A stretch of 64,000 nt of DNA from Pseudovibrio sp. M1P-2-3 (lineage in GTDB: Bacteria; Pseudomonadota; Alphaproteobacteria; Rhizobiales; Stappiaceae): contig NZ_JARRCW010000001.1 in NCBI RefSeq assembly GCF_031501865.1, forward strand, positions 1,943,001 through 2,007,000, read 5' to 3'. Made by a program: the position numbers and the translations under genes. Below the pieces are notes generated by a model that saw only the letters and a program-made list of their open reading frames with translations, was not told where the DNA came from and did no database searches. Positions 1 through 64,000 of the stretch are shown in pieces (the stretch's first letter is position 1; every line of letters begins with the position of its first letter).

Positions 1-93
1 ATGGATGGAATAGGCGGTGATTTTGAAGACTGTCTTAGGTTGATGCAGCTTCCGTTTGAAACGGGAAGCACGAGCCATGCGCCTGCTTTGTAA
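1..93 (+). other. possible 3' end of an upstream coding region
   Basis: An open frame runs from the window edge to TAA at 91-93. With no upstream sequence it cannot be told from a chance frame. Between it and the IS4 relic at 263 I see nothing definite. Confidence 0.15.
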
Positions 94-262
94 AACTTAA
101 AGGTTAGGTGAGGGCCCACACTCGTGAAAATGGCAATGTGTCATTGTAACTCATACCAATCGGGGGCGGAACAAGCTTTGTTCAAAATCGTACGCAAAGG
201 AATTTATTATTTGTTTTCAGTCAAGTGTCCAAAAACGTCCGTTTATGAACAGGTGGAGTTAA

Positions 263-502
263 AACAGTGCTAACAAGCTTTCCACATTGTTTGCCATTAT
301 CAGTCTTGAAAGCATATGGGCATATCGGTGTGCCACGATATTAATGGATCGCAAAGCAATTAAACACAAGGCGTATGGCAGACGAGAAAAGTCACGGTTC
401 CGACTGGGACTGGATACCTTGAGAAACTGGATCACTTTGAAACTGGACAAGGCATTTCTCGCATGGAATAAAGCCTGTCCAAAACGTTCACTCAAATGTA
501 GT
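263..502 (+). pseudogene. IS4-family transposase C-terminal relic
   Basis: After a stop at 260-262 the frame reads through residues resembling the C-terminal part of IS4-type (DDE_Tnp_1) transposases: an alternating hydrophobic stretch ending in IWAYR, then a basic block with HKAYGRREKSRFRLGLD. In that family the block resembles 'KKHGRRAKSLFRYGLD' and follows the last catalytic residue. The catalytic core is absent, there is no proper start, and the frame wanders on to a stop at 557-559 without further similarity. It is a decayed remnant with no expected function. Family assignment is from remembered motif shape only. Confidence 0.5.
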
Positions 503-721
503 GTCATGTACTGTGGTTTTAATAAAACGTCTGACTGCTTTAGCTTGTTGATGCACTAAAGTAATTGGGCCAAACTGTGAGGCCTTGCTTAAATTAAGAG
601 CGAGGTCGGAACCTGCTCACTCCGGTATGATGTACACTCTTTTGTCCGGCTCCGTCTCTTGCCATTAACGCGTGGATGCTTAATTACATGGGTTCTAAGT
701 TACGTGGAGAAGAGACTGCAC

Positions 722-2827
722 ATGAACGCCCCAACAAGACCCCAGAAGCGGATTTCCGCTTGCCCCCATGATTGTCCGTCTACCTGCGCTCTGGAGGTTG
801 AGGTGCATGAGGACGGGCGCATCGGGCGTATTCGTGGGGCAAAGGACAACTCTTACACCGCCGGTGTTATCTGCGCGAAAGTTGCCCGCTATACGGAGCG
901 GCTCTACCACAAAGACAGGGTTCTTTACCCCCTGCGCAGAAGCGGACCGAAAGGGTCGGGTCAGTTCACCCGCATCACTTGGGAAGAGGCTCTTGAAGAG
1001 GCTGCCAGCGCTTTCTTAAAAGCAGAAGAGCAGCACGGCAGCCAAACCGTCTGGCCCTATTATTTTGCGGGAACTATGGGGCAGGTTCAGCGCGATAGCA
1101 TCAACCGGTTCAGGCATTCCAAGAACTATTCGGGCATGTATGACACCTTCTGCACCAACATGGCTTGGACGGGCTATGTGGCGGGAACGGGTAAGCTTGC
1201 AGGCCCCGACCCGCGCGAGATGGCGGAAGCTGATCAGGTTGTCATCTGGGGCACCAATCCGGTTGCAACGCAGGTCAATGTGATGACCCATGCAATCAAG
1301 GCCCGCAAGACCCGCGGCGCGAAGATTTTCGTGGTGGACGTTTATGAAACGGAGACCATGAAGCAGGCGGATGTGGGGTTGATTATCAAGCCCGGCTCCG
1401 ACGGGGCTCTGGCCTGTGCAGTGATGCATGTTCTGTTCAGGGACGGATATGCGGACCGCGCTTATCTGGAAAAGTATTCCGACGCACCTAAAGAGCTGGA
1501 GCAGCACCTTAAAACCCGCGGGCCGGAATGGGCAGCCAAGATTACCGGTCTTCCTAGAAAACAGATTGAAGAATTCGCGCAAGCTATTGGAAAAAATAAC
1601 AAAACATTCTTCCGCATAGGCTATGGGTTCACCCGTTCTCGAAACGGAACTGTCAACATGCACGCGGTCACCAGCATTGCTGTGGTGGGTGGCCATTACC
1701 AGCATAAAGGCGGCGGCGCGTTCCATAACAACGGTGCGATTTTCGGTTTTGACAAGTCCATGATCGAAGCCCACTCCTTGAAACAGGAGGGCATCCGCCA
1801 GCTGGATATGGGACAGATCGGGCGGATTCTCACCGGCGATAACGAGGCGCTGCTGAATGGTCCGCCCGTGACAGCCATGCTCATTCAAAACACCAATCCG
1901 GTGAGCGTCGCGCCAGAACAGGCGCTTGTGAAGCAGGGCATGGCGCGCGAAAACCTGTTCACGGTGGTGCATGAACAGTTCATGACAGAAACCGCCTTGA
2001 TGGCCGATATTGTGCTGCCAGCCACCCAGTTCCTTGAGCATGATGATATCTATAAGGCAGGGGGGGCGCAGTCCATCCTGTTTGGGCCAAAGCTCACGCA
2101 GGCACCGGGAGAGGCGCGCGAAAACCTTTATGTACTCAACGAGCTGATCCGCCGAACCGGAGGCAAAGAGCATGAGGCCCATAGCTGGAGCGCTCGCGAG
2201 CATGTGGACTGGCTTTTACAATCTTCCGGCCACGGCAGCTTGGAGAATTTGGAAAAACAGGGCTGGATCGATTGTCAGCCAGATTTTGAGACCTCCCACT
2301 TCCTGAACGGCTTTGGCTATGAAGATGGAAAATACCGATTCAAACCGGACTGGACCAACGTGCGGGTTAACAACGCTGGGCCAATGGGGCCTTGGGAGAG
2401 CTTGCCAGTCCTTCCCGATCATTGGGCGGTAACGGAAGAGGTAACAAAAGACTACCCTCTGCGGCTCGTCACAGCGCCAGCGCGGTCCTTCCTGAACTCT
2501 TCCTTCAACCAGACCGAAAGCTCGCTCAAAAAAGAAAAGCGCCCCACAGCGCTGCTGCACCCCCATGATGCGCAGGCTCATGAGATTGAAGCGGGGGACT
2601 ATATCATCTTGGAAAATCAGCGGGGCCAAGTTTACCTGCACGCGGAAATAAGCACCCAGCACATGCCGGGTACGGTGATCTCGGAAGGTATTTGGCCCAA
2701 CCACGCTTTCAAAGAGGGAAATGGCATCAACACCCTCACAGGCGCCGACCAAGTCGCCCCCTTCGGGGGCATCGCCTACCACGACACCCGTATCTCTATT
2801 CGTAAATCGGAGACGGGAGAGGCTTGA
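722..2827 (+). CDS. molybdopterin-dependent oxidoreductase (BisC/formate dehydrogenase-like family)
   Basis: Large catalytic-type subunit of the molybdopterin oxidoreductase family, 701 aa. The N-terminus has a 4Fe-4S ligand set Cys14-x3-Cys18-x3-Cys22 and Cys51. This is followed by the molybdopterin-binding domain (WGTNPVATQ near residue 180; NMHAVTSIAVVGG near 325; NTNPVSVAPEQ near 415) and a C-terminal MGD-binding domain from about residue 580, ending in the GGIAYHDTR region. No Tat signal is visible, so it is probably cytoplasmic. I chose ATG 722 over the longer frame from 659 because GGAGAAGAG lies just upstream and the family normally begins shortly before the first cysteine. The substrate cannot be inferred: no partner subunit or cofactor gene is adjacent. 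A degenerate copy of its last codons lies at 3105-3164. Confidence 0.85.
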   Translation: MNAPTRPQKRISACPHDCPSTCALEVEVHEDGRIGRIRGAKDNSYTAGVICAKVARYTERLYHKDRVLYPLRRSGPKGSGQFTRITWEEALEEAASAFLKAEEQHGSQTVWPYYFAGTMGQVQRDSINRFRHSKNYSGMYDTFCTNMAWTGYVAGTGKLAGPDPREMAEADQVVIWGTNPVATQVNVMTHAIKARKTRGAKIFVVDVYETETMKQADVGLIIKPGSDGALACAVMHVLFRDGYADRAYLEKYSDAPKELEQHLKTRGPEWAAKITGLPRKQIEEFAQAIGKNNKTFFRIGYGFTRSRNGTVNMHAVTSIAVVGGHYQHKGGGAFHNNGAIFGFDKSMIEAHSLKQEGIRQLDMGQIGRILTGDNEALLNGPPVTAMLIQNTNPVSVAPEQALVKQGMARENLFTVVHEQFMTETALMADIVLPATQFLEHDDIYKAGGAQSILFGPKLTQAPGEARENLYVLNELIRRTGGKEHEAHSWSAREHVDWLLQSSGHGSLENLEKQGWIDCQPDFETSHFLNGFGYEDGKYRFKPDWTNVRVNNAGPMGPWESLPVLPDHWAVTEEVTKDYPLRLVTAPARSFLNSSFNQTESSLKKEKRPTALLHPHDAQAHEIEAGDYIILENQRGQVYLHAEISTQHMPGTVISEGIWPNHAFKEGNGINTLTGADQVAPFGGIAYHDTRISIRKSETGEA

Positions 2828-2983
2828 GGCGTGGGGCTGGCCCAAATCTACTAGGAGAAGTCTACGAAATTCGGGAGTAAACCCAGCAGTATAATCGCTA
2901 GTTCGTGGTCTGGATACCGGATCGGCACTTCGCTTGTCCGGCATAACCCAAGGGGTTTACCAAACCTCGCCACCCATTCCGCC

Positions 2984-3012
2984 GTCATCCCGGCAACCGA
3001 GCCGGGATCCAG
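2984..3012. repeat. REP-like intergenic palindrome
   Basis: ATCCCGGC (2987-2994) and GCCGGGAT (3001-3008) form an 8-bp perfect stem with a 6-nt loop inside a CGTCATCCCGGC...GCCGGGATCCAG context. This resembles a dispersed palindromic repeat common in alphaproteobacterial intergenic DNA. It lies downstream of the oxidoreductase gene and might also act as a transcription end, though no T run follows. Confidence 0.5.
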
Positions 3013-3104
3013 AAGGAACCCTATAGGTTTGCAATAATGCCGATTGGTATAAGCTGCCTTACAAATGGCAACTAGAAAAATAAGAAGTAAAAAAATAATT
3101 AAGC

Positions 3105-3164
3105 GGTATTGCCTATCAAGGCACCCGTACCTCTATTCGTAAAGCGGAGACGAGGGAGGCTTGA
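3105..3164 (+). pseudogene. degenerate duplicate of the oxidoreductase 3' end
   Basis: About 57 nt match 2771-2827 with roughly eight mismatches, keeping the reading frame to the TGA stop (IAYQGTRTSIRKAETREA versus IAYHDTRISIRKSETGEA). Only the end of the gene survives. It is best explained as the tail of a former tandem paralogue whose body was deleted. The rest of 2828-3247 holds the REP-like hairpin at 2984-3012 and otherwise AT-rich sequence with nothing recognised. Confidence 0.7.
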
Positions 3165-3247
3165 ACAGTGGAGTCAGGTTCGAGTACAAAAGCTTCATAT
3201 TATTTTAGATGCAGGCGAATTAGGGTATCAAAATAGGGTAATATTTC

Positions 3248-3511
3248 ATGAAAATTACAAATTCATATCAACCTAGTATTGCTGATAAAATATTCTTGGC
3301 TGGAAGGTCGATAAAGTATTCTCGCCGCTTATCATCGGATTGCGTTGCTTTTATTTGCGGATCTAAGGATGGTCGAGATAAACTAACAAAACACCACGCA
3401 ATTCTTAAATTTTCTTATTCTGGTAATGTGCAGTATCATAGAGTTGATGTGGATGATGTCGGTAGTTTTATCGATTTTTTTAAAAAGTTAAATGTAACGG
3501 ACGATGAGTAA
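3248..3511 (+). CDS. hypothetical protein, 87 aa
   Basis: Small soluble-looking, mixed-charge protein that I do not recognise. It starts at ATG 3248 after an AT-rich leader; a weak purine stretch (ATAGGGTAATATTTC) could serve as ribosome site. The C-terminus is acidic (residues 66-87, many D). There are no membrane segments or cysteine motifs beyond Cys30 and Cys35. Its AT-rich composition differs from the oxidoreductase gene upstream, so it may be acquired DNA or a non-gene. Confidence 0.4.
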   Translation: MKITNSYQPSIADKIFLAGRSIKYSRRLSSDCVAFICGSKDGRDKLTKHHAILKFSYSGNVQYHRVDVDDVGSFIDFFKKLNVTDDE

Positions 3512-3718
3512 TTCGTTGGGTTTGTTGTTTGTTTATGAAAGCCGTTGATCCCTTTCTACTTTTTACAGATTATTTATATGAAGTGTAGCGGATATAGGAT
3601 GCGATAAGATTTTTTCTTACTAACACTCTCATTCTGCTAAATGGATTAAAGTGAGGTTTGAAGGACGGGGCTGGGTGGGTACAAAATAACTGGTCTTTTC
3701 GAGTTTACACTAATTTAC

Positions 3719-3973
3719 ATGATTAAGGCGGGTTTGAGCATTCGGGGCGCATACGGCATAAATGCCGTAGTAGCTGTTCTCGTTGGTTTCTTGTTAGCGC
3801 TGCCGCTGCTTCTTAATCTGACTGCGCTAATTGATGGAACCAGTATAAAAAATGCCTATTTGGGGGTAGGGGTATGCATCGCAGTTATTGTTTACATCAG
3901 GGTGCTGCATGCCCTTCATAACGCGGTGTCTCATCGTAAACCGTCTGAGACAAAATCAGCGCAAGATATTTGA
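3719..3973 (+). CDS. small two-helix membrane protein, 84 aa
   Basis: Two hydrophobic segments (about residues 14-37 and 48-64) are separated by a short polar loop (IDGTSIKNA). The C-terminus is charged (HRKPSETKSAQDI). I recognise no family. The coding status is supported by a diverged second copy immediately downstream (4271-4363 plus 5733-5835) that keeps the same hydrophobic pattern, so this was once a tandem gene pair. No clear Shine-Dalgarno sequence precedes ATG 3719. Confidence 0.55.
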   Translation: MIKAGLSIRGAYGINAVVAVLVGFLLALPLLLNLTALIDGTSIKNAYLGVGVCIAVIVYIRVLHALHNAVSHRKPSETKSAQDI

Positions 3974-4441
3974 CAATAACTGTTGTTTTTGGGGGGGACG
4001 GGTGTTTTGTCTCGGGCAGGCCTGCCGATGAGTTTTACAATTCCAAAGTAGTCCCCGCAACTACTTAAAGGGTTACTATGGAATCTCTCTAGCCATTCGC
4101 ATGGAAATGGCAAGAGAACAAGAGCAACAGGCATCTCAACTTGGTGGATAATACAGGTAACCAAAGTGTGGTTACTAGTTTCATATCTATGGAATAATCT
4201 CTAAAAATTCCATAATTAAATTGGCATACTCGTATCTCTAAGAGTTTATTAGTATACATTGCACCGCTCATTCGTTTCCTTTTAGTGCTGTCGTTGCTTC
4301 CTAGTCTGACTGCTCTGAATGATGGAAGCCGCGTAAAAACTGCCTATTTCGGGGTAGGGTTATGATGGAATGGATGCCTCTCCCGGCGCATTTCTGCAAT
4401 ACTGAGCAGAGTGTAGCTTTTGGAAAAAGAGGGACGCAACC

Positions 4442-5470
4442 ATGAAGAACCTTGCCGTTGTTGGAGTTGATTTATCAAAGAACGTTTTTCAACTGCATGG
4501 AGCCGCTGCAGACGGACATGTCGTGTTTTCAAAGAAGGTTTCTCGTGCGGGTTTTTTGAAGGCTTTGGGTAAGCTGCCAACTTGTCTTGTCGCAATGGAG
4601 GCTTGTGCGAGTTCCCATTATTGGGGAAGAGAGGTGGGAAAGCTGGGGCACGAGGTTCGCTTGATTGCGCCGATTTACGTCAAACCCTTTGTTAAGCGCC
4701 AGAAAAACGACGCCAACGATGCTTTTGCCATTGCCGAAGCCGCCGCCCGTCCCACCATGCGCTTTGTGGAGGTCAAAAGCGAACTTCAACAGGCCCGTTC
4801 GATGGTGTTCCGCACCCGTGAGATTCTGGTGCGCCAGCGAACCCAAATGATTAACGCGCTGCGGGCGCATTTGGCCGAACATGGACTGGTCGTCCCTCAT
4901 GGCGCGGTCCATGTTGAGAAGCTGAGGCAGCGTCTTGAAGCGGATGGGGGACATCTTCCTGAGATTGTTCATGAAATGGCGAGGTTGTACTTTGAACAGA
5001 TTGGCGAGCATACGCAAAAGATTAAGGTGCTTGAGAAAAAACTTCAGACATTGGCCAGAAACAGTGGTACGGCAAAAATTCTGCAAACCATTCCCGGGCT
5101 CGGCCCAATCACCGCGATAGCGATAGAGGCTTTTGCCCCCGCAATGGCCACGTTCAAGCGCGGGCGGGATTTCGCCGCTTGGCTGGGCCTGGTTCCCAAG
5201 CAGCACTCAACGGGGGGCAAAACGCGGCTTGGGAAGACGTCTAAAGCCGGCCAGCGTGATATTCGCAGGCTGCTGATTATTGGCGCGACAACAGTTATTT
5301 GGTGGGCCCGCAAAAAAGGCGCGCCCCGGCATCCGTGGCTTGAGGCCTTGCTGGCAAGAAAAGCTCCTCTGGTGGCCGCTGTGGCGCTGGCAAATAAAAT
5401 GGCGCGAACAGTATGGGCAATGATAACAAAGGGAGAAACCTATCGAGATCCGGCAAGCATGGCTGTGTGA
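4442..5470 (+). CDS. IS110-family transposase (IS1111 group), 342 aa
   Basis: DEDD-type recombinase. The N-terminal RuvC-like domain shows Asp10 (GVDLS), Glu53 (AMEACAS), Asp90 and Asp93 (KNDAND). The C-terminal Transposase_20 domain has the helix-hairpin-helix-like IPGLGPITA near residue 218 and the conserved serine region PKQHSTGGKTRLG near 260-272, which includes the catalytic serine in the family. Length is normal. RBS-like GAGGGACGC lies just before ATG 4442. The protein is about as diverged from the two other IS110 transposases here as they are from each other, so these are three separate elements rather than recent copies. In this family the enzyme acts with a bridge/seek RNA encoded in the same element (see 5571-5676). 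Confidence 0.93.
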   Translation: MKNLAVVGVDLSKNVFQLHGAAADGHVVFSKKVSRAGFLKALGKLPTCLVAMEACASSHYWGREVGKLGHEVRLIAPIYVKPFVKRQKNDANDAFAIAEAAARPTMRFVEVKSELQQARSMVFRTREILVRQRTQMINALRAHLAEHGLVVPHGAVHVEKLRQRLEADGGHLPEIVHEMARLYFEQIGEHTQKIKVLEKKLQTLARNSGTAKILQTIPGLGPITAIAIEAFAPAMATFKRGRDFAAWLGLVPKQHSTGGKTRLGKTSKAGQRDIRRLLIIGATTVIWWARKKGAPRHPWLEALLARKAPLVAAVALANKMARTVWAMITKGETYRDPASMAV

Positions 5471-5570
5471 ACGTGGCTTGTCTCGTCGGTAAGCCGGGAG
5501 GGATTGCAAGGGACATCTGACAGTTAAGGACCCAGGATCACTAAGATCGGATCAGGAAAACCAGTTTGCG

Positions 5571-5676
5571 ACACGGAGCTTTGAGCTCGTGGTTATGATA
5601 TTGGACCTGATCGGCGCTTATCCATAACGGCCCGCGAGGACAAAATCTTGCAAAAAGGCCTGATACACGTGCGCAC
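5571..5676 (+). ncRNA. candidate bridge/seek RNA of IS1111-group element no. 1
   Basis: In the noncoding right end: hairpin GAGC-TTTGA-GCTC (5576-5588), then GGTTATGAT (5591-5599), then the conserved ATTGGACC, the core CCATAACGGCCCGCG (5622-5636), and AGGCCTG followed by ATACACGT (5663-5670). GGTTATGAT recurs exactly at this element's left junction (4358-4366) and ATACACGT at its right junction (5729-5736). The same layout with different guide segments is present in the other two elements. RNA ends are not determined. Function is inferred from knowledge of IS110 guide RNAs. Confidence 0.75.
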
Positions 5677-5844
5677 TTGATCCCATGGTTTTTACGTCTG
5701 AGTAACTCTCGCATTGACTAAGGCATCCATACACGTCGCAGTCATTTTATACATCAGGGTGTTGCATGCGCTTCATAACAAGGCCTCTCATAGTCGAGCG
5801 CCTTTGAGGCAAGCTGGAAAAGGTAGGTGAAGCTATGAGGGGAG

Positions 5845-5871
5845 TAACAGGGGAGCAGGGCACCCCTGTTA
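5845..5871 (-). terminator. hairpin downstream of purN
   Basis: TAACAGGGG (5845-5853) pairs perfectly with CCCCTGTTA (5863-5871), with a 9-nt loop, 13 bp beyond the purN stop. No T run follows on the minus strand, so it may be a weak terminator or an mRNA 3' stabiliser. Confidence 0.5.
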
Positions 5872-5884
5872 GGTGGTTGGTGCT

Positions 5885-6547
5885 TTAAATAACCGGTGCG
5901 ATCAGGTCTTCCTCAAGATCATCACAGCCGATAATGCGCACACGGTGGCCTTCAATCTTGGTTCTGCCAGCGGCAACCAAAGCAAGGGCCTCGGGGTAGA
6001 TTTCATGCTCAATGGTGAGAACACGGGCACCCAGCGTGTCCGGTGTGTCGTCATCCAGAACAGGCACCGCCCCTTGCATGATAATCGGCCCCACGTCCAT
6101 TTCGCTAGTCACAAAGTGCACCGTTGCCCCATGCAGGCGCACGCCAGCGGTGAGGGCGCGCTGGTGGGTGTCCAGTCCGGGGAAGCTGGGCAGGAGCGCC
6201 GGATGGATGTTGATAACGCGATTTTCCCACTGCGATACAAACCAAGGGGTAAGCAGGCGCATGAAACCGGCCAGAACGACCAGTTCAGCCCCCGAAGCCT
6301 TGATCTTCTGATGCAGTTCCTTTTCAAAGCTCTCACGGTCTTTCCCAAAGAGCTTGTGGTCAACTACAAATGTCTGGATACCGTTATCCTTGGCGGTTTC
6401 CAAGCCTTTCGCATCTAGCCTGTTGGAGATAACCGCGCAGATTTCAGCGGGGTAGCTTTCGTTCTTAGTGGCTTCAATAAGAGAGGCCATATTGCTGCCC
6501 CGACCAGAGATCAGAACAGCAACCTTCTTCTTTGGAAAATCACTCAT
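5885..6547 (-). CDS. purN: phosphoribosylglycinamide formyltransferase (GAR transformylase)
   Basis: Transfers the formyl group of 10-formyl-THF to GAR in the third step of de novo purine synthesis; cytoplasmic. The 220-aa protein has the N-terminal phosphate-binding [14 protein letters not shown], the catalytic Asn-Ile-His in [13 protein letters not shown] (about residues 108-120), the downstream HGATVHFV, and the active-site Asp in DVGPIIMQ (about 147). Length is normal for the family. ATG 6547 overlaps the end of purM by 8 nt, implying translational coupling in a purM-purN operon, the usual order in this group. Confidence 0.96.
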
Positions 6548-7616
6548 TGTTCAAGCCCAAAGATCCGTCAAAGACAACAGCTTCACTCTCGCGCTTCTCA
6601 AGGGTGCCCAAGCGGGAAACCGTCTCTCCGTGCGCTTCCACAATGGCGATAACCTTATCCGCTTCGCTTTGCTCCACAACCACAGCCATGCCAACGCCGC
6701 AGTTGAAAGTTCTCAGCATTTCTTTCTGCTCGATTTTTCCGGTCTTGGACAGCCAGTTGAACACGTGGGGGAGGTTAATTGCCCCCAGATCAATGTGAGC
6801 TGCTAAGCTGGAAGGCAGAACACGTGGCAGGTTCTCAGGAAGCCCACCGCCGGTAATGTGGGCCATTGCTTTTACAGAGTGGGTTTCACGGATGGCTGCA
6901 AGCAGGGATTTCACATAAATACGGGTTGGCTCCATGAGAGCAGCGCCAAGTGACTTGGTGGAGTCAAACGGGGCTGCATCCTCCCAGCTCAAACCGCTCA
7001 GCTCAACAATCTTGCGCACAAGGGAAAAGCCATTGGAATGAACACCTGAAGAAGCCAGACCAAGGATTACATCGCCTTCTTTGAGGTCTTTGGAAGGCAG
7101 CAGCTCCCCCCGCTCGGCAGCGCCAACGGAAAAGCCTGCCAGATCATAATCATCCTTGGCATACATGCCGGGCATTTCAGCGGTCTCGCCGCCAATAAGA
7201 GCGCAGCCTGCTTGTTTGCAGCCCTCGGCAATACCGGCGACAACTTCGGTTGCCCGCTCAACATCCAAAGAGCCGCAGGCAAAGTAATCGAGGAAGAAGA
7301 GAGGTTCAGCCCCTTGAACAATGAGATCATTCACGCACATGGCAACCAGATCAATGCCAACACTGGCGTGCTGGTTGGTATCAATGGCTATTTTGAGCTT
7401 TGTTCCCACACCATCATTGGCCGCAACCAGAATGGGGTCTTTAAAACCAGCCCCTTTAAGATCGAAAAGTCCCCCAAATCCGCCAATTTCGCTGTCCGCT
7501 CCGGAGCGGCGAGTGGCTTTCACCATTGGGCCAATTTTTTTGACCAGTTCGTTTCCGGCATCAATACTCACTCCGGCTTGTGAATATGTAAGACCATTGC
7601 TGGCATTCTGGCTCAT
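6540..7616 (-). CDS. purM: phosphoribosylformylglycinamidine cyclo-ligase (AIR synthetase)
   Basis: ATP-dependent ring closure of FGAM to AIR, fifth step of purine synthesis. The 358-aa protein carries the family N-terminus [15 protein letters not shown], the nucleotide-binding stretch [18 protein letters not shown] (about residues 52-70), [14 protein letters not shown] and [15 protein letters not shown] chose ATG 7616 (MSQNAS) over a longer frame to 7706 because GGAGTTTCCTCT precedes it and the family starts here. It is the first gene of the purMN operon and is divergent from the AI-2E permease gene. The 255 bp between them must hold promoters for both; an AT-rich TTTATAAT at about 7785-7792 is a candidate -10 for the plus strand. 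Confidence 0.96.
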
Positions 7617-7871
7617 AGAGGAAACTCCGTGTATGCTTGGGATCGATCCCGATTTATGTATCAGCAATTTCGCGGGCATAGAACCTAAAAGGGCGTTTGA
7701 ATGCAAGTTCTCGAATGGGAGAGTTTTTGTCTTTTCTGATCTATTTGAAGACCGTCCCCTAAAACTTTGCGCAGTGATGGATTAATTTATAATTTCTATT
7801 GGCGAATCAAGTTACTGATCCCTTAATGAACAGTTCAATCTATTTTTCCGCTAGCGGAAACGAGGGTGTTT

Positions 7872-8963
7872 ATGACGCTTAAGAATCAAATGTACTTCTG
7901 GTTTTGCTCGTTCCTGATCTTTGTTCTCTTCCTGTTCGTCTTCAGTGATATCTTGCTGCCTTTTGTCGCGGGAATGGGGCTGGCTTATCTTCTTGATCCT
8001 GTAGCTGACTATCTGGAGGACAAGCGCATCAGCCGCTTGTGGTCCACAGTGCTGATTCTATTGGTTTTCGTAATCATCTTTGTTGCAGTTCTTCTAATTC
8101 TCGCGCCTTTGCTTGGAAACCAGCTCGCCCGGTTTATCGAGGAACTCCCAACAAACATTGAAAAGCTACAGGCCCTTTTGACAGATCTTGCTGGCAACCG
8201 GCTGCAGAACCTGAGTAGCTTCTCCAATGCAGATCTTAAAAGTACGATCGGTAATTTGATGGGGCAGGCGGCAACTTGGCTGGGAGCACTTTTGTCGTCA
8301 ATCTGGAGCGGGGGCCAAGCACTTCTTTCCATAATTTCCCTAATGGTTGTCACTCCGGTTGTCGCATTTTATTTGCTGCTGGACTGGGATGACATGATTG
8401 GCCGCATCGACAGCTGGATCCCAAATGCGCAGAAACAGACAGTTAGAGACCTTGCCCGACAAATGGATGAGGCCGTCGCGGGGTTTGTCCGGGGCCAAGT
8501 TTTACTCTGTATAATACTGGGGAGTTTTTACGCAATTGCGCTTTTGCTTGTTGGTTTGAAATTTGGGCTATTGATTGGGCTGACCGCTGGCCTTATTAGC
8601 TTCATACCCTATGTTGGAGCGCTAGTCGGCTTTTTCCTTTCTATTGGAGTTGCGCTGGTCCAGTTTTGGCCAGACCCTCTCATGATAGGTCTCGTGCTTC
8701 TCGTTTTTGCGATGGGTCAGTTTCTGGAGGGCAATGTCCTCCAACCCAAACTTGTAGGACACAGTGTCGGTCTTCATCCTGTATGGTTGATGTTTGCGCT
8801 GTTTGCATTCGGATCCCTTTTTGGTTTTGTCGGGATGCTGATCGCCATTCCTGCCGCTGCGGTGGTCGGGGTTTTAGCGCGGTTTGCACTAAAGCAATAC
8901 CTTGGCAGTCCGTTTTATGCCGGAATTGGTAGTGACAATAGGAATATGGACGAGTTGGAATGA
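7872..8963 (+). CDS. AI-2E family / PerM-type membrane transporter
   Basis: Polytopic inner-membrane protein of the AI-2E transporter (UPF0118) family, 363 aa. About eight hydrophobic segments are arranged as in the family: two at the N-terminus (about 8-28 and 30-80), one near 145-175, and a cluster from 210 to 345. Recognisable family signatures include PYVGALVGFFLSIGVAL and QFLEGNVLQPKLVGHSVGLHP (the second is a hallmark, about residues 283-303). The substrate is unknown; many members are not autoinducer transporters. I prefer ATG 7872 with CGAGGG upstream over GTG 7866. It overlaps hdaA by 4 nt (ATGA), so the two are co-translated. Confidence 0.92.
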   Translation: MTLKNQMYFWFCSFLIFVLFLFVFSDILLPFVAGMGLAYLLDPVADYLEDKRISRLWSTVLILLVFVIIFVAVLLILAPLLGNQLARFIEELPTNIEKLQALLTDLAGNRLQNLSSFSNADLKSTIGNLMGQAATWLGALLSSIWSGGQALLSIISLMVVTPVVAFYLLLDWDDMIGRIDSWIPNAQKQTVRDLARQMDEAVAGFVRGQVLLCIILGSFYAIALLLVGLKFGLLIGLTAGLISFIPYVGALVGFFLSIGVALVQFWPDPLMIGLVLLVFAMGQFLEGNVLQPKLVGHSVGLHPVWLMFALFAFGSLFGFVGMLIAIPAAAVVGVLARFALKQYLGSPFYAGIGSDNRNMDELE

Positions 8964-9640
8964 CTGGATCGGCAATCCCACAACAGTTGCCTTTGATGTT
9001 ACCTCACAACGAGGCGCTAGGATTTGATGATTACCTCGTAAGTGAGGCCAATCAAGCGGCATTCAACCTGCTGACATCTTGGCCGAACTGGAGTTCGCCA
9101 ATTGTGCTGCTGGCCGGGCCGACTGGCGCGGGCAAAACACATCTTGTGAATGCTTGGCAAGAGGTAAGCGGAGCCCATATTGTCAAGGCCCCTCAGCTTT
9201 ATCAGTTCAGTCCTTCTGAACTGGCGGAAGCCGGGCCCGTGGCTATTGAAGACCTGCATGAGGGGTTTGATGAAAAATCTCTCTTCCATCTGTTCAATGC
9301 GATCCGGCTAAATGGGCAGACTATGCTGCTCACCAGCCGCACATGGCCCCATGCCTTCAATTTGCAACTCCCGGATTTGGCCTCAAGGTTCCGTGCCGCC
9401 ACGCCAATTGAGATTGCAGAGCCCGATGATATGCTCCTGCGCATGGTAATGACCAAGTTATTTGCAGATAGACAGGTTTCTGTTGACCATTCGTTAATTG
9501 AGTTTCTCATTCTTCGAATTGAAAGGTCCTTGTCTGCTGTGGGGCATATTGTAGAGGCTTTGGACAGGTATGCTTTAGCAAAAGGTAAAAAAATTACCAG
9601 AGCAATGGCATCGAGTGTCCTGGACAGTCTGGATCAGTAG
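8960..9640 (+). CDS. hdaA: DnaA-like regulatory ATPase HdaA
   Basis: 226-aa homologue of the DnaA AAA+ domain, without the DNA-binding domain. The Walker A-like LAGPTGAGKTHL lies near residues 51-62. The Walker B region is VAIEDLHEG, then a sensor-type LLTSRTWP near 118 and LASRFRAA (the arginine-finger box). In alphaproteobacteria HdaA promotes regulatory inactivation of DnaA with the beta clamp; the N-terminal QQLPLMLPHNEALG resembles the clamp-binding QxxLxLP motif. The overlap with the permease gene and its place ahead of ppk are typical of Hyphomicrobiales. Confidence 0.88.
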   Translation: MTGSAIPQQLPLMLPHNEALGFDDYLVSEANQAAFNLLTSWPNWSSPIVLLAGPTGAGKTHLVNAWQEVSGAHIVKAPQLYQFSPSELAEAGPVAIEDLHEGFDEKSLFHLFNAIRLNGQTMLLTSRTWPHAFNLQLPDLASRFRAATPIEIAEPDDMLLRMVMTKLFADRQVSVDHSLIEFLILRIERSLSAVGHIVEALDRYALAKGKKITRAMASSVLDSLDQ

Positions 9641-9753
9641 GCGTTTTCTATTAAATATTGTATTACAAACCTCATGCGCTGAATCCGAGTGGGTATGGCA
9701 TGTTATAATGTGGTTTGTTGCTAAGAATAAGATACTATGCGGAGGGTTCTGGG

Positions 9754-11967
9754 ATGAATGAAATGGCTGGCACGAATACTACAGATGTACAGAACATGCC
9801 GCTAATTACGCCAGAACAGGGGCAGGAACTTCTAGAAAAACCCGGACGTTTTATCAATCGGGAGATCTCATGGCTCTCGTTTAACCGCCGGGTACTGGAA
9901 GAATCCATGAACCCCAGCCATCCATTGTTGGAACGGCTGCGCTTTTTATCTATTTCAGCCAACAATCTGGATGAGTTCTTCATGGTGCGTGTTGCCGGGC
10001 TTCGTGGTCAGCAACGGGAAGGGATTAACAAGCAATCCGATGACGGATTGACCCCCGGGGAACAACTGGAAAAGATTGGAGAGGCTGTTGGCCGCCTGCA
10101 AAGTGAGCAGCAAAGCTGTTTTCGCCAGCTGCGAACAGAGTTGGCTGAGGATGGTATTCGCATCCTGCACGCAAAAGATCTGGAAGATCAGGAAGCCGAT
10201 TGGCTGGAGGATTACTTCCTGCAGCATATTTTCCCAGTTCTAACACCGCTTGCAATTGATCCTGCCCATCCGTTTCCGTTCATTCCAAATCTCGGTTTTG
10301 CGCTCATTCTGGATTTGTTGCCAACAGGTGGCGGCGCCGGAATGACTGCGCTGCTCCGTCTTCCAAGCCAGATTGGCCGGTTTGTTATTTTGCCGCAGCC
10401 AAAGGGGACGGATCGGCATGCGAAGCGTTTTGTCGCAACAGAATCCATCATCAGCCTGTTTATTGACCGCCTGTTTCCCGGATATCATATCCGCGGGAAG
10501 GGCACATTCCGTGTTATTCGAGATTCCGATCTGGAGATCGAAGAGGAAGCGGAAGATCTGGTTCGGGTCTTTGAAAGCGCTCTGAAACGGCGGCGCCGTG
10601 GTTCGGTTATTCGCCTGGAAATAGTAGGTAACACCCCTGAAGACCTGAGGGCCTTTGTTGCAAATGAAATGGAAATCGAAGAGGAAGACGAGATCTTCCT
10701 TGTAGACGGTTTGCTTGCTCTCAACGATCTTTCGCAGCTTGTTGATATTAAGCGCAGTGACTTGAAATTTCCAAAGTTCAATGCACGTTTTCCTGAAAGG
10801 ATTAGAGAACACGGTGGGGATTGTTTTGCTGCAATCCAGCAAAAGGACATTGTCGTTCATCACCCCTATGAGAGTTTTGATGTGGTGGTGCAGTTCCTGC
10901 ATCAAGCTGCTCAAGATCCGGATGTGGTGGCCATCAAGCAGACACTTTACCGCACATCAAATAACTCGCCAATCGTACGGGCGTTGATAGAAGCGGCGGA
11001 AGCCGGTAAGTCGGTCACAGCTCTTGTGGAGCTTAAAGCGCGGTTTGATGAGGCTGCTAATATTCGCTGGGCGCGTGATCTGGAACGTGCTGGCGTGCAG
11101 GTGGTCTATGGGTTTATCGAGCTGAAAACGCACGCCAAATTGTCTATGGTTGTTCGCCGTGAGGGGAGCAATTTAAGGACCTACTGCCATATTGGTACCG
11201 GAAATTATCACCCCATTACTGCACGGATATATACTGATCTGTCGTATTTCACTGCCGACCCCGTGATTGCAAGTGATGCGGCTAAGATCTTTAACTATAT
11301 TACCGGCTATGCCGAACCTGGTGAGCTGGAAACTGCTGTCATCTCGCCCAAGTCCTTGCGTGCGCGCATCATGCAGCATATGGAAGAGGAAATTGAGCAC
11401 GCCAAAGCAGGGAGGCCTGCCCAGATTTGGCTCAAAATGAACTCTTTGGTCGATCCGCAGATTATCGACGCTCTTTATCGCTCCAGCCAAGCGGGCGTGC
11501 AAGTCGACATTGTTGTTCGCGGTATCTGTTGCCTGCGCCCCGGTATTCCGGGTCTTTCGGAGAATATCCGGGTAAAGTCGATTGTTGGACGTTTCTTGGA
11601 ACACAGCCGCATATATTGCTTTGGGAACGGTTATGGGTTACCGAGTCGAGAGGCGCATGTGTATATTAGCTCGGCAGATCTAATGCCTCGGAATCTGGAC
11701 CGGCGGGTAGAAATGTTGGCACCGATAACAAACCGTACTGTTCATGAGCAGGTGTTGGACCAGATCATGGTTGCAAATCTGGAAGATAATCAGCAAAGCT
11801 GGAAGATACTTCCTGATGGCGGTCATGAACGTATTGTCCCTCTCCCGGATGAAGAGCCGTTCAATGCGCATAAATACTTCATGACAAACCCATCTTTGTC
11901 GGGGCGTGGTAGTTCCTTGCAAAGTGATAGCCCGAAATTATTCCCGGAACGCAACTCCAGTGCCTAA
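9754..11967 (+). CDS. ppk: polyphosphate kinase 1
   Basis: Makes inorganic polyphosphate from ATP. The 737-aa protein has the N-terminal [18 protein letters not shown] and the four-domain layout of PPK1. It includes [24 protein letters not shown] (about 430-452), [14 protein letters not shown] with the first conserved His, and [24 protein letters not shown] near 480-502 containing the autophosphorylated His region. Length is normal. I chose ATG 9754 because GGAGGGTTCTGGG precedes it; an upstream TTG frame lacks family similarity. A TATAAT at 9704-9709 upstream is a possible -10 without a convincing -35. ppx follows, overlapping the end of this gene. Confidence 0.96.
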
Positions 11968-13486
11968 TAACTATAAAAATGGTGATATCAGGGGCCGCTT
12001 TAACGGCTCTGGTCCAGTCGCGATCATTGACATTGGTTCCAATTCAGTTCGACTGGTTGTTTACGAACGACTTTCACGCAGCCCATCCCCGCTTTTCAAT
12101 GAAAAGGTATTAGCGGGATTAGGGCGCGGAGTTGGCTTGAATGGTGAAATGGACCCGCTAAGGGTAGAGGTTGCCCTAAAGGCAATCTCCCGTTTCAAGG
12201 CCATAAGCAAGCAAGTTGGCGTTACTATGCTGCGCATCGTCGCCACAGCTGCAGTACGAGAAGCCAATAACGGGCCAGCCTTCATTTCCGAGGTTGAGCG
12301 TATCTGTGACACTCAAGTGCAGATCCTTTCGGGTAAAGGTGAAGCGCACTACTCCGCAATGGGAGTTGTTTCAGGCTTTCAAAATCCAAACGGTCTGATT
12401 GGTGATTTGGGGGGAGGGAGCCTTGAGCTTGTTGAAATCTCGAAAGAGGATGTGGGGCACGGCATCACTTTCCCTCTTGGTGGGCTGAGACTTCAAGATA
12501 ACTCTCACCGTGATATTGTTCAGGCCCAAGAGATCGCAAAGACTGTCTTGCAAAATGCTGAGTGGCTTTCCGAAGCAGGTGCTGGGAAAAACTTCTATGC
12601 AATTGGAGGCACATGGCGCTCACTGGGCCGCCTTCACCTGTTTCAAGAAGGTTATCCTCTCCATGTCATGCAGGAGTATACTATTCCTGCGGAAGTGGCC
12701 GTTGAGTTTTGTGATCGTGTTATCCGGAAGCAGACAAATAAGCTTAGAGAGATCAAAGTCATCTCCAAAGCACGGCGTACCCTCTTGCCATATGGGGCGG
12801 CAGTCCTAAAAGAGGTTGTTCTCCAGTCCAAAGTGGATCAAGTGGTATTTTCTGCTTTGGGTATTCGCGAGGGGCTGCTCTATGATCTGTTAGATCAGGA
12901 GGAGCGGAAAAAAGATGCCTTGTATGAGGCAGCTTATGAGATAAGTGCGCTGCGCTCGCGTTCTCCCAAATTCGGTCTGGAGCTGGAGGCGTGGACAGAA
13001 GGCGCTCTTTTGGCTGCCGGTATTATTGAAAGTGACAGAGAACGTCGCCTTCGTCTGGCTGCGTGTCATCTGGCGGACATTGGGTGGCGGGCTCATCCAG
13101 ATTATCGAGGGGAACAATCCCTCAATATTATTAGTAATGGGTCTTTTATTCAGGTGGATCACCCCGGCCGTGCCTACCTTGCAATGTCCGCGTTCTATCG
13201 GCACGAAGGGCTTGTTGATGATGCGGTATCTCCGCAGATTTTGAGTTTATGTAGCGAGCGGCTTCAGATGCTTGCACGGATAATGGGAGCACTGCTGCGC
13301 ATAGCTTCACTGGTGAGTGCTTCAACTGCCGGTGTACTGGGGCGAACTTCCATTTCATTTGTAGACGGCAAACTGGCTTTGTGTTTGCCTGAAGGGCTGA
13401 AGGATCTAGATGGAGAGCGCCTTAATAAGAGGGTCAAACAGCTGGCTCGAATCTTTGATATGAAGGGCGCAATTCTCATCAGGTAG
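11960..13486 (+). CDS. ppx: exopolyphosphatase (Ppx/GppA family)
   Basis: Hydrolyses terminal phosphates of polyphosphate (or pppGpp). The N-terminal ASKHA-fold motif [17 protein letters not shown] lies about residues 21-37, followed by the [15 protein letters not shown] phosphate-binding loop, [14 protein letters not shown] and GLREGL-like [11 protein letters not shown]-terminal helical/HD-like part includes [16 protein letters not shown]. The frame opens back to 11906; GTG 11960 (508 aa) is my choice because it overlaps the ppk stop by 8 nt as in coupled genes, but no strong RBS decides it. Together with ppk it forms the polyphosphate turnover pair. Confidence 0.93.
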
Positions 13487-13491
13487 ATATA

Positions 13492-13517
13492 GAAAAAGCG
13501 CCAGTGATGACGCTTTC
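13492..13517 (+). terminator. terminator-like hairpin after ppx
   Basis: AAAGCG and CGCTTT pair around a 10-nt loop immediately after the ppx stop, followed by TTCTAT. The stem is short and the T tract weak. Confidence 0.45.
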
Positions 13518-13551
13518 TATGAGGGCTTCAATTAATTATAGTCTTGAGCCT

Positions 13552-14157
13552 TTATACTGAAACATATCCAGCTGCCTTGAAGTAATTCCAACACTCTTGG
13601 GGTGTGAACAGATCGCATATGTCACCCAGAGCCTTTATCAAGGTCTCAAAGGTTCTGGCTTTCATTCTGCGTAGGTGTGCTTTGAGCTTGGAAAACGCCA
13701 TTTCGATAGGATTGAGATCAGGAGAATAGGGCGGCAGAAAAAGGAACCAACACCCGCTTTGTCTGAGGGCCCTTGCGGCTTCTGGAACTTTGTGTGTGGA
13801 CAGGTTATCCAGAATGACCACCGTTTTAGGGTGCAAGCATGGAGCCAGTTGTGTCGTGATATAAGTGGTGAATGCCTTGCCATTCATGGCCCCGTCCAGA
13901 ACCCAGGGCGCAATGAGTCCCTCGTGGGTCAAACCGGCGATAAAGGTCTGGTTCTGCCAGCGTCCAAACGGCGCTGTGTCAAGGGCTCGTTCCCCTTTAA
14001 AGGCTCGGCCTCGCAGCCGGGTTAAATTCGTTTTAACACTGGTTTCATCGAGAAACACCAGTCTCTCAGGCAGATCACGCATTATAGGCTGACGGGTGTG
14101 GCGCCATTCATCTCTGGCATTTTGTACATGGAGTTTGCCACGCTCGGTTGCCACCAA
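13552..14157 (-). CDS. IS630 transposase, catalytic part (OrfB)
   Basis: DDE superfamily domain: [12 protein letters not shown] (first Asp), [11 protein letters not shown] (second Asp) and [16 protein letters not shown] (the Asp/Glu of the third position). It is in the overlapping frame after OrfA, so the true product is probably an OrfA-OrfB fusion made by frameshifting at the A run near 14160; the nominal start at 14157 is arbitrary. The 201 codons are identical to those at 35668-36273, indicating very recent transposition. Confidence 0.88.
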
Positions 14158-14510
14158 CGATTTTTTTTATAGGTGTAGCCAAGACGGCGCAAAGCCTTGG
14201 AGACGGAAGTATGGTGAACCCTCACTCCCTCAGCCATGAAAAGTGCATCACATAACTCCATCAACGTGATATCTCCGTCTTGATTGACCAGCTCGCGCAA
14301 GAAGGAGAGGTAGGGCTCCAATTTTCCGCCTCCCTTTGGGCGCCCTGTCCTGACCGGGATTAAACTCTGCCCCTCCCGAACTTTACGGGCCAAGCGAGAT
14401 CCTGATGCTGGAGAGATCAGCAGGCGGCGTGCTGCTTCACGCCCGCTCATCCCGGATAAAATGAGCCTTTTAAAGCGAAGGCGTAAATCAAGTGAAAGTG
14501 GCCGACCCAT
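14082..14510 (-). CDS. IS630 transposase, upstream part (OrfA), 142 aa
   Basis: Helix-turn-helix half of the IS630 transposase: [15 protein letters not shown], then [24 protein letters not shown] and a second HTH ending [19 protein letters not shown]. It ends in a run of A residues (TATAAAAAAAAT on the coding strand), the typical slippery site where ribosomes shift to the catalytic frame (13552-14157). GGGAGGAGATCAC provides a strong RBS before ATG 14510. Identical in sequence to the protein at 35315-35743. Confidence 0.88.
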
Positions 14511-14592
14511 GTGATCTCCTCCCTAAAAGGAGTGAATCACAAATCAACCTGATTGGGAATCCCCAATCGATTCAGCGTTGCGCCTCATTGCT

Positions 14593-15819
14593 TTAGCTGG
14601 CGTTTCCGCTTTTCGGGGGACTGGAACGCCTCTTTTTGTTTCTGGTACTTGAATGGCGCTCCACAGGCTCTCCTTGTTCGCAAAGAACAGTGGATCTGCC
14701 GTTAAAGGCAAGCGCTACTTCACCGTTTTTGAGACGCAGGGCATCGGCTCCGAAAATTTCCTTACGCCAGCCTTGGAGTACGGCAATTTCAGTGTCATCT
14801 CCAGATGCGATCTTCTCAAGGTCGTCAACCGTAGCGATAACTTTTGGTGCCACCCCAAACTGTTCGCACTTCATCTTCAGCAGAACTTTTAGAAGGTCGA
14901 CAGCTGCTGATGCCCCATCAGGAGCAGGTCTTCCTTTCGGAAGTTCAGGAAGCTCTTCTTGAGGAATCTGAAGGCCAGCGTGAACAGCGTTGAGGATATC
15001 CTCAGCATATTTTGAGCGCTCTAAACCCTTTGGTATCGACCGTAGGTGGCCAAGTCGTGTTGTATCTCTGGGCTGCTGAATTGAGAGCTCAAATATTGCA
15101 TCGTCTTTGAGGACGCGGCTTCTGGGCATGTTGCGTCTTTGGGCTTCTTTGTCACGCCACGCTGCCAGCTCTTTTAGAACTGCGAGTTCACGGGGCTTGC
15201 GTACCCGAAGCTTCATGCGTTTCCACGCCTTTTGAGGGTCGGAAATGTAAGTATCCTTGGACGTAAGGGTCTTCATTTCGTCTTCAACCCAGTGGGTCCG
15301 ATTCTTTGTCTCTAACTCTTTACGCAGATGATTATAGATATCACGCAGGTGCGTTACATCGGCTAGAGCGTACTCCAACTGTTTTTCAGTGAGTGGGCGT
15401 CTGGACCAATCCGTAAAACGGGAGGACTTATCAATTCTGTTGCCGGTGACTTTCTGGACGAGTTGATCGTAGGAAACAGAATCACCAAAGCCACAGACCA
15501 TTGCAGCAACCTGACTGTCGAAAAGCGGGCTTGGAACAATTCCGCCAAGGTGCACAATAATTTCGACATCCTGCCGAGCCGCATGAAATACCTTGGTTAC
15601 ATTTTGGTTTTTCATCAGCTCGAAAAAAGGCTCCAAGTCCAGATTTTCTGCCAATGCGTCAACTATAAAGGCTTCTTCAGGGCTTGCCATCTGTATGAGG
15701 CAGAGCTTTGGCCAGAATGTTGTTTCGCGCAGAAACTCTGTGTCGATTGTGACAAACTCAAAGCGAGCGAGACGAGTACAGGCTTCTTGAAGCCCTTTTG
15801 TTGAAGTGATCATATTCAT
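14593..15819 (-). CDS. rnd: ribonuclease D
   Basis: 3'-5' exoribonuclease acting on tRNA precursors and other structured RNA. 408 aa. DEDDy exonuclease motifs: FVTIDTEFLRE (Asp/Glu, about residues 23-33), VFHAARQDVEII (about 76-87), and YALADVTHLRDIY with the catalytic Tyr and Asp (about 149-161). An HRDC domain follows (about 215-290, LAAWRDKEAQRRNMPRSRVLKDDAIFE). ATG 15819 is the first in-frame start; ATG 15813 is equally possible and no good RBS decides. IS630 copy 1 sits exactly at its TAA stop codon; removing it leaves AGC TAA unchanged, so the protein is not truncated. Divergent from aspS. Confidence 0.94.
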   Translation of the reverse strand: MNMITSTKGLQEACTRLARFEFVTIDTEFLRETTFWPKLCLIQMASPEEAFIVDALAENLDLEPFFELMKNQNVTKVFHAARQDVEIIVHLGGIVPSPLFDSQVAAMVCGFGDSVSYDQLVQKVTGNRIDKSSRFTDWSRRPLTEKQLEYALADVTHLRDIYNHLRKELETKNRTHWVEDEMKTLTSKDTYISDPQKAWKRMKLRVRKPRELAVLKELAAWRDKEAQRRNMPRSRVLKDDAIFELSIQQPRDTTRLGHLRSIPKGLERSKYAEDILNAVHAGLQIPQEELPELPKGRPAPDGASAAVDLLKVLLKMKCEQFGVAPKVIATVDDLEKIASGDDTEIAVLQGWRKEIFGADALRLKNGEVALAFNGRSTVLCEQGEPVERHSSTRNKKRRSSPPKSGNAS

Positions 15820-16101
15820 GGTTGCAATGCTATAACGCAGGTGATGTCAATTGTCGTTGATTTATTCTTGAGAATACCGCAGAACTGTACGATCTACGCA
15901 ACTTTTCTCTCGAAAGTGGTAATTGTTGTGAATTGGAACTGTCCTCCTAGCCTGCAATATGTTTTTGCAAAAGAAAAGGTCTGCATGAGGATACTTTACT
16001 TGACTTTATAGCCGTGACATGGCTTCTCCAGCCGGTGCCTTCGTTTTGGTAGGCAAATGATTTTTAAAAGTTACAAAGATTATACTATGGCTGAGGACGC
16101 T

Positions 16102-17886
16102 ATGCATCGATATCGAAGCAACACCTGTGGTGAATTGCGCGAAACCCACGTAGGAGAAACAGTACGCCTTTCAGGTTGGGTCCACCGTGTCCGCGATCAT
16201 GGTGGCCTGTTATTTATCGACCTGCGCGATCATTATGGTTTAACACAATGTGTTGTTGATCCGGATTCTCCGGCATTTAAATTGGCAGAAACAGTTCGCT
16301 CTGAATGGTGCATACGCATTGATGGTGAAGTGAAAAAGCGCAGTGATGAAACAATCAACGAAGCGCTGCCAACCGGTTCCGTTGAAATATATATTCACGA
16401 AATGGAAGTTCTGGGCTCTTCCAAGGAATTGCCACTGCCGGTATTTGGTGAATTGGAATATCCAGAGGACATTCGCCTTAAATACCGCTTCCTCGACCTT
16501 CGTCGTGACACGCTGCACCAGAACTTGATGACACGGACAAAAGTTATCAACTCTATGCGTCAGCGCATGAATGCGGCCGCATTTAACGAGTTTCAAACTC
16601 CAATCTTGACTGCGTCCTCTCCAGAAGGTGCCCGTGACTTCTTGGTGCCCTCTCGTATCCACCCTGGTAAGTTCTATGCACTTCCGCAAGCACCGCAGCA
16701 ATTCAAGCAATTGTTGATGATGTCCGGCTTCGACAAGTACTTCCAGATTGCACCTTGTTTCCGTGATGAAGATCCTCGGGCCGACCGGCTTCCAGGTGAG
16801 TTCTATCAGCTCGACATGGAAATGAGTTTTGTAACTCAAGAAGACGTTCTGACAACTATGGAACCCGTTATTCGCGGCGTTTTTGAAGAGTTTGCAGAGG
16901 GTAAGCCAGTTACTGATGTGTTCCCACGCATCCCTTATGCAGAAGCAATCCGCAAATATGGTTCTGATAAACCAGACTTGCGCAACCCTATTGAGATGCA
17001 GGAAGTAACAGAGCAGTTTGCAGGCTCAGGCTTCAAAGTGTTTGCTCGCATGATCGATAGCGATCCGAAAGTTCAGGTCTGGGCAATTCCAGCACCTAAA
17101 GGTGGATCCCGCGCATTTTGTGATCGCATGAACTCTTGGGCGCAAGGCGAAGGGCAACCGGGTCTTGGGTATATTTTCTTCCGTAAGGAGGAAGACACAA
17201 TTGCCGGTGCTGGACCGATTGCCAAGAATATTGGTGCGGAACGTACTGAAGCCCTGCGCGTTCAACTTGGACTGAACGAAGGGGATGCTGTCTTCTTTGC
17301 TGCCGGTGATCCTAAGAAATTTGCAGACTTTGCTGGCAAGGCACGTACCCGTGCAGCTGAAGAACTTGACCTAATTGACGAAGATCGCTTTGCCCTTTGC
17401 TGGATTGTGGACTTCCCAATGTACGAATGGGATGAAGAAAACAAGAAGGTAGACTTCAGCCACAACCCGTTCTCCATGCCTGAAGGCGGCCTTGATGGTC
17501 TGGAAAACACTGACCCACTCGAGCTGAACGCCTATCAGTACGATGTTGTGTGTAACGGTTACGAAATTGGCTCAGGCGCTATCAGAAACCATCAGGTCGA
17601 GGTTATGAAAAAAGCCTTCGAAATTGCTGGTTATGATGAGAGCTTGCTGGAAGAAAAGTTCGGCGGAATGTTCCGTGCCTTCCAGTATGGCGCACCTCCG
17701 CATGGTGGTATGGCAGCAGGCGTTGACCGTATCGTTATGCTGTTGGTCGGAGCGAAAAACCTGCGCGAAGTAACTCTCTTCCCGATGAACCAGCAGGCAC
17801 AAGATCTGATGATGGGTGCGCCAGGCGATGTCTTCCCGGCACAACTGAGAGATCTGCATATTCGCTTGAACTTGCCAGACGCGTAA
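16102..17886 (+). CDS. aspS: aspartyl-tRNA synthetase
   Basis: Charges tRNA-Asp (in many alphaproteobacteria also tRNA-Asn). 594 aa, bacterial-type AspRS. N-terminal OB fold (about 1-110: [26 protein letters not shown]), class II catalytic domain with motif 2 [21 protein letters not shown], the bacterial GAD insertion (about 300-420), and motif 3 [13 protein letters not shown] near the C-terminus. I chose ATG 16102 (MHRYRSNT, the family start) with GAGGAC upstream; ATG 16087 in frame has no RBS. A strong terminator follows at 17942. Confidence 0.97.
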
Positions 17887-17941
17887 CTTTTAGGCGCCTC
17901 AAGGTTACTGAGTGAGTAAGCTACAACTAGCTTTTATAGGA

Positions 17942-17970
17942 GGCGATCGTATAGGATACGATCGCCTTTT
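17942..17970 (+). terminator. rho-independent terminator after aspS
   Basis: Perfect 11-bp stem GGCGATCGTAT / ATACGATCGCC with a 3-nt loop followed by TTTT. Confidence 0.92.
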
Positions 17971-18017
17971 GTGTTAACAGGTTCCCACTATAAAGATGAC
18001 GAGTATGAGGACATGCC

Positions 18018-19808
18018 GTGTTTAAAGCACTAGGGAGAAAACTGTTTGAGGATCCCGAAGGAGCTCCCTATCTGTTGCGCCGACTATTAGGCGAAAACTT
18101 GCACCGCTACAAAAAACAGTATGCAATTGCTTTTGTTTTTATGGGAATGACCGCTGCCGCGGGCGCAGGCAGTGCCGCGATAATGAAAGACGTTATCAAT
18201 GAGGTCTTTATTAATAAAGACTCCACGATGGTCTACGTTATTTCTCTGACGGTTGTTGGTATTTTCGTTATGAAGGGGGCGGCCAGCTATGGGCAATCTG
18301 TAGTTCTAAGCCGCATTGGTAACTCAGTAATCGCGAAACTACAAAACGACATGTATGCCAAGATAACGCGCTTGGGAGTGCGTTATTATGATACAACATC
18401 ATTTGGAGATATTGCGACTCGTTTTGGGCAGAATACCGGGGCCGCACGTAAAGCAATGGATACGATCGTTCTGGCTGTAGGCCGGGATGTAATGTCAGTG
18501 ATCGGCCTTGTGTCCGTTATGGTCTATCAAAATCCGCTGTTGAGTTTGATTTCAATGGCCATAATGCCTCCTGCCGTTTTCGCCGTTGCCAAGCTGGTCA
18601 AGCGGGTTAAAAAAATCGCCAAGTCCCAGTTTATTAACCGGACAAGAATTCTCTCAACAGTGAAAGAGACAGCTCAAGGCATTCGCGTCATTAAGTCGTT
18701 CCGGTTTGAAACCGAAATGAGAGATACGATGTCATCTGCTGTGGGTGACGTTGAAAAACAAGCAAATAAAATTGCCAAACTGACTGCACGCACATCACCG
18801 CTCATGGAAACTTTAGGCGGAATTGCCGTTGCAGCGATCATCATGTATGGCGGATACAGTGTGATTGAAATGGGGCAAGATCCTGGTGCGTTTTTTGCTT
18901 TTATTACCGCACTTCTTCTTGCCTATGATCCAATTAAACGTCTGGCTCGGGTTCAGGTAAGCCTGAACAATCAGCTTGTAGGCGTTCGGTTAATGTATGA
19001 GCTGCTGGATCTGAAGGAAGATTACCCTGAAACAAGTAATAACGCAGACCTTTCCGTTTCAGGTGGTGAAGTTGTACTTGATGATGTGGTGTTCCACTAT
19101 GGTGATTCTCCGGCTCTAAATGGTCTCTCGCTAACGGCTGAAGCTGGTAAAGTAACCGCTCTTGTTGGGAGTTCAGGAGCAGGAAAGTCCACCGTTTTTG
19201 CTATGCTGGAACGCTTCTATTATCCGCAATCTGGAGAAATTTTGATTGATGGCCAGTCAATCAATGGCGTGAATATTCAGTCCTTGAGAGCAAATATGGC
19301 AATTGTTACTCAAGATACTTTCTTATTTGATCGCTCAGTTCGGGATAATATTCGAATTGGTAAGCCAGATGCCACTGATGCCGAAGTGGAAGAGGCTGCA
19401 AAAAATGCAAACGCTCATGATTTCATCTGTGAACTTGATCAAGGGTATGAGACATTCGTTGGTGAAGGGGGGGGGCGTTTGTCTGGCGGGCAGCGTCAAC
19501 GTATCGCAATTGCGCGCGCAATGCTCTCGGATGCTAAAATCCTGCTTCTAGATGAGGCTACATCTGCATTGGATGCTGAATCTGAACACAAGATTCAGGC
19601 GGCTCTTACCAAGCTTATGGCAGGAAGAACAACGATTGTGATTGCCCACCGGCTCTCAACAGTTCGGGAAGCGGACACCATCCATGTATTAGAAAAAGGT
19701 CGTCTTTTGGAAAGTGGCTCTCACGATGAGCTTTATGCCATGGATGGCTTCTATCGGCATTTGTGTAAACTGCAATTTACCGAAACTACAGTCAAAGCCC
19801 ACCACTAA
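18018..19808 (+). CDS. MsbA-like ABC exporter (lipid/lipid A flippase type)
   Basis: Half-transporter of the MsbA/ABCB type, 596 aa. The N-terminal transmembrane domain (about residues 30-325, six hydrophobic segments) is fused to an ATPase domain. The ATPase shows Walker A GSSGAGKST near 385, Q-loop VTQDTFLF, signature LSGGQRQRIAIARAML near 488, Walker B ILLLDEATSALD near 510 and H-loop IVIAHRLS near 543. It begins with GTG 18018 preceded by ATGAGG. Family members flip core-lipid A or other lipids; the substrate here is not shown. It lies between two terminators, so it is a single-gene unit. The run of nine G coding GlyGlyGly just before the signature is noted separately. Confidence 0.92.
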   Translation: MFKALGRKLFEDPEGAPYLLRRLLGENLHRYKKQYAIAFVFMGMTAAAGAGSAAIMKDVINEVFINKDSTMVYVISLTVVGIFVMKGAASYGQSVVLSRIGNSVIAKLQNDMYAKITRLGVRYYDTTSFGDIATRFGQNTGAARKAMDTIVLAVGRDVMSVIGLVSVMVYQNPLLSLISMAIMPPAVFAVAKLVKRVKKIAKSQFINRTRILSTVKETAQGIRVIKSFRFETEMRDTMSSAVGDVEKQANKIAKLTARTSPLMETLGGIAVAAIIMYGGYSVIEMGQDPGAFFAFITALLLAYDPIKRLARVQVSLNNQLVGVRLMYELLDLKEDYPETSNNADLSVSGGEVVLDDVVFHYGDSPALNGLSLTAEAGKVTALVGSSGAGKSTVFAMLERFYYPQSGEILIDGQSINGVNIQSLRANMAIVTQDTFLFDRSVRDNIRIGKPDATDAEVEEAAKNANAHDFICELDQGYETFVGEGGGRLSGGQRQRIAIARAMLSDAKILLLDEATSALDAESEHKIQAALTKLMAGRTTIVIAHRLSTVREADTIHVLEKGRLLESGSHDELYAMDGFYRHLCKLQFTETTVKAHH

Positions 19809-19821
19809 TGATAGTCGGAGG

Positions 19822-19847
19822 CTAGAGGACGCTTACGCGTCCTCTAG
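19822..19847. terminator. bidirectional hairpin between the MsbA-like gene and oppF
   Basis: CTAGAGGACGC and GCGTCCTCTAG form an 11-bp perfect stem with a TTAC loop between two convergent genes. The T tracts are weak on both sides. Confidence 0.75.
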
Positions 19848-19852
19848 TTAAT

Positions 19853-20686
19853 CTAGTTAGCAGCTAATCTGGCCCGTTCTTTTTTCGGATCAGGTATTGG
19901 AACTGCGTTGATGAGCACTTTGGTGTAGTCATCTTGCGGGTTTGAAATGACCTGCTTAGCCTCTCCAAGTTCGGCAATATTGCCGAAATTGAGTACCATT
20001 ATGCGGTGGCTAATGTGGCGCACTACGCTCAAATCATGGGCGATGAAAAGCAGGGATAACCCAAGCTCTTCCTGTAGGTCCATGAGAAGGTTAACCACTT
20101 GTGCCTGCACGGAAACATCGAGTGCTGACACAGGCTCATCGCAAATGATCAGTTTGGGCTCTGTTATAAGAGCTCTAGCGATGCCAATACGCTGACATTG
20201 CCCACCAGAAAATTCGTGGGGGTAACGATTGATCATGTTGGGGTGTAGGCCAACCTTGATCATTAGTTCGCACACCCGCTCTTTGATTTCTTTGCGAGTA
20301 AGTCCCTTGCTATGGGTTCTAAGCGGCTCTGCAATAATTTGTGCCGCTGTTAAGCGTGGGTTCAGAGAGGCGAGGGGATCTTGGAAAATCATCTGCATCT
20401 CTTTACGAAGAGCATGCATTTGTCTGGCGCTATATTTGAGAACGTCTTGCCCTTGCCATAAGACTTGACCTGTTTGAGAGGGAACCATACGAGTTATGGC
20501 TCTAGCGAGTGTAGACTTGCCACAACCAGATTCGCCGACAATTCCCAGTGTTTCGCCGGCTGCCAAGTCGAAGGATACACCATTGACTGCTTTCAAAGTA
20601 TCTGGCTTTGAAAAAGGCATGGCGTTTTTTCGAGGAATAGAAAACTCCACATGAAGATTTTTTACTGAAAGAAGGGGGGGGGTCAT
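19853..20686 (-). CDS. oppF: oligopeptide ABC transporter ATP-binding protein OppF
   Basis: Second ATPase of the peptide importer, 277 aa. Walker A GESGCGKST near residue 55, signature SGGQCQRIGIARAL near 160, Walker B LIICDEPVSALD near 178 and H-loop LLFIAHDLSVV. The C-terminal extension with PIPDPKKERAR belongs to the oligo_HPY region found in OppD/OppF. Its ATG overlaps the oppD stop (ATGA). Codons 2-5 contain an uninterrupted run of nine C, a possible slippage site. Last gene of oppABCDF. Confidence 0.94.
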   Translation of the reverse strand: MTPPLLSVKNLHVEFSIPRKNAMPFSKPDTLKAVNGVSFDLAAGETLGIVGESGCGKSTLARAITRMVPSQTGQVLWQGQDVLKYSARQMHALRKEMQMIFQDPLASLNPRLTAAQIIAEPLRTHSKGLTRKEIKERVCELMIKVGLHPNMINRYPHEFSGGQCQRIGIARALITEPKLIICDEPVSALDVSVQAQVVNLLMDLQEELGLSLLFIAHDLSVVRHISHRIMVLNFGNIAELGEAKQVISNPQDDYTKVLINAVPIPDPKKERARLAAN

Positions 20687-21546
20687 TTTTGTACTCCTTC
20701 CAGTTGACGTTGAACTTCTTCCTTGTCAATGACAGAAAGACGTTGATCATCAATATCAAGCCGGGGAACGGATTTGAGGAGTGCCTGCGTGTAGGGGCTT
20801 TGAGGGTTTTCAAAAATATCTTCAGTTGCCCCTTGTTCCATAACGTCCCCGTTAAACATTACCAATGTACGTTCACAGGAGCCAGCAACAATGCCAAGGT
20901 TATGGGTAATCAAGATGATTGCCATGCCAAAGTCGTGTTGCAAGTCCACAAGAAGGTCCATGATTTTTGCTTGCACCGTCACATCAAGTGCGGTGGTAGG
21001 TTCATCTGCTATAAGAAGCTTTGGCCGGCATAACAGTGCCATGGCAATCATGACGCGCTGGCGCATGCCCCCTGAAAACTCGTGGGGGTACATATGAATG
21101 CGATTTTTCGCATTTGGAATTTTAACGGCATCCAGCATGCGTACACATTCAGAAACTGCATCTCGCTTGCTCATACGTCGGCTTTTATCGGCGTTATAAA
21201 TGAGCGGCTCAATCATTTGATCGCTGATACGCATGTACGGATTGAGTGATGTCATAGGATCTTGAAAGATCATCGCCAACTCATTGGACCGCAGCCGGTT
21301 CATTTTCTGTTGAGTGAGGCCGAGAATTTCCTGATCCTGATAACGGATTGATCCTTCTATAATGGCGTTTGGAGGGCACAGGCCCATTGTCGCAAAAGCT
21401 GACTGGCTTTTTCCAGAGCCAGACTCCCCAACAATTGCGAGTGTTTCTTTTTCCTCCAACTGGAAGGATATTCCCTTTACAGCCTTGACCGTACCTTCGG
21501 GCGTATCATAGGAGACTTTCAGATTTCTTATATCAAGTAATGCCAT
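20683..21546 (-). CDS. oppD: oligopeptide ABC transporter ATP-binding protein OppD
   Basis: First ATPase of the importer, 287 aa. Walker A GESGSGKSQ near residue 40, signature SGGMRQRVMIAMALL near 155, Walker B LLIADEPTTALD near 172 and H-loop ILITHNLGIV. C-terminal oligo_HPY segment SPYTQALLKSVPRLD. Start at ATG 21546 (MALLDIRN) because TAGGAGAAAAACC lies immediately upstream; the frame to 21594 has no RBS. It follows oppC after 10 nt and overlaps oppF. Confidence 0.94.
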   Translation of the reverse strand: MALLDIRNLKVSYDTPEGTVKAVKGISFQLEEKETLAIVGESGSGKSQSAFATMGLCPPNAIIEGSIRYQDQEILGLTQQKMNRLRSNELAMIFQDPMTSLNPYMRISDQMIEPLIYNADKSRRMSKRDAVSECVRMLDAVKIPNAKNRIHMYPHEFSGGMRQRVMIAMALLCRPKLLIADEPTTALDVTVQAKIMDLLVDLQHDFGMAIILITHNLGIVAGSCERTLVMFNGDVMEQGATEDIFENPQSPYTQALLKSVPRLDIDDQRLSVIDKEEVQRQLEGVQK

Positions 21547-21556
21547 GGTTTTTCTC

Positions 21557-22486
21557 CTATTTGTCCTTGGGGTCAAGAGCATCGCGCAAGCCATCGCCTA
21601 TGAAGAACAAACTAAACAAGGTCACAACGAAGAAAAACAAAGGAAATCCGATTTGCCAAAGGGTTCCATACTGCATAGTTCCCGCTCCCTCAGAAATGAG
21701 GGCTCCCCAGCTTGTGTTGGGTTCTTGTACGCCAAGGCCAAGGAAGGAGATAAAACTTTCAGTCAAAATCATATTGGGAACCAGTAGGGTTGAATAAACA
21801 ACAACGACTCCCATCAAGTTGGGCACGATATGCCGAATGATAATGGTAAAAGGCTTCACACCTGTAACCATAGCAGCTTCGACAAATTCCTTATGCTTGA
21901 GTGAAAGTGTTTGGCCGCGGGCGATACGGGACATATCCAGCCAAGAAATCAGGCCAATACCGACAAATAGCATAGAAATTGAACGACCGAACACCACAAG
22001 AAGCAGGATAAGGATGAACATATAGGGGACTGACTGCAGGACATCCACGATACGCATCATGATGTTATCGGCTCTTCCGCCAACATAGCCTGCAACAGCA
22101 CCATAAAGTGTGCCAACGAGTACTGCGATAATCGCTCCGATTATCCCTACCATCAAGGATATCTGGGTACCTTGGATTACGCGTGCGAAGAGGTCTCTGC
22201 CCAGATCGTCAGTACCGAAATAATGGCCGTTTTCCAATGAGGGTTGTCCAAGGCTGGCAGCCTGTCCAATCAAGTCCCAGTCAATCTCCTCATTGGACCA
22301 CTGTGCTAAGGTGTTTCCAAATGCAGCAAACAGGACAACCAGCACTAGAGCAATCAAGCCTCCTGTTGCGGCTTTGTTGCGCATGAAGCGGCGGCGAGCA
22401 TCCGCATAAATTGAGCGACCTTTGACTTGCTCGGCTTCAGCTAGTGCCTCAGCAATTGCATTCATATTTTTTGTAGTAGCAATCAT
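21557..22486 (-). CDS. oppC: oligopeptide ABC transporter permease OppC
   Basis: Inner-membrane permease, 310 aa. N-terminal cytoplasmic stretch, first membrane helix near 42-62 (TGGLIALVLVVLFAAFGN), a periplasmic loop ending in FGTDDLGRDLFARVIQGTQISL (the OppC hallmark, about 90-112), then five more helices with the EAA-loop ATPase contact EAAMVTGVKPFTIIIRHIVPN near 205. Start ATG 22486 with GTGAGG upstream, 10 nt after the oppB stop. Pairs with OppB to form the translocation channel. Confidence 0.94.
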   Translation of the reverse strand: MIATTKNMNAIAEALAEAEQVKGRSIYADARRRFMRNKAATGGLIALVLVVLFAAFGNTLAQWSNEEIDWDLIGQAASLGQPSLENGHYFGTDDLGRDLFARVIQGTQISLMVGIIGAIIAVLVGTLYGAVAGYVGGRADNIMMRIVDVLQSVPYMFILILLLVVFGRSISMLFVGIGLISWLDMSRIARGQTLSLKHKEFVEAAMVTGVKPFTIIIRHIVPNLMGVVVVYSTLLVPNMILTESFISFLGLGVQEPNTSWGALISEGAGTMQYGTLWQIGFPLFFFVVTLFSLFFIGDGLRDALDPKDK

Positions 22487-22496
22487 CGGTTTAGCC

Positions 22497-23423
22497 TCAC
22501 TTATAACGGATCTTAGGGTCAATCCATGCGTAGAGCATGTCGACAATGAGATTAAAAAGGATGGTGAGTGAGCCGATGAGAATTGTAATACCAAGCATTA
22601 CCGCATAATCGCGGGTAAGGGCTGAATTCACGAAAGCCTGACCAATGCCGCCGGTCGAGAAGTAAACATCAATGATAACCGAACCTGTTATCATGGAAAC
22701 AAAGATAGGTCCCAGATAGGAAATGACAGGCATCATTGCTGGTTTTAGTGCATGCCTGCGAACGATCACGTGGTAGGGGAGGCCCTTAGCCTGTGCTGTA
22801 CGGATGTAGTTGGTGTGCAGTACTTCCAGCATGGAAGAACGCGTGAGGCGGGCAATGGAAGCCATGTAACTGGTGGAAAGTGCAATCACCGGCATTATCA
22901 GGTTTTGCCAATGTCCATCATTCCAGCCTCCGCCTGGAAGCCAGCCAAGCCAAAGGGTAAATATCAGGATAAGTAGTGGTGCCATAACAAAGTTTGGCAG
23001 CACTTGCGCACCGATAGAAATACCAACGGCGAAGTAGTCCAGAATTGAGTTCTGCTTAACAGCAGCTGCAATGCCGAGGGCACAACCAACAAGGGTTGCC
23101 GCAATGAATGAAATAATACCGTAAGTAAGGGTAATAGGGAAGCCCGTGGCAATGATATCGTTTACCGTCCGATCTTTGTACTTAAAGGAAGGCCCAAAGT
23201 CGAATTCAGTAACAATACCGCCGATATAGGATAGTATTTGATTAAAAAGTGGCTGATCAAGACCGTACTTGGCATTGATGTTGGCCAGTATTTCAGGTGG
23301 CAGCGGCTTTTCCGAGGTGAAAGGGCCACCGGGGGCTGCATGCATAAGCAAAAATGAAATAACGATCAGAAACAGCAACGTTGGTATTGCTATTGCCAAT
23401 CGCCTCAATAGGTAAGCGAGCAT
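22497..23423 (-). CDS. oppB: oligopeptide ABC transporter permease OppB
   Basis: Inner-membrane permease, 308 aa. N-terminal signature LLRRLAIAIPTLLFLIVISF, helices near 10-30, 100-125, 135-160, 175-195, 235-255 and 280-300. The EAA-type loop IRTAQAKGLPYHVIVRRHALKPA (about 205-228) contacts the ATPases. Starts at ATG 23423, 76 nt after oppA with a strong hairpin in between that probably lowers expression of the membrane parts relative to the binding protein. Confidence 0.94.
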   Translation of the reverse strand: MLAYLLRRLAIAIPTLLFLIVISFLLMHAAPGGPFTSEKPLPPEILANINAKYGLDQPLFNQILSYIGGIVTEFDFGPSFKYKDRTVNDIIATGFPITLTYGIISFIAATLVGCALGIAAAVKQNSILDYFAVGISIGAQVLPNFVMAPLLILIFTLWLGWLPGGGWNDGHWQNLIMPVIALSTSYMASIARLTRSSMLEVLHTNYIRTAQAKGLPYHVIVRRHALKPAMMPVISYLGPIFVSMITGSVIIDVYFSTGGIGQAFVNSALTRDYAVMLGITILIGSLTILFNLIVDMLYAWIDPKIRYK

Positions 23424-23458
23424 TTTTATTATCCGATTGGTTTTTGTCTAAGCAAGAA

Positions 23459-23485
23459 ATCATCGGCGCACGAGGCGCCGATGAT
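23459..23485 (-). terminator. intercistronic hairpin between oppA and oppB
   Basis: ATCATCGGCGC and GCGCCGATGAT pair perfectly (11 bp) with a 5-nt loop. This is the common position for an attenuator or mRNA stabiliser that makes the binding protein more abundant than the permeases. No long T run follows. Confidence 0.75.
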
Positions 23486-23499
23486 ATAGCTTGACTTAA

Positions 23500-25122
23500 T
23501 TACTCAGCAACCTTGTAGAGGTTTTTAGCATACCAGTTTTGTTCGGCATTTTTAACAGGCCAGTTTTTCAAGCTTGTTTGGAACATGTATCCCTCTGTGT
23601 AGTGATAGATTGGGATAATTGGCATGTCAGCTGCAAGAAGCTCTTCCGCCTGTGTGTATAGCGGCTGTGCATCTTCCGCAGTTTTTGCTGCATCCAGCAG
23701 CTTGTCGTAGTCAGCGCTGTTGTATTTGCTGTCGTTCATGCCCGATGTGCTGCGAAGGGTGTCAAGAAACGTTGAAGCTTCGTTATAGTCACCACACCAG
23801 CCAGCACGGCCAAGGTCGAAGTTCTGGTTTTGGCGCTCAGTAAGGAATGTCTTCCACTCCATGTTGTTCATGGTCACTTTGACACCGAGCTTCTGCTTCC
23901 ACATTTGTGTGGCAGCAATAGCTACCTTTTTGTGGCCTTCATCTGTATTATAGATCAGGTTCAGGTCCAGTGGGTTGTCTTTTCCATAACCAGCTTCTGC
24001 AAGAAGTTCTTCTGCCTTAGCATCACGCTCTTTCTGGCTCATGTCTGCATAATCAATAGACGGTACAGTAAAGCCACCAGTCACTTCAGGTGTGAAGGTG
24101 TATGCAGGCATTTGGCCTTCTTGTAGAATGCGCTCTGTAATCACATCACGATCCAACGCATAGGACAGTGCCTTGCGGACACGTACATCCTTGAGTGCCT
24201 CAGGCCCTCCTTCGGAGACGTTTACATAGTAATAGTACGAGCAGAGGCGCGGCATTACTGTGGTTTGATTAGGGTACTGCTTCTTGAGAGAAGGGTACTG
24301 ACCAGCTGGAATTTCCGTACGGTCCAACTCACCTGCTAGGTAGCGTGTCAGTGCTACGTTTTCATCGTTGATGATAACAGCGTTAACTTCATTGATGATG
24401 GTGTTTTCGTTATCCCAGTACTTTTCGTTGCGTACCATGGTGGAAATTTCCTGAGGCTTATGAACTTTGAGAACATAGGCGCCGTTGGAAACGATATTTT
24501 CAGGTTTAGTCCAGTCTTTACCGTGTTTTTCAATAGCCCATTTAGGTGTTGGGAACGTAGATCCGTGTGTTGTCATCAGCGCGAAGTATGGGAGCGCGTC
24601 AGTCAGCTTTACTTCCAGAGTAAGGTCGTCAAGTGCTGTCACTCCAAGAGTAGATGGCTCTTTTTTACCATTCACGATGTCAGATGCGTTTTCCAAGGAC
24701 ATTAACTCGACAAACCATGCGTATTGAGATGCTGTCTTTGGATCAGCAAGGCGCTGCCAAGCGTATACGAAGTCGCCCGCGGTTACTGGCTTACCGTCGG
24801 ACCACTTAGCTTCTTTGCGCAGCTTAAATGTATAGGTTTTCTTGTCTTCACTAACTTCATGGCTAAGAGCCACACCTGGAACCAGATTGCCGTTGTTGTC
24901 CTGATTGTAAAGGCCTTCAAACAGGCCACGTACGAGCTCGGAGCCAGAAACATCCTCAACAATTTGCGGGTCAACTGATGAGTGCTCATCCAAAACGCGG
25001 TAGGTGAAAACCTGCTCATCGGCAAGATTTTCCCCTGTTGTTGGGTGGGTGCCTGCAGCAAACGCGCTGGTGGCTAGCATCGCAGAGCCCACGACACTGC
25101 CCATAAGAATAGATTTAAGCAT
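23500..25122 (-). CDS. oppA: periplasmic oligopeptide-binding protein OppA
   Basis: Family 5 solute-binding protein, 540 aa. The signal peptide MLKSILMGSVVGSAMLATSAFA is cleaved before AGTHP. It has typical family stretches: FTYRVLDEHSSVDPQIVEDVSG near the mature start, FKLRKEAKWSDGKPVTAGDFVYAWQRL near 105-130, and VRKALSYALDRDVI near 305. The sequence resembles the OppA/MppA branch that binds peptides. ATG 25122 follows GGGGGT; first gene of oppABCDF. Upstream is an 872-bp gene-free region. Confidence 0.94.
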   Translation of the reverse strand: MLKSILMGSVVGSAMLATSAFAAGTHPTTGENLADEQVFTYRVLDEHSSVDPQIVEDVSGSELVRGLFEGLYNQDNNGNLVPGVALSHEVSEDKKTYTFKLRKEAKWSDGKPVTAGDFVYAWQRLADPKTASQYAWFVELMSLENASDIVNGKKEPSTLGVTALDDLTLEVKLTDALPYFALMTTHGSTFPTPKWAIEKHGKDWTKPENIVSNGAYVLKVHKPQEISTMVRNEKYWDNENTIINEVNAVIINDENVALTRYLAGELDRTEIPAGQYPSLKKQYPNQTTVMPRLCSYYYYVNVSEGGPEALKDVRVRKALSYALDRDVITERILQEGQMPAYTFTPEVTGGFTVPSIDYADMSQKERDAKAEELLAEAGYGKDNPLDLNLIYNTDEGHKKVAIAATQMWKQKLGVKVTMNNMEWKTFLTERQNQNFDLGRAGWCGDYNEASTFLDTLRSTSGMNDSKYNSADYDKLLDAAKTAEDAQPLYTQAEELLAADMPIIPIYHYTEGYMFQTSLKNWPVKNAEQNWYAKNLYKVAE

Positions 25123-25994
25123 GAAACATACCCCCAAAAAGATAATATATGAGTTTATAACTCGTTGTATTAATTTGTTATTTCGAACGTAAAAGGTGCA
25201 ACGTGTGTGCAGCCCATTCGTATTCAGTTTGAACTGAACGTAAAGAACAAAACGCCCTCGCTCTCGTTATTCCTCCAAGAACGCCCCTGCTTCTACGTTA
25301 GTCCATCTACTTATGGTACCAATAAGGAAGGAAAATGCAATTAACTTCGCATAATAGGGAGAATTTTCACCCATTAACCCGCTGGGCGATAATATAAACT
25401 AAATGCAGCTTTAAATTACTTTGTATGTATAGAGCATAAGATCGTTATAACTAATTGTAATATATATGATATTATTATCCAGTTTATTTTTAGATTGCTT
25501 TTTGAAGGGGAGGGATGGCAAATCCAACTATTTGATGAAGTGGATAAGTAAAACTGCTTTCCTGTATATTTTGTAAGACTTACGCGCTGTGCTCAGAAAA
25601 TGCACTATTTGTACTGGAGTTCGTCGTAACAACGCTGGGTTTAAGTTAAGTGCTATTAACTAATGCGTTTTATTGATGGATTCCATCAAACTCACGTAGC
25701 TAGCTCATATAGGTTATTTCATTATATATATTTCCCCATAATGATATGCAGAGTTCTATTTTTTTTTTAGACTCTTCAAAAAGAGTTTATTCCCAACCTT
25801 AATTATTTTTATACTGCTGGATGCTATTGTAAATTCATAATTAATCCCCAAAGTAAACTAGGATTAATTTCTCTGATTAATAATATAATTATTACATTTT
25901 ATTTAACATCTATTGAGTTGCTATGCTTTGATGGCCTATGATTTACTTCTAGGACTAAAACGCCATCCTAGCCGATCCAAGGAAAGGGCAAGCA
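25123..25994. other. long AT-rich gene-free region between oppA and prkA
   Basis: About 870 bp with no credible coding frame. It should hold the divergent promoters of oppA and prkA-yeaH-spoVR. The clearest structure is a perfect 9-bp inverted repeat AATTAATCC / GGATTAATT (25839-25847 and 25861-25869), 126-156 bp before prkA, a possible operator or short hairpin. A run of nine or more T lies at about 25760-25769. No sigma-factor motif is convincing by eye. Confidence 0.5.
25839..25869. promoter_or_regulatory. inverted repeat upstream of prkA
   Basis: AATTAATCC and GGATTAATT, perfect 9-bp dyad with 13-nt spacer, between oppA and prkA. Which gene it would control is unknown. Confidence 0.3.
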
Positions 25995-27929
25995 ATGGAC
26001 GTGTTCTCTTTGTACTCAGAAGTTTACGACCGGACGAAAGTTGAGGAGATGTCTCTTCAAGACTATATCCTTGGTTGCCGTGATAATCCAGGTATGAGGG
26101 CAACCGTTGCAGAGCGGATGATATCAGCAATAGGTGAACCGCAAATCATTGATACGAGCCAAGACCAGCGACTTGGGCGAATTTTCCTCAATCGAACCAT
26201 AAAACGTTACCCAGCTTTTTCCGATCTTTTTGGGATGGAAGAAACAATAGAACGTATTGTCGGCTTTTTCAGGCATGCCTCCCAGGGATTGGAAGAGCGC
26301 AAACAAATCCTATACTTGTTAGGACCTGTTGGAGGAGGAAAGTCAACTCTGGCTGAAATCCTTAAGGTTCTTATCGAAAGAGAGCCGGTTTACGTTTTGA
26401 AAGCCGGGGAGGAGATAAGTCCGGTTTTTGAGTCTCCCCTTGGTTTATTTGATCGGGAGAAAACTGGAGATCTGCTGGAAGGAAAGTACAATATTCCTAG
26501 TCGTTTATTGACAGGCCTTATTTCACCTTGGGCAACAAAGCGTCTTGATGAGTATGAAGGAGATATATCACGGTTCAAGATCGTGAAGTTGTATCCTTCC
26601 AAATTGCGGCAGATATGCGTTACCAAAACAGAGCCAGGGGATGAAAATAATCAGGATGTCTCTTCTCTTGTAGGCAAACTTGATATTCGAAAACTGGAAC
26701 ATTTGAGCCAGAATGACCCCGACGCTTATAGTTATTCAGGTGGCTTGAACAGAACAACTCAAGGCTTGTTAGAGTTTGTGGAGATGTTCAAGGCACCCAT
26801 CAAAGTCCTTCACCCATTGTTAACCGCAACGCAGGAAGGAAATTATGTTGGGACTGAAAATATAGGTGCGTTCCCATTTCAGGGCCTCGTCGTAGCACAC
26901 TCCAATGAATCTGAGTGGTTGCAGTTTAAAAACAACAAGAATAATGAAGCTTTTCTGGATCGTATAAGTGTTGTCAAGGTACCCTATTGTATGCGGGTCT
27001 CTGATGAAGAGGAGATTTATGGTAAGCTCTTAAGTAACAGTGCTCTAGGGGAGGCTCAGTGTGCACCCGAGACTTTGAAGATGATGGCCCGCTTTTCCGT
27101 GCTTTCGCGACTTCATGAGCATGAGAACTCCACCCTTTTCTCAAAGCTTAGCGTTTATGATGGTGAGAACCTAAAGGATATAGACCCTAAGGCTAAATCA
27201 GTTCAGGAGTACCGTGATGCGGCAGGTGTAGATGAAGGTATGCACGGCATTAGTACACGGTTTTCGTTCAAAGTGCTCTCCGAAACGTTTAACCATGACA
27301 CAGAAGAGGTTGCAGCTGACCCAGTTCATCTGATGTATGTGCTTGAACAAGCTGTAAAACGCGAACAGTTCTCAGAGGATGTTGAGGCTAGTTACCTTGA
27401 TTTTATAAAATCAGAGTTGGCACCACGTTATGCCGAATTTATTGGTAATGAAATCCAAAAAGCCTATTTGGAATCCTATAGGGATTACGGCCAAAATCTT
27501 TTTGACCGCTACATCGCCTATGCTGATGCTTGGATAGAAGACCAAGACTACAAAGACCCTGATACAGGACAGATGTTCAATCGAGAAATCCTTGAGCAGG
27601 AAATGTCAAAGATAGAGAAACCTGCCGGAATTGCGAACCCAAAAGACTTTAGAAATGAAGTTGTAAAGTTTGTCTTACGCGCTAGAGCCGAGAACTCTGG
27701 CAGAAACCCTGACTGGCAGACCTATAAGAAGTTACGTAGAGTGATTGAAAAAAGAATGTTTGGTCAGATTGAGGACTTGCTTCCGGTGATCAGCTTTGGT
27801 TCGAAGAAGGACCGAGATAGTGATGCCAAACATCATGAGTTTGTAGAAAGGATGATGGCGCGCGGATATACTAGGCGGCAAGTTCAGAGGCTTGTTGAGT
27901 GGTACATGCGTATTAATAAGGCTGGTTGA
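25995..27929 (+). CDS. prkA: PrkA family serine protein kinase
   Basis: Homologue of E. coli YeaG, 644 aa. The N-terminal AAA-like PrkA domain has Walker A LLGPVGGGKSTL near residues 110-121. The C-terminal PrkA kinase domain begins near 380 and ends in RGYTRRQVQRLVEWYMRINKAG. E. coli YeaG acts with YeaH in starvation/nitrogen-stress physiology; the biochemical activity in this organism is inferred. RBS AAGGAAAGGG precedes ATG 25995. First gene of prkA-yeaH-spoVR, with yeaH 32 nt downstream. Confidence 0.95.
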   Translation: MDVFSLYSEVYDRTKVEEMSLQDYILGCRDNPGMRATVAERMISAIGEPQIIDTSQDQRLGRIFLNRTIKRYPAFSDLFGMEETIERIVGFFRHASQGLEERKQILYLLGPVGGGKSTLAEILKVLIEREPVYVLKAGEEISPVFESPLGLFDREKTGDLLEGKYNIPSRLLTGLISPWATKRLDEYEGDISRFKIVKLYPSKLRQICVTKTEPGDENNQDVSSLVGKLDIRKLEHLSQNDPDAYSYSGGLNRTTQGLLEFVEMFKAPIKVLHPLLTATQEGNYVGTENIGAFPFQGLVVAHSNESEWLQFKNNKNNEAFLDRISVVKVPYCMRVSDEEEIYGKLLSNSALGEAQCAPETLKMMARFSVLSRLHEHENSTLFSKLSVYDGENLKDIDPKAKSVQEYRDAAGVDEGMHGISTRFSFKVLSETFNHDTEEVAADPVHLMYVLEQAVKREQFSEDVEASYLDFIKSELAPRYAEFIGNEIQKAYLESYRDYGQNLFDRYIAYADAWIEDQDYKDPDTGQMFNREILEQEMSKIEKPAGIANPKDFRNEVVKFVLRARAENSGRNPDWQTYKKLRRVIEKRMFGQIEDLLPVISFGSKKDRDSDAKHHEFVERMMARGYTRRQVQRLVEWYMRINKAG

Positions 27930-27961
27930 CCCTGACAAGAGCGTGAAGAGGTGCTTTAACT

Positions 27962-29281
27962 ATGACAATTTTCATTGATAGGCGCCTGAACCCTAAGGAC
28001 AAAAGCTTAGGAAACCGAAGGCGATTTCTAAAGCGGGTGCGCTCCCATATTAAGAGAGCTGTGGATGAAACTGTGAAAGGGCGCGGTGTCACAGATGTCG
28101 CCCGCGGTGAAAAAGTTTCGGTACCATCCGATGGTATTTCTGAGCCAGTATTTCGGCGTGATCTCCAGACAGGCCAACGTAGTTTTGTTTTTGGTGGCAA
28201 CAAAGAATATATTGCTGGAGACAAAATTCTGAAACCCGGAAGCGGGGCAGGCAGAGGAAGAGGGAAAGAAGGCACAGATACAGGGGAAGGGGAAGACGAG
28301 TTTGTTTTCGCATTATCTCGCGATGAGTTCTTAGACCTGTTCTTTGAGGACCTAGAACTTCCTGACCTCATTAAACATTCTTTAAAAGAAGTAGAAACGT
28401 TGAAACCGCGAAGGGCGGGTTATTCTGTTACAGGCTCACCGAACAACATTAATATATTGAAAACCATGCGGAATTCTCTGGGGCGTAGGCTTGCTCTTCA
28501 TAGGCCGGATAAAGATGCTGTAAAAGAACTACAAGTACAAGTCTTCCAACTTGAAAAAGTATCTCACCCTTCCGTGGAGCAAAAGAAGGAGCTTGCATGT
28601 TTGAGGGCTGCCCTAGAAGAAATGTTACGACGTCAAAAGGTGATCGCCTATATTGACCCATTAGATGTGCGTTACAATTTTTTTGAACAAACTCCAGTTC
28701 CTAGCGCAAATGCCGTTATGTTTTGTCTCATGGATACATCGGCTTCAATGGGTGCCCGTGAGAAGGAACTAGCAAAACGTTTCTTCATCCTTTTGCACCT
28801 GTTTTTGAAGCGACGTTATAAGAAGATTGACTTGGTATTTATTCGTCATACACACAATGCGCAGGAGGTTGATGAAGAAGCTTTTTTCTATTCACGCGAG
28901 ACAGGTGGTACAGTAGTGAGTACGGCTTTGAAGGAGATGGATAAAGTCATAAAGTCCCGTTACCCCCCTGCAGAGTGGAATATCTATGCAGCACAAGCAT
29001 CAGATGGGGAGAACTTTGCGGGTGACACTGAAGTTTGTATTGAACTTCTTCAAAACACAATCATACCGGTTTGCCAGTACTTTGCATATATTGAAATTCT
29101 TGAGGAAGCGGAAGTCAAATTGATGGAGGCGGAAGAAAATGGAATGGAGTTATGGCGAGGGTATAGATCTGTAAAATTGGGTTGGCCAAACTTTGCGATG
29201 AAGAGAATTGCTAAACCAGCTGATATTTATCCTGTTTTTCGGGAACTTTTTTCAAAAAGTGCTGAAGGAGTTGGAAAATGA
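27962..29281 (+). CDS. yeaH: YeaH/YhbH family protein (DUF444)
   Basis: 439 aa. N-terminal IDRRLNPKDKSLGNRRRFLKRVR, the basic family start; a Gly/Arg/Glu-rich linker near 95-115; then a von Willebrand-A-like domain with the MIDAS-type MDTSASMGAREKELAKRFF near 256-275 and IYAAQASDGENFAGD near 340. In other bacteria it is the constant partner of PrkA. It ends overlapping spoVR by 4 nt (ATGA), so the three are translated together. GAGG precedes the ATG. Its molecular role remains unknown. Confidence 0.94.
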   Translation: MTIFIDRRLNPKDKSLGNRRRFLKRVRSHIKRAVDETVKGRGVTDVARGEKVSVPSDGISEPVFRRDLQTGQRSFVFGGNKEYIAGDKILKPGSGAGRGRGKEGTDTGEGEDEFVFALSRDEFLDLFFEDLELPDLIKHSLKEVETLKPRRAGYSVTGSPNNINILKTMRNSLGRRLALHRPDKDAVKELQVQVFQLEKVSHPSVEQKKELACLRAALEEMLRRQKVIAYIDPLDVRYNFFEQTPVPSANAVMFCLMDTSASMGAREKELAKRFFILLHLFLKRRYKKIDLVFIRHTHNAQEVDEEAFFYSRETGGTVVSTALKEMDKVIKSRYPPAEWNIYAAQASDGENFAGDTEVCIELLQNTIIPVCQYFAYIEILEEAEVKLMEAEENGMELWRGYRSVKLGWPNFAMKRIAKPADIYPVFRELFSKSAEGVGK

Positions 29282-30798
29282 ATAGTGGCACTATTTCCAG
29301 CACTTCAAGTGAGCTACTTTTCACCGATGCTGATTGGAACTTTGATAGTCTTCGAAGAACATATGACGCTATTGAAAATATTGCACTTGATGACTTGAAA
29401 CTGAATATCTACCCCAATCAGGTTGAAATTATTAGCGCTGAACAGATGTTGGATGCTTATTCATCTGTTGGAATGCCACTCATGTATTCTCATTGGTCAT
29501 TTGGCAAGCACTTTGTTGCGCAAGAAACTCAATATCGCAAAGGGTTACGTGGCCTAGCCTATGAAATCGTTATAAATTCAAGCCCCTGTATTAGTTATAA
29601 TATGGAAGAAAATACCATGGCTCAGCAAGCTTTGGTCATGGCGCACGCGGCATTTGGGCACAATCATTTTTTTAAGAACAATGAGCAGTTTCTTCAATGG
29701 ACAGATGCAGAGGGTATTCTAGATTATCTCAATTTTGCCAAGGGATATATTTCCAAATGTGAAGAGCGCTACGGGGTATCTGAAGTCGAGCAGTTGTTAG
29801 ATAGTGCCCACGCACTTATGCCAAATGGAGTTTATAGATATCGCCGCCCACAGAAACTCTCCTTAAAAGCAGAGCGGGAAAAAGAAAGAAAGCGCGCGAT
29901 CTATGAAGAGAAGAGCGTAAACTATCTTTGGGATGCTATGCCTAGAAGTAGTTACGTTGATACTTCCGATATGGAACGTGAGGCTCGTAAACGCAAAAAT
30001 TCTCTTCACTTACCTGAAGAAAATTTGCTGTATTTTTTGGAGCAGTATAGCCCGGTTTTAAAGGTTTGGCAGAGAGAAATTATTAGAATAATACGAAATA
30101 TATCTCAGTATTTTTATCCTCAAAGGCAAACTAAAGTCATGAATGAGGGATGCGCTTGTTTTGTTCATTACTATATAACGCACTCTTTACATAGAACTGG
30201 TCTTATCAATGATGGAGCGATGCTCGAAATATTGCATAATCACTCCAATGTCATCTATCAGCCATCCTTTGATGAACGCCATTATTCCGGCTTTAATCCC
30301 TATGCACTCGGTTATTCTATGATGGAAGACATCAAACGAATTTGTGTTGAGCCTACTGAGGAAGATCGGTTCTGGTTTTCTGATATTGCAGGATGTGGGG
30401 ATTGGAAAAATGTTTTAAAAGATGCTTGGGCTAACTACCGCGATGAATCATTTATTACTCAATTTTTAAGCCCCGAGATCATCAGAAAATTTCGAATGTT
30501 TGCTCTGTCGGATGACGCAAAATCGTCCCATGTAGTTGTAACGGATATTCATAATGAACAGGGGTACTTAAACGTGCGTGAAGCTCTTTCGAGAAGTTAT
30601 GATGCCGGTGCTATTGATCCAGACATTCAAGTTGTTGATGTGGACCTACTGGGAGATCGTTGCCTGCGTTTATGCCACTTTACTAGAGATGGGGTAACAT
30701 TGGATGAAAAGGATCGAGAACAGGTGCTAAAACATCTTAGGCGACTTTGGGGCTTTGAAGTAAACTTGGAAGAGGTTAATAGTACCGAAACACTCTAG
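29278..30798 (+). CDS. SpoVR family protein (YcgB-like)
   Basis: 506 aa, full length for the family (E. coli YcgB is about 510). Family motifs include MPLMYSHWSFGKHF near 64-77, AYEIVINSSPCISYNMEENTMAQQALVMAHAAFGHNHFFKNN near 97-137, and MNEGCACFVHYYITH near 288. The many conserved His and Cys suggest a metal or cofactor site. Named from a B. subtilis spore-cortex gene, but here it is the third member of the prkA-yeaH-spoVR stress module in a non-sporulating lineage. AGGAG precedes ATG 29278. IS relics begin about 75 bp after its stop. Confidence 0.94.
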   Translation: MNSGTISSTSSELLFTDADWNFDSLRRTYDAIENIALDDLKLNIYPNQVEIISAEQMLDAYSSVGMPLMYSHWSFGKHFVAQETQYRKGLRGLAYEIVINSSPCISYNMEENTMAQQALVMAHAAFGHNHFFKNNEQFLQWTDAEGILDYLNFAKGYISKCEERYGVSEVEQLLDSAHALMPNGVYRYRRPQKLSLKAEREKERKRAIYEEKSVNYLWDAMPRSSYVDTSDMEREARKRKNSLHLPEENLLYFLEQYSPVLKVWQREIIRIIRNISQYFYPQRQTKVMNEGCACFVHYYITHSLHRTGLINDGAMLEILHNHSNVIYQPSFDERHYSGFNPYALGYSMMEDIKRICVEPTEEDRFWFSDIAGCGDWKNVLKDAWANYRDESFITQFLSPEIIRKFRMFALSDDAKSSHVVVTDIHNEQGYLNVREALSRSYDAGAIDPDIQVVDVDLLGDRCLRLCHFTRDGVTLDEKDREQVLKHLRRLWGFEVNLEEVNSTETL

Positions 30799-30874
30799 GT
30801 ACTGTTTACAAATAGGATTCACAAACTCAATAATTTGTGATTCAAGATAATTTTTTGAGAGGTTACCTCGGCGC

Positions 30875-30920
30875 GGCACTTGATGAGTGATGATGAATGG
30901 AATTTTTTGAGCAGTTTTGG
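30875..30920 (+). pseudogene. IS5-type (IS427/IS1031-like) transposase N-terminal scrap
   Basis: Reads ARHLMSDDEWNFLSSF, matching the start of IS5-family OrfA proteins (ARHLMSDxEW). It is cut after about 15 residues by the IS3 relic. Confidence 0.4.
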
Positions 30921-31161
30921 TCCAGCCATTCTTGCCTGACTGTTCTGTTATAGCGCTCCACATACGCATTTTGAGCAGGTTTACCTGGTTGGATATGCCG
31001 GATCTCTATCGCTTTCACTCTGGCCCATGATAGCAAGGGTTCACTGATGTTTTCCGGGCCATTGTCAACACGTATCACGGCAGGCTTGCCGCGCCATTCC
31101 AACACTTGTTGCAGCGTGTGCGCCACTCTGAGCGCCGGCAAAGAGAAGTCAACTTCAATCG
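30921..31161 (-). pseudogene. IS3-family OrfB C-terminal relic
   Basis: Encodes part of an rve integrase domain: SLPALRVAHTLQQVLEWRGK, IRVDNGPENIS (second catalytic Asp), and AYVERYNRTVRQEWLDQ with the catalytic Glu. The N-terminal part is cut at 31161 by the end of IS66 element B, and the C-terminus has decayed. Confidence 0.75.
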
Positions 31162-31243
31162 TGTGCGTACGGCGTCACCGACCTAACGTCGCAGAATTGA
31201 TTGGCTTACGTTCTACCAGATTGAAACATGCAGAGCGGTAATT

Positions 31244-31630
31244 ATGATAACAAAAGCCAAGGTCTACTGGAGTGAAGAGAATAAACGCTCCATCTGCCAG
31301 CAGGCACTGTCTGATACGGAGCCAGTTGCCCAAGTCGCCCGCCGCAACGGGTTGAACAAGGGGCGGCTGTATAACTGGCTGAAGGATGCTCGCTATAACC
31401 CCTCACTGAGCGCAGCCGTTCCCAAGACTGAGCCACCCGCTTTTATCCCCGTTAGCGTTGAACAGACAGCTTCAAATGAGGATATAGCGCCTGAAGTCTC
31501 ACAAGACTTTACAAGTATCAGTTCACAATTGGTTATCGAAATCCGGCTGGTTGCAGGCCATGAGGTGCGTCTGAGTGGTTGTATGAGTGGCGAACAGATT
31601 ACCAGTATTTTGCAGGGACTAGCACCATGA
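31244..31630 (+). CDS. IS66 TnpA, 128 aa
   Basis: Small HTH protein of IS66 elements: [15 protein letters not shown], then [27 protein letters not shown] (HTH with the family-typical ending) and a C-terminal ...[14 protein letters not shown]. It overlaps tnpB by 4 nt. Required with TnpB and TnpC for transposition in this family. Homologous to the protein at 55106-55492. Confidence 0.88.
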
Positions 31631-31974
31631 TCCCGGTTCCCAGCAATGCGCGGGTGTGGCTGGCTGCTGGTATCACCGACATGCGCTGTGGTTTCAATTC
31701 TCTGGCTGCAAAAGCAGAAAGTGTTTTGCATGAAGACCCCTTTTCTGGCCATCTGTTTGTGTTTCGTGGGCGGCGGGGCGACCTGCTGAAACTGATTTGG
31801 TGGGATACCCAAGGAGCCTGTTTGTTTACCAAGCGATTGGAGCGGGGCCGTTTCCTGTGGCCAGCGGCAAAAGAAGGCAAAGTCAGCCTGTCACCATCAC
31901 AACTCTCTCTCCTTCTGGAGGGGATCGATTGGCGCATGCCACAGAAAACATGGCGACCGATGACCTGCGGATAA
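31627..31974 (+). CDS. IS66 TnpB (Orf2), 115 aa
   Basis: IS66 Orf2 family: [49 protein letters not shown] and LLLEGIDWR. These are the diagnostic stretches. ATG 31627 overlaps the end of tnpA; a longer frame from 31579 is not needed. Nearly the same as the protein at 54762-55109. Confidence 0.92.
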
Positions 31975-32044
31975 CTATCGGAATTCTATGTAATATTTGC
32001 CTATTTCCACTCAGTTTTAAGCGGGTTTCATGCTATAAGCATGG

Positions 32045-32688
32045 CATGCTCAATACGCTTTCCAACTTGCCGGAAGACCCTACTGAACTCAAAAACCTGA
32101 TTACGTTTTTGAGCCGGCAAGTGCAGGCTCAGGCCCTGAAGATTGAGCAGTTACAGCAGCAGCTGCATGGGGCCAATCGGCACCGGTTTGGAACACGTTC
32201 TGAAAATCTGGAACAGCTACAGCTCACCTTGGAAAATCAGGAAATTGTTACCGCCGGAGAAGCTCCGACAATAGAGGAAGAAGAGCAGGCCCAAGAAGAT
32301 AAGCAAAAGCCAAAGCGCAAGTCCTTGCCGGGAAACCTACCCCGCAATATCGAGGTTCTGGATCCGGGTGAAGTCTGTCCGTGTTGCAGGGGACGCTTGA
32401 AAACACTGGGTGAGGACATTACCGAAGAGCTGGAATATATCCCCGGCCGATTTGTGGTAAACCGACTTGCAAGGCCGCGTAAAGCTTGTAGCTGCTGTGA
32501 AAAGATAACACAGGCCCTGCTGCCATCGCGCCCTATTGAGCGAGGGCGCCCCGGTCCCGGCCTTCTGGCACATGTGCTGGTGAGCAAGTTCGCGGACCAC
32601 TTACCATTGTACCGACAATCGCAGATTTATGCCCGTGAAGGGCTGGATCTCAGCCGGTCCACGCTGGCGGGCTGGGTGGGGCGACCGT
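32045..32688 (+). pseudogene. IS66 TnpC, N-terminal part only
   Basis: Starts MLNTLSNLPEDPTELKNL, with a leucine-zipper-like segment (about 15-45), GANRHRFGTRSENLEQLQL, a zinc-finger-like region (CPCCRGRLK and CSCCEKI, about 115-165) and the beginning of the DDE domain ([14 protein letters not shown]). It is then cut by IS5 at 32683. The catalytic Asp/Glu residues are lost. Confidence 0.9.
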
Positions 32689-33524
32689 GTTGCATAAATC
32701 GACCGTTTAGGGTTTAAGCTGCCCCCTCCTTTTTCTGCTCAGTTTTTCTTTCATGCCCTTCAAACACAAATGCTGCCCGCCGCGACAAGTTTACAAAGGC
32801 TCAATACCGGATCACCAACTGGTCGGAGTATAACGAAAGTCTACGCCGGCGTGGGGATGTGACAGTCTGGTTTTATGATGATGTTGCCAGTCGCTGGCTT
32901 GCCTCGCCGAGGCGGCGGCGCGGCCGCCCTGTCCGGTTCTCCGCTTTTGCCATTGAAGCGTGTTTGCAGGTGAGATTGGTGTTTGATCTTGGGTTGCGTC
33001 AAACTCAAAGGTTTATACGCTCCCTTTTGCGGCTGATGCAACTGAACCTTCCCGTCCCTGACTTCTCAAAGCTGTCGCGTCGATCTGGAACTTTAAGAAG
33101 GCTAAAACCTCGAAAAACAACCTCGACATCTGAACCCGTTCATTTGGTTGTTGATAGCACCGGTCTGAAGGTCTTCGGAGCTGGAGAATGGCAGGAAACC
33201 AAGCACGGCACCAAGATGAGGCGGCGAAAATGGCGCAAGATACATCTGGGAATGGACTTGAATACGGGCGAAATTCACGGCGCGGAGCTCACTGAGGACA
33301 GTATTGGGGACCCCACTGCTCCGCCAGACTTACTGGATCAAATTGAGGCACCGGTTGCCAAGTTTCTAGGGGATGGGGCCTATGATGGTGAGCCCACCAG
33401 ACAAATCCTTTCAGACCGCTTCACCGGCGTAGAGGTTATCATCCCGTCGCCCAAATCCGCTCTCTCCAGCCTGAAGGCTGAGACCGATCCCTCAGCACGG
33501 GACCAAGGCATTCTTGCCATTAGA

Positions 33525-33887
33525 TGTTTAGTCCCGCGAGCAGATGGAATCGGTTTAACATTGACTTCATCATTTCGGGAGGACTTATGGGACAGGTATT
33601 ACACGGCAGCGCCACGACTACTCACGCGGTTCGATCAGCCATACAAAAATCGGATGCAACCATCAAAGAGTTGAGCCGGCGCTATAACATCAATCCCAAA
33701 ACGGTGATGAAGTGGAAATATCGCAATAGCGTGGAAGATCAACCTATGGGGCGGAAGAATCCCCGCTCCACAGTCCTGAGCGTGGCAGAAGAAGCGGCGT
33801 GTGTCGCTTTTCGCAAGCACTCTTTATTGCCACTCGATGACTGCCTTTACGCCCTGCAGGAAACGGTCCCTTGTGACCTAGCGCGTC
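33525..33887 (+). pseudogene. IS481-family element, 5' fragment
   Basis: It begins with the full IS481 terminal repeat TGTTTAGTCCCGCGAGCAG and carries the transposase start [20 protein letters not shown] through [13 protein letters not shown], almost identical to the copy at 36291-37337. Similarity stops at 33887. 33888-33966 is unassigned sequence before IS630 A. Confidence 0.88.
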
Positions 33888-34057
33888 CCGATCCGACCAC
33901 CGCCACTGCCCTCCCGACTCAATACGGTGGCCATTGGCCTATATTCGCAGAAGACACTAAAAAGCATAAGACAAGCGTGTCGACGCAGACTAGATTCGGG
34001 ATTCCCTAAACCAGTAATTTGTGATTCCATGTCTTTGCGGTGAGACGGGAGCCAAGC

Positions 34058-34435
34058 ATGGGAAAACCACATCCAATTGAATTGCGAGAACGTGTTGTGT
34101 GCATGGTCGCAGAGGGGAATAGTCATCGTTCTACGGCCGCACATTTTCATGTTTCTGTTAAATTTGTGAATGACATGGTCCGTCTAAAACGTGAGACAGG
34201 CTCTCTTCTGCCCAAACGACAAGGTAATCCCGGTCGCGGAAAATTGAGTGGAGTTAAGGATTGGGTCCGGCAACGCTTACAGGAAAGAGGAGAACTGACC
34301 CTTGATGAATTGGTTCTGGAGCTATTCGAGCAACACGCCATCAGGGTGCACCGTTCGTCTGTTGGCCGGCTCTTGCACCGCCTTGGGCTAACACACAAAA
34401 AAACACTTGCTGGCCGCAGAGCAAAAGCGCGCTGA
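34058..34435 (+). CDS. IS630 transposase A, upstream part
   Basis: HTH part: MGKPHPIELRERVVCMVAEGNSH, STAAHFHVSVKFVNDMVR, RGELTLDELVLELFEQHAIRVHRSSVGRLLHRLGLTHKK. It ends at an A7 run (CACAAAAAAACACT) that should allow frameshifting into 34407-35012. Start ATG 34058 (family MGKPHP start) rather than the longer frame. Confidence 0.85.
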   Translation: MGKPHPIELRERVVCMVAEGNSHRSTAAHFHVSVKFVNDMVRLKRETGSLLPKRQGNPGRGKLSGVKDWVRQRLQERGELTLDELVLELFEQHAIRVHRSSVGRLLHRLGLTHKKTLAGRRAKAR

Positions 34436-35012
34436 TATCCGCCATGAGCGCCATGTCTGGATTGCGCGTCGCCAACCTTTTATGAAGAGCCATTTGCATA
34501 GGCTTGTGTTTATTGATGAAACCAGCCTCAAAACCAATATGGTCAAGACAACTGGCTGGGCACCCAAAGGAGAGAGACTTCTTGATCACGCCCCTTTTGG
34601 TAACTGGAATACGCAAACCTTTATCGCCGCCCTCAGGCATGACCGCCTAGAGGCGCCTTGGGTCATAAATGCGCCCATGAACCGTCAGCGATTTGAACGG
34701 TATGTGGAAACGCAATTAACCCCAACTTTGAAAAAAGGAGATGTCGTTGTTCTGGACAACCTATCCTCACACAAAAGCACGAATGCGGCAAAAGCTTTGC
34801 AGGCTGTTGGAGCTTGGTTTCTGTTTCTTCCTGCTTACAGTCCAGACCTTAATCCCATCGAGATGGCGTTTGCCAAACTTAAAACACTTATTCGAAAAAT
34901 TGCAGCCCGTAGCTATGACGACTTATGGAAAGCTATCGGGCAAGTATGCGACCTATTCTCAGAACAGGAATGTTATAACTTCTTCAATGCAGCTGGTTAT
35001 AAACCCGATTAA
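34407..35012 (+). CDS. IS630 transposase A, catalytic part
   Basis: DDE domain: LVFIDETSLKTNM, VVVLDNLSSHKS and [16 protein letters not shown]. Probably expressed as a fusion with the upstream frame through slippage at the A7 run; the nominal 34407 start lies at that junction. Clearly a different element from IS630 B (about half of residues shared). Confidence 0.87.
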   Translation: MLAAEQKRADIRHERHVWIARRQPFMKSHLHRLVFIDETSLKTNMVKTTGWAPKGERLLDHAPFGNWNTQTFIAALRHDRLEAPWVINAPMNRQRFERYVETQLTPTLKKGDVVVLDNLSSHKSTNAAKALQAVGAWFLFLPAYSPDLNPIEMAFAKLKTLIRKIAARSYDDLWKAIGQVCDLFSEQECYNFFNAAGYKPD

Positions 35013-35314
35013 AGGCGACACGCTCTAAAACCAATGGCCGGATGCGTTGGCAAAAGCAGACGGGCTACGGCCAAAGGGCGCGAGCAGAAACCCTGATGGG
35101 CCGCTATAAACAAGTGATCGGCAACAAACTCAGATCACGAAAGCTGGAAAATCAAAGAACGGAGGTGCAAGTCGGTGTCGTCGTTCTTAACAAAATGACC
35201 GCACTCGGACGACCCTCGTTCGAGCGCATTAAAGCACTGAGGCGCAACGCTGAATCGATTGGAGATTCCCAATCAGGTTGATTTGTGATTCACTCCTTTT
35301 AGGGAGGAGATCAC

Positions 35315-35743
35315 ATGGGCCGGCCACTTTCACTTGATTTACGCCTTCGCTTTAAAAGGCTCATTTTATCCGGGATGAGCGGGCGTGAAGCAGCACGCCG
35401 CCTGCTGATCTCTCCAGCATCAGGATCTCGCTTGGCCCGTAAAGTTCGGGAGGGGCAGAGTTTAATCCCGGTCAGGACAGGGCGCCCAAAGGGAGGCGGA
35501 AAATTGGAGCCCTACCTCTCCTTCTTGCGCGAGCTGGTCAATCAAGACGGAGATATCACGTTAATGGAGTTATGTGATGCACTTTTCATGGCTGAGGGAG
35601 TGAGGGTTCACCATACTTCCGTCTCCAAGGCTTTGCGCCGTCTTGGCTACACCTATAAAAAAAATCGTTGGTGGCAACCGAGCGTGGCAAACTCCATGTA
35701 CAAAATGCCAGAGATGAATGGCGCCACACCCGTCAGCCTATAA
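35315..35743 (+). CDS. IS630 transposase B copy 2, upstream part
   Basis: Identical 142-aa product to 14082-14510, with the same strong RBS (GGGAGGAGATCAC) and the same A8 slippery run at its end. Confidence 0.88.
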
Positions 35744-36273
35744 TGCGTGATCTGCCTGAGAGACTGGTGTTTCTCGATGAAACCAGTGTTAAAACGAATT
35801 TAACCCGGCTGCGAGGCCGAGCCTTTAAAGGGGAACGAGCCCTTGACACAGCGCCGTTTGGACGCTGGCAGAACCAGACCTTTATCGCCGGTTTGACCCA
35901 CGAGGGACTCATTGCGCCCTGGGTTCTGGACGGGGCCATGAATGGCAAGGCATTCACCACTTATATCACGACACAACTGGCTCCATGCTTGCACCCTAAA
36001 ACGGTGGTCATTCTGGATAACCTGTCCACACACAAAGTTCCAGAAGCCGCAAGGGCCCTCAGACAAAGCGGGTGTTGGTTCCTTTTTCTGCCGCCCTATT
36101 CTCCTGATCTCAATCCTATCGAAATGGCGTTTTCCAAGCTCAAAGCACACCTACGCAGAATGAAAGCCAGAACCTTTGAGACCTTGATAAAGGCTCTGGG
36201 TGACATATGCGATCTGTTCACACCCCAAGAGTGTTGGAATTACTTCAAGGCAGCTGGATATGTTTCAGTATAA
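35668..36273 (+). CDS. IS630 transposase B copy 2, catalytic part
   Basis: Identical 201-aa frame to 13552-14157 with all three catalytic acidic motifs ([23 protein letters not shown]). Reached from the upstream frame by slippage. Confidence 0.88.
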
Positions 36274-37275
36274 AGGCTCAAGACTATAATTGTTTAGTCC
36301 CGCGAGCAGATGGTGTGGTTGTTTTATAAATCTGTCCGACTCTTGTGTCCATTGTCTGGTAATATAGTCGAAGGGTGTTTGTCCTTTGAGAGCCTTGAGG
36401 CGTTTGGCGAAGTTATAGGCCTGAATAAATGTGTCCAGATGGGCTCTTAGTTCGTTGTGTGTGCGGTAATAGTAGCGCCGAACGGTTGCTTCTTTAAGGG
36501 TTCTGTTCATGCGCTCGACCTGGCCATTTGTCCACGGATGGGCTGGTTTGGTAAGCCGGTGGTCAATGTCATTTTGGGCACAAGCCAGAACAAATGCATG
36601 AGCACGAAACAACTGGCCTGTTGTGAGCAAATGTTGAACCTCACTGGCGTTCCAGCTGTACCCTTTGGGGTCAGTGAACTGGGTGCCGTTATCGGTCAGC
36701 ACGGTATGGATCTTGTAGGGAACCGCTTCAATAAGGGCCCGCAGAAAGGTACTGGCAATCCTTCTGGTGGCTTTTTCAAAGAGTTTGACAAAGGCGAATT
36801 TTGAGGTTCGGTCAATGGCAACGAACAAATAGAGCTTGCCTTCTTGCGTACGAACCTCAGCAATATCAAGATGAAAGTAACCAATTGGATAGGCTTTGAA
36901 GCGTTTCTTGTTCGCTTTCATATCCGGTGGTGGCAGGCGCGAAATCCCATGGCGCTGGAATAAGCGATGCAGGGACGAGCGGGTCAGACGCGGGATCGTT
37001 TCCTGCAGGGCGTAAAGGCAGTCATCGAGTGGCAATAAAGAGTGCTTGCGAAAAGCGACACACGCCGCTTCTTCTGCCACGCTCAGGACTGTGGAGCGGG
37101 GATTCTTCCGCCCCATAGGTTGATCTTCCACGCTATTGCGATGTTTCCACTTCATCACTGTTTTGGGATTGATGTTATAACGCCGGCTCAACTCTTTGAT
37201 GGTTGCATCCGATTTTTGTATGGCTGATCGAACCGCGTGAGTGGTCGTGGCGCTGCCGTGTAATACCTGTCCCAT
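36265..37275 (-). CDS. IS481-family transposase
   Basis: N-terminal HTH ([21 protein letters not shown], about 22-42), then an rve/DDE integrase core: [10 protein letters not shown] (Asp), [12 protein letters not shown] (Asp) and [19 protein letters not shown] (Glu). Start ATG 37275 (MGQVLHG) with GGGAGGACTT upstream. The frame has no stop inside the element: it runs through the terminal repeat at 36291 and stops in the IS630 end at 36265, adding a short foreign tail. This is common for the family and probably harmless. Confidence 0.9.
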
Positions 37276-37337
37276 AAGTCCTCCCGAAATGATGAAGTCA
37301 ATGTTAAACCGATTCCATCTGCTCGCGGGACTAAACA
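36291..37337 (-). mobile_element. IS481-family element, complete (1047 bp)
   Basis: Perfect terminal inverted repeats of about 23 bp beginning TGTTTAGTCCCGCGAGCAG at both ends. It is flanked by a 6-bp direct repeat TATAAT (36285-36290 and 37338-37343). It sits at the right end of IS630 B copy 2. Confidence 0.92.
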
Positions 37338-37554
37338 TATAATGCGACCTGAATGTCAACGGGTAAGGGCAAACTGTAAGCTGAGATAGATTTGTGCAAC
37401 AACGCCAGATTGGTACTGTTTTAAAATTTCAGGTGTATGGTTTTTCAGTATCATACGACAGTATCCTAGAATTTTGGAAATATAAGGGTGCGGGTACCGT
37501 CTTTATTGTAAATAGTTATCTCATCAAATTTATGATATATTTACCTATCCAATT

Positions 37555-37656
37555 GATCAACCGTATTAATGAACTGTTGCCATGGAACTATACCCAACAT
37601 AGTTGAGTTTCGTGTGATCTGTTTCTATAAAAAGGTCGGGAATACCGCACGCTCAC
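37555..37656 (+). pseudogene. IS66 TnpC C-terminal remnant and right end
   Basis: [13 protein letters not shown] matches the C-terminus of the TnpC at 53198-54433, followed by a stop and then the IS66 right terminal repeat ending at 37656. The middle of tnpC between 32688 and here is missing even after removing IS5. Confidence 0.8.
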
Positions 37657-37704
37657 GTGCTTCATAACCAATACACGTTTCAAAGTTGCTAATTTAGGTG
37701 TTGG

Positions 37705-40398
37705 ATGTCCGTTTTTATCGCGCTAAGTGTGTTTGCAAGCCTTATGATTGTCATGGGTCCAGTTTTAGCTTGGATTGCTTTGGTGCGCGTTTCAAAAACG
37801 GAACGCAGGCTTGCTCTGCTTCAACGGACTTTGAGCGAGTATGAGAAAAAAATTGAAGCTCTTCGTAAAGCCGGCGCCCGAAATGAGACACCTTTGCGCG
37901 AGCCTGCATCAAGAACCGCCGAACACATAAGTTTGGCAGTACAAACTGACCCATACACCGGTTCAACCTCTGCCAAAATCAACGTCTCCGCCGCCGCATT
38001 CGCACAGACACCACAATCCAAGTCTGCTCCCGAGCGCGCGCCTGTTCCGCCGCTCCTAACACGGTTTTACAATCACGTAGTTGGAAATTTGCGACAAAAC
38101 TGGCTCGTCTGGCTCGCGGCAACGTCTCTGTCTCTAGGCGGCGTTTTTATCGTTCAATATGGCATAGAAAACGGCTTGCTTTCACCGTTCACGCGCATCA
38201 TTTTTGGTGTTATTTTCGGTCTTTGCCTTCTTGTAAGTGCAGAGTATTTTTATCAACAAACTGCCGGTCTTGCCAGTTGGTTTGAAGTGCCCGTCGCTCT
38301 GGCCGGCGCAGGGATCGCGACGCTTTACGCTGTGGTAATGGGCGCCTATTGGTTGTATGAGCTGATCGGTCCGTTGGCCGCGTTCGCCGGATTTGCTGGC
38401 GTGTCATGGCTGGCCATAGGACTTGGATTACGCTTTGGGCCAGTTGTGGCAACCGTCGGTGTCCTCGGGGCCTATTTTACGCCAGTGTTCGTCGAAAGCT
38501 CCGCGCCTTCCGCGATAATGTATCCTTATGTCCTTCTGGTGTTGCTGGCCGCCTTGACAATTGAGCGGGTGCAAAAGTGGATATGGCTTTCGGCACTGGC
38601 CGTTGTATCGAGCTTTTGGTGGGTTTGGATTTTGCACGGTCTCCTGCCGCAGATGCATATTTTACCATATGCGTGTGCAAGCATTCTCATCCTTACGGCC
38701 GCCCAGATTGGTCTGGGAGTGAAGCCAACAACGCGTCAATCAACACTATTTACAGATCCTGATTTCTGGATCGTTTCGAAAAACTATCCCGTTTTATTGA
38801 TATATGCGGCGGCAGGTCTTGCGGTTGCCATGATGGTACTGGAGAGTTTGCCGCCGATGTCCTCTCTGGCCGTTCATAATGGTGTTGGTTTGGTTGCGTT
38901 GACAGGTCTTGCCATTTACGCTCTTCCTCAAGCACAGCGGCTGGATTTGTTGGCGCCGGTGTTTGTGGCGGCGTTTGTTCTCATTATGACGTTCCAAACG
39001 GCCGGCAATTTTGACGGACAAAATTTTTGGGCGTTTATGGCGTTGACCGCAGTCTTGGCACTCATTGGCGTGCATGGAAGTTTTTGGCGCGCGGCACGAT
39101 CGACGCGCCCGCACTGCTGGTATACAGCTGCGGCACTCACACCTTTGATTGCTGTTTCTGCCCTATGGCAATGGATGCAGATCAGTCCCTTGCTCGTGCA
39201 GTATTGGGTTTTGCTCTGCTTTGGTGCGATCGCTGTCTTGGCCGTTATGGGAAGTCGGTTCCGAGCCATGACCCCCTCGTTTCAGCGCGGCGTGGAGCTT
39301 GCAGCGACCTCAAGTTATCTGGTATTGGGGGCAATAGTGTATCTAAGCTTGAAGGAGGTCAGTTTGACACTGGCCTTCGCAGCTCTTGCCGTGGCAATTC
39401 CTGAAATCTCCAAGAAAATCAATGTGGTTCAAGCGTCAAAGCTGTTTTTGTTGTTTTTGTCGATATATCTGGGAAGAGCCTTGATTGACCCTGGGGTTTC
39501 AGGGGCGTTGGACGCCGCCACCAGCTCGGTTCATTTGCTCTTCATGGGATCATTAGTTCTTCTGAGTCTCGGTTGGTACCGGGCGAATACCTCACAGAGC
39601 TCCAGTCAGGCTGTCAGTTTTGAAACCTCCTTTTGGGCGGTATTGAGCGTTTATGTGATGGTGCTTCTCGGCCGCTGGATGACTGGCCAACAAGGTCTAT
39701 TGTCTAACCATCTGGCCATTGCCTTCTATGCACTTCCCGTATTCATTTTGTCTGTTGTGCAGATCCAACGCCTCAAAGTCGTAACCTCTTTCCGGATGTT
39801 CCGTAGATGTGTCGCTTTGGCGTATATTGGTGTGGCCAGTGTTCTGGCTCTGGCCTTAGTGTTCGTGGTGAATCCGTTATATGGCGGTAAGGTGCAAGGT
39901 CCGTATCTTCTAGATAGCCTGGCACTAGCCTACCTTGTTCCGGCAGGGTTTGTTCTGTTGCTCATCCACTGCGGACGGCCCCTCATATCGCATGCAACAC
40001 TTGCGGCACGCTTACAGTTGGCCGCCTATGGAGGTGCGGCCGTTTTGCTTGCGCTTTATGTGGGACTTGAAATCCGGAGGTTCTGGCACGGCGATGTACT
40101 CACTCAATCCGGTATTTTATTGCCTGAATTGTATTCCTACACCATCGCATTACTTGTGGCTTCTGCCGTGGCCATTATGACGGCGGTTCTTCGAAAGCAC
40201 CTGCGTTTGGCCCAAACTGGTCTCGTTTTAATCGCGATCACCTGCGGCAAAGTTTTTTTGATGGATATGTCTGGCTTGGATGGACTAGCTCGTGCCTCAT
40301 CCTTCATCGGGCTTGGTCTCACGCTATGTGCGATAGCCTGGATACATCAGCACTATCTGAAGCCAATCATCGCAACCTCCCCAGCGGAACAGTCATAA
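37705..40398 (+). CDS. DUF2339 domain giant membrane protein, 897 aa
   Basis: Very hydrophobic protein with an N-terminal helix (about 3-24), a coiled-coil-like segment (about 28-55), a polar Pro/Ala-rich linker to about residue 118, and then some 24-26 membrane helices to the C-terminus. This is the DUF2339 architecture (for example NWLVWLAATSLSLGGVFIVQYGIENGLLSP near 130-160 and LRLAQTGLVLIAITCGKVFLMDMSGLDGLARASSFIGLGL near the end). Function unknown in the family; cell-envelope role suspected. Start ATG 37705 after TTTAGGTGTTGG. It is flanked on both sides by IS elements, so its original neighbours are lost. Confidence 0.85.
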   Translation: MSVFIALSVFASLMIVMGPVLAWIALVRVSKTERRLALLQRTLSEYEKKIEALRKAGARNETPLREPASRTAEHISLAVQTDPYTGSTSAKINVSAAAFAQTPQSKSAPERAPVPPLLTRFYNHVVGNLRQNWLVWLAATSLSLGGVFIVQYGIENGLLSPFTRIIFGVIFGLCLLVSAEYFYQQTAGLASWFEVPVALAGAGIATLYAVVMGAYWLYELIGPLAAFAGFAGVSWLAIGLGLRFGPVVATVGVLGAYFTPVFVESSAPSAIMYPYVLLVLLAALTIERVQKWIWLSALAVVSSFWWVWILHGLLPQMHILPYACASILILTAAQIGLGVKPTTRQSTLFTDPDFWIVSKNYPVLLIYAAAGLAVAMMVLESLPPMSSLAVHNGVGLVALTGLAIYALPQAQRLDLLAPVFVAAFVLIMTFQTAGNFDGQNFWAFMALTAVLALIGVHGSFWRAARSTRPHCWYTAAALTPLIAVSALWQWMQISPLLVQYWVLLCFGAIAVLAVMGSRFRAMTPSFQRGVELAATSSYLVLGAIVYLSLKEVSLTLAFAALAVAIPEISKKINVVQASKLFLLFLSIYLGRALIDPGVSGALDAATSSVHLLFMGSLVLLSLGWYRANTSQSSSQAVSFETSFWAVLSVYVMVLLGRWMTGQQGLLSNHLAIAFYALPVFILSVVQIQRLKVVTSFRMFRRCVALAYIGVASVLALALVFVVNPLYGGKVQGPYLLDSLALAYLVPAGFVLLLIHCGRPLISHATLAARLQLAAYGGAAVLLALYVGLEIRRFWHGDVLTQSGILLPELYSYTIALLVASAVAIMTAVLRKHLRLAQTGLVLIAITCGKVFLMDMSGLDGLARASSFIGLGLTLCAIAWIHQHYLKPIIATSPAEQS

Positions 40399-40569
40399 CA
40401 TCGGTAGAAAAAGAAACATCAAATAAGACCATCACAGTTGGAACGGAAAATCATCGACCAAACTGACCTGCCGTTACTGCCACCTCAAAGGCGTTAGGTG
40501 GGTCAGGCCGGACGTATATGGACACCCCCGATATGCAAGCAGTGATTTATGAAACTTTGGAAGGTGAGG

Positions 40570-40686
40570 TCAGGCACTGACGTATATTCGGCCTCTATTT
40601 GCGACCTTACTCCGTCGCGGGCCCCTATGGAGATCCGTCGAACCGGTCCAATTCGCTTACGCGCACTTTAAATGTGCTCCGTCCGG
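40570..40686 (-). ncRNA. candidate bridge/seek RNA of IS1111-group element no. 3
   Basis: On the minus strand: hairpin GCAC-ATTTAAA-GTGC, then GTAAGCGA (40653-40660), ATTGGACC, the core CCATAGGGGCCCGCG (40616-40630), AGGCCGA and ATATACGTC (40579-40587). GTAAGCGA recurs at the left junction (41867-41874) and ATATACGTC at the right junction (40511-40519). Layout as in elements 1 and 2. Confidence 0.75.
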
Positions 40687-40773
40687 CAGTGGTTTTCCGG
40701 TTCTGTCTCAATGACCATTTTCCTTAGCTTCTTCGGTCCTGCTCACATAGCTTATCAGGGAGCATTGCCATCT

Positions 40774-41796
40774 TCAGCCGATAGCAGCCTCCCGATAAGA
40801 TTCTTTTGTTTGCAATAAAGCCCAGACAATACGGGCCATCTTGTTGGCAAGGGCGACAGCCACCAGCATAGAAGGTTTACGGTCCAACATCCGTTGCAAC
40901 CATGCCCCCTCACGGGCACCGCGCAGCTTGGCCCACCGGACCACTGCCATTGCCCCGGTAATCAGAAGGCGCCGAATATCTCTTTGTCCCATCTTGGAGG
41001 TGCGTCCCAACCGCTCCTTACCTCCACTGGAAAACTGTTTGGGAGTTAGACCGAGCCAGGCAGAAAAATCTCTTCCCTTTGTGAAGGTTTCAGGCGGCGG
41101 CGCAAACGCCAGAATGGCAGATGCGGTGATCGGGCCGATACCAGGAACTGCCATCAAACGTGTCGCAACTTCCTCCTTTTCGGTTGTTCGGTTGATAGCC
41201 TTCAGGAGCTCATCAATTTTCTCCTGCAGGCTCACAATCTGATCGAGAAGCATATGACTATAGCTCACAACCGTTTCTGGCAGGTCCTGCCCCTTTGTTT
41301 GGAGCAGTTCTCGCAATGCCTTGAGATGAACAATCCCTTTTGCTGCAAGCAGACCATGCTCTGCCAGATGCGCCCGCAAGGCATTAATCGTTTGCGTTCG
41401 CTGGCGCACAAACAGATCCCGGGTTTTGAAAGCCATACAGCCTCCCTGCTGTTCACTGCTTTTGACGGCAACAAAGCGCATGGTTGCGCGGGAGGCTGCC
41501 TCCGCAATGGCCTCAGCATCTACTGCATCATTTTTCTGCCGTTTGACAAACGGTTTCACATAGACGGGAGGAACCAGTTTTGCCTCATGGCCGAGGCGGT
41601 TAATTTCCCGCGCCCAGTAATGAGCGGTCGCACAAGCTTCCATAGCCACAACAGTCGGGGGCAAGCTTTCTAAAAATGGCAACAGTTTTGCTCTGGAGAG
41701 TTTTTTGCTGAAAATCGGTTTTCCACTCTTGTCGGCACCATGTGCCTGAAAAACATTCTTAGCCAGATCAAGTCCTACTATGTAAAGTTCTTTCAT
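40774..41796 (-). CDS. IS110-family transposase (IS1111 group), 340 aa
   Basis: DEDD residues visible: GLDLAKN (Asp10), AMEACATAH (Glu), KNDAVDAEAIAE (two Asp). The C-terminal domain has VPGIGPITASAILAFAP and LTPKQFSSGGKERLG with the serine region. Full length. Preceded by AGGAGGCGTCC, a strong RBS. Acts with the candidate RNA at 40570-40686. Confidence 0.93.
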   Translation of the reverse strand: MKELYIVGLDLAKNVFQAHGADKSGKPIFSKKLSRAKLLPFLESLPPTVVAMEACATAHYWAREINRLGHEAKLVPPVYVKPFVKRQKNDAVDAEAIAEAASRATMRFVAVKSSEQQGGCMAFKTRDLFVRQRTQTINALRAHLAEHGLLAAKGIVHLKALRELLQTKGQDLPETVVSYSHMLLDQIVSLQEKIDELLKAINRTTEKEEVATRLMAVPGIGPITASAILAFAPPPETFTKGRDFSAWLGLTPKQFSSGGKERLGRTSKMGQRDIRRLLITGAMAVVRWAKLRGAREGAWLQRMLDRKPSMLVAVALANKMARIVWALLQTKESYREAAIG

Positions 41797-41978
41797 GGAC
41801 GCCTCCTATACAAGTGGTCTGACACCACTTTGGCACAGTAAAGCCTGAAAGGGGGTGTCCATCCCATCGCTTACGAACGCACTCTAAACTCTTATGATTG
41901 ATGCAGCCCATTTGATGGCCCACCGAACTGTGGCAAGCCTGCATAAAAAGGGGATACACCGCGCAGAATCGAACGAAC

Positions 41979-42006
41979 CAAAGGTGGGGGATTATCCCCC
42001 CACCTT
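41979..42006 (-). terminator. terminator of the Cds1-like gene
   Basis: AAAGGTGGGGG and CCCCCACCTTT pair perfectly (11 bp) around a short loop, 30 bp beyond the stop of the minus-strand gene. Confidence 0.8.
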
Positions 42007-42035
42007 TCGCAAGTAAGAGAGTTACTACTGTGGTG

Positions 42036-43136
42036 TCAACGGAGTCCCAACTTGATTGGATGCCATACTCCACTTGTCAAGTACTCTTCCAACTGTTCCA
42101 TATAGGGAGTTATATCAATATTCTGTGAAACCAACCAGTCATCATTGTAATAAGTGTGGCTGTACCTTTCACCACCGTCACACATGATAGAAACGATAGA
42201 TCCCTTCGTATTGTCCAAGAGCATTTGGTGGGATAGTAGGCAAACACCGTAGAAATTGGTTCCTGTTGATCCTCCCGGTCTTCTACCCAAAATTTTCTCA
42301 AGAATACGCATTGCAGCTATCGACGCAGCATCTGGAATGCGCATCATCTGATCAATTACAGAAGGTAAGAAGGATTTCTCGCAGCGAGGACGGCCAATAC
42401 CCTCTATTCTGGATCCATGTGAGATTTCAAATTCACGTGTCTGCTTACAATAACAATCATAGAAAACAGAATTTTCCGGATCAACGACACAAAGTTTTGT
42501 ATTTGATCGATTGTATCTGATATATCTTCCAATAGTCGCTGAGGTACCACCTGTCCCAGCACTCATTACAATCCAAGTAGGAATAGGAAAGGGCTCCTGT
42601 TCCATTTGTTGGTAGATACTTTCTGCAATATTGTTGTTGCCTCGCCAATCAGTCGCCCTTTCTGCAAAGGTGAACTGATCTATAAAGTGCCCACCACGCT
42701 CTTTTGCCAGTTCATTGGAAACCTTTGAAATTGCGGTAGGATCATTTACGAGATGACAAATTCCGCCATAAAACTCAATCGCGTCGATCTTTATTTGTGA
42801 TGTTGAAGCTGGCATCACTGCTATAAACTCAAGACCAATTAAACGGGAGAAATAAGCTTCAGATACAGCCGTTGAGCCCGACGAGGCTTCTATAATCGGC
42901 TTCCCCTTCTTAATCCAACCATTACAAATCCCATAGAGAAACAATGAGCGAGCCAAACGGTGTTTGAGGCTACCAGTAGGATGTGTTGATTCATCCTTCA
43001 AATACACATCTATGCCCTTAAGGATTGGTAGGTCCACTTGGAAAAGATGCGTATCTGCAGACCGATTATAGTCCGCCATAATTCGCTCGACTGCCCACTT
43101 GGACCAATCATGGTGTTCTATTACCGAAGAGGGCAT
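42036..43136 (-). CDS. PLP-dependent cysteine synthase-family enzyme (Cds1-like L-cysteine desulfhydrase)
   Basis: Fold-type II PLP enzyme, 366 aa. The Schiff-base lysine is Lys58 in HPTGSLKHRLARSLF. EASSGSTAVSEAYFSRLIGL (about 84-103) is the substrate-binding Ser/Thr loop and SAGTGGTSATIGRYIRY near 195 is the phosphate-binding glycine loop. The HPTGSLKHRLA signature and length resemble mycobacterial Cds1, which releases H2S from cysteine, rather than CysK/CysM. Cysteine synthase or cysteate-type activity cannot be excluded. Single gene between IS elements, ending in its own terminator. Confidence 0.8.
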   Translation of the reverse strand: MPSSVIEHHDWSKWAVERIMADYNRSADTHLFQVDLPILKGIDVYLKDESTHPTGSLKHRLARSLFLYGICNGWIKKGKPIIEASSGSTAVSEAYFSRLIGLEFIAVMPASTSQIKIDAIEFYGGICHLVNDPTAISKVSNELAKERGGHFIDQFTFAERATDWRGNNNIAESIYQQMEQEPFPIPTWIVMSAGTGGTSATIGRYIRYNRSNTKLCVVDPENSVFYDCYCKQTREFEISHGSRIEGIGRPRCEKSFLPSVIDQMMRIPDAASIAAMRILEKILGRRPGGSTGTNFYGVCLLSHQMLLDNTKGSIVSIMCDGGERYSHTYYNDDWLVSQNIDITPYMEQLEEYLTSGVWHPIKLGLR

Positions 43137-43321
43137 TCATTCACTCCTAGAGTTAAAGTACTGAATTATTACCAAATACAAGAGTACCTGATAAGCTAGA
43201 ATGTTAAGCACTAAGAGACCTGTTTACATAGTGCGAAACCATAACCTCGAACCTCGGCTTAAAGCCTGAAACAGTCACTTTCGTAATGGTCCATCTAATG
43301 TTTCCCTATGATACAGGAGGT

Positions 43322-43888
43322 GGGTCATCGGAAAAGCACTTGGATTAGATTTTGCGCGAGCGGTTGGTTAAAGGATTTGAAGCTGGAAAGTCGTGCTGGG
43401 CGGGCGCTGCACAGTTTGGAGTTGCGCCGTCAACTGCGGTGAGAGTGGTGGCCCCCTATAAGGCGACGGGGTCACCTGCGCCCGCAAAACAACGGCGACC
43501 AAGGGGGCAGGCAAATTTGCACCGCTCCGTACCGCCTTGATTGCGAAGGTGAAAGTACAGCCAGATATCACCATGGCCAATCTGGCGAAATGGCTCATCA
43601 CTGCTCATAGCGTATCTGCCAGCCCGTCTAATCCGTCCAAACTGCTGTGTACTGCTGGGTTCAGCTATAAAAAAACGCTACTGGAATAGGAGAAAGAACG
43701 TAGCAATGTCAAAGCCATTAGATCTGAATGACGCCAGCACCACCAACCCTTAATGCAACGCCAGCCCGCACGACGGGTATTCATTGACGAGTCAAATATT
43801 AAGACCAATAGGACGCCGCTGCGCGGGCGCTGCTATTGAGGTAAACGGCTACTTGCCGCTGCACCTATTGGCAAGTGGCAGACCCAGA
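43322..43888 (+). pseudogene. IS630-family transposase relic with multiple stops
   Basis: Successive frames give LRERLVKGFEAGKSCWAGAAQFGVAPSTAVR-like HTH sequence, then GFSYKKTLLE, then VFIDESNIKTNRTPLRGRCY (first catalytic Asp) and KRLLAAAPIGKW, separated by stops and frameshifts. It is cut off at about 43888 by the left end of IS256. Confidence 0.75.
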
Positions 43889-43965
43889 GATAACGTACAA
43901 TATTTTTCGCATCTGTGGATGCCCCGTGTTTTGCAAGTTGTTTTTCGAGCAATTTTGGCATGTGA

Positions 43966-44082
43966 TCGGTTGCGGTCATCTGTCAGGCCTCGTTGTGCGG
44001 CGCTGCATTTGCCGCGGGCCGGTATGGAGATACGCAACTTGGCTCCAATACACATTTGCGGGCTTTTTGCCCGGTGCGAAAG
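43966..44082 (-). ncRNA. candidate bridge/seek RNA of IS1111-group element no. 2
   Basis: On the minus strand: hairpin CGGGC-AAAAA-GCCCG (44059-44073), then GCAAATGTG (44051-44059), TATTGGAGCC, the core CCATACCGGCCCGCG (44013-44027), AGGCCTG and ACAGATG (43977-43983). GCAAATGTG recurs at the left junction (45278-45286) and ACAGATG at the right junction (43910-43916). Confidence 0.72.
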
Positions 44083-44170
44083 ACTGGTTATGCCAAGTCG
44101 GATCTAGTCGATCGTTTACCCTTACTGCTCAAAGCCCTCCTCACATCCCGACGGACCTGTCCTGAAGCAC

Positions 44171-45196
44171 CTATTTAGCCGGGGACAGGTTTCGGTAGTC
44201 TTCATCTTTGACCAACATAGCCCACAATCTACGAGCCATTTTGTTTGCAAGCGCGATAGCCACCACCATACTTGGTTTTCTTTCAAGCATTCTTCCAAGC
44301 CATAAGCTTTCTGGCCTCCCCGTCCGCCGGGCAGCACCAATGAGTGCCATAGCTCCGATGATCAAAAGCCTTCGGATATCGCGCTGGCCCATTTTCGAGG
44401 TTCGGCCCAAGATCTGCCTTCCCCCTGTTGAATATTGTTTTGGCACAAGCCCCAGCCATGCGGCAAAGTCCCGCCCTCGGCGGAACGTGCTCATTGATGG
44501 GGCAAATGCTGTAACCGCCATGGCCGTTATCGGCCCTATTCCGGGCATGGTTTGCAATCTTTGCGCAGCCTTGTCCTGGTTCGCTTCTATTCGAAGCTGC
44601 TTTTCCAGGGACTGGATCCGGTTTGTGAGCAGTGCAATTTGCTCCAGGTAGATCTGACCGAGTTGAAGCACCACAGGAGGCAGGTCACTGTTCGGAGCAT
44701 TCAAAGCCTCAGCCAGTTTCTTAACGTGTATCGCCTTTCTTGGTGCGAGGCAGCCAAACTCAGCCAAATGAGCTCTCAAGGCGTTGATCAACTGAGTACG
44801 TTGACGTACAAAAAGATCGCGGCTACGGAATAACACGGCGCGACTTTGCTGATCCTTTGATTTTATCGGAACCGTACGCATTGTGGGGCGCGACGCTGCT
44901 TCCGCAATGGCTTCCGCGTCAGCTGCATCGTTTTTTTGACGTTTTACAAATGGTTTCACATAGATTGGGGGAATCAATTTAACATCATGCCCCAGAGCGC
45001 GAATTTCTCGCCCCCAACTATGGGCAGTAGCGCAAGCTTCCATTGCCACAACACAAGGTTCTTGTTTGGCAAAGAACGGTAACATCTGCCCGCGTGACAA
45101 TTTCCGTCGAAATAAAACCTTGCCGTCTGGTGCCGCACCATGAGCTTGAAAACTGTGCTTTGCCAAATCTAAACCTATAATGCTAACCTCTGCCAT
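44171..45196 (-). CDS. IS110-family transposase (IS1111 group), 341 aa
   Basis: DEDD residues in GLDLAKH, AMEACATAH and KNDAADAEAIAE; C-terminal MPGIGPITAMAVTAFAP and LVPKQYSTGGRQILG with the serine region. Start ATG 45196 (MAEVSIIGLD) after GGGAAGGGACATCC; the longer frame to 45304 runs through the element end and is not used. Works with the candidate RNA at 43966-44082. Confidence 0.93.
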   Translation of the reverse strand: MAEVSIIGLDLAKHSFQAHGAAPDGKVLFRRKLSRGQMLPFFAKQEPCVVAMEACATAHSWGREIRALGHDVKLIPPIYVKPFVKRQKNDAADAEAIAEAASRPTMRTVPIKSKDQQSRAVLFRSRDLFVRQRTQLINALRAHLAEFGCLAPRKAIHVKKLAEALNAPNSDLPPVVLQLGQIYLEQIALLTNRIQSLEKQLRIEANQDKAAQRLQTMPGIGPITAMAVTAFAPSMSTFRRGRDFAAWLGLVPKQYSTGGRQILGRTSKMGQRDIRRLLIIGAMALIGAARRTGRPESLWLGRMLERKPSMVVAIALANKMARRLWAMLVKDEDYRNLSPAK

Positions 45197-45329
45197 GGAT
45201 GTCCCTTCCCAATCTTCGATTGCTTCAATCGTAAATATGGCACATTGCGATGCCGCCGGGTGGGGCATCCACTCCATCACATTTGCTGTTGAGTTCGGTT
45301 CCACTCACACTGGATGAGGGGATCAGATT

Positions 45330-46586
45330 ATGGACGAGACCGATAAGCAGAAGGAATTGAACAACGTCATCCGCATTGATGAGGCCCGGATCAAGGATCA
45401 TCTTGGCGAGATGGTACGCGGCACGGTTGAAGAGGCCTTGAATGCGATGCTGGATGCCGAAGCCGACCGATTGTGTGGGGCTGGACGCGATGAACGCTCT
45501 GAAGGGCGTCAGGATACGCGTGCTGGTAGTTATGAGCGTTCCCTGCGCACCAAGGCTGGTCCGGTTAAGCTGAAGATGCCAAAGCTGCGTAAGCAAGCCT
45601 TTGAGACGGCGATCATCGAGCGTTACCAGCGCCGGGAAAGCTCGGTTGAGGAAGCGCTTATCGAGATGTATCTGGCGGGTGTTTCGGTGCGCCGTGTGGA
45701 AGACATAACCGAGGCCCTGTGGGGGACGCGAGTCTCACCAGGTACAGTTTCCAATCTCAATAAGAAGATCTACGCCAAGATCGAACAATGGTGCCAGCGC
45801 CCCATCGAGGGGGATCATCCCTATCTGTATTTGGACGGCATTGTAATGAAGCGCACCTGGGCTGGGGAGGTTCGCAATGTTTCATTGCTGGTGGCTTCTG
45901 CGGTTAACACAGAAGGATACCGCGAGATTGTTGGGATCGTTGAAGGGGCCAAGGAAGACAAGTCCGGCTGGTCGTCATTTCTACGCCATTTGATAGATCG
46001 TGGTCTTTCCGGCGTTCAATTAATCATTTCTGATGCCTGTCGTGGATTGATTGAAAGCATTGAGGAGTACCTTCCTGAGGCCCGCTGGCAGCGTTGTATG
46101 GTTCGCTCCAAGGGAAAACGATTCACTGGATCGTTTTCAGCTCCTTCTCGCTACCGTAATGTATTTTCTTAACTACCCTCTACCAGAGTTCGGGAGGTAA
46201 GCCATATGCTCAAGGCGATCCATGCGCAGGAAAGTCGTGCGGCAGCACAACAAAAAACCGAGGCTGTTATCGCTGCTTTGCGAGCACGCAAGATGACCAA
46301 AGCGGCAGAACTGATCGAAACCCATATCGGGGAGACGCTGAGTTTTTATGCCTTCCCTGACAGCCACTGGCGCAAGATCAGGACCAATAATCCGTTGGAG
46401 CGTATCATGCGGGAGATTCGACGCAGAACCCGTGTGGTTGGGGCGTTTCCAGACGGAAAGTCCTGTCTTAATCTGGCGGCCGCCAGATTAAGACACATCG
46501 CAGGATCCACATGGGCCACAAAACGATACATGAACATGAAGCCACTCTTCGAAAACATCGAGGATCAAACCGGAGCCGTTGCTTGA
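45330..46586 (+). pseudogene. IS256-family transposase, disrupted
   Basis: The mutator-type transposase begins MDETDKQKELNNVIRIDEA. It contains YLYLDGIVMKRTWAGEV (first Asp), GVQLIISDACRGLIESI (second Asp) and, in the second open part from 46206, the Glu region PLERIMREIRRRTRVVGAFPDG. Between RWQRCMV and YRNVFS an extra segment of 16 residues (RSKGKRFTGSFSAPSR) replaces the usual HF. A stop follows after YRNVFS at 46170-46172, so the protein is split. The extra DNA contains a 9-bp palindrome (46114-46138). Confidence 0.85.
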
Positions 46587-46619
46587 AAGCAAAAAGTGCG
46601 AAAGATATTTGACACTACC

Positions 46620-47163
46620 ATATAGGCAGGTATGTCGCGCAGGATAAACAGGTCCGTCAGCGCATCGATGACTTCGCTCGCAGTCAGCTTTCGCTTCACC
46701 CGAATAGCAAGGCATTCACGCGTATACTCATCCAAAATATTCAACGTTCTCAATGCCCTGCCATCATCAGTTCGATGATGGACAAAGTCATAGGACCACA
46801 CGTGATTGCGATACTGTGGCCGGAGACGTATGCAAGACCCATCATTGAGCCAGAGCCGCCCCTGTTTCGGTTGCTTCATGCGAACCTTCAACCCCTCTCG
46901 TCGCCACAGACGTTCAACACGTTTATCGTTCACTTGCCATCCAGCCTCTCGGAGCAAAGCGGCAATGCGACGGTAACCGTAACGGCCATATTGGCGTGCC
47001 AGCTCAATCATATCTGCAACCAGCTGATCTTCATCCGCTCGCCCTTTGGGGAAGCGACGCTGTGTGGAGCGATGCTGGCCAAGAGCGCGGCATACGCGCC
47101 GTTCGGATACCTTTATTTGAGTGCGAACATGATTGATGCAGACCCGGCGACGAGCGGGGCTTA
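46620..47163 (-). pseudogene. IS3 OrfB (element a), 3' truncated
   Basis: Frame begins after the OrfA-OrfB frameshift ([21 protein letters not shown]) and includes [24 protein letters not shown] and the start of the rve domain, [11 protein letters not shown] (first Asp). It lacks the second Asp and Glu. Inactive. Confidence 0.88.
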
Positions 47164-47439
47164 GAAGTTTCCCTTTGCAGCCTCCTTCAAGATCAGCTTA
47201 TCCAGTGTCAGATCCGAGACTGCACGGCGTAACCGCTCATTTTCTTTCTGCAACCGCTTCAGTTCCTTGAGTTGTTCTGTACCCATGCCACCGTACTTCT
47301 TCCTCCAACGGTAATAGGTTTGTTCAGGAACACCTATCTGGCCGATCGCATCTACGTGCGACATCCCTTGTCCCGTCAGAACTTCAACCTGCCACAATTT
47401 AACGACAATCTCTTCTGGCTTTGGTCTCTTGATTCCCAT
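47161..47439 (-). CDS. IS3 OrfA (element a), 92 aa
   Basis: HTH_Tnp_1 protein MGIKRPKPEEIVVKLWQVEVL, GVPEQTYYRWRKKYGGM, then a leucine-zipper-like KELKRLQKENERLRRAVSDLTLDKLILKEA. Start ATG 47439. Stop overlaps the OrfB frame near AAAGGGAAAC, the likely -1 shift region. Cannot act alone because OrfB is cut. Confidence 0.85.
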   Translation of the reverse strand: MGIKRPKPEEIVVKLWQVEVLTGQGMSHVDAIGQIGVPEQTYYRWRKKYGGMGTEQLKELKRLQKENERLRRAVSDLTLDKLILKEAAKGNF

Positions 47440-47496
47440 ATCGAGTCCTCCGTTTTCCCAATCATAAACGTGAACCACTTCTTTGGGGGAGGCTCA

Positions 47497-47745
47497 GATC
47501 AAGACGGATACTCTAAACTCACAGCCCATTGCGGCAAGTTCGGCAAAGTTTTTTTCATAGATCCCCATCGAGTTCGAGCGTACAAAACGATTGTAAAGGG
47601 TTGTATAGGGCCGTACTCGCTGGGAGCATCCCGCCAGTGCAGGTCATTTTTGAGCACAAAAACTATACCCGATAGAACGCGTCTGTCATCTACTTTTGCC
47701 TGACCGCGAGAGCGGGGAAAGCAAGGCGAGATTGGAGCCATAGAA
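47497..47745 (-). pseudogene. IS5-family (IS1031-like) transposase N-terminal relic
   Basis: FPRSRGQAKVDDRRVLSGIVFVLKNDLHWRDAPSEYGP matches the start of IS5-family OrfA proteins (DDRRVLSGIVxVLKxGxxWRDAP). It is frameshifted afterwards and cut at 47497 by the IS3 end. Confidence 0.75.
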
Positions 47746-47755
47746 GCTTCAGATA

Positions 47756-48162
47756 AGAGGAATAAGTCACCTATGACTGCAGCTTATAAATAATGATAGA
47801 CACTCAAAGTACTTAAATTAACGTAATGGATCCTGACCATAATGACCTTCGAATTTATAATGATATTTTAAGTAGCGCATTAAGTTGCTTGATGAAAACA
47901 ACAAGTATTTAATGGATTTTTTTGTTGTTTACTTTTTAAATATATTATATAAACTTCTAGTTCAGAGGTTTTTGTGGTTTTTTAATTCGGTGCGGTAGGT
48001 GTATTACAGTGTTCTATTCCAAGCCGGGAAAATGAGTGCAAATGTATGGATATTTATTTTTTAAAATATCCATATCGGTTGTTGTAATATGTCGATCTAC
48101 ATATAGAGCCCCGCTATTTTCTAAGGGAAATTTTGAGCTGTCACGGTTCGTGAGCCGTATCA
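47756..48162. other. AT-rich gene-free leader of the PleD-like gene
   Basis: No coding frame. It contains a perfect 10-bp inverted repeat ATGGATATTT / AAATATCCAT (48046-48055, 48064-48073) about 90 bp before the next gene. No clear -10/-35 pair is identifiable by eye. Confidence 0.45.
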
Positions 48163-49401
48163 ATGACACACATTCCTATGATGAACGCTGAAGCAAAAAT
48201 AAACAGAACTTCCGGAAAAATTCTTCTAGTTGCTCCTTCAAGAGGGCAGATATATGATATGCTTTCACCGCTAGTGGAAATATCTGACCGCCTTACAATC
48301 ATAGAGAATTTTGACCAACTACAAGATGAATTATGGTATACTAGTACACTACCTGTTTGCATAGTTTTGCCCATCTTGGAGCTTAATCACTTTGATTTGC
48401 AGAAGATGTCGAGTTCTATAAAAAAATTTCGACAAATAGTGCAGGGCGAGGTGCCTTTACTAGTGATTACTTCTGGGAACGCTCCTGTTCCTCTTGAATT
48501 AAGGCCGACCGCAGCAATGTCCGATGCAGTTTCGCCAGATGTTCTGATCCCACGTATTGCGGGTTTAAAACGCCTTACCAACAGATCAGAGGAAGCGCGT
48601 GTCCGTAGAAGGCTCTTTGGCTCGCTTCCTGACTACAGGAGAGCGTTTTTTACTTCTAAGCTTCAACGATTGCTCATTTCTGGTTCAGGCCGCAGTTTTG
48701 TAGACCTGAATAAACAAAGAATGCTTAAACTGGAAGTAGTTAAGGCACATACGCCACGACTTGTGGAATGCTATCTCACCCAATATCACTTCGATGCTGT
48801 TATTTTAGATAAGCCTATTTGGGAGTCTGTGGATGAGCTCATTAGCATACGGTCTGATCCTCGTTACTTAAATATTCCTATTTTAGCTCAAGCTGACACT
48901 CCAGCAGAAGCTAGAGCCTTATATAATGCGGGTGCTACTGACGTTTTTGTTGGACAACTCAGCTCCAGAACTATTCTCAGCCATCTATATTCGGCGTTGC
49001 GGGCAGGAAGAAGGCAACGGTTGATTGATACTATCCTAACGGTTTCAAGCAAATGGCTATCAAGAAACAATACGCAAGGTATCGTATCAGTAGATATATA
49101 TAATTCTTACCTCTCTCTTTTAGAAGAGTCTACAAGCCGACGTGGGGAGGCTGTTTTTGAGCTTGAACTACTGGACCTAATTGGTCGCTTTACCGGTACA
49201 GACCAAGAAATAATGCGCAAAAATCAGGAAGCATGGTCAGGTACAGTTTTATCAATCGCTTTGGCTGTTTGCCGGGACGAGGATTTCGTGGCCAATGTGG
49301 AAGGATATGGCCCTGTCGCTGTTCTGCGTACGAAAAAAGGCCTAGATCAACTTTCCAATAGAATAATGGTAATGGTACGCACGACTGGATTAGGAACGTA
49401 A
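48163..49401 (+). CDS. degenerate PleD-like protein (receiver-like domains plus GGDEF-like remnant)
   Basis: 412 aa. The layout mirrors PleD (receiver, receiver, GGDEF) but key residues are missing. Domain 1 (about 18-140) starts GKILLVAPSRG where a receiver has the acidic pair (VDD). Domain 2 (about 190-295) keeps the phospho-acceptor-like Asp in FDAVILDKP but has FVGQL in place of the conserved Lys-Pro. The last part (about 300-400) has the position and length of a GGDEF domain but no GGDEF or GGEEF signature. It is therefore probably non-catalytic and could act as an interaction or c-di-GMP-sensing protein like Caulobacter PopA; this is inference. ATG 48163 has no good RBS; ATG 48178 or 48181 are alternatives. 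Confidence 0.65.
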   Translation: MTHIPMMNAEAKINRTSGKILLVAPSRGQIYDMLSPLVEISDRLTIIENFDQLQDELWYTSTLPVCIVLPILELNHFDLQKMSSSIKKFRQIVQGEVPLLVITSGNAPVPLELRPTAAMSDAVSPDVLIPRIAGLKRLTNRSEEARVRRRLFGSLPDYRRAFFTSKLQRLLISGSGRSFVDLNKQRMLKLEVVKAHTPRLVECYLTQYHFDAVILDKPIWESVDELISIRSDPRYLNIPILAQADTPAEARALYNAGATDVFVGQLSSRTILSHLYSALRAGRRQRLIDTILTVSSKWLSRNNTQGIVSVDIYNSYLSLLEESTSRRGEAVFELELLDLIGRFTGTDQEIMRKNQEAWSGTVLSIALAVCRDEDFVANVEGYGPVAVLRTKKGLDQLSNRIMVMVRTTGLGT

Positions 49402-49410
49402 CTTACTCAG

Positions 49411-49440
49411 TGGAGCAAAGTAGGATGTTTCACTGCTCCA
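49411..49440 (+). terminator. weak hairpin after the PleD-like gene
   Basis: TGGAGCA (49411-49417) and TGCTCCA (49434-49440), loop 16 nt, no T run. Confidence 0.3.
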
Positions 49441-49515
49441 GTGTTGCTAACTAAAGTTAAAGCAGCTTGTGCTTTTTATATTGAGCAGCCCCGTTTGATT
49501 GGTCCGCTTTGAAAG

Positions 49516-50214
49516 TTAGTGTATGGTTGGTCTTTGGTCCATCGGAATAATGACTTCCGGAACCGGCGGGCGGTAACCCAGAGCACTATGCGGTCGTTTG
49601 GTATTGTAGTGTTTCCTCCAGTTTTCTATGATTATTTGGGCTTCACGTAGGGAGTAGAAGATTTCTCCGTTCAATAATTCATCACGCATTCGCCCATTGA
49701 AACTCTCGCAATATCCGTTTTCCCATGGCGAGCCTGGCTCAATGTAGGCTGTTTGGGCTCCGACGGCTTTGATCCACTTTTGAACCGCCTCAGCAACGAA
49801 CTCAGGGCCGTTATCTGAACGAATATAGGCAGGTGGCCCGCGCACAATGAACAGATCCGTCAGCACATCGATGACCTCGTTCGAGTTCAGCTTTCGCTTC
49901 ACCCGAATAGCAAGGCATTCACGCGTATACTCATCCAAAATATTCAACGTTCTGAATGCCCTGCCATCTTCGGTTCGATGGTGGACAAAGTCATAGGACC
50001 ACACGTGATTGCGATACTGTGGCCGGAGACGTGTGCAAGACCCATCATTGAGCCAGAGCCGCCCCTTTTTCGGTTGCTTCATGGGAACTTTCAGCCCCTC
50101 TCGTCTCCAAAGGCGCTCGACACGTTTGTCGTTCACTTGCCAACCCGCTTCTCGAAGCAAAGCAGCAATCCGGCGATAGCCGTAGCGACCATATTGACGG
50201 GCCAGTTCAATCAT
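49516..50214 (-). CDS. IS3-family OrfB transposase, 232 aa or longer
   Basis: rve integrase: [17 protein letters not shown] (Asp), [16 protein letters not shown] (Asp) and [20 protein letters not shown] (Glu), ending [13 protein letters not shown]. Natural expression is by a -1 shift from OrfA, so the frame really extends upstream to about 50372; ATG 50214 is only the first internal start. OrfA is split by the transposon, so this copy cannot be expressed normally. Confidence 0.9.
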
Positions 50215-50455
50215 ATCCGCGACCAGCTGGCTTTCATCCGCTCGCCCTTTGGGGAAGCGACGCTGTGTGGAGCGATGCTGACCAAGAACACGACAAACAC
50301 GCCGTTCGGATACCTTTATCTGAGTGCGAACATGATTGATGCAGGCCCGGCGACGAGCGGGGCTTAGAAGTTTCCCTTTGCAGCCTCCCTAAGGATCAGC
50401 TTGTCCAATGTCAGATCAGAGACCGCACGGCGTAACCGCTCATTTTCTTTCTGCA

Positions 50456-50463
50456 GTCGCTTC
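50456..50463. repeat. 8-bp target site duplication, left copy
   Basis: GTCGCTTC here and at 55575-55582 flank the IS66-bounded segment. The intact IS3 copy at 47161-47496 has a single CCGCTTC at this place. IS66 elements make 8-bp duplications. Confidence 0.9.
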
Positions 50464-50780
50464 GTAAGCGCGCGGCCTGACCGACCTAACGCTGTTGTAA
50501 TTCGTGGTTCAAGTTCTGCCTGATCTAATTATGCGGGACTGGACTCATAAGCAAGAGAAACAAGACGTATTGGAGCGATGGATAAGCGCACCGTTTGTGA
50601 GGAGGCTTTGTCGTCTCCTGAATCTGTCACCCATATTGCCCGCAGAACGGGCTTAACAAGGGGCGTCTATATAATTGGCTTATGGACCAACGTTACAACC
50701 CTTCCCCAAAACCTACCGTTGATGACCCTAAACCAGCAGCCTTAGTTCCGGTTAGCGTTTCTACAAGTCAGTGTTGTGAA
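50464..50780 (+). pseudogene. left-end IS66 relic with decayed tnpA
   Basis: After the terminal repeat, shifted frames give KTYWSDG, then KRTVCEEALSSPESVTHIAR (residues of the TnpA HTH), [20 protein letters not shown] and LVPVSVS, with at least two single-base indels. It is clearly a different IS66 lineage from element A at the right end. Confidence 0.75.
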
Positions 50781-50871
50781 GCATGGAATAAACTTATCAA
50801 CCAACCAGAGAGAATAACCTCAATCGGCATGCGAAAATGGGCCCATGGGTCATAATGTATGAGGATTGGTA

Positions 50872-51447
50872 TTACCTGTGGTAAATAATACCTTGGGTTT
50901 TATAGTATGTATTTGAGGTTATGTTTGTAAATTTTTTTTTGATAATTTTTTCGATTATGTGGCTATTTCTGCCAACGAGAATAAAGTGGACTTGGTTCTG
51001 CCCAAAGCCACAGTAAACTCTCGGGTTGCTTTTATAAGACCCGCGATGATGTTCAAGTAAATACCTTGACGGATTGATGCCCCGCACATTTTGGAAATTG
51101 TTGTTGTTTACCTGTTGGTTCCAGGCGGCTTTCACCAGCAAAGCCCCGGGTATATCATCGGATGACGTCCCTAGATGCGCGATGCAGCGCTGCCCTCCGG
51201 TGGTGAATTCACAAAACCAGCACCCGGTAAACTCTCCCGAAATGGTATTTTTTAAACTCGGATTGATGTCCGTGTAGGTGATGACATTCTCGCGCCAGTC
51301 TAAGTACTGATACGACCCATGGAAGAGCTTTTTGTTGATCCGCCATATACTACGACCTCTCCCGTCCGGCCTGTCGCCCCGGTTTCGGATCGGAATGAGG
51401 GATCTCATGTCATCGCCAACACGCAGCAAATTCAGTAAACCAGACAT
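50872..51447 (-). CDS. unknown 191-aa transposon cargo protein
   Basis: I do not recognise a family with confidence. It has no signal peptide and no membrane helix. A central block GEFTGCWFCEFTTGGQRCIAHLGT (written here as its key residues G..GCW....GG.RC.AH.GT, about residues 71-94) has Cys and His residues that could be catalytic or structural. It is followed by VKAAWNQQVN, and the C-terminal 40 residues are basic. AT-rich compared with housekeeping genes. Start ATG 51447, AGGAG 13 nt upstream. Divergently transcribed from the AraC-type gene with 254 bp between, so it is a plausible regulatory target. Confidence 0.6.
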   Translation of the reverse strand: MSGLLNLLRVGDDMRSLIPIRNRGDRPDGRGRSIWRINKKLFHGSYQYLDWRENVITYTDINPSLKNTISGEFTGCWFCEFTTGGQRCIAHLGTSSDDIPGALLVKAAWNQQVNNNNFQNVRGINPSRYLLEHHRGSYKSNPRVYCGFGQNQVHFILVGRNSHIIEKIIKKKFTNITSNTYYKTQGIIYHR

Positions 51448-51562
51448 GCCAATACTATGCTCCTGTTAATTCTTGTGCTGGTTTGCAACGGGCGCCGCAC
51501 GGTCCCGCAGCCTGTATAGGTCTATTTTATATCTAATGATTGCGAAATGAGATAATCACACG

Positions 51563-51604
51563 TCTCAAATTATTGTCTCAGTATCTCAAAATATTATTCC
51601 TCAA
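51563..51604. promoter_or_regulatory. TCTCA direct repeats between the cargo gene and araC-type gene
   Basis: TCTCAAATTATT, TCTCAGTA, TCTCAAAATATT and CCTCAA follow each other within 42 bp in the 254-bp divergent intergenic region. AraC-family proteins commonly bind direct repeats, so this is a candidate operator. The rest of the intergenic region shows nothing definite. Confidence 0.35.
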
Positions 51605-51701
51605 TTTGATCTTGCAAAATAACTCTCAATCACTGCACAGTTAACACGCTGATCTATGGACTTACTAAGACTGCAATGGGCGTAGCTAGGGAGTTTCGGT
51701 C

Positions 51702-52769
51702 GTGTCTATATTAATTGATCACGAAGTTGTGCCTCGGGACAGAAAACTCACACACTCAACCTTTAATACATCTGTTGTCGCCAAAAGCGAGCAATACGAC
51801 ATCTGGCAAACTAGTATTTCATGTATTTTTGAAACGGCTACCCCTCAAGCCTTTAAAGAAGATGGGTTCAATGCCTGCATCAGCTCAACGTGGTTTAACT
51901 GCATGCTCTTTGCTCGAACACGGTGCCCTGGTCAAACATGGGTGCGAACAAAGTTAAAGGCAGCTACAGACGGACTGGATCATCTGATGTTCCAGTTTTA
52001 CGTCACCGGGGAACATACATGGCAGAAAAAAGGTGATTACTTAGTTCTGCCAAGAAGAGGAATACTGGTCTTTGACTTATCTCAGGAAGTAACATCAATT
52101 ACCACGCACGCTGAAACAATTGTCTTGATAATTCCAAAACTTCTACTCTCACAATATATTGACATTTCCCACAATTATCACATGAAGATATTTTATCCGG
52201 ATAGCTCTTTGACACTAGCTCTTTATGATCATGTCTTAACTCTAGACCGTCTAAGGACAGATTTAAGTGTATCAGAAGCCCAGCTGCTGTTACCTGCAAC
52301 CCTTTCCTTGGTCTCAGCATGTATCAATTCAACGCTAAATTGGGATAATCCCGCGCAACTGACCGCACTTAAGAGTACGTTCAAGCATAGACTAACAGAT
52401 CTGATTGATAGAAACCTTAGCAACCACAATCTCAGTACACTCTTGGTTTCAGGACAAATGGGTATGTCTAGGGCTACCCTTTATCGCTTCCTTGAAGATT
52501 GTGGAGGGGTAGAGAGCTTTATTCGTAAAAGACGGTTAGACCATGCGGCAAAGCTTCTAAGTGATCCTCGTAATATACGGCAAAAAATCTACGACATAGC
52601 AAATGAAGTCGGTTACAAAACCGAAGCAGGCTTTTGTAAAGCCTTCAAGCGTCAGTTCGGAATCACTCCCAGTGATGCTAGAAACTCTTACGCCGACATC
52701 GAACAAAAAAACATAAACATTGAGGGTGCTTTAGACAGAAGCTATGAAGAGTGGATCCGATCAATGTAA
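51702..52769 (+). CDS. AraC-family transcriptional regulator, 355 aa
   Basis: Long N-terminal sensor-like domain of the AraC_binding_2 type (about 20-215: WQTSISCIFETATPQAF, YLVLPRRGILVFDLSQEV). The C-terminal AraC DNA-binding domain has two HTH units (about 245-335): STLLVSGQMGMSRATLYRFLEDCGGVESFIRKRRLDHAAKLL and then KIYDIANEVGYKTEAGFCKAFKRQFGITPSDAR, the AraC signature. GTG 51702 is the start of the open frame, preceded by GGGAGTTTC; no nearer ATG fits. It lies inside the IS66-bounded transposon and is divergent from the unknown gene. Confidence 0.88.
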   Translation: MSILIDHEVVPRDRKLTHSTFNTSVVAKSEQYDIWQTSISCIFETATPQAFKEDGFNACISSTWFNCMLFARTRCPGQTWVRTKLKAATDGLDHLMFQFYVTGEHTWQKKGDYLVLPRRGILVFDLSQEVTSITTHAETIVLIIPKLLLSQYIDISHNYHMKIFYPDSSLTLALYDHVLTLDRLRTDLSVSEAQLLLPATLSLVSACINSTLNWDNPAQLTALKSTFKHRLTDLIDRNLSNHNLSTLLVSGQMGMSRATLYRFLEDCGGVESFIRKRRLDHAAKLLSDPRNIRQKIYDIANEVGYKTEAGFCKAFKRQFGITPSDARNSYADIEQKNINIEGALDRSYEEWIRSM

Positions 52770-52789
52770 CGCACCTGCTCTATTTTTTT

Positions 52790-53153
52790 GGGCGTTGTTG
52801 CAATATTCAGTAAGGTGACTATAGGTTTGTCAAACTTTCTTTGATCGAAGCGATATTTATGCCCTTTAAACACTTAAATGATCGGCGTCACAAGTTTAGC
52901 AAAGCCCAACTCAAAGTCACCAACTGGGCCCACTATAATGAGAGCTTGCGTCGTCGTGGGGATATTGCCATTTGGGTTGATGCCAGCGTTGCAAACAGCT
53001 GGTTGGCTCCAGCTGTCAAGCGCCGCGGCCGACCTAGCACATTCTCAGATCTGGCCATAGAAACCTGTTTGAGGGCACGCTCTGTTTTTGGTCTTGCCCT
53101 GCGTCAAACGCAGGGGTTTATGCGTTCTATCTTCACCCTTATGAAGCTGGTTT
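52790..53153 (+). pseudogene. IS5-family element, 5' fragment
   Basis: Begins with the IS5 terminal sequence GGCGTTGTTGCAATATTCAG and encodes MPFKHLNDRRHKFSKAQLKVTNWAHYNESLRRRGDI through LRQTQGFMRSIF, homologous to the IS5 transposase at 32753. It is cut at 53153 by the right end of IS66 A. Confidence 0.85.
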
Positions 53154-53196
53154 GTGAGCGGTTGGTAAACCCGACCTTTCTCTAGAAACTAGGCCC

Positions 53197-53223
53197 ACTA
53201 TACTCCGCTTTGCGGAGTATAGT
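53197..53223. terminator. perfect hairpin at the tnpC stop
   Basis: ACTATACTCCGC and GCGGAGTATAGT, 12-bp perfect stem with a TTT loop, overlapping the last codons of tnpC. It may terminate or insulate transcription at the IS66 end. Confidence 0.55.
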
Positions 53224-54681
53224 TCCACGGCAGCAACTCGTTGATGCGATTGATTTTGTGACCCGCAATACGCTCCAGCACCCAGCTCAGCCACGCCTGT
53301 GGATCCACGCCGTTGAGTTTTGCAGTTTCAATGAGGGTGTAAGCGATGGCCATCGCCTCTCCCCCCTTTTGCGATCCGGCAAAGGTCCAGTTGCGTCGGC
53401 CAAGAGCCACAGGCTTGATCGCCCGCTCACAGCTGTTATTGTCCAGCTCCACAAAACCATGATCAAGATAGGGTTTGACCTTAGGGAGACGGGTCAAAGC
53501 ATAGCGCATGGCTTTGGCCAGCGGTGACTTACCCGAGATCTTTGGTAACTGCGCGTGCAGCCAGCTTTCCAAACTTTCTAAAATGGGTTTTGCCTCCCGT
53601 TGTCGGGCACTCTGGCGCACCTCCGCTGGTTGGCCGCGCACCGTCTTTTCGATTGCATAAAGCTTGGCAATCCGCAAGATCACTTCTTGAGCGATGGCCG
53701 AACCTGTGGCCTGATAAATCTCGACGAATTTGCGGCGGATGTGGGCCATACAGGCCATCTCCTGTGTCATCTGCGCTGCAAACAGAGCATTAAAGCCTGC
53801 ATAACCATCGGCATGGACAAATCCTTCATAGTCTTTCAAATGCGTTTCCGGGTGTTCGCCTTTCCGATCTAGAGTGAACCGGTAGTCAGCTGCCGGCGGG
53901 GCGGGCCCTGTCCATGGTCTTTCATCACGCACATACGCCCACACTCTGGCGGTTTTGGTTTTCTTGTTCCCCGGGGCCTGTAGCTTGACCGGGGTATCAT
54001 CGGCAAACAAGGCCTGTCCCTGACGCACATGCTTGGCAATGGCGTCCGCCAGCGGCTTAAGCAAAGCGGTGGATTTCCCAACCCAACCTGCCAGTGTGGA
54101 GCGGCTAAGGTCCAGCCCCTCACGCGCATATATCTGAGATTGACGATATAAGGGAAGGTGATCGCAAAATTTGCTGACAAGAACATGTGCCAGAAGTCCG
54201 GGACCAGGCCGTCCGCGTTCAATCGGACGCGGGGGGAGAGATGCTTGAGCAAATGTCTCACAACACGCACAGGCTTTACGAGGACGTACAAACTGCCGCA
54301 CCACAAACCGGCCGGGGATATAATCCAGCTCCTCGGTAACATCTTCTCCCACGGTTTTGAGTGCACCACCACACGCAGTGCACGCATCCCCCACCTCCAG
54401 AACTTCCGTGCTCCGCGGCAGGCTTTTGGGCAAGGTTTTCCGTTTGGGCTTGTGTCGGCCACTGTGTCACTGGCCCCAACAACGTCCTGCTTTCCCAAGG
54501 AGAGCAACAGTTGCTCAAGATTTTCCGAACGGGTGCCAAACCGGTGGCGATTGGCGCCATGCAGTTGCTGCTGCAGCTGCGCAACCTTCAAAGTCAGCGC
54601 CTTTACCTCTTCTCCCAAAAGCGTGACAAGGCCTTTGAGTTCAGCAGCGCTATCCGGGAGATTTTGAAGGTTCACAAGCAT
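53198..54681 (-). pseudogene. IS66 TnpC transposase with a frameshift
   Basis: N-terminal frame from ATG 54681 (MLVNLQNLPDSAAELKGLVTLL, zipper-like, then GANRHRFGTRSENLEQLLL) runs out of register near 54440. The rest continues in another frame ([33 protein letters not shown], then the DDE domain [19 protein letters not shown] and the late [21 protein letters not shown] with Glu). A one-base indel, or a sequencing error, separates them. All catalytic motifs are otherwise present. Confidence 0.88.
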
Positions 54682-54761
54682 GTAATGCTTTTACCATATT
54701 GGCCCTGAAACCGCGCCTTAAAACGCGGTTTCTACTATGAATTCCAAGGAATTCTAAACAG

Positions 54762-55109
54762 TTAGCCACTGGTGAGCGGCCGCCATGTTTTCCGGGGCAG
54801 GCGCCAGTCAATCCCTTCCAGTAGCAGCGTCAGCTGTGCCGGGGAGAGGCTGACTTTACCTTGGTTTGCGGCAGGCCAGACAAAATGACCACGTTCCAAC
54901 CTTTTGGAGAAAAGACAAGCGCCTTGCGTATCCCACCAAATCAACTTGAGTAAATCGCCACGCCGTCCGCGAAACACAAACAAGTGACCGCTGAAGGGAT
55001 CTTCTTGCAAAACGGTTTCCGCTTTCGCCGCTAACGAGTTAAAGCCACAGCGCATGTCGGTTATGCCTGCGGCAAGCCATACCTTGGTGTTGCTGGGAAC
55101 CGGAATCAT
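54762..55109 (-). CDS. IS66 TnpB (Orf2), 115 aa
   Basis: [43 protein letters not shown] and [15 protein letters not shown]. Overlaps tnpA by 4 nt. Closely similar to the element B copy at 31627-31974. Confidence 0.92.
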
Positions 55110-55492
55110 ACAGCCAGCTCCTGAAGCAAAGTGGTAACTTGCGGAAGGCTCAAACTGCCTGAAAGCCGAACCTCATGACCTGATGTCATGCGGATTTCCA
55201 TCACCAATGCAGGCTCGGAACCGGTTTCTGGCGGCGTAGGATCGCAGAGCGTCGATGTCGAGTCCGGAAGCTCCTCAACACTGACAGGAATAAAGGGCTG
55301 CCCCGTTGGTTCTGCATTATGGTCTCTCTCAGAAGGATTGTAACGCTCATCCTTTAGCCAATTATAGAGACGTCCTTTGTTCAACCCATGGCGGCGGGCA
55401 ACCTGAGCCACAGACTCCTTGGCAGACATTGCCTCCTGACAGATCGCCCGTTTGTCCTTGGTACTCCAAGGAACTTTAGTATTGAACTTCAT
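55106..55492 (-). CDS. IS66 TnpA, 128 aa
   Basis: [46 protein letters not shown] followed by a variable linker and [19 protein letters not shown]. Homologous to 31244-31630 but with a diverged linker. Confidence 0.9.
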
Positions 55493-55574
55493 TCATTCTG
55501 TCCTGCATGGTTAACTCATGTGGACTATAATTTATGCGGTTCAAAACTGTTAGGTCGGGCAAACCGGACGGACA

Positions 55575-55582
55575 CGTCGCTT
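55575..55582. repeat. 8-bp target site duplication, right copy
   Basis: GTCGCTTC, same as 50456-50463. Confidence 0.9.
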
Positions 55583-55819
55583 CAGTTCCTTGAGTTGTTC
55601 TGTACCCATCCCACCGTACTTCTTCTTCCAACGGTAATAAGTTTGCTCGGTAACACCCATCTGGCGGATCGCATCTACGCGCGACATCCCTTGTCCCATC
55701 AGGACTTCAACCTGCCGCAACTTAACGACAATCTCTTCTGGCTTTGGTCTCTTGATTCCCATATCAAATCCTCCGTTTTCCTAATCGTAAACGTGGACCA
55801 CTTCATTGGGGGAAGCTCA

Positions 55820-56241
55820 CATGGCCAGATAACCTGGCCCTTTCAAGTAGCTGTCAAAATCATCGAACAACGCCTTGATGGCACCCGCCTGAGCCAGCTG
55901 CTCCCGGTACATCCAAATGGTTTTGGCGTCGGGAACACGATCCTCTAGTCCCACCCCTAAAAGCGGATGAATGACAAGCGATCACGCAGCTGATATTCAG
56001 CCAGATCATCCGACAGGTTATACAGGGCACACAAGATGATCGCCTTGAACATTAAGACCGCATCCCAGGGTTTGCGCCCCGCTTTGGACTTGCGACCTTC
56101 TGAGCGCTGACGCCAGATGCTTTCAAGCCGAGCGCAAAAACTCTCTCATGGAACGAGTGTATCGATCTTTACCAGCGGATCATTGCTTGCGTCGAGATCC
56201 TTATAGCGAGTGGCAATATCAAAAAATCCAAGCTGCCCCAT
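55820..56241 (-). pseudogene. IS5-family (IS5 group) transposase N-terminal relic
   Basis: From ATG 56241: MGQLGFFDIATRYKDLDASNDPL, an internal TGA replacing the usual Trp of the VPWE motif, then GRKPWDAVLMFKAIILCALYNLSDDLAEYQLRDRLSFIRFLGVGLEDRVPDAKTIW (DUF772-type, given here by its key residues). It is cut at 55820 by the IS3 end. Confidence 0.85.
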
Positions 56242-56312
56242 GAACCCTCAAACTATTCATTTCAAGTCATTGACTATACAACAAAAAAGCAGAATTGGAA
56301 TTTTTAGAGGTG

Positions 56313-56440
56313 CCCTACAATACCAAACGACTGCATTGTGCTCTGGGTTACCGCCCGCCGGTTCCGGAAGTCATTATTCCGATGGACCAAAGACCAGCCA
56401 TGCACTAACTTTCAAAGCGGACCATTCAAACGGGGCTATT
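56313..56440 (+). pseudogene. IS3 OrfB C-terminal scrap and left end
   Basis: [26 protein letters not shown] matches the end of OrfB at 49516-50214. It is followed by the inverted IS3 end (GCGGACCATTCAAACGGGGC) at about 56417-56440. 56441-56648 holds only an imperfect hairpin (GCGTACCTT 56576-56584 / AAGGTACGC 56608-56616). Confidence 0.8.
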
Positions 56441-56648
56441 CAATACAGGCTTACAGCTTTGTCGAACAACTCCAAGTACAAACGCCTTTGAGTGCATCAC
56501 CAGATAAAGAACAACGCGGAACTTTATAGTTTCATAAAACAATTAGTCCACCTTTTGCTTTAACTTGTTGTATACGCGTACCTTCGGAAGACTGTGTCTA
56601 CTTTTCAAAGGTACGCTGTAGTTTGCAGTGGGCGCTCTGTAAGAGCGT

Positions 56649-58523
56649 TTAGTTTTTCGCCCACCAATTATCATATTGATACCCATAAATAGGTGTGTAC
56701 TCTGGGTGAGAGACGTTTTGCCATCTACCTACCCACTCCGCTGGATTATGGTACAAGGGGATCGCATAAAAGCCGGAAATAAGCACTCGATCGAAGGCGC
56801 GAACAGAGTCAATAAATTCCTGCTTGGTACGTGCCGCGACTATTTTGCTGGTTAACTCGTCTATTGCTGGATCCGATGCGCCAACAATATTGCGTGAACC
56901 TTTTGTTTTTGCTGCTGATGATGACCAGCGAGAGTACTGTTCGGCTCCAGGAGACAAGGATGACCACCAACGATTAAAGAGCATCTCAAACTCGAAATTG
57001 GCTCGTCTTTGTTCAAATTGAGAGGCATCTACTGTTCGTATCACCATGCTAATTCCAATGCGCTCCATAATGCGTTGTAGTGAAAGTGCCACGCGCTCTT
57101 CTTCTTTTTTGCGCACCAGTAATTCGAATTCTAACGGCGTGCCGTCCTTGGCATCAACCATTTGTCTATTTTTAAGGGTGTATCCGGCTTTCCTGAGAAG
57201 GTTTATTGCTTCGTGGAGCACTTTTCGGTCATGGCCACTTCCATCCGTTTCAGTTGGAAACCATGTGCCATTTAATATGTTTTCTGGAATTTGGCTGGAG
57301 TAGGGTACTAATAAAGCTCTCTCCCGTTTACTTGCAGGTCTACCGATTGAGGATAGCTCTGAATTGTCCCAGTATCCGGCTGTACGAGCATACACTCCAT
57401 TGAATAGAGTTCGGTTGATGAATTTAAAGTCAAGAAGTAGGCTAAGGGCTCGCCGTACGTTTTTATCATTGAACTTATCTAGTCTGGTATTGAAGGCAAT
57501 GCCATCCATGTTGGCAGGTGTTTTTTTCTCGAAAACTTCCTTAAAAACCCGTCCCTCTTGAAAAGCTGGGAAATTAAATCCATTCACCCAAAAGTTTGGA
57601 CTCTCAAATTGCATGGCATACACGTCGCCTTTTTTGAAAGCTTCGTGTAAAGCATTACTGTCACGGTAATAGTCAATGATAATTTCATCAAAATTATCAA
57701 AACCAATTTTGACAGGTAGATTTTTGCCCCAATAGTTTGGGTTGCGTTTGTAAACAATGCGCCTCCCAGGCTGAACTTCGGAAACAGTGTAAGGGCCGGA
57801 CCCAAGGGGAGGGGTTAGAGTAGACTGATCAAAGGTTTCCACATTAGTGGCTGCTTTTGAAAAAATTGGGGCCAATGAAATAAGCAATGGTAGTTCTCGA
57901 TTATTTCCATCTTTGAAATGTAGTTTGACTGAACGTTCACCCGTCTGTTCAAATTTTGTAATTTGCTTATACCAGCCAGAATACGGTGGCCTTCCTTTGT
58001 CCCGCAAAAGCTGGAGGGAAAAAATAATATCTTCAACTGTAATTGGTGTCTTATTGGAAAATTGGGCGGCTTGGTTAAGTCTAAACTCAATCCAGTTTCT
58101 TGTATCGGGCATGCGGACAGATTCTGCAATATGAGCATAAAGGCTGAAAGCCTCATTGCTAGAGCGCATGAGCAAGCTTTCAAAAATATTGCTTCCCATT
58201 TGGCGCTCTTTCATTCCTCTAGCTGTGGTCCATGCTCCTTTGAGTATAAATTGGTTTAAACTGTCGAAGGTACCTTGAACACCAACCTTCATTTGCCCAC
58301 CTTTGGGCGCATTGGGATTAGCGTAAGGTAAGTGAGGAAAGTCCGCGGGTAGGGCTGGTTGACCATGCATTGCTATTGCGTGAGACCAAGCGATACGTTC
58401 TTCGGCATGAGATATAGAGCAAAAAAACAAAAAAAAGGAAAAGATCAACAACTTTAAGAAAACAGTTTTTAATAGAAAATATTGATATATAGATTCTCGG
58501 CGAACACCGTACAAAATAGGCAT
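56649..58523 (-). CDS. family 5 extracellular solute-binding protein (YejA-like)
   Basis: 624 aa. Signal peptide with hydrophobic core LLIFSFFLFFCSI and cleavage after SHA (about residue 40). Mature features resemble the YejA/microcin C-type branch: AMHGQPALPADFPHLPYANPNAPKGGQMKVG near 50-80, FNTRLDKFNDKNVRRALSLLLDF near 345, FNRWWSSLSPGAEQYSRWSS near 510. Family members deliver peptides to an ABC importer. No permease or ATPase gene is adjacent, so its transporter must be encoded elsewhere or IS activity removed it. ATG 58523 is preceded by GGAGGTTTT. Confidence 0.88.
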   Translation of the reverse strand: MPILYGVRRESIYQYFLLKTVFLKLLIFSFFLFFCSISHAEERIAWSHAIAMHGQPALPADFPHLPYANPNAPKGGQMKVGVQGTFDSLNQFILKGAWTTARGMKERQMGSNIFESLLMRSSNEAFSLYAHIAESVRMPDTRNWIEFRLNQAAQFSNKTPITVEDIIFSLQLLRDKGRPPYSGWYKQITKFEQTGERSVKLHFKDGNNRELPLLISLAPIFSKAATNVETFDQSTLTPPLGSGPYTVSEVQPGRRIVYKRNPNYWGKNLPVKIGFDNFDEIIIDYYRDSNALHEAFKKGDVYAMQFESPNFWVNGFNFPAFQEGRVFKEVFEKKTPANMDGIAFNTRLDKFNDKNVRRALSLLLDFKFINRTLFNGVYARTAGYWDNSELSSIGRPASKRERALLVPYSSQIPENILNGTWFPTETDGSGHDRKVLHEAINLLRKAGYTLKNRQMVDAKDGTPLEFELLVRKKEEERVALSLQRIMERIGISMVIRTVDASQFEQRRANFEFEMLFNRWWSSLSPGAEQYSRWSSSAAKTKGSRNIVGASDPAIDELTSKIVAARTKQEFIDSVRAFDRVLISGFYAIPLYHNPAEWVGRWQNVSHPEYTPIYGYQYDNWWAKN

Positions 58524-58674
58524 AAAACCTCCAACTCACACTGAATATCTCTATTCATAATCGGTTTTGAATAAAATTCTAGGGCATGAGGTTTGGGAAA
58601 AGCGGGCACTTCACGGTATTCTGTAGCTAGAATTTTGCCTCATTCCTGTTTAAACAAGGGGCAACTGCTTCGGG

Positions 58675-58703
58675 TTGATTTGGTCTAGCCATGTAATTTA
58701 TAT
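58675..58703 (+). promoter_or_regulatory. candidate promoter of ialB
   Basis: TTGATT, 17-nt spacer, TTATAT, ending about 120 bp before the ialB ATG. The rest of the 58524-58824 divergent region shows nothing else definite. Confidence 0.3.
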
Positions 58704-58824
58704 AGTCAGGTGCTATTAAACGTGGTCTTGGTAGAAAGAGCATCTCACTCCCAAATTGCACAGTAAGTTTTCAGGTAGTGCTCATTCGGGTTTTATTGGG
58801 AGCACACAACTAAAGGAATTTGGA

Positions 58825-59445
58825 ATGGCCAAAATTGTTAAGCGCATGCTCATGGGCGGAGCTATTGCTGCAGTGGCTGGGCTTGGTATTTCTGGTTCAG
58901 TTTCTGCTCAAACTCAGCCCGAGGATGCATGGGTTAAGGTCTGTAATACTGATCCAAAAACCAAAAAAGAGTTCTGCTTTATTAGTCAGGAACTCCGTAC
59001 TGATACAGGTCAGTTTTTAGCACAGGCTGTCGTTACTGAAGTTTCGGGTGAGGCCCGTAAAAGACTTCGTATGGCAGTCCCCCCTGGAATGTTGTTGCAG
59101 CCAGGGTTGGGTGTGCAGATCGACGGTGCAAATAAAACAGCAGCAAAATACTCTATCTGCTACCCTAACGCCTGTTTCGCGGAAATGGTTATCGATGATA
59201 AATTCATTGGTAATATGAAGCGTGGTGGTAAGCTGGTAATTTCTACTTATAATCAGCAGGGTAAGATTCGTCCGTTTGACCTGACTTTGAGTGGCTTTAC
59301 TCGAGTTTATGACGGAGAACCTATTAAGCCGGAAGAGTTGCGGGCAAAGCAAGAGCGTTTACAAAGTGAATTGCAAAAAAGAGCAGAAGCTGCACGCCAA
59401 CGCCTTATTGAGCAACAACGTAAAGCTAGTGAAACCTCCAACTAG
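58825..59445 (+). CDS. ialB: invasion-associated locus B (IalB) family protein
   Basis: 206 aa, exported. Signal peptide MAKIVKRMLMGGAIAAVAGLGISGSVSA, cleaved before QTQPEDAW. The IalB domain (about 33-165) has paired cysteines (WVKVCNTD...EFCFISQE and ICYPNACFAEM), typical of the family. A charged, Gln/Arg-rich tail (about 175-206) looks helical. Named from Bartonella erythrocyte invasion, but widespread in alphaproteobacteria as an envelope protein of unknown activity. ATG 58825 chosen because AAGGAATTTGG and the signal peptide begin there. Confidence 0.92.
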   Translation: MAKIVKRMLMGGAIAAVAGLGISGSVSAQTQPEDAWVKVCNTDPKTKKEFCFISQELRTDTGQFLAQAVVTEVSGEARKRLRMAVPPGMLLQPGLGVQIDGANKTAAKYSICYPNACFAEMVIDDKFIGNMKRGGKLVISTYNQQGKIRPFDLTLSGFTRVYDGEPIKPEELRAKQERLQSELQKRAEAARQRLIEQQRKASETSN

Positions 59446-59470
59446 CAGTTGCTGTAATAGTTGAAATAAA

Positions 59471-59506
59471 AAAGCCGCTCCAGTGTTCGGGGCGGCTTTC
59501 TTTTTT
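59471..59506 (+). terminator. rho-independent terminator after ialB
   Basis: AAAGCCGCTCC and GGGGCGGCTTT with a short loop followed by CTTTTTT. It may serve hspQ (convergent) as well. Confidence 0.92.
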
Positions 59507-59517
59507 GGAGCTATAGT

Positions 59518-59850
59518 TTAGTGAATATCTACATCTCTTGGAATTAATTCACCGTTTTCCGTTTCATCAAACAATTCTTCTAATTGCGGGTTTCGAAGCG
59601 GTTCTCCGCTTTCGTCCTGCTCCAAATTTTGCTCAGACACATAGGCAATGTACTCGGTTTCCTCGTTCTCAGCTAAAAGATGATAAAAAGGTTGATCTTT
59701 TGAGGGACGTACATCCTCCGGAATTGCTTCCCACCACTCTTCTGTATTGTCAAAAGTGGGGTCCACGTCGAATATCACACCTCTAAAAGGGTAGAGTCGG
59801 TGCTTGACCACCTGACCAATGTGAAATTTGGCAGACCTAATTTTCTCCAT
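59518..59850 (-). CDS. hspQ: heat shock protein HspQ (hemimethylated-DNA-binding YccV family)
   Basis: 110 aa. YccV-like beta domain: AKFHIGQVVKHRLYPFRGVIFDVDPTFDNTEEWWEAIPEDVRPSKDQPFYHLLAENEETEYIAYVSEQNL covers about residues 7-75 (shown in shortened form: GQVVKHRLYPFRGVIFDVDP, PFYHLLAE, YVSEQNL). The acidic tail resembles other alphaproteobacterial members. HspQ modulates Lon specificity in enterobacteria; the role here is inferred. Start ATG 59850 (MEKIRSAKF) with GAGAG upstream, not the longer frame to 59889. Confidence 0.9.
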   Translation of the reverse strand: MEKIRSAKFHIGQVVKHRLYPFRGVIFDVDPTFDNTEEWWEAIPEDVRPSKDQPFYHLLAENEETEYIAYVSEQNLEQDESGEPLRNPQLEELFDETENGELIPRDVDIH

Positions 59851-59955
59851 AATACTCTCACAATCCGAGGAATTCCAACACCCTCCCATGGGGAGTGCGT
59901 GGTATTAGCGAAGTGTATAGGGCAAGGATAGCTTATGTGCAAACAAGTAGTTTTA

Positions 59956-60996
59956 TTATCCTTGATAGGCCTGTGCCAACTCTGGATCTTTTTCGCATAC
60001 TAAGTCTGCGAGATCACATATGACTTTGGCTTGTTTCCACGTGGCATCGTCTTGCATTTTGCCGTCAATCATAACAGCGCCTGTTCCATCGGGCATTGCC
60101 TCCAGTATCTTGCGGGCAAACTTTGTCTCTTCTACGTCGGGAGAAAAGACCCGCTTGGCAATTGCTACTTGGCTAGGGTGGAGAGACCAAGTGCCAACAC
60201 AACCCATAAGGAAAGCATTCCTGAATTGAACTTCACATGCTTCGGGATCACTAAAGTCTCCAAACGGGCCATAGAAAGCTTTAATACCATGAGCCATGCA
60301 AGCATCAACCATTTTCCCGATTGTGTAATGCCATAGGTCCTGCTGATACCCAGTGCGTTGGCTATTAATTGCAGAATCTGCCAGCACTTTATATTCGGGA
60401 TGACCTCCTCCAACTCGTGTTGTTTTCATCCCACGGGATGCCGCTAGATCTGCAGGTCCAAGGCTCATTCCATGCATTCGTGGGCTACTGGCTGCAATAG
60501 CTTCGATATTATTTACCCCTTCTGCAGTTTCTAAAATTGCGTGGATCAAGATGGGCTTTTTGATTCCCGATTTTGCTTCCAGTTGTGCAAGGAGTTGATC
60601 TAGAAAGTGAATATCCCATGGTCCATTGACTTTGGGCAACATGATTACGTCAAGTTTGTTGCCACATTGAGTTACAATTTCAGTAAGGTCATCCAAAACC
60701 CAAGGGCTTTCAAGGGAGTTAATGCGGGTCCACAGTTTGGTTGAACCAAAATCATTTGCCTTGGCCATTTCAATAAAGCCCTGCCGTGCAGCTTCTTTTT
60801 GGTCCGCAGGGATTGCGTCTTCTAAATTACCGAGGATCACATCAACCTGATTAATTAGTTGTGGTATTTTTGCTCTGATTTTTTCTAAATGCGGAGGTAC
60901 AAAGTGTATCATTCGCTCAAGAGCTACAGGCGGTTCACGGAATGGTGCGGGTGCGCCAATAGCCAGGGGCTGGTAGAAGCTACGGTAGGTCTTCAT
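59956..60996 (-). CDS. HpcH/HpaI-family CoA-ester lyase (L-malyl-CoA / beta-methylmalyl-CoA lyase-like)
   Basis: 346 aa, citrate-lyase beta/aldolase fold. Motifs: [29 protein letters not shown] (metal-site Glu/Asp, about 55-70), [64 protein letters not shown] (about 155-190, the diagnostic segment) and [22 protein letters not shown]. It cleaves or forms malyl-type CoA thioesters (glyoxylate plus acetyl- or propionyl-CoA) in C1/C2 metabolism; exact substrate uncertain. Single gene on the minus strand. Confidence 0.88.
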
Positions 60997-61171
60997 TTGA
61001 AACTATCTCCCAAAATTTCAAGTGACCAAATGGGTCATTGTCACGCTTGAGTATAATGCTTTTTGCACAACCCTAAATCCACCCAAGGAACTAGTTTATA
61101 CGTAAATTTAAAGTTGTAGACTAATATTCGTTTGTAAGTGACTGATATTTCACAATTTTAAAGACTACTTT

Positions 61172-62047
61172 TTAGGCCCATTTCTTGAGAATCCACATCC
61201 ATTGTGTAGGTTTCTCTCGTATCCAGTCCTCAAATTGATCATGTATTGCCTGAGTAGCAACGATGGAATCTGCTTTCTTGTCCTTTGTGACGGGGTAAGG
61301 TATCCGCACTGCCTCAATTTCAAAGTGGGATCCCTTTGTTCTGATGGAGCGGATTGCTATGAGGGGCCTGTTTGAGTTTCTAGCGAGTAAAGCAGGTATG
61401 TGCGTTGCCTTTGCCGTTTGATTAAAAAACTGAACTTTCACGCCGCGTTTGTCGCGTACATCAGCTACAAAGCAGGGTGAGCCTCCGCTGCGTAATACTG
61501 CAATTAGTTTGCGTGCTGTGTCATGGCCCTTACTAAATAGGCCTTTCCGATAGAAGTTTACTCGTTGTTTCATAAGGAATGCTTCAGAAAGAGGGTTGGA
61601 AAGTGCTTGGTATACACCAGCTAGTTCAATTCCAAGGTCTCCTGCTCGTAAACCAACGAGCTCCCAGTTGCCACTGTGCATGGTAACAAAGACGGCGTTT
61701 CCGCCTTGACAGGCGTGCGTTATTATCTCTGGATTAATAAGTGTGACGCGCTCCTTGTCAGATATGAACCGATCAAGCAGGACGGTCTCTGCAGCTACAC
61801 GCCCCAAATTGTTCCATACCCCTTTCATGATTTTGTCAGCGTCATCACCATTTATTTCTGGATAGGCGGCAAGGAGGTTGGCTTTTGCTCGTATTTGTCG
61901 TTTTGTTCTAGGGGCAACAATCTCCCAAAGTTTACCCATAAAACCTGATGCCAAATCTAAAGGCATGAGGTGTAGAATGCCGCTCATCAGGATAAGCCCA
62001 ACCCATTCCAATCTCCGCAAAAGCTTTTTTGTCGAGTTGGCTCTCAA
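61172..62047 (-). CDS. lipid A biosynthesis acyltransferase (LpxL/HtrB family)
   Basis: 291 aa, membrane-anchored late acyltransferase adding a secondary acyl chain to lipid A. N-terminal hydrophobic anchor (about 13-38, GLILMSGILHLMPLDLASG). The catalytic H-x4-E is MHSGNWE near 118-124, and the second acyltransferase block is FVADVRDKRGVKVQFF near 190-205. The frame opens with TTG 62047 preceded by AAGGATT; no upstream ATG exists and no internal ATG would preserve the anchor, so TTG is the probable start. Confidence 0.9.
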   Translation of the reverse strand: MRANSTKKLLRRLEWVGLILMSGILHLMPLDLASGFMGKLWEIVAPRTKRQIRAKANLLAAYPEINGDDADKIMKGVWNNLGRVAAETVLLDRFISDKERVTLINPEIITHACQGGNAVFVTMHSGNWELVGLRAGDLGIELAGVYQALSNPLSEAFLMKQRVNFYRKGLFSKGHDTARKLIAVLRSGGSPCFVADVRDKRGVKVQFFNQTAKATHIPALLARNSNRPLIAIRSIRTKGSHFEIEAVRIPYPVTKDKKADSIVATQAIHDQFEDWIREKPTQWMWILKKWA

Positions 62048-62354
62048 CTGTAGTTAATCCTTCTTCCAGTTCGTTTGCATAGAAACTGTATTCCTAGCAT
62101 GATAATTCCTCAAAGTTGGAGGGTGTGTATATGTTCTTGGATTTAGCTAAGCGAAATGAGAAACGCAATAATGCCCTATGTATAGTTCACAATGGAAAAG
62201 AAGAGTAGTGCAGGAAGTGGCCGGAAAAATATAATTGCCACCCAACACTTTGTAGTGAAAGTGGGGCATAAGCAACATTTCTCAACTGGATCTAAATATG
62301 TGTAAGATGGTAAACTGAGGGGGATGAAGTACCCCCTCTGAGCTTACATGTCAC
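62048..62354. other. 307-bp gene-free stretch
   Basis: Contains the hairpin at 62317-62338 that likely ends the ubiH-like transcript and the upstream region of the acyltransferase gene. Nothing else recognised. Confidence 0.4.
62317..62338 (-). terminator. hairpin after the ubiH-like gene
   Basis: GAGGGGG and CCCCCTC with an 8-nt loop, 17 bp beyond the stop codon, with CAGTTT following on the minus strand. Confidence 0.55.
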
Positions 62355-63560
62355 TTATTGAGAGTGAAATGTATCTTGCATCAGGCGGGGTAAGTTCCAG
62401 GTTGGCGCAATTCCTTCACGCATTAAAACTTTTCGAACCATGGGGATTTTTACGGCGCTCAGTAACCCCAAGGTTCTGATTGCCTGTATAGGTAGGGCAT
62501 CACTCAAGAGTGATCTGTTCAATAAATCAACTGCGTTAGTCCGTGTGATGATGTCTGCAGAGCGGCTTCTTTCAAAAGCTGCAAGCATGGAGTTATTTCC
62601 AAGGGCTTGAGAGTGTTTTTTGGCTTGAAAAGCGAGGTCGGTTGCTACTGCAATGTCGCGTATGGATAAATTAAGTCCCTGAGCCCCAATAGGAGGGAAG
62701 GCGTGAGCAGCTTCCCCTATTAGAATGGACCGATTTCCTGACAACCGTAACGCTCGGAAGCCAGACAATGGGTAAACTTGCAGATCACTTACAATTTTAA
62801 ATGCACCGAGTAGCGAGTGAGCTCTCTTTTCCAACTCAAAGCCTAGTTCCAGCGTGCTTAGGGCTTTTATTTCCTGAGCTTGCGAAGGAGTAACCACACA
62901 CACGAGGGAAGATTGATTTCCGGGCAGCGGGACAAGAGTAAATGGTCCGGTTCGTTGATGAAACTCTGTTGATGTGTAGTTGTGAGGCAAAGAGTGATCA
63001 AGATTGAGCACCACTGCAGCCTGCGAGTACTTCCAGCTCTTTACATTAATACCTGCGGCTTCCCGAGTTTTTGAGCCTCGGCCATCCGCGCCAATAATAA
63101 ACTGGGTGGTTATTTCTTGCTCACAGCTGAGGATAATGTGCGCTCTTTCAGTATTCGAAGTGACCTGAGTAGCAGTTCCATCAAAGTAGGTGATAAAGTC
63201 ATTTTCCTGAATTACTTTCCAAAGTAATCGATTTAACTCATTGTTTTTTATATTATAACCGAAACTGTCGAGACCGAGCTCGAGAGCGTCGAATAGTGCC
63301 TCCGGAGCTCGAATTAAGCGCTCTGTGACGTCAACTAGGCGCATTTTTTTTAGAGGTGTAAAAGCACTTTCAAGTTGGTTCCAAATTCCAATATTGCGCA
63401 TGAAAGTTACAGATGACGCCATTAACGCTGTAGTTCGCGTATCATTCCAGTTGGGTAAAGGACCGACAAGAGCTGTCCTAATTCCTTGGGAGGCGAGCGA
63501 TAGGGCTGCAAACATCCCTGCGGGGCCAGTTCCGATTACTGCGCTTTCAAATTCGATCAT
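62355..63560 (-). CDS. UbiH/UbiF/VisC-family FAD-dependent hydroxylase
   Basis: 401 aa class A flavoprotein monooxygenase. N-terminal Rossmann motif IGTGPAGMFAALSLASQGIRTAL (about 8-30, GxGxxG), the DG-like ADGRGSKTREAAGI near 155, and the FAD-ribityl motif ILIGEAAHAFPPIGAQGLNLSIRD near 285-308, characteristic of ubiquinone-ring hydroxylases (UbiH/UbiF/UbiL/UbiM type). It hydroxylates a position of the quinone ring; which position cannot be told. ATG 63560; no strong RBS. Divergent from the next gene. Confidence 0.9.
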   Translation of the reverse strand: MIEFESAVIGTGPAGMFAALSLASQGIRTALVGPLPNWNDTRTTALMASSVTFMRNIGIWNQLESAFTPLKKMRLVDVTERLIRAPEALFDALELGLDSFGYNIKNNELNRLLWKVIQENDFITYFDGTATQVTSNTERAHIILSCEQEITTQFIIGADGRGSKTREAAGINVKSWKYSQAAVVLNLDHSLPHNYTSTEFHQRTGPFTLVPLPGNQSSLVCVVTPSQAQEIKALSTLELGFELEKRAHSLLGAFKIVSDLQVYPLSGFRALRLSGNRSILIGEAAHAFPPIGAQGLNLSIRDIAVATDLAFQAKKHSQALGNNSMLAAFERSRSADIITRTNAVDLLNRSLLSDALPIQAIRTLGLLSAVKIPMVRKVLMREGIAPTWNLPRLMQDTFHSQ

Positions 63561-63741
63561 AGTTTTTCCAACAGCTTAAAGTTTTTGGGCTGACTCTTTA
63601 CCTTCTGATGGGCTGAAAGAAACGTAAGCTGAGCTAAACTGCAAGGCTTCTATTCCCGAGCAAAGATGAAATACCATTGTTTCTCCCAACTAAATTGGAT
63701 AAATAGCTGCGCAGGGTGTTCTATAGAAAGTTTGGAACAAT

Positions 63742-64000
63742 ATGTCTAAGGTAAGCAATCGACGCCAGTGGTTTTGGGATACTGGTCTACCGGTGACACT
63801 TCTAAGCTTTGCTGTGGGGCTTGGGTGGCTTTACCTTGGCTTTATGGTTGTTGATATGGTGCCGCGTATGGACATGGGGACGATGGGCCCTGGCATGGAA
63901 GTATTCAACAAGTTTAACATGTTCTCTGGCCTTGACCCAATTGTGCGGGCACAGCTGGCCTCCTTGTGTTTACCGTTTGCAGGTGACGCATTTGGGATGC
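63742..64000 (+). CDS. membrane protein, 5' part (possibly DUF2182)
   Basis: Open from ATG 63742 (MSKVSNRRQWFWDTGLPVTLL) to the window end. One membrane helix (about 16-38) is followed by a Met/Gly-rich stretch (DMVPRMDMGTMGPGME) and a second amphipathic region. The Met-rich segment after the first helix recalls DUF2182 proteins, but the diagnostic later part is outside the window. RBS weak. Confidence 0.45.
   Translation, partial: MSKVSNRRQWFWDTGLPVTLLSFAVGLGWLYLGFMVVDMVPRMDMGTMGPGMEVFNKFNMFSGLDPIVRAQLASLCLPFAGDAFGM

What the first reader, a model, noticed from the sequence alone, without database searches (positions are those of the whole stretch)
4358..5736. Guide segments of a bridge/seek RNA readable in IS1111-group element 1
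In the noncoding right end, GGTTATGAT (5591-5599) equals the left junction (4358-4366: six chromosomal bases plus the first three element bases). ATACACGT (5663-5670) equals the right junction (5729-5736: the last four element bases plus four chromosomal bases). Each lies at a fixed place: one right after a hairpin and before ATTGGACC, the other right after AGGCCTG. This is what an RNA-guided IS110 recombinase predicts, and the matched site is independently known here because the interrupted gene has an intact paralogue at 3719-3973.
Basis: partly seen in the sequence, partly recalled or inferred. Interest (0 to 1): 0.9.

Follow-up and report, generated by a model that had tools for sequence, protein, structure and literature searches.

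The report
RNA guides in an IS1111 jumping element
This mobile DNA element carries a small RNA whose short stretches spell out where it inserts, mainly the ends of another jumping element; the mechanism was already described in 2024, and this is a clear new natural example of it.

Summary
The element (4363-5733) is an IS1111-group member of the IS110 family. Its right-end non-coding region encodes a predicted bridge/seek RNA.

GGTTATG (5591-5597) is the left target guide. ATACACG (5663-5669) is not a target guide: it is the left donor guide, matching the element's own right end plus the core.

Together the target guides spell GGTTA-TG-TCGCAAA, close to the terminal inverted repeat of IS6-family elements. 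Five of nine full copies in the host genome lie beside IS6 sequence.

Across 31 non-redundant elements, guides match their own flanks at 10.1 of 13 positions against 5.2 for swapped flanks; 0 of 20,000 permutations reach this. Donor guides are exact in 27 of 30.

Against a strict reading: all nine copies carry GGTTA, but only two sit at GGTTA. The window copy is also 2 bp out of register with its paralogue.

The mechanism is known (PMC11187229, PMC11208160): a new member of a known kind.

The parts
4363..5733 (+). IS1111-group insertion sequence, 7 nt outside the left and 3 nt outside the right subterminal repeat; 9 full copies in the host genome
4358..4362 (+). left target half-site GGTTA (chromosomal), followed by core TG 4363-4364
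4370..4379 (+). left subterminal inverted repeat ATGGATGCCT
4442..5470 (+). 342-aa DEDD recombinase, IS110 family RNA-guided transposase
   Evidence: PF01548, PF02371; NF033542 E 1.5e-93
5531..5710 (+). predicted bridge/seek RNA region (model R1 trained on it; hit 5535-5711)
5550..5556 (+). 5' arm of target-loop stem GATCAGG
   Evidence: conserved with compensatory changes
5606..5612 (+). 3' arm of target-loop stem CCTGATC
5576..5588 (+). hairpin between the two target guides (GAGC-TTTGA-GCTC)
5591..5597 (+). left target guide GGTTA plus core TG
5621..5625 (+). candidate right donor guide TCCAT, complementary to ATGGA at the left element end (4365-4369); CCAT is invariant in 30 of 30 RNAs, core part does not match
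   Evidence: not tested by permutation
5629..5660 (+). donor-side hairpin closed by invariant GGCC/GGCC (30 of 30 sequences)
5663..5669 (+). left donor guide ATACACG = last five element bases ATACA plus core
5714..5719 (+). TTGACT, candidate -35 of a promoter formed in the circular form (17 nt to TGGAAT across the joined ends)
   Evidence: inferred
5721..5730 (+). right subterminal inverted repeat AGGCATCCAT
5734..5735 (+). right core CG (TG in the other 8 full copies)
40538..40717 (-). bridge RNA region of the second IS1111 element; right target guide TGCCGGACG 40680-40688, left target guide CGTAAGCG 40654-40661
43935..44114 (-). bridge RNA region of the third IS1111 element; right target guide TCTTTCGCA 44075-44083, left target guide GCAAATGTG 44051-44059

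Best explanation
The element is an IS1111-group member of the IS110 family. Its downstream non-coding region encodes a bridge/seek RNA that tells its DEDD recombinase which target to join to which donor. One internal loop holds a right target guide (5564-5573, pairs with the target top strand) and, after a hairpin, a left target guide (5591-5597, pairs with the bottom strand). Together they spell GGTTA-TG-TCGCAAA, which fits the terminal inverted repeat of IS6-family elements. A second, multiloop part holds the left donor guide (5663-5669), which pairs with the joined ends of the element's circular form. Recombination at a shared 2-nt core inserts the element without a target duplication. Shown here by sequence: guide-flank covariation, guide-end covariation, RNA structure conservation, target identity, and the single-core join at IS6 ends. 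Inferred from the literature: transcription of the RNA, RNP formation, the circular intermediate and the strand chemistry.
For: Recombinase family. Subterminal repeats and a 263-nt downstream non-coding region. Guides at a fixed place (one-base play allowed, core left out) in 31 non-redundant elements: own flanks 10.13 of 13 against 5.18 swapped, 23 of 31 own and 4 of 930 swapped at 10 or more, 0 of 20,000 permutations. Own flank strictly the best in 24 of 31, tied in 1, beaten in 6. Donor guide exact in 27 of 30 against 100 of 870 swapped pairs, 0 of 20,000 permutations, both with a motif anchor and with fixed alignment columns. Structure: 18 of 24 pairs with a compensatory change in at least one sequence. 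Nine full copies: 10-13 of 14 target positions match. In the host genome the guides of the three window families match own flanks at means of 9.8, 10.3 and 10.3 of 12, and other families' flanks at 2.5-5.2. IS6 transposase beside copies; uninterrupted IS6 ends such as GGTAGTGTCGCAAAGTTTGG.
Against: The left guide GGTTA is identical in all nine full copies, yet only 2 of 9 left flanks are GGTTA; 4 of 9 are GGTAG. The GGTAG mismatches are not G:U wobbles. Copy L008 is imperfect on both sides (5 of 7 and 7 of 9). The donor-guide core CG fits only the window copy; the other 8 copies have TG. The window copy keeps its gene's frame only with two more bases than the single-core join gives. The RNA fold of the single sequence is unremarkable (z -1.43). 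No Rfam family matches at gathering score. Six of 31 elements are matched better by another element's flank.
Confidence: 0.95

Rival explanations
1. The matches are chance short repeats between a flank and a non-coding region.
For: Some 9-mer spanning the left junction occurs in 39 of 5000 resampled regions, and some 8-mer at the right junction in 94 of 5000, so the two strings taken alone are not overwhelming.
Against: Same fixed place in 31 non-redundant elements with different targets, 0 of 20,000 permutations; nine copies in one genome with 10-13 of 14 matches.
Confidence: 0.01
2. One reading: the second segment (ATACACGT) is the guide for the right side of the target, so the RNA holds one guide per junction and no separate donor guide.
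For: In the window copy the 8-nt string spans the right junction exactly.
Against: The segment covaries with the element's own right end (ATACA, ATATA, ACAGA, ACAAG) and is exact in 27 of 30 elements. A separate right target guide lies at 5564-5573 and matches TGTCGCAAA fully in 6 of 9 copies.
Confidence: 0.02
3. The protein itself reads the target DNA, and the look-alike stretches in the non-coding region are remnants of earlier targets carried along with the element.
For: Junction-derived sequence can be captured by mobile elements in principle (recalled).
Against: Guides sit in a conserved RNA loop with compensatory stem changes. The right guide is the reverse complement of its half-site while the left guide is in direct sense, as RNA pairing to the two strands requires. 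For IS1111 relatives the RNA is shown to be needed and reprogrammable (PMC11187229, sections read).
Confidence: 0.02

Closest known systems
IS1111-family elements with a seekRNA: ISEc11, ISPa11, ISKpn4, ISPst6 (PMC11187229; abstract, part 1 of section 5, sections 8-10, 12, 13 and passages read)
   Same: Downstream non-coding region, subterminal repeats, 7/3-nt extensions, top-strand-pairing guide 5' of the bottom-strand-pairing guide, insertion without target duplication.
   Different: Different target (IS6-family terminal repeat). A donor guide is identified here by covariation; the parts of that paper that I read speak only of target matches in the RNA. Everything here is sequence evidence only.
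IS110 bridge RNA of IS621 and its predicted IS1111 counterparts (PMC11208160, PMC11208158; passages read)
   Same: Target loop with left and right guides, donor guides, core included in the pairings; donor-binding bases of IS1111 RNAs predicted to lie in a multiloop, as found here.
   Different: RNA lies in the right end, not the left end; core is NG (mostly TG, CG or AG) instead of CT; right donor guide is only partly matched here.
IS4321 and IS5075 (title of Partridge and Hall 2003 seen in the reference list of PMC11187229)
   Different: Their targets are Tn21-family transposon ends; here IS6-family ends.

Membership tests
IS110 family, IS1111 group | DEDD RuvC-like N-terminal domain plus Transposase_20 C-terminal domain | tested here: met
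   PF01548 E 2.1e-17 and PF02371 E 2.1e-22; NF033542 'IS110 family RNA-guided transposase' E 1.5e-93; 342 aa, within the 330-350 aa range stated in PMC11187229
IS110 family, IS1111 group | Individual catalytic residues (DEDD, serine) | not tested
   Only domain-level matches and an alignment to IS621/ISCro4, strong over the C-terminal half only
IS110 family, IS1111 group | Subterminal inverted repeats with asymmetric 7/3-nt extensions | tested here: met
   10-nt repeats 4370-4379 and 5721-5730; extensions fit the IS6 empty sites
IS110 family, IS1111 group | Long non-coding region downstream of the recombinase gene | tested here: met
   263 nt between the gene and the end of the right repeat
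[quoted passage not shown]
Bridge/seek RNA | Donor guide matching the joined element ends | tested here: met
   Left donor guide exact in 27 of 30; right donor guide only CCAT conserved, not permuted
Bridge/seek RNA | Conserved RNA structure | tested here: met
   18 of 24 pairs with compensatory changes in 30 sequences
Bridge/seek RNA | Transcribed, bound to the recombinase, needed for movement and reprogrammable | not testable with these tools
   Needs wet-lab work
IS110 family, IS1111 group | Circular intermediate without target duplication | tested here: inconclusive
   No duplication at IS6 ends, and L003 opens a reading frame only with one core; the window copy fits its paralogue only with two more bases; the circle itself was not observed

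The most novel reading that the evidence does not exclude
In the window insertion the two half-sites were read independently and out of register. The pre-insertion gene probably read GGTTA-TG-CG-TCGCAG: its frame is open across the junction only if both cores are kept (or an equal two bases are added). The left guide (GGTTA-TG) and right guide (core plus TCGCA) would then each have fixed the cut on its own strand, with cores lying side by side instead of overlapping. If so, bridge-RNA recombinases tolerate a 2-bp spacing change between target halves, an unlooked-for class of off-target insertion.
Probability: 0.12. Interest if true: 0.55.

Novelty: new member of a known kind. Interest (0 to 1): 0.36.

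Why it matters
It is a clean natural replicate set for RNA-guided IS110/IS1111 targeting. One alphaproteobacterial genome holds several such elements in many copies with identical guides, so mismatch tolerance in nature can be read off directly: the left guide is loose and the right guide strict for element 1, and the reverse for element 3 (some copies of element 3 share the same flanks, so they may not be independent).

It also shows an RNA-guided element whose guides spell the ends of IS6-family elements. Insertion there places the element inside the terminal repeat of its victim, and one IS6 copy was hit at both ends. The donor guide identified here supports the view that IS1111 RNAs carry donor as well as target information.

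Tried and rejected
Chance was rejected by permutation. ATACACGT as a right-target guide was rejected by donor-end covariation. They remain as good a fit as the two-core reading for the window copy's own reading frame (81 aa for both).

Led nowhere: Rfam (no match); a pattern search for an uninterrupted GTAG...TCGCAAA target in the own genome (10 matches, fewer than the 30 of its control, none with the exact spacing); an orthologue of the interrupted gene in 16 genus genomes (only the own genome matched). A promoter spanning the joined ends is weak as a general claim: best scores averaged 6.8 of 12 against 6.1 for shuffles, although by eye a CTTGC motif stands in 30 of 31 right ends. The single-sequence fold is not significant.

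Selections: of 79 loci, 69 were given to the end finder and 10 (L089, L090, L093, L097, L102-L105, L110, L111) left out by judgement as near-duplicates or fragments. 52 of the 69 plus elements 1 and 2 of the window gave usable ends (54); the third window element was added by hand (55). L081, whose left end looks misplaced, was kept in the 31. L043 was left out of the RNA alignment and the donor test because it lacks the donor-loop anchor (30 of 31 used). The motif anchor itself asked for A[CT]A, so one search repeated the test with fixed columns and gave the same 27 of 30. Element fragments L010-L013, L019 and L020 were not counted among the nine copies; five have a left end: GGTAG in L010, L012 and L019, GGTAA in L013, and GGCTC in L020, a more distant fragment. 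Protein relatives in plasmids were listed but not used.

Full report
What is there. The window holds a 342-aa recombinase gene (4442-5470) with both domains of the IS110 family (PF01548 and PF02371; NF033542). It has 10-nt subterminal inverted repeats and a 263-nt non-coding region downstream, the anatomy that PMC11187229 gives for the IS1111 family. The host is probably a Pseudovibrio: a locus titled P. stylochi (L036) shows the same printed stretches as L116 from a genome of the window's own genus.

Copies in the host genome. The element has nine full copies (L001-L009; L002 is the window copy) and several fragments. All nine carry the same three guide strings. Taking the 7-nt/3-nt extensions of IS1111 elements, the left flank reads GGTAG in 4 of 9, GGTTA in 2, and GATAG, GTTTA and GATTG in 1 each. 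The right flank reads TCGCAAA in 6 of 9. The core is TG on the left in 9 of 9 and TG on the right in 8 of 9; the window copy has CG on the right.

What the guides are. The RNA is predicted to fold into a target loop and a donor part. In the target loop the 5' strand holds GTTTGCGACA (5564-5573), the reverse complement of TG-TCGCAAAC. After a hairpin, the 3' strand holds GGTTA-TG (5591-5597). The order, top-strand guide first, is that reported for IS1111 seekRNAs (PMC11187229, section 9). The guide-encoded target GGTTA-TG-TCGCAAA matches the nine copies at 10-13 of 14 positions, taking the better of the two cores; a random site has a chance of 3.4e-4 of reaching 10. Six copies with an imperfect left match have a perfect right match; the two with a perfect left match have a poorer right one; L008 is imperfect on both sides.

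The target. Right flanks of L001, L004, L006, L008 and L009 are homologous to IS6-family elements (5 of 9; in L008 the homology begins some 20 nt beyond the junction). The transposase next to L004/L011 is IS6 family (NF033587 E 4.8e-72, PF13610), and that IS6 copy was struck at both ends, by the full copy L004 and the 169-bp remnant L011. Ends of IS6-like copies in the genus read, among other forms, GGTTC, GGTTT, GGTTG or GGTAG followed by TGTCGCAAA, so the element inserts 7 nt inside the IS6 terminal repeat, without duplication. L003 lies in a KAP NTPase gene whose frame is open across the site only with a single core (133 aa against 80). L002 (window) lies in a small gene with a paralogue at 3719-3973. 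L005 and L007 are unassigned.

Test across elements. From 79 relatives, 69 were examined. With the three window elements, 55 sets of ends were obtained and collapsed to 31 with distinct guides. At one aligned place in the RNA, with a one-base play and the core excluded, guides match their own flanks at 10.13 of 13 positions and other elements' flanks at 5.18. 23 of 31 own pairs reach 10, as do 4 of 930 swapped pairs. No permutation in 20,000 came near (best 209 against 314 observed). Own flanks were strictly best for 24, tied for 1 and beaten for 6. By position, of the seven right-target bases the six nearest the core match in 23-29 of 31 and the outermost in 11; of the six left-target bases the five nearest the core match in 24-29 of 31 and the outermost in 16.

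Donor guide. The seven bases two positions after the second invariant GGCC equal the last five element bases plus the right core in 27 of 30 elements (0 of 20,000 permutations; and, with fixed alignment columns, 69). Many elements share a donor string (11 distinct strings), so 100 of 870 swapped pairs are exact too. Among the five with differing left and right cores, four carry the right-hand core (W1, L071, L101 and L081, whose left end is doubtful) and one (L085) neither. It agrees with the statement in PMC11208160 (passage) that many IS1111 RNAs place potential donor-binding bases in a multiloop. The opposite donor guide is weaker: CCAT, complementary to ATGG, is conserved, but its core part does not match.

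Structure. In 30 aligned RNAs, 18 of 24 predicted pairs have a compensatory change in at least one sequence. A model built from them finds the three RNAs of the window, with one weak further hit at 56759-56822 (15 bits), and gives 35 hits in the host genome. The window RNAs were in its training set, so their hits are not independent. For the second and third window elements, 4 of 5 and 8 of 9 RNA copies have both ends readable and show the same rule: own flanks 10.3 of 12 for both, other families' flanks 2.5-5.2. The third element's left guide is matched perfectly in 8 of 8 copies while its right guide varies; five of these eight share one right flank, so they may not be independent. The first element shows the reverse tendency.

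What does not fit. The left guide GGTTA differs from GGTAG at two bases next to the core, and these are not wobble pairs. The donor-guide core CG differs from the TG core of eight copies. For the window copy, the interrupted gene stays open across the junction for longer if two more bases are retained than the single-core join gives (81 aa against 63), for example both TG and CG, a site of GGTTA-TG-CG-TCGCAG; this may be an out-of-register insertion or a later 2-nt change. No sister genome held the empty site.

Known or new. RNA-guided targeting by IS1111 and IS110 elements was published in 2024 (PMC11187229, PMC11208160, PMC11208158; sections and passages read, none in full). IS1111 elements that strike the terminal repeats of other mobile elements are also known (IS4321/IS5075 and Tn21, by title). 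In three literature searches (listings only; one search listed 20 of 59 papers) I saw no report of an IS1111 element guided to IS6-family ends, nor of one in Pseudovibrio; that is not proof of absence. The finding is therefore a well-supported new member of a known kind.

Noticed in passing
window 40774-41796 (-) and 44171-45304 (-): Two further IS1111 elements, each with its own target guides matching its own flanks; of the third, 8 copies with both ends readable in the genome all have a perfect left-guide match (GCAAATG-TG).
   Followed up: yes
L190-L193 (host genome), RNA model hits: A more distant IS1111 family in the same genome (about 47% identical recombinase) with a bridge-like RNA and a shared stretch TGGCAATGCC at the right end or flank; left end not found by my end finder.
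   Followed up: partly
L052, L057, L072, L091, L094: Relatives in other alphaproteobacteria have targets like GGCTCTGT-TG-CACAAATCGG; DDE transposase domains (DDE_Tnp_1_5, DDE_Tnp_1) lie beside L052 and L094, so they may also strike ends of other insertion sequences.
   Followed up: partly
Right ends of 31 elements: A CTTGC motif stands at a nearly fixed distance from the right end in 30 of 31 elements and could be the -35 box of a promoter made when the ends join in the circle; the window element has TTGACT at 5714-5719.
   Followed up: partly
L004 and L011 (host C1:2063380-2064203): One IS6 copy carries this IS1111 element and a remnant of it in its two terminal repeats, in mirror orientation.
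   Followed up: partly
window 13534-14595 and 35230-36291: A perfect 1062-nt inverted repeat pair, probably two copies of one insertion sequence; could mediate inversion.
   Followed up: no
L036 / L116: A Pseudovibrio stylochi relative shows no recognisable bridge RNA loop after a recombinase match that ends at residue 322; it looks like a decayed copy.
   Followed up: no
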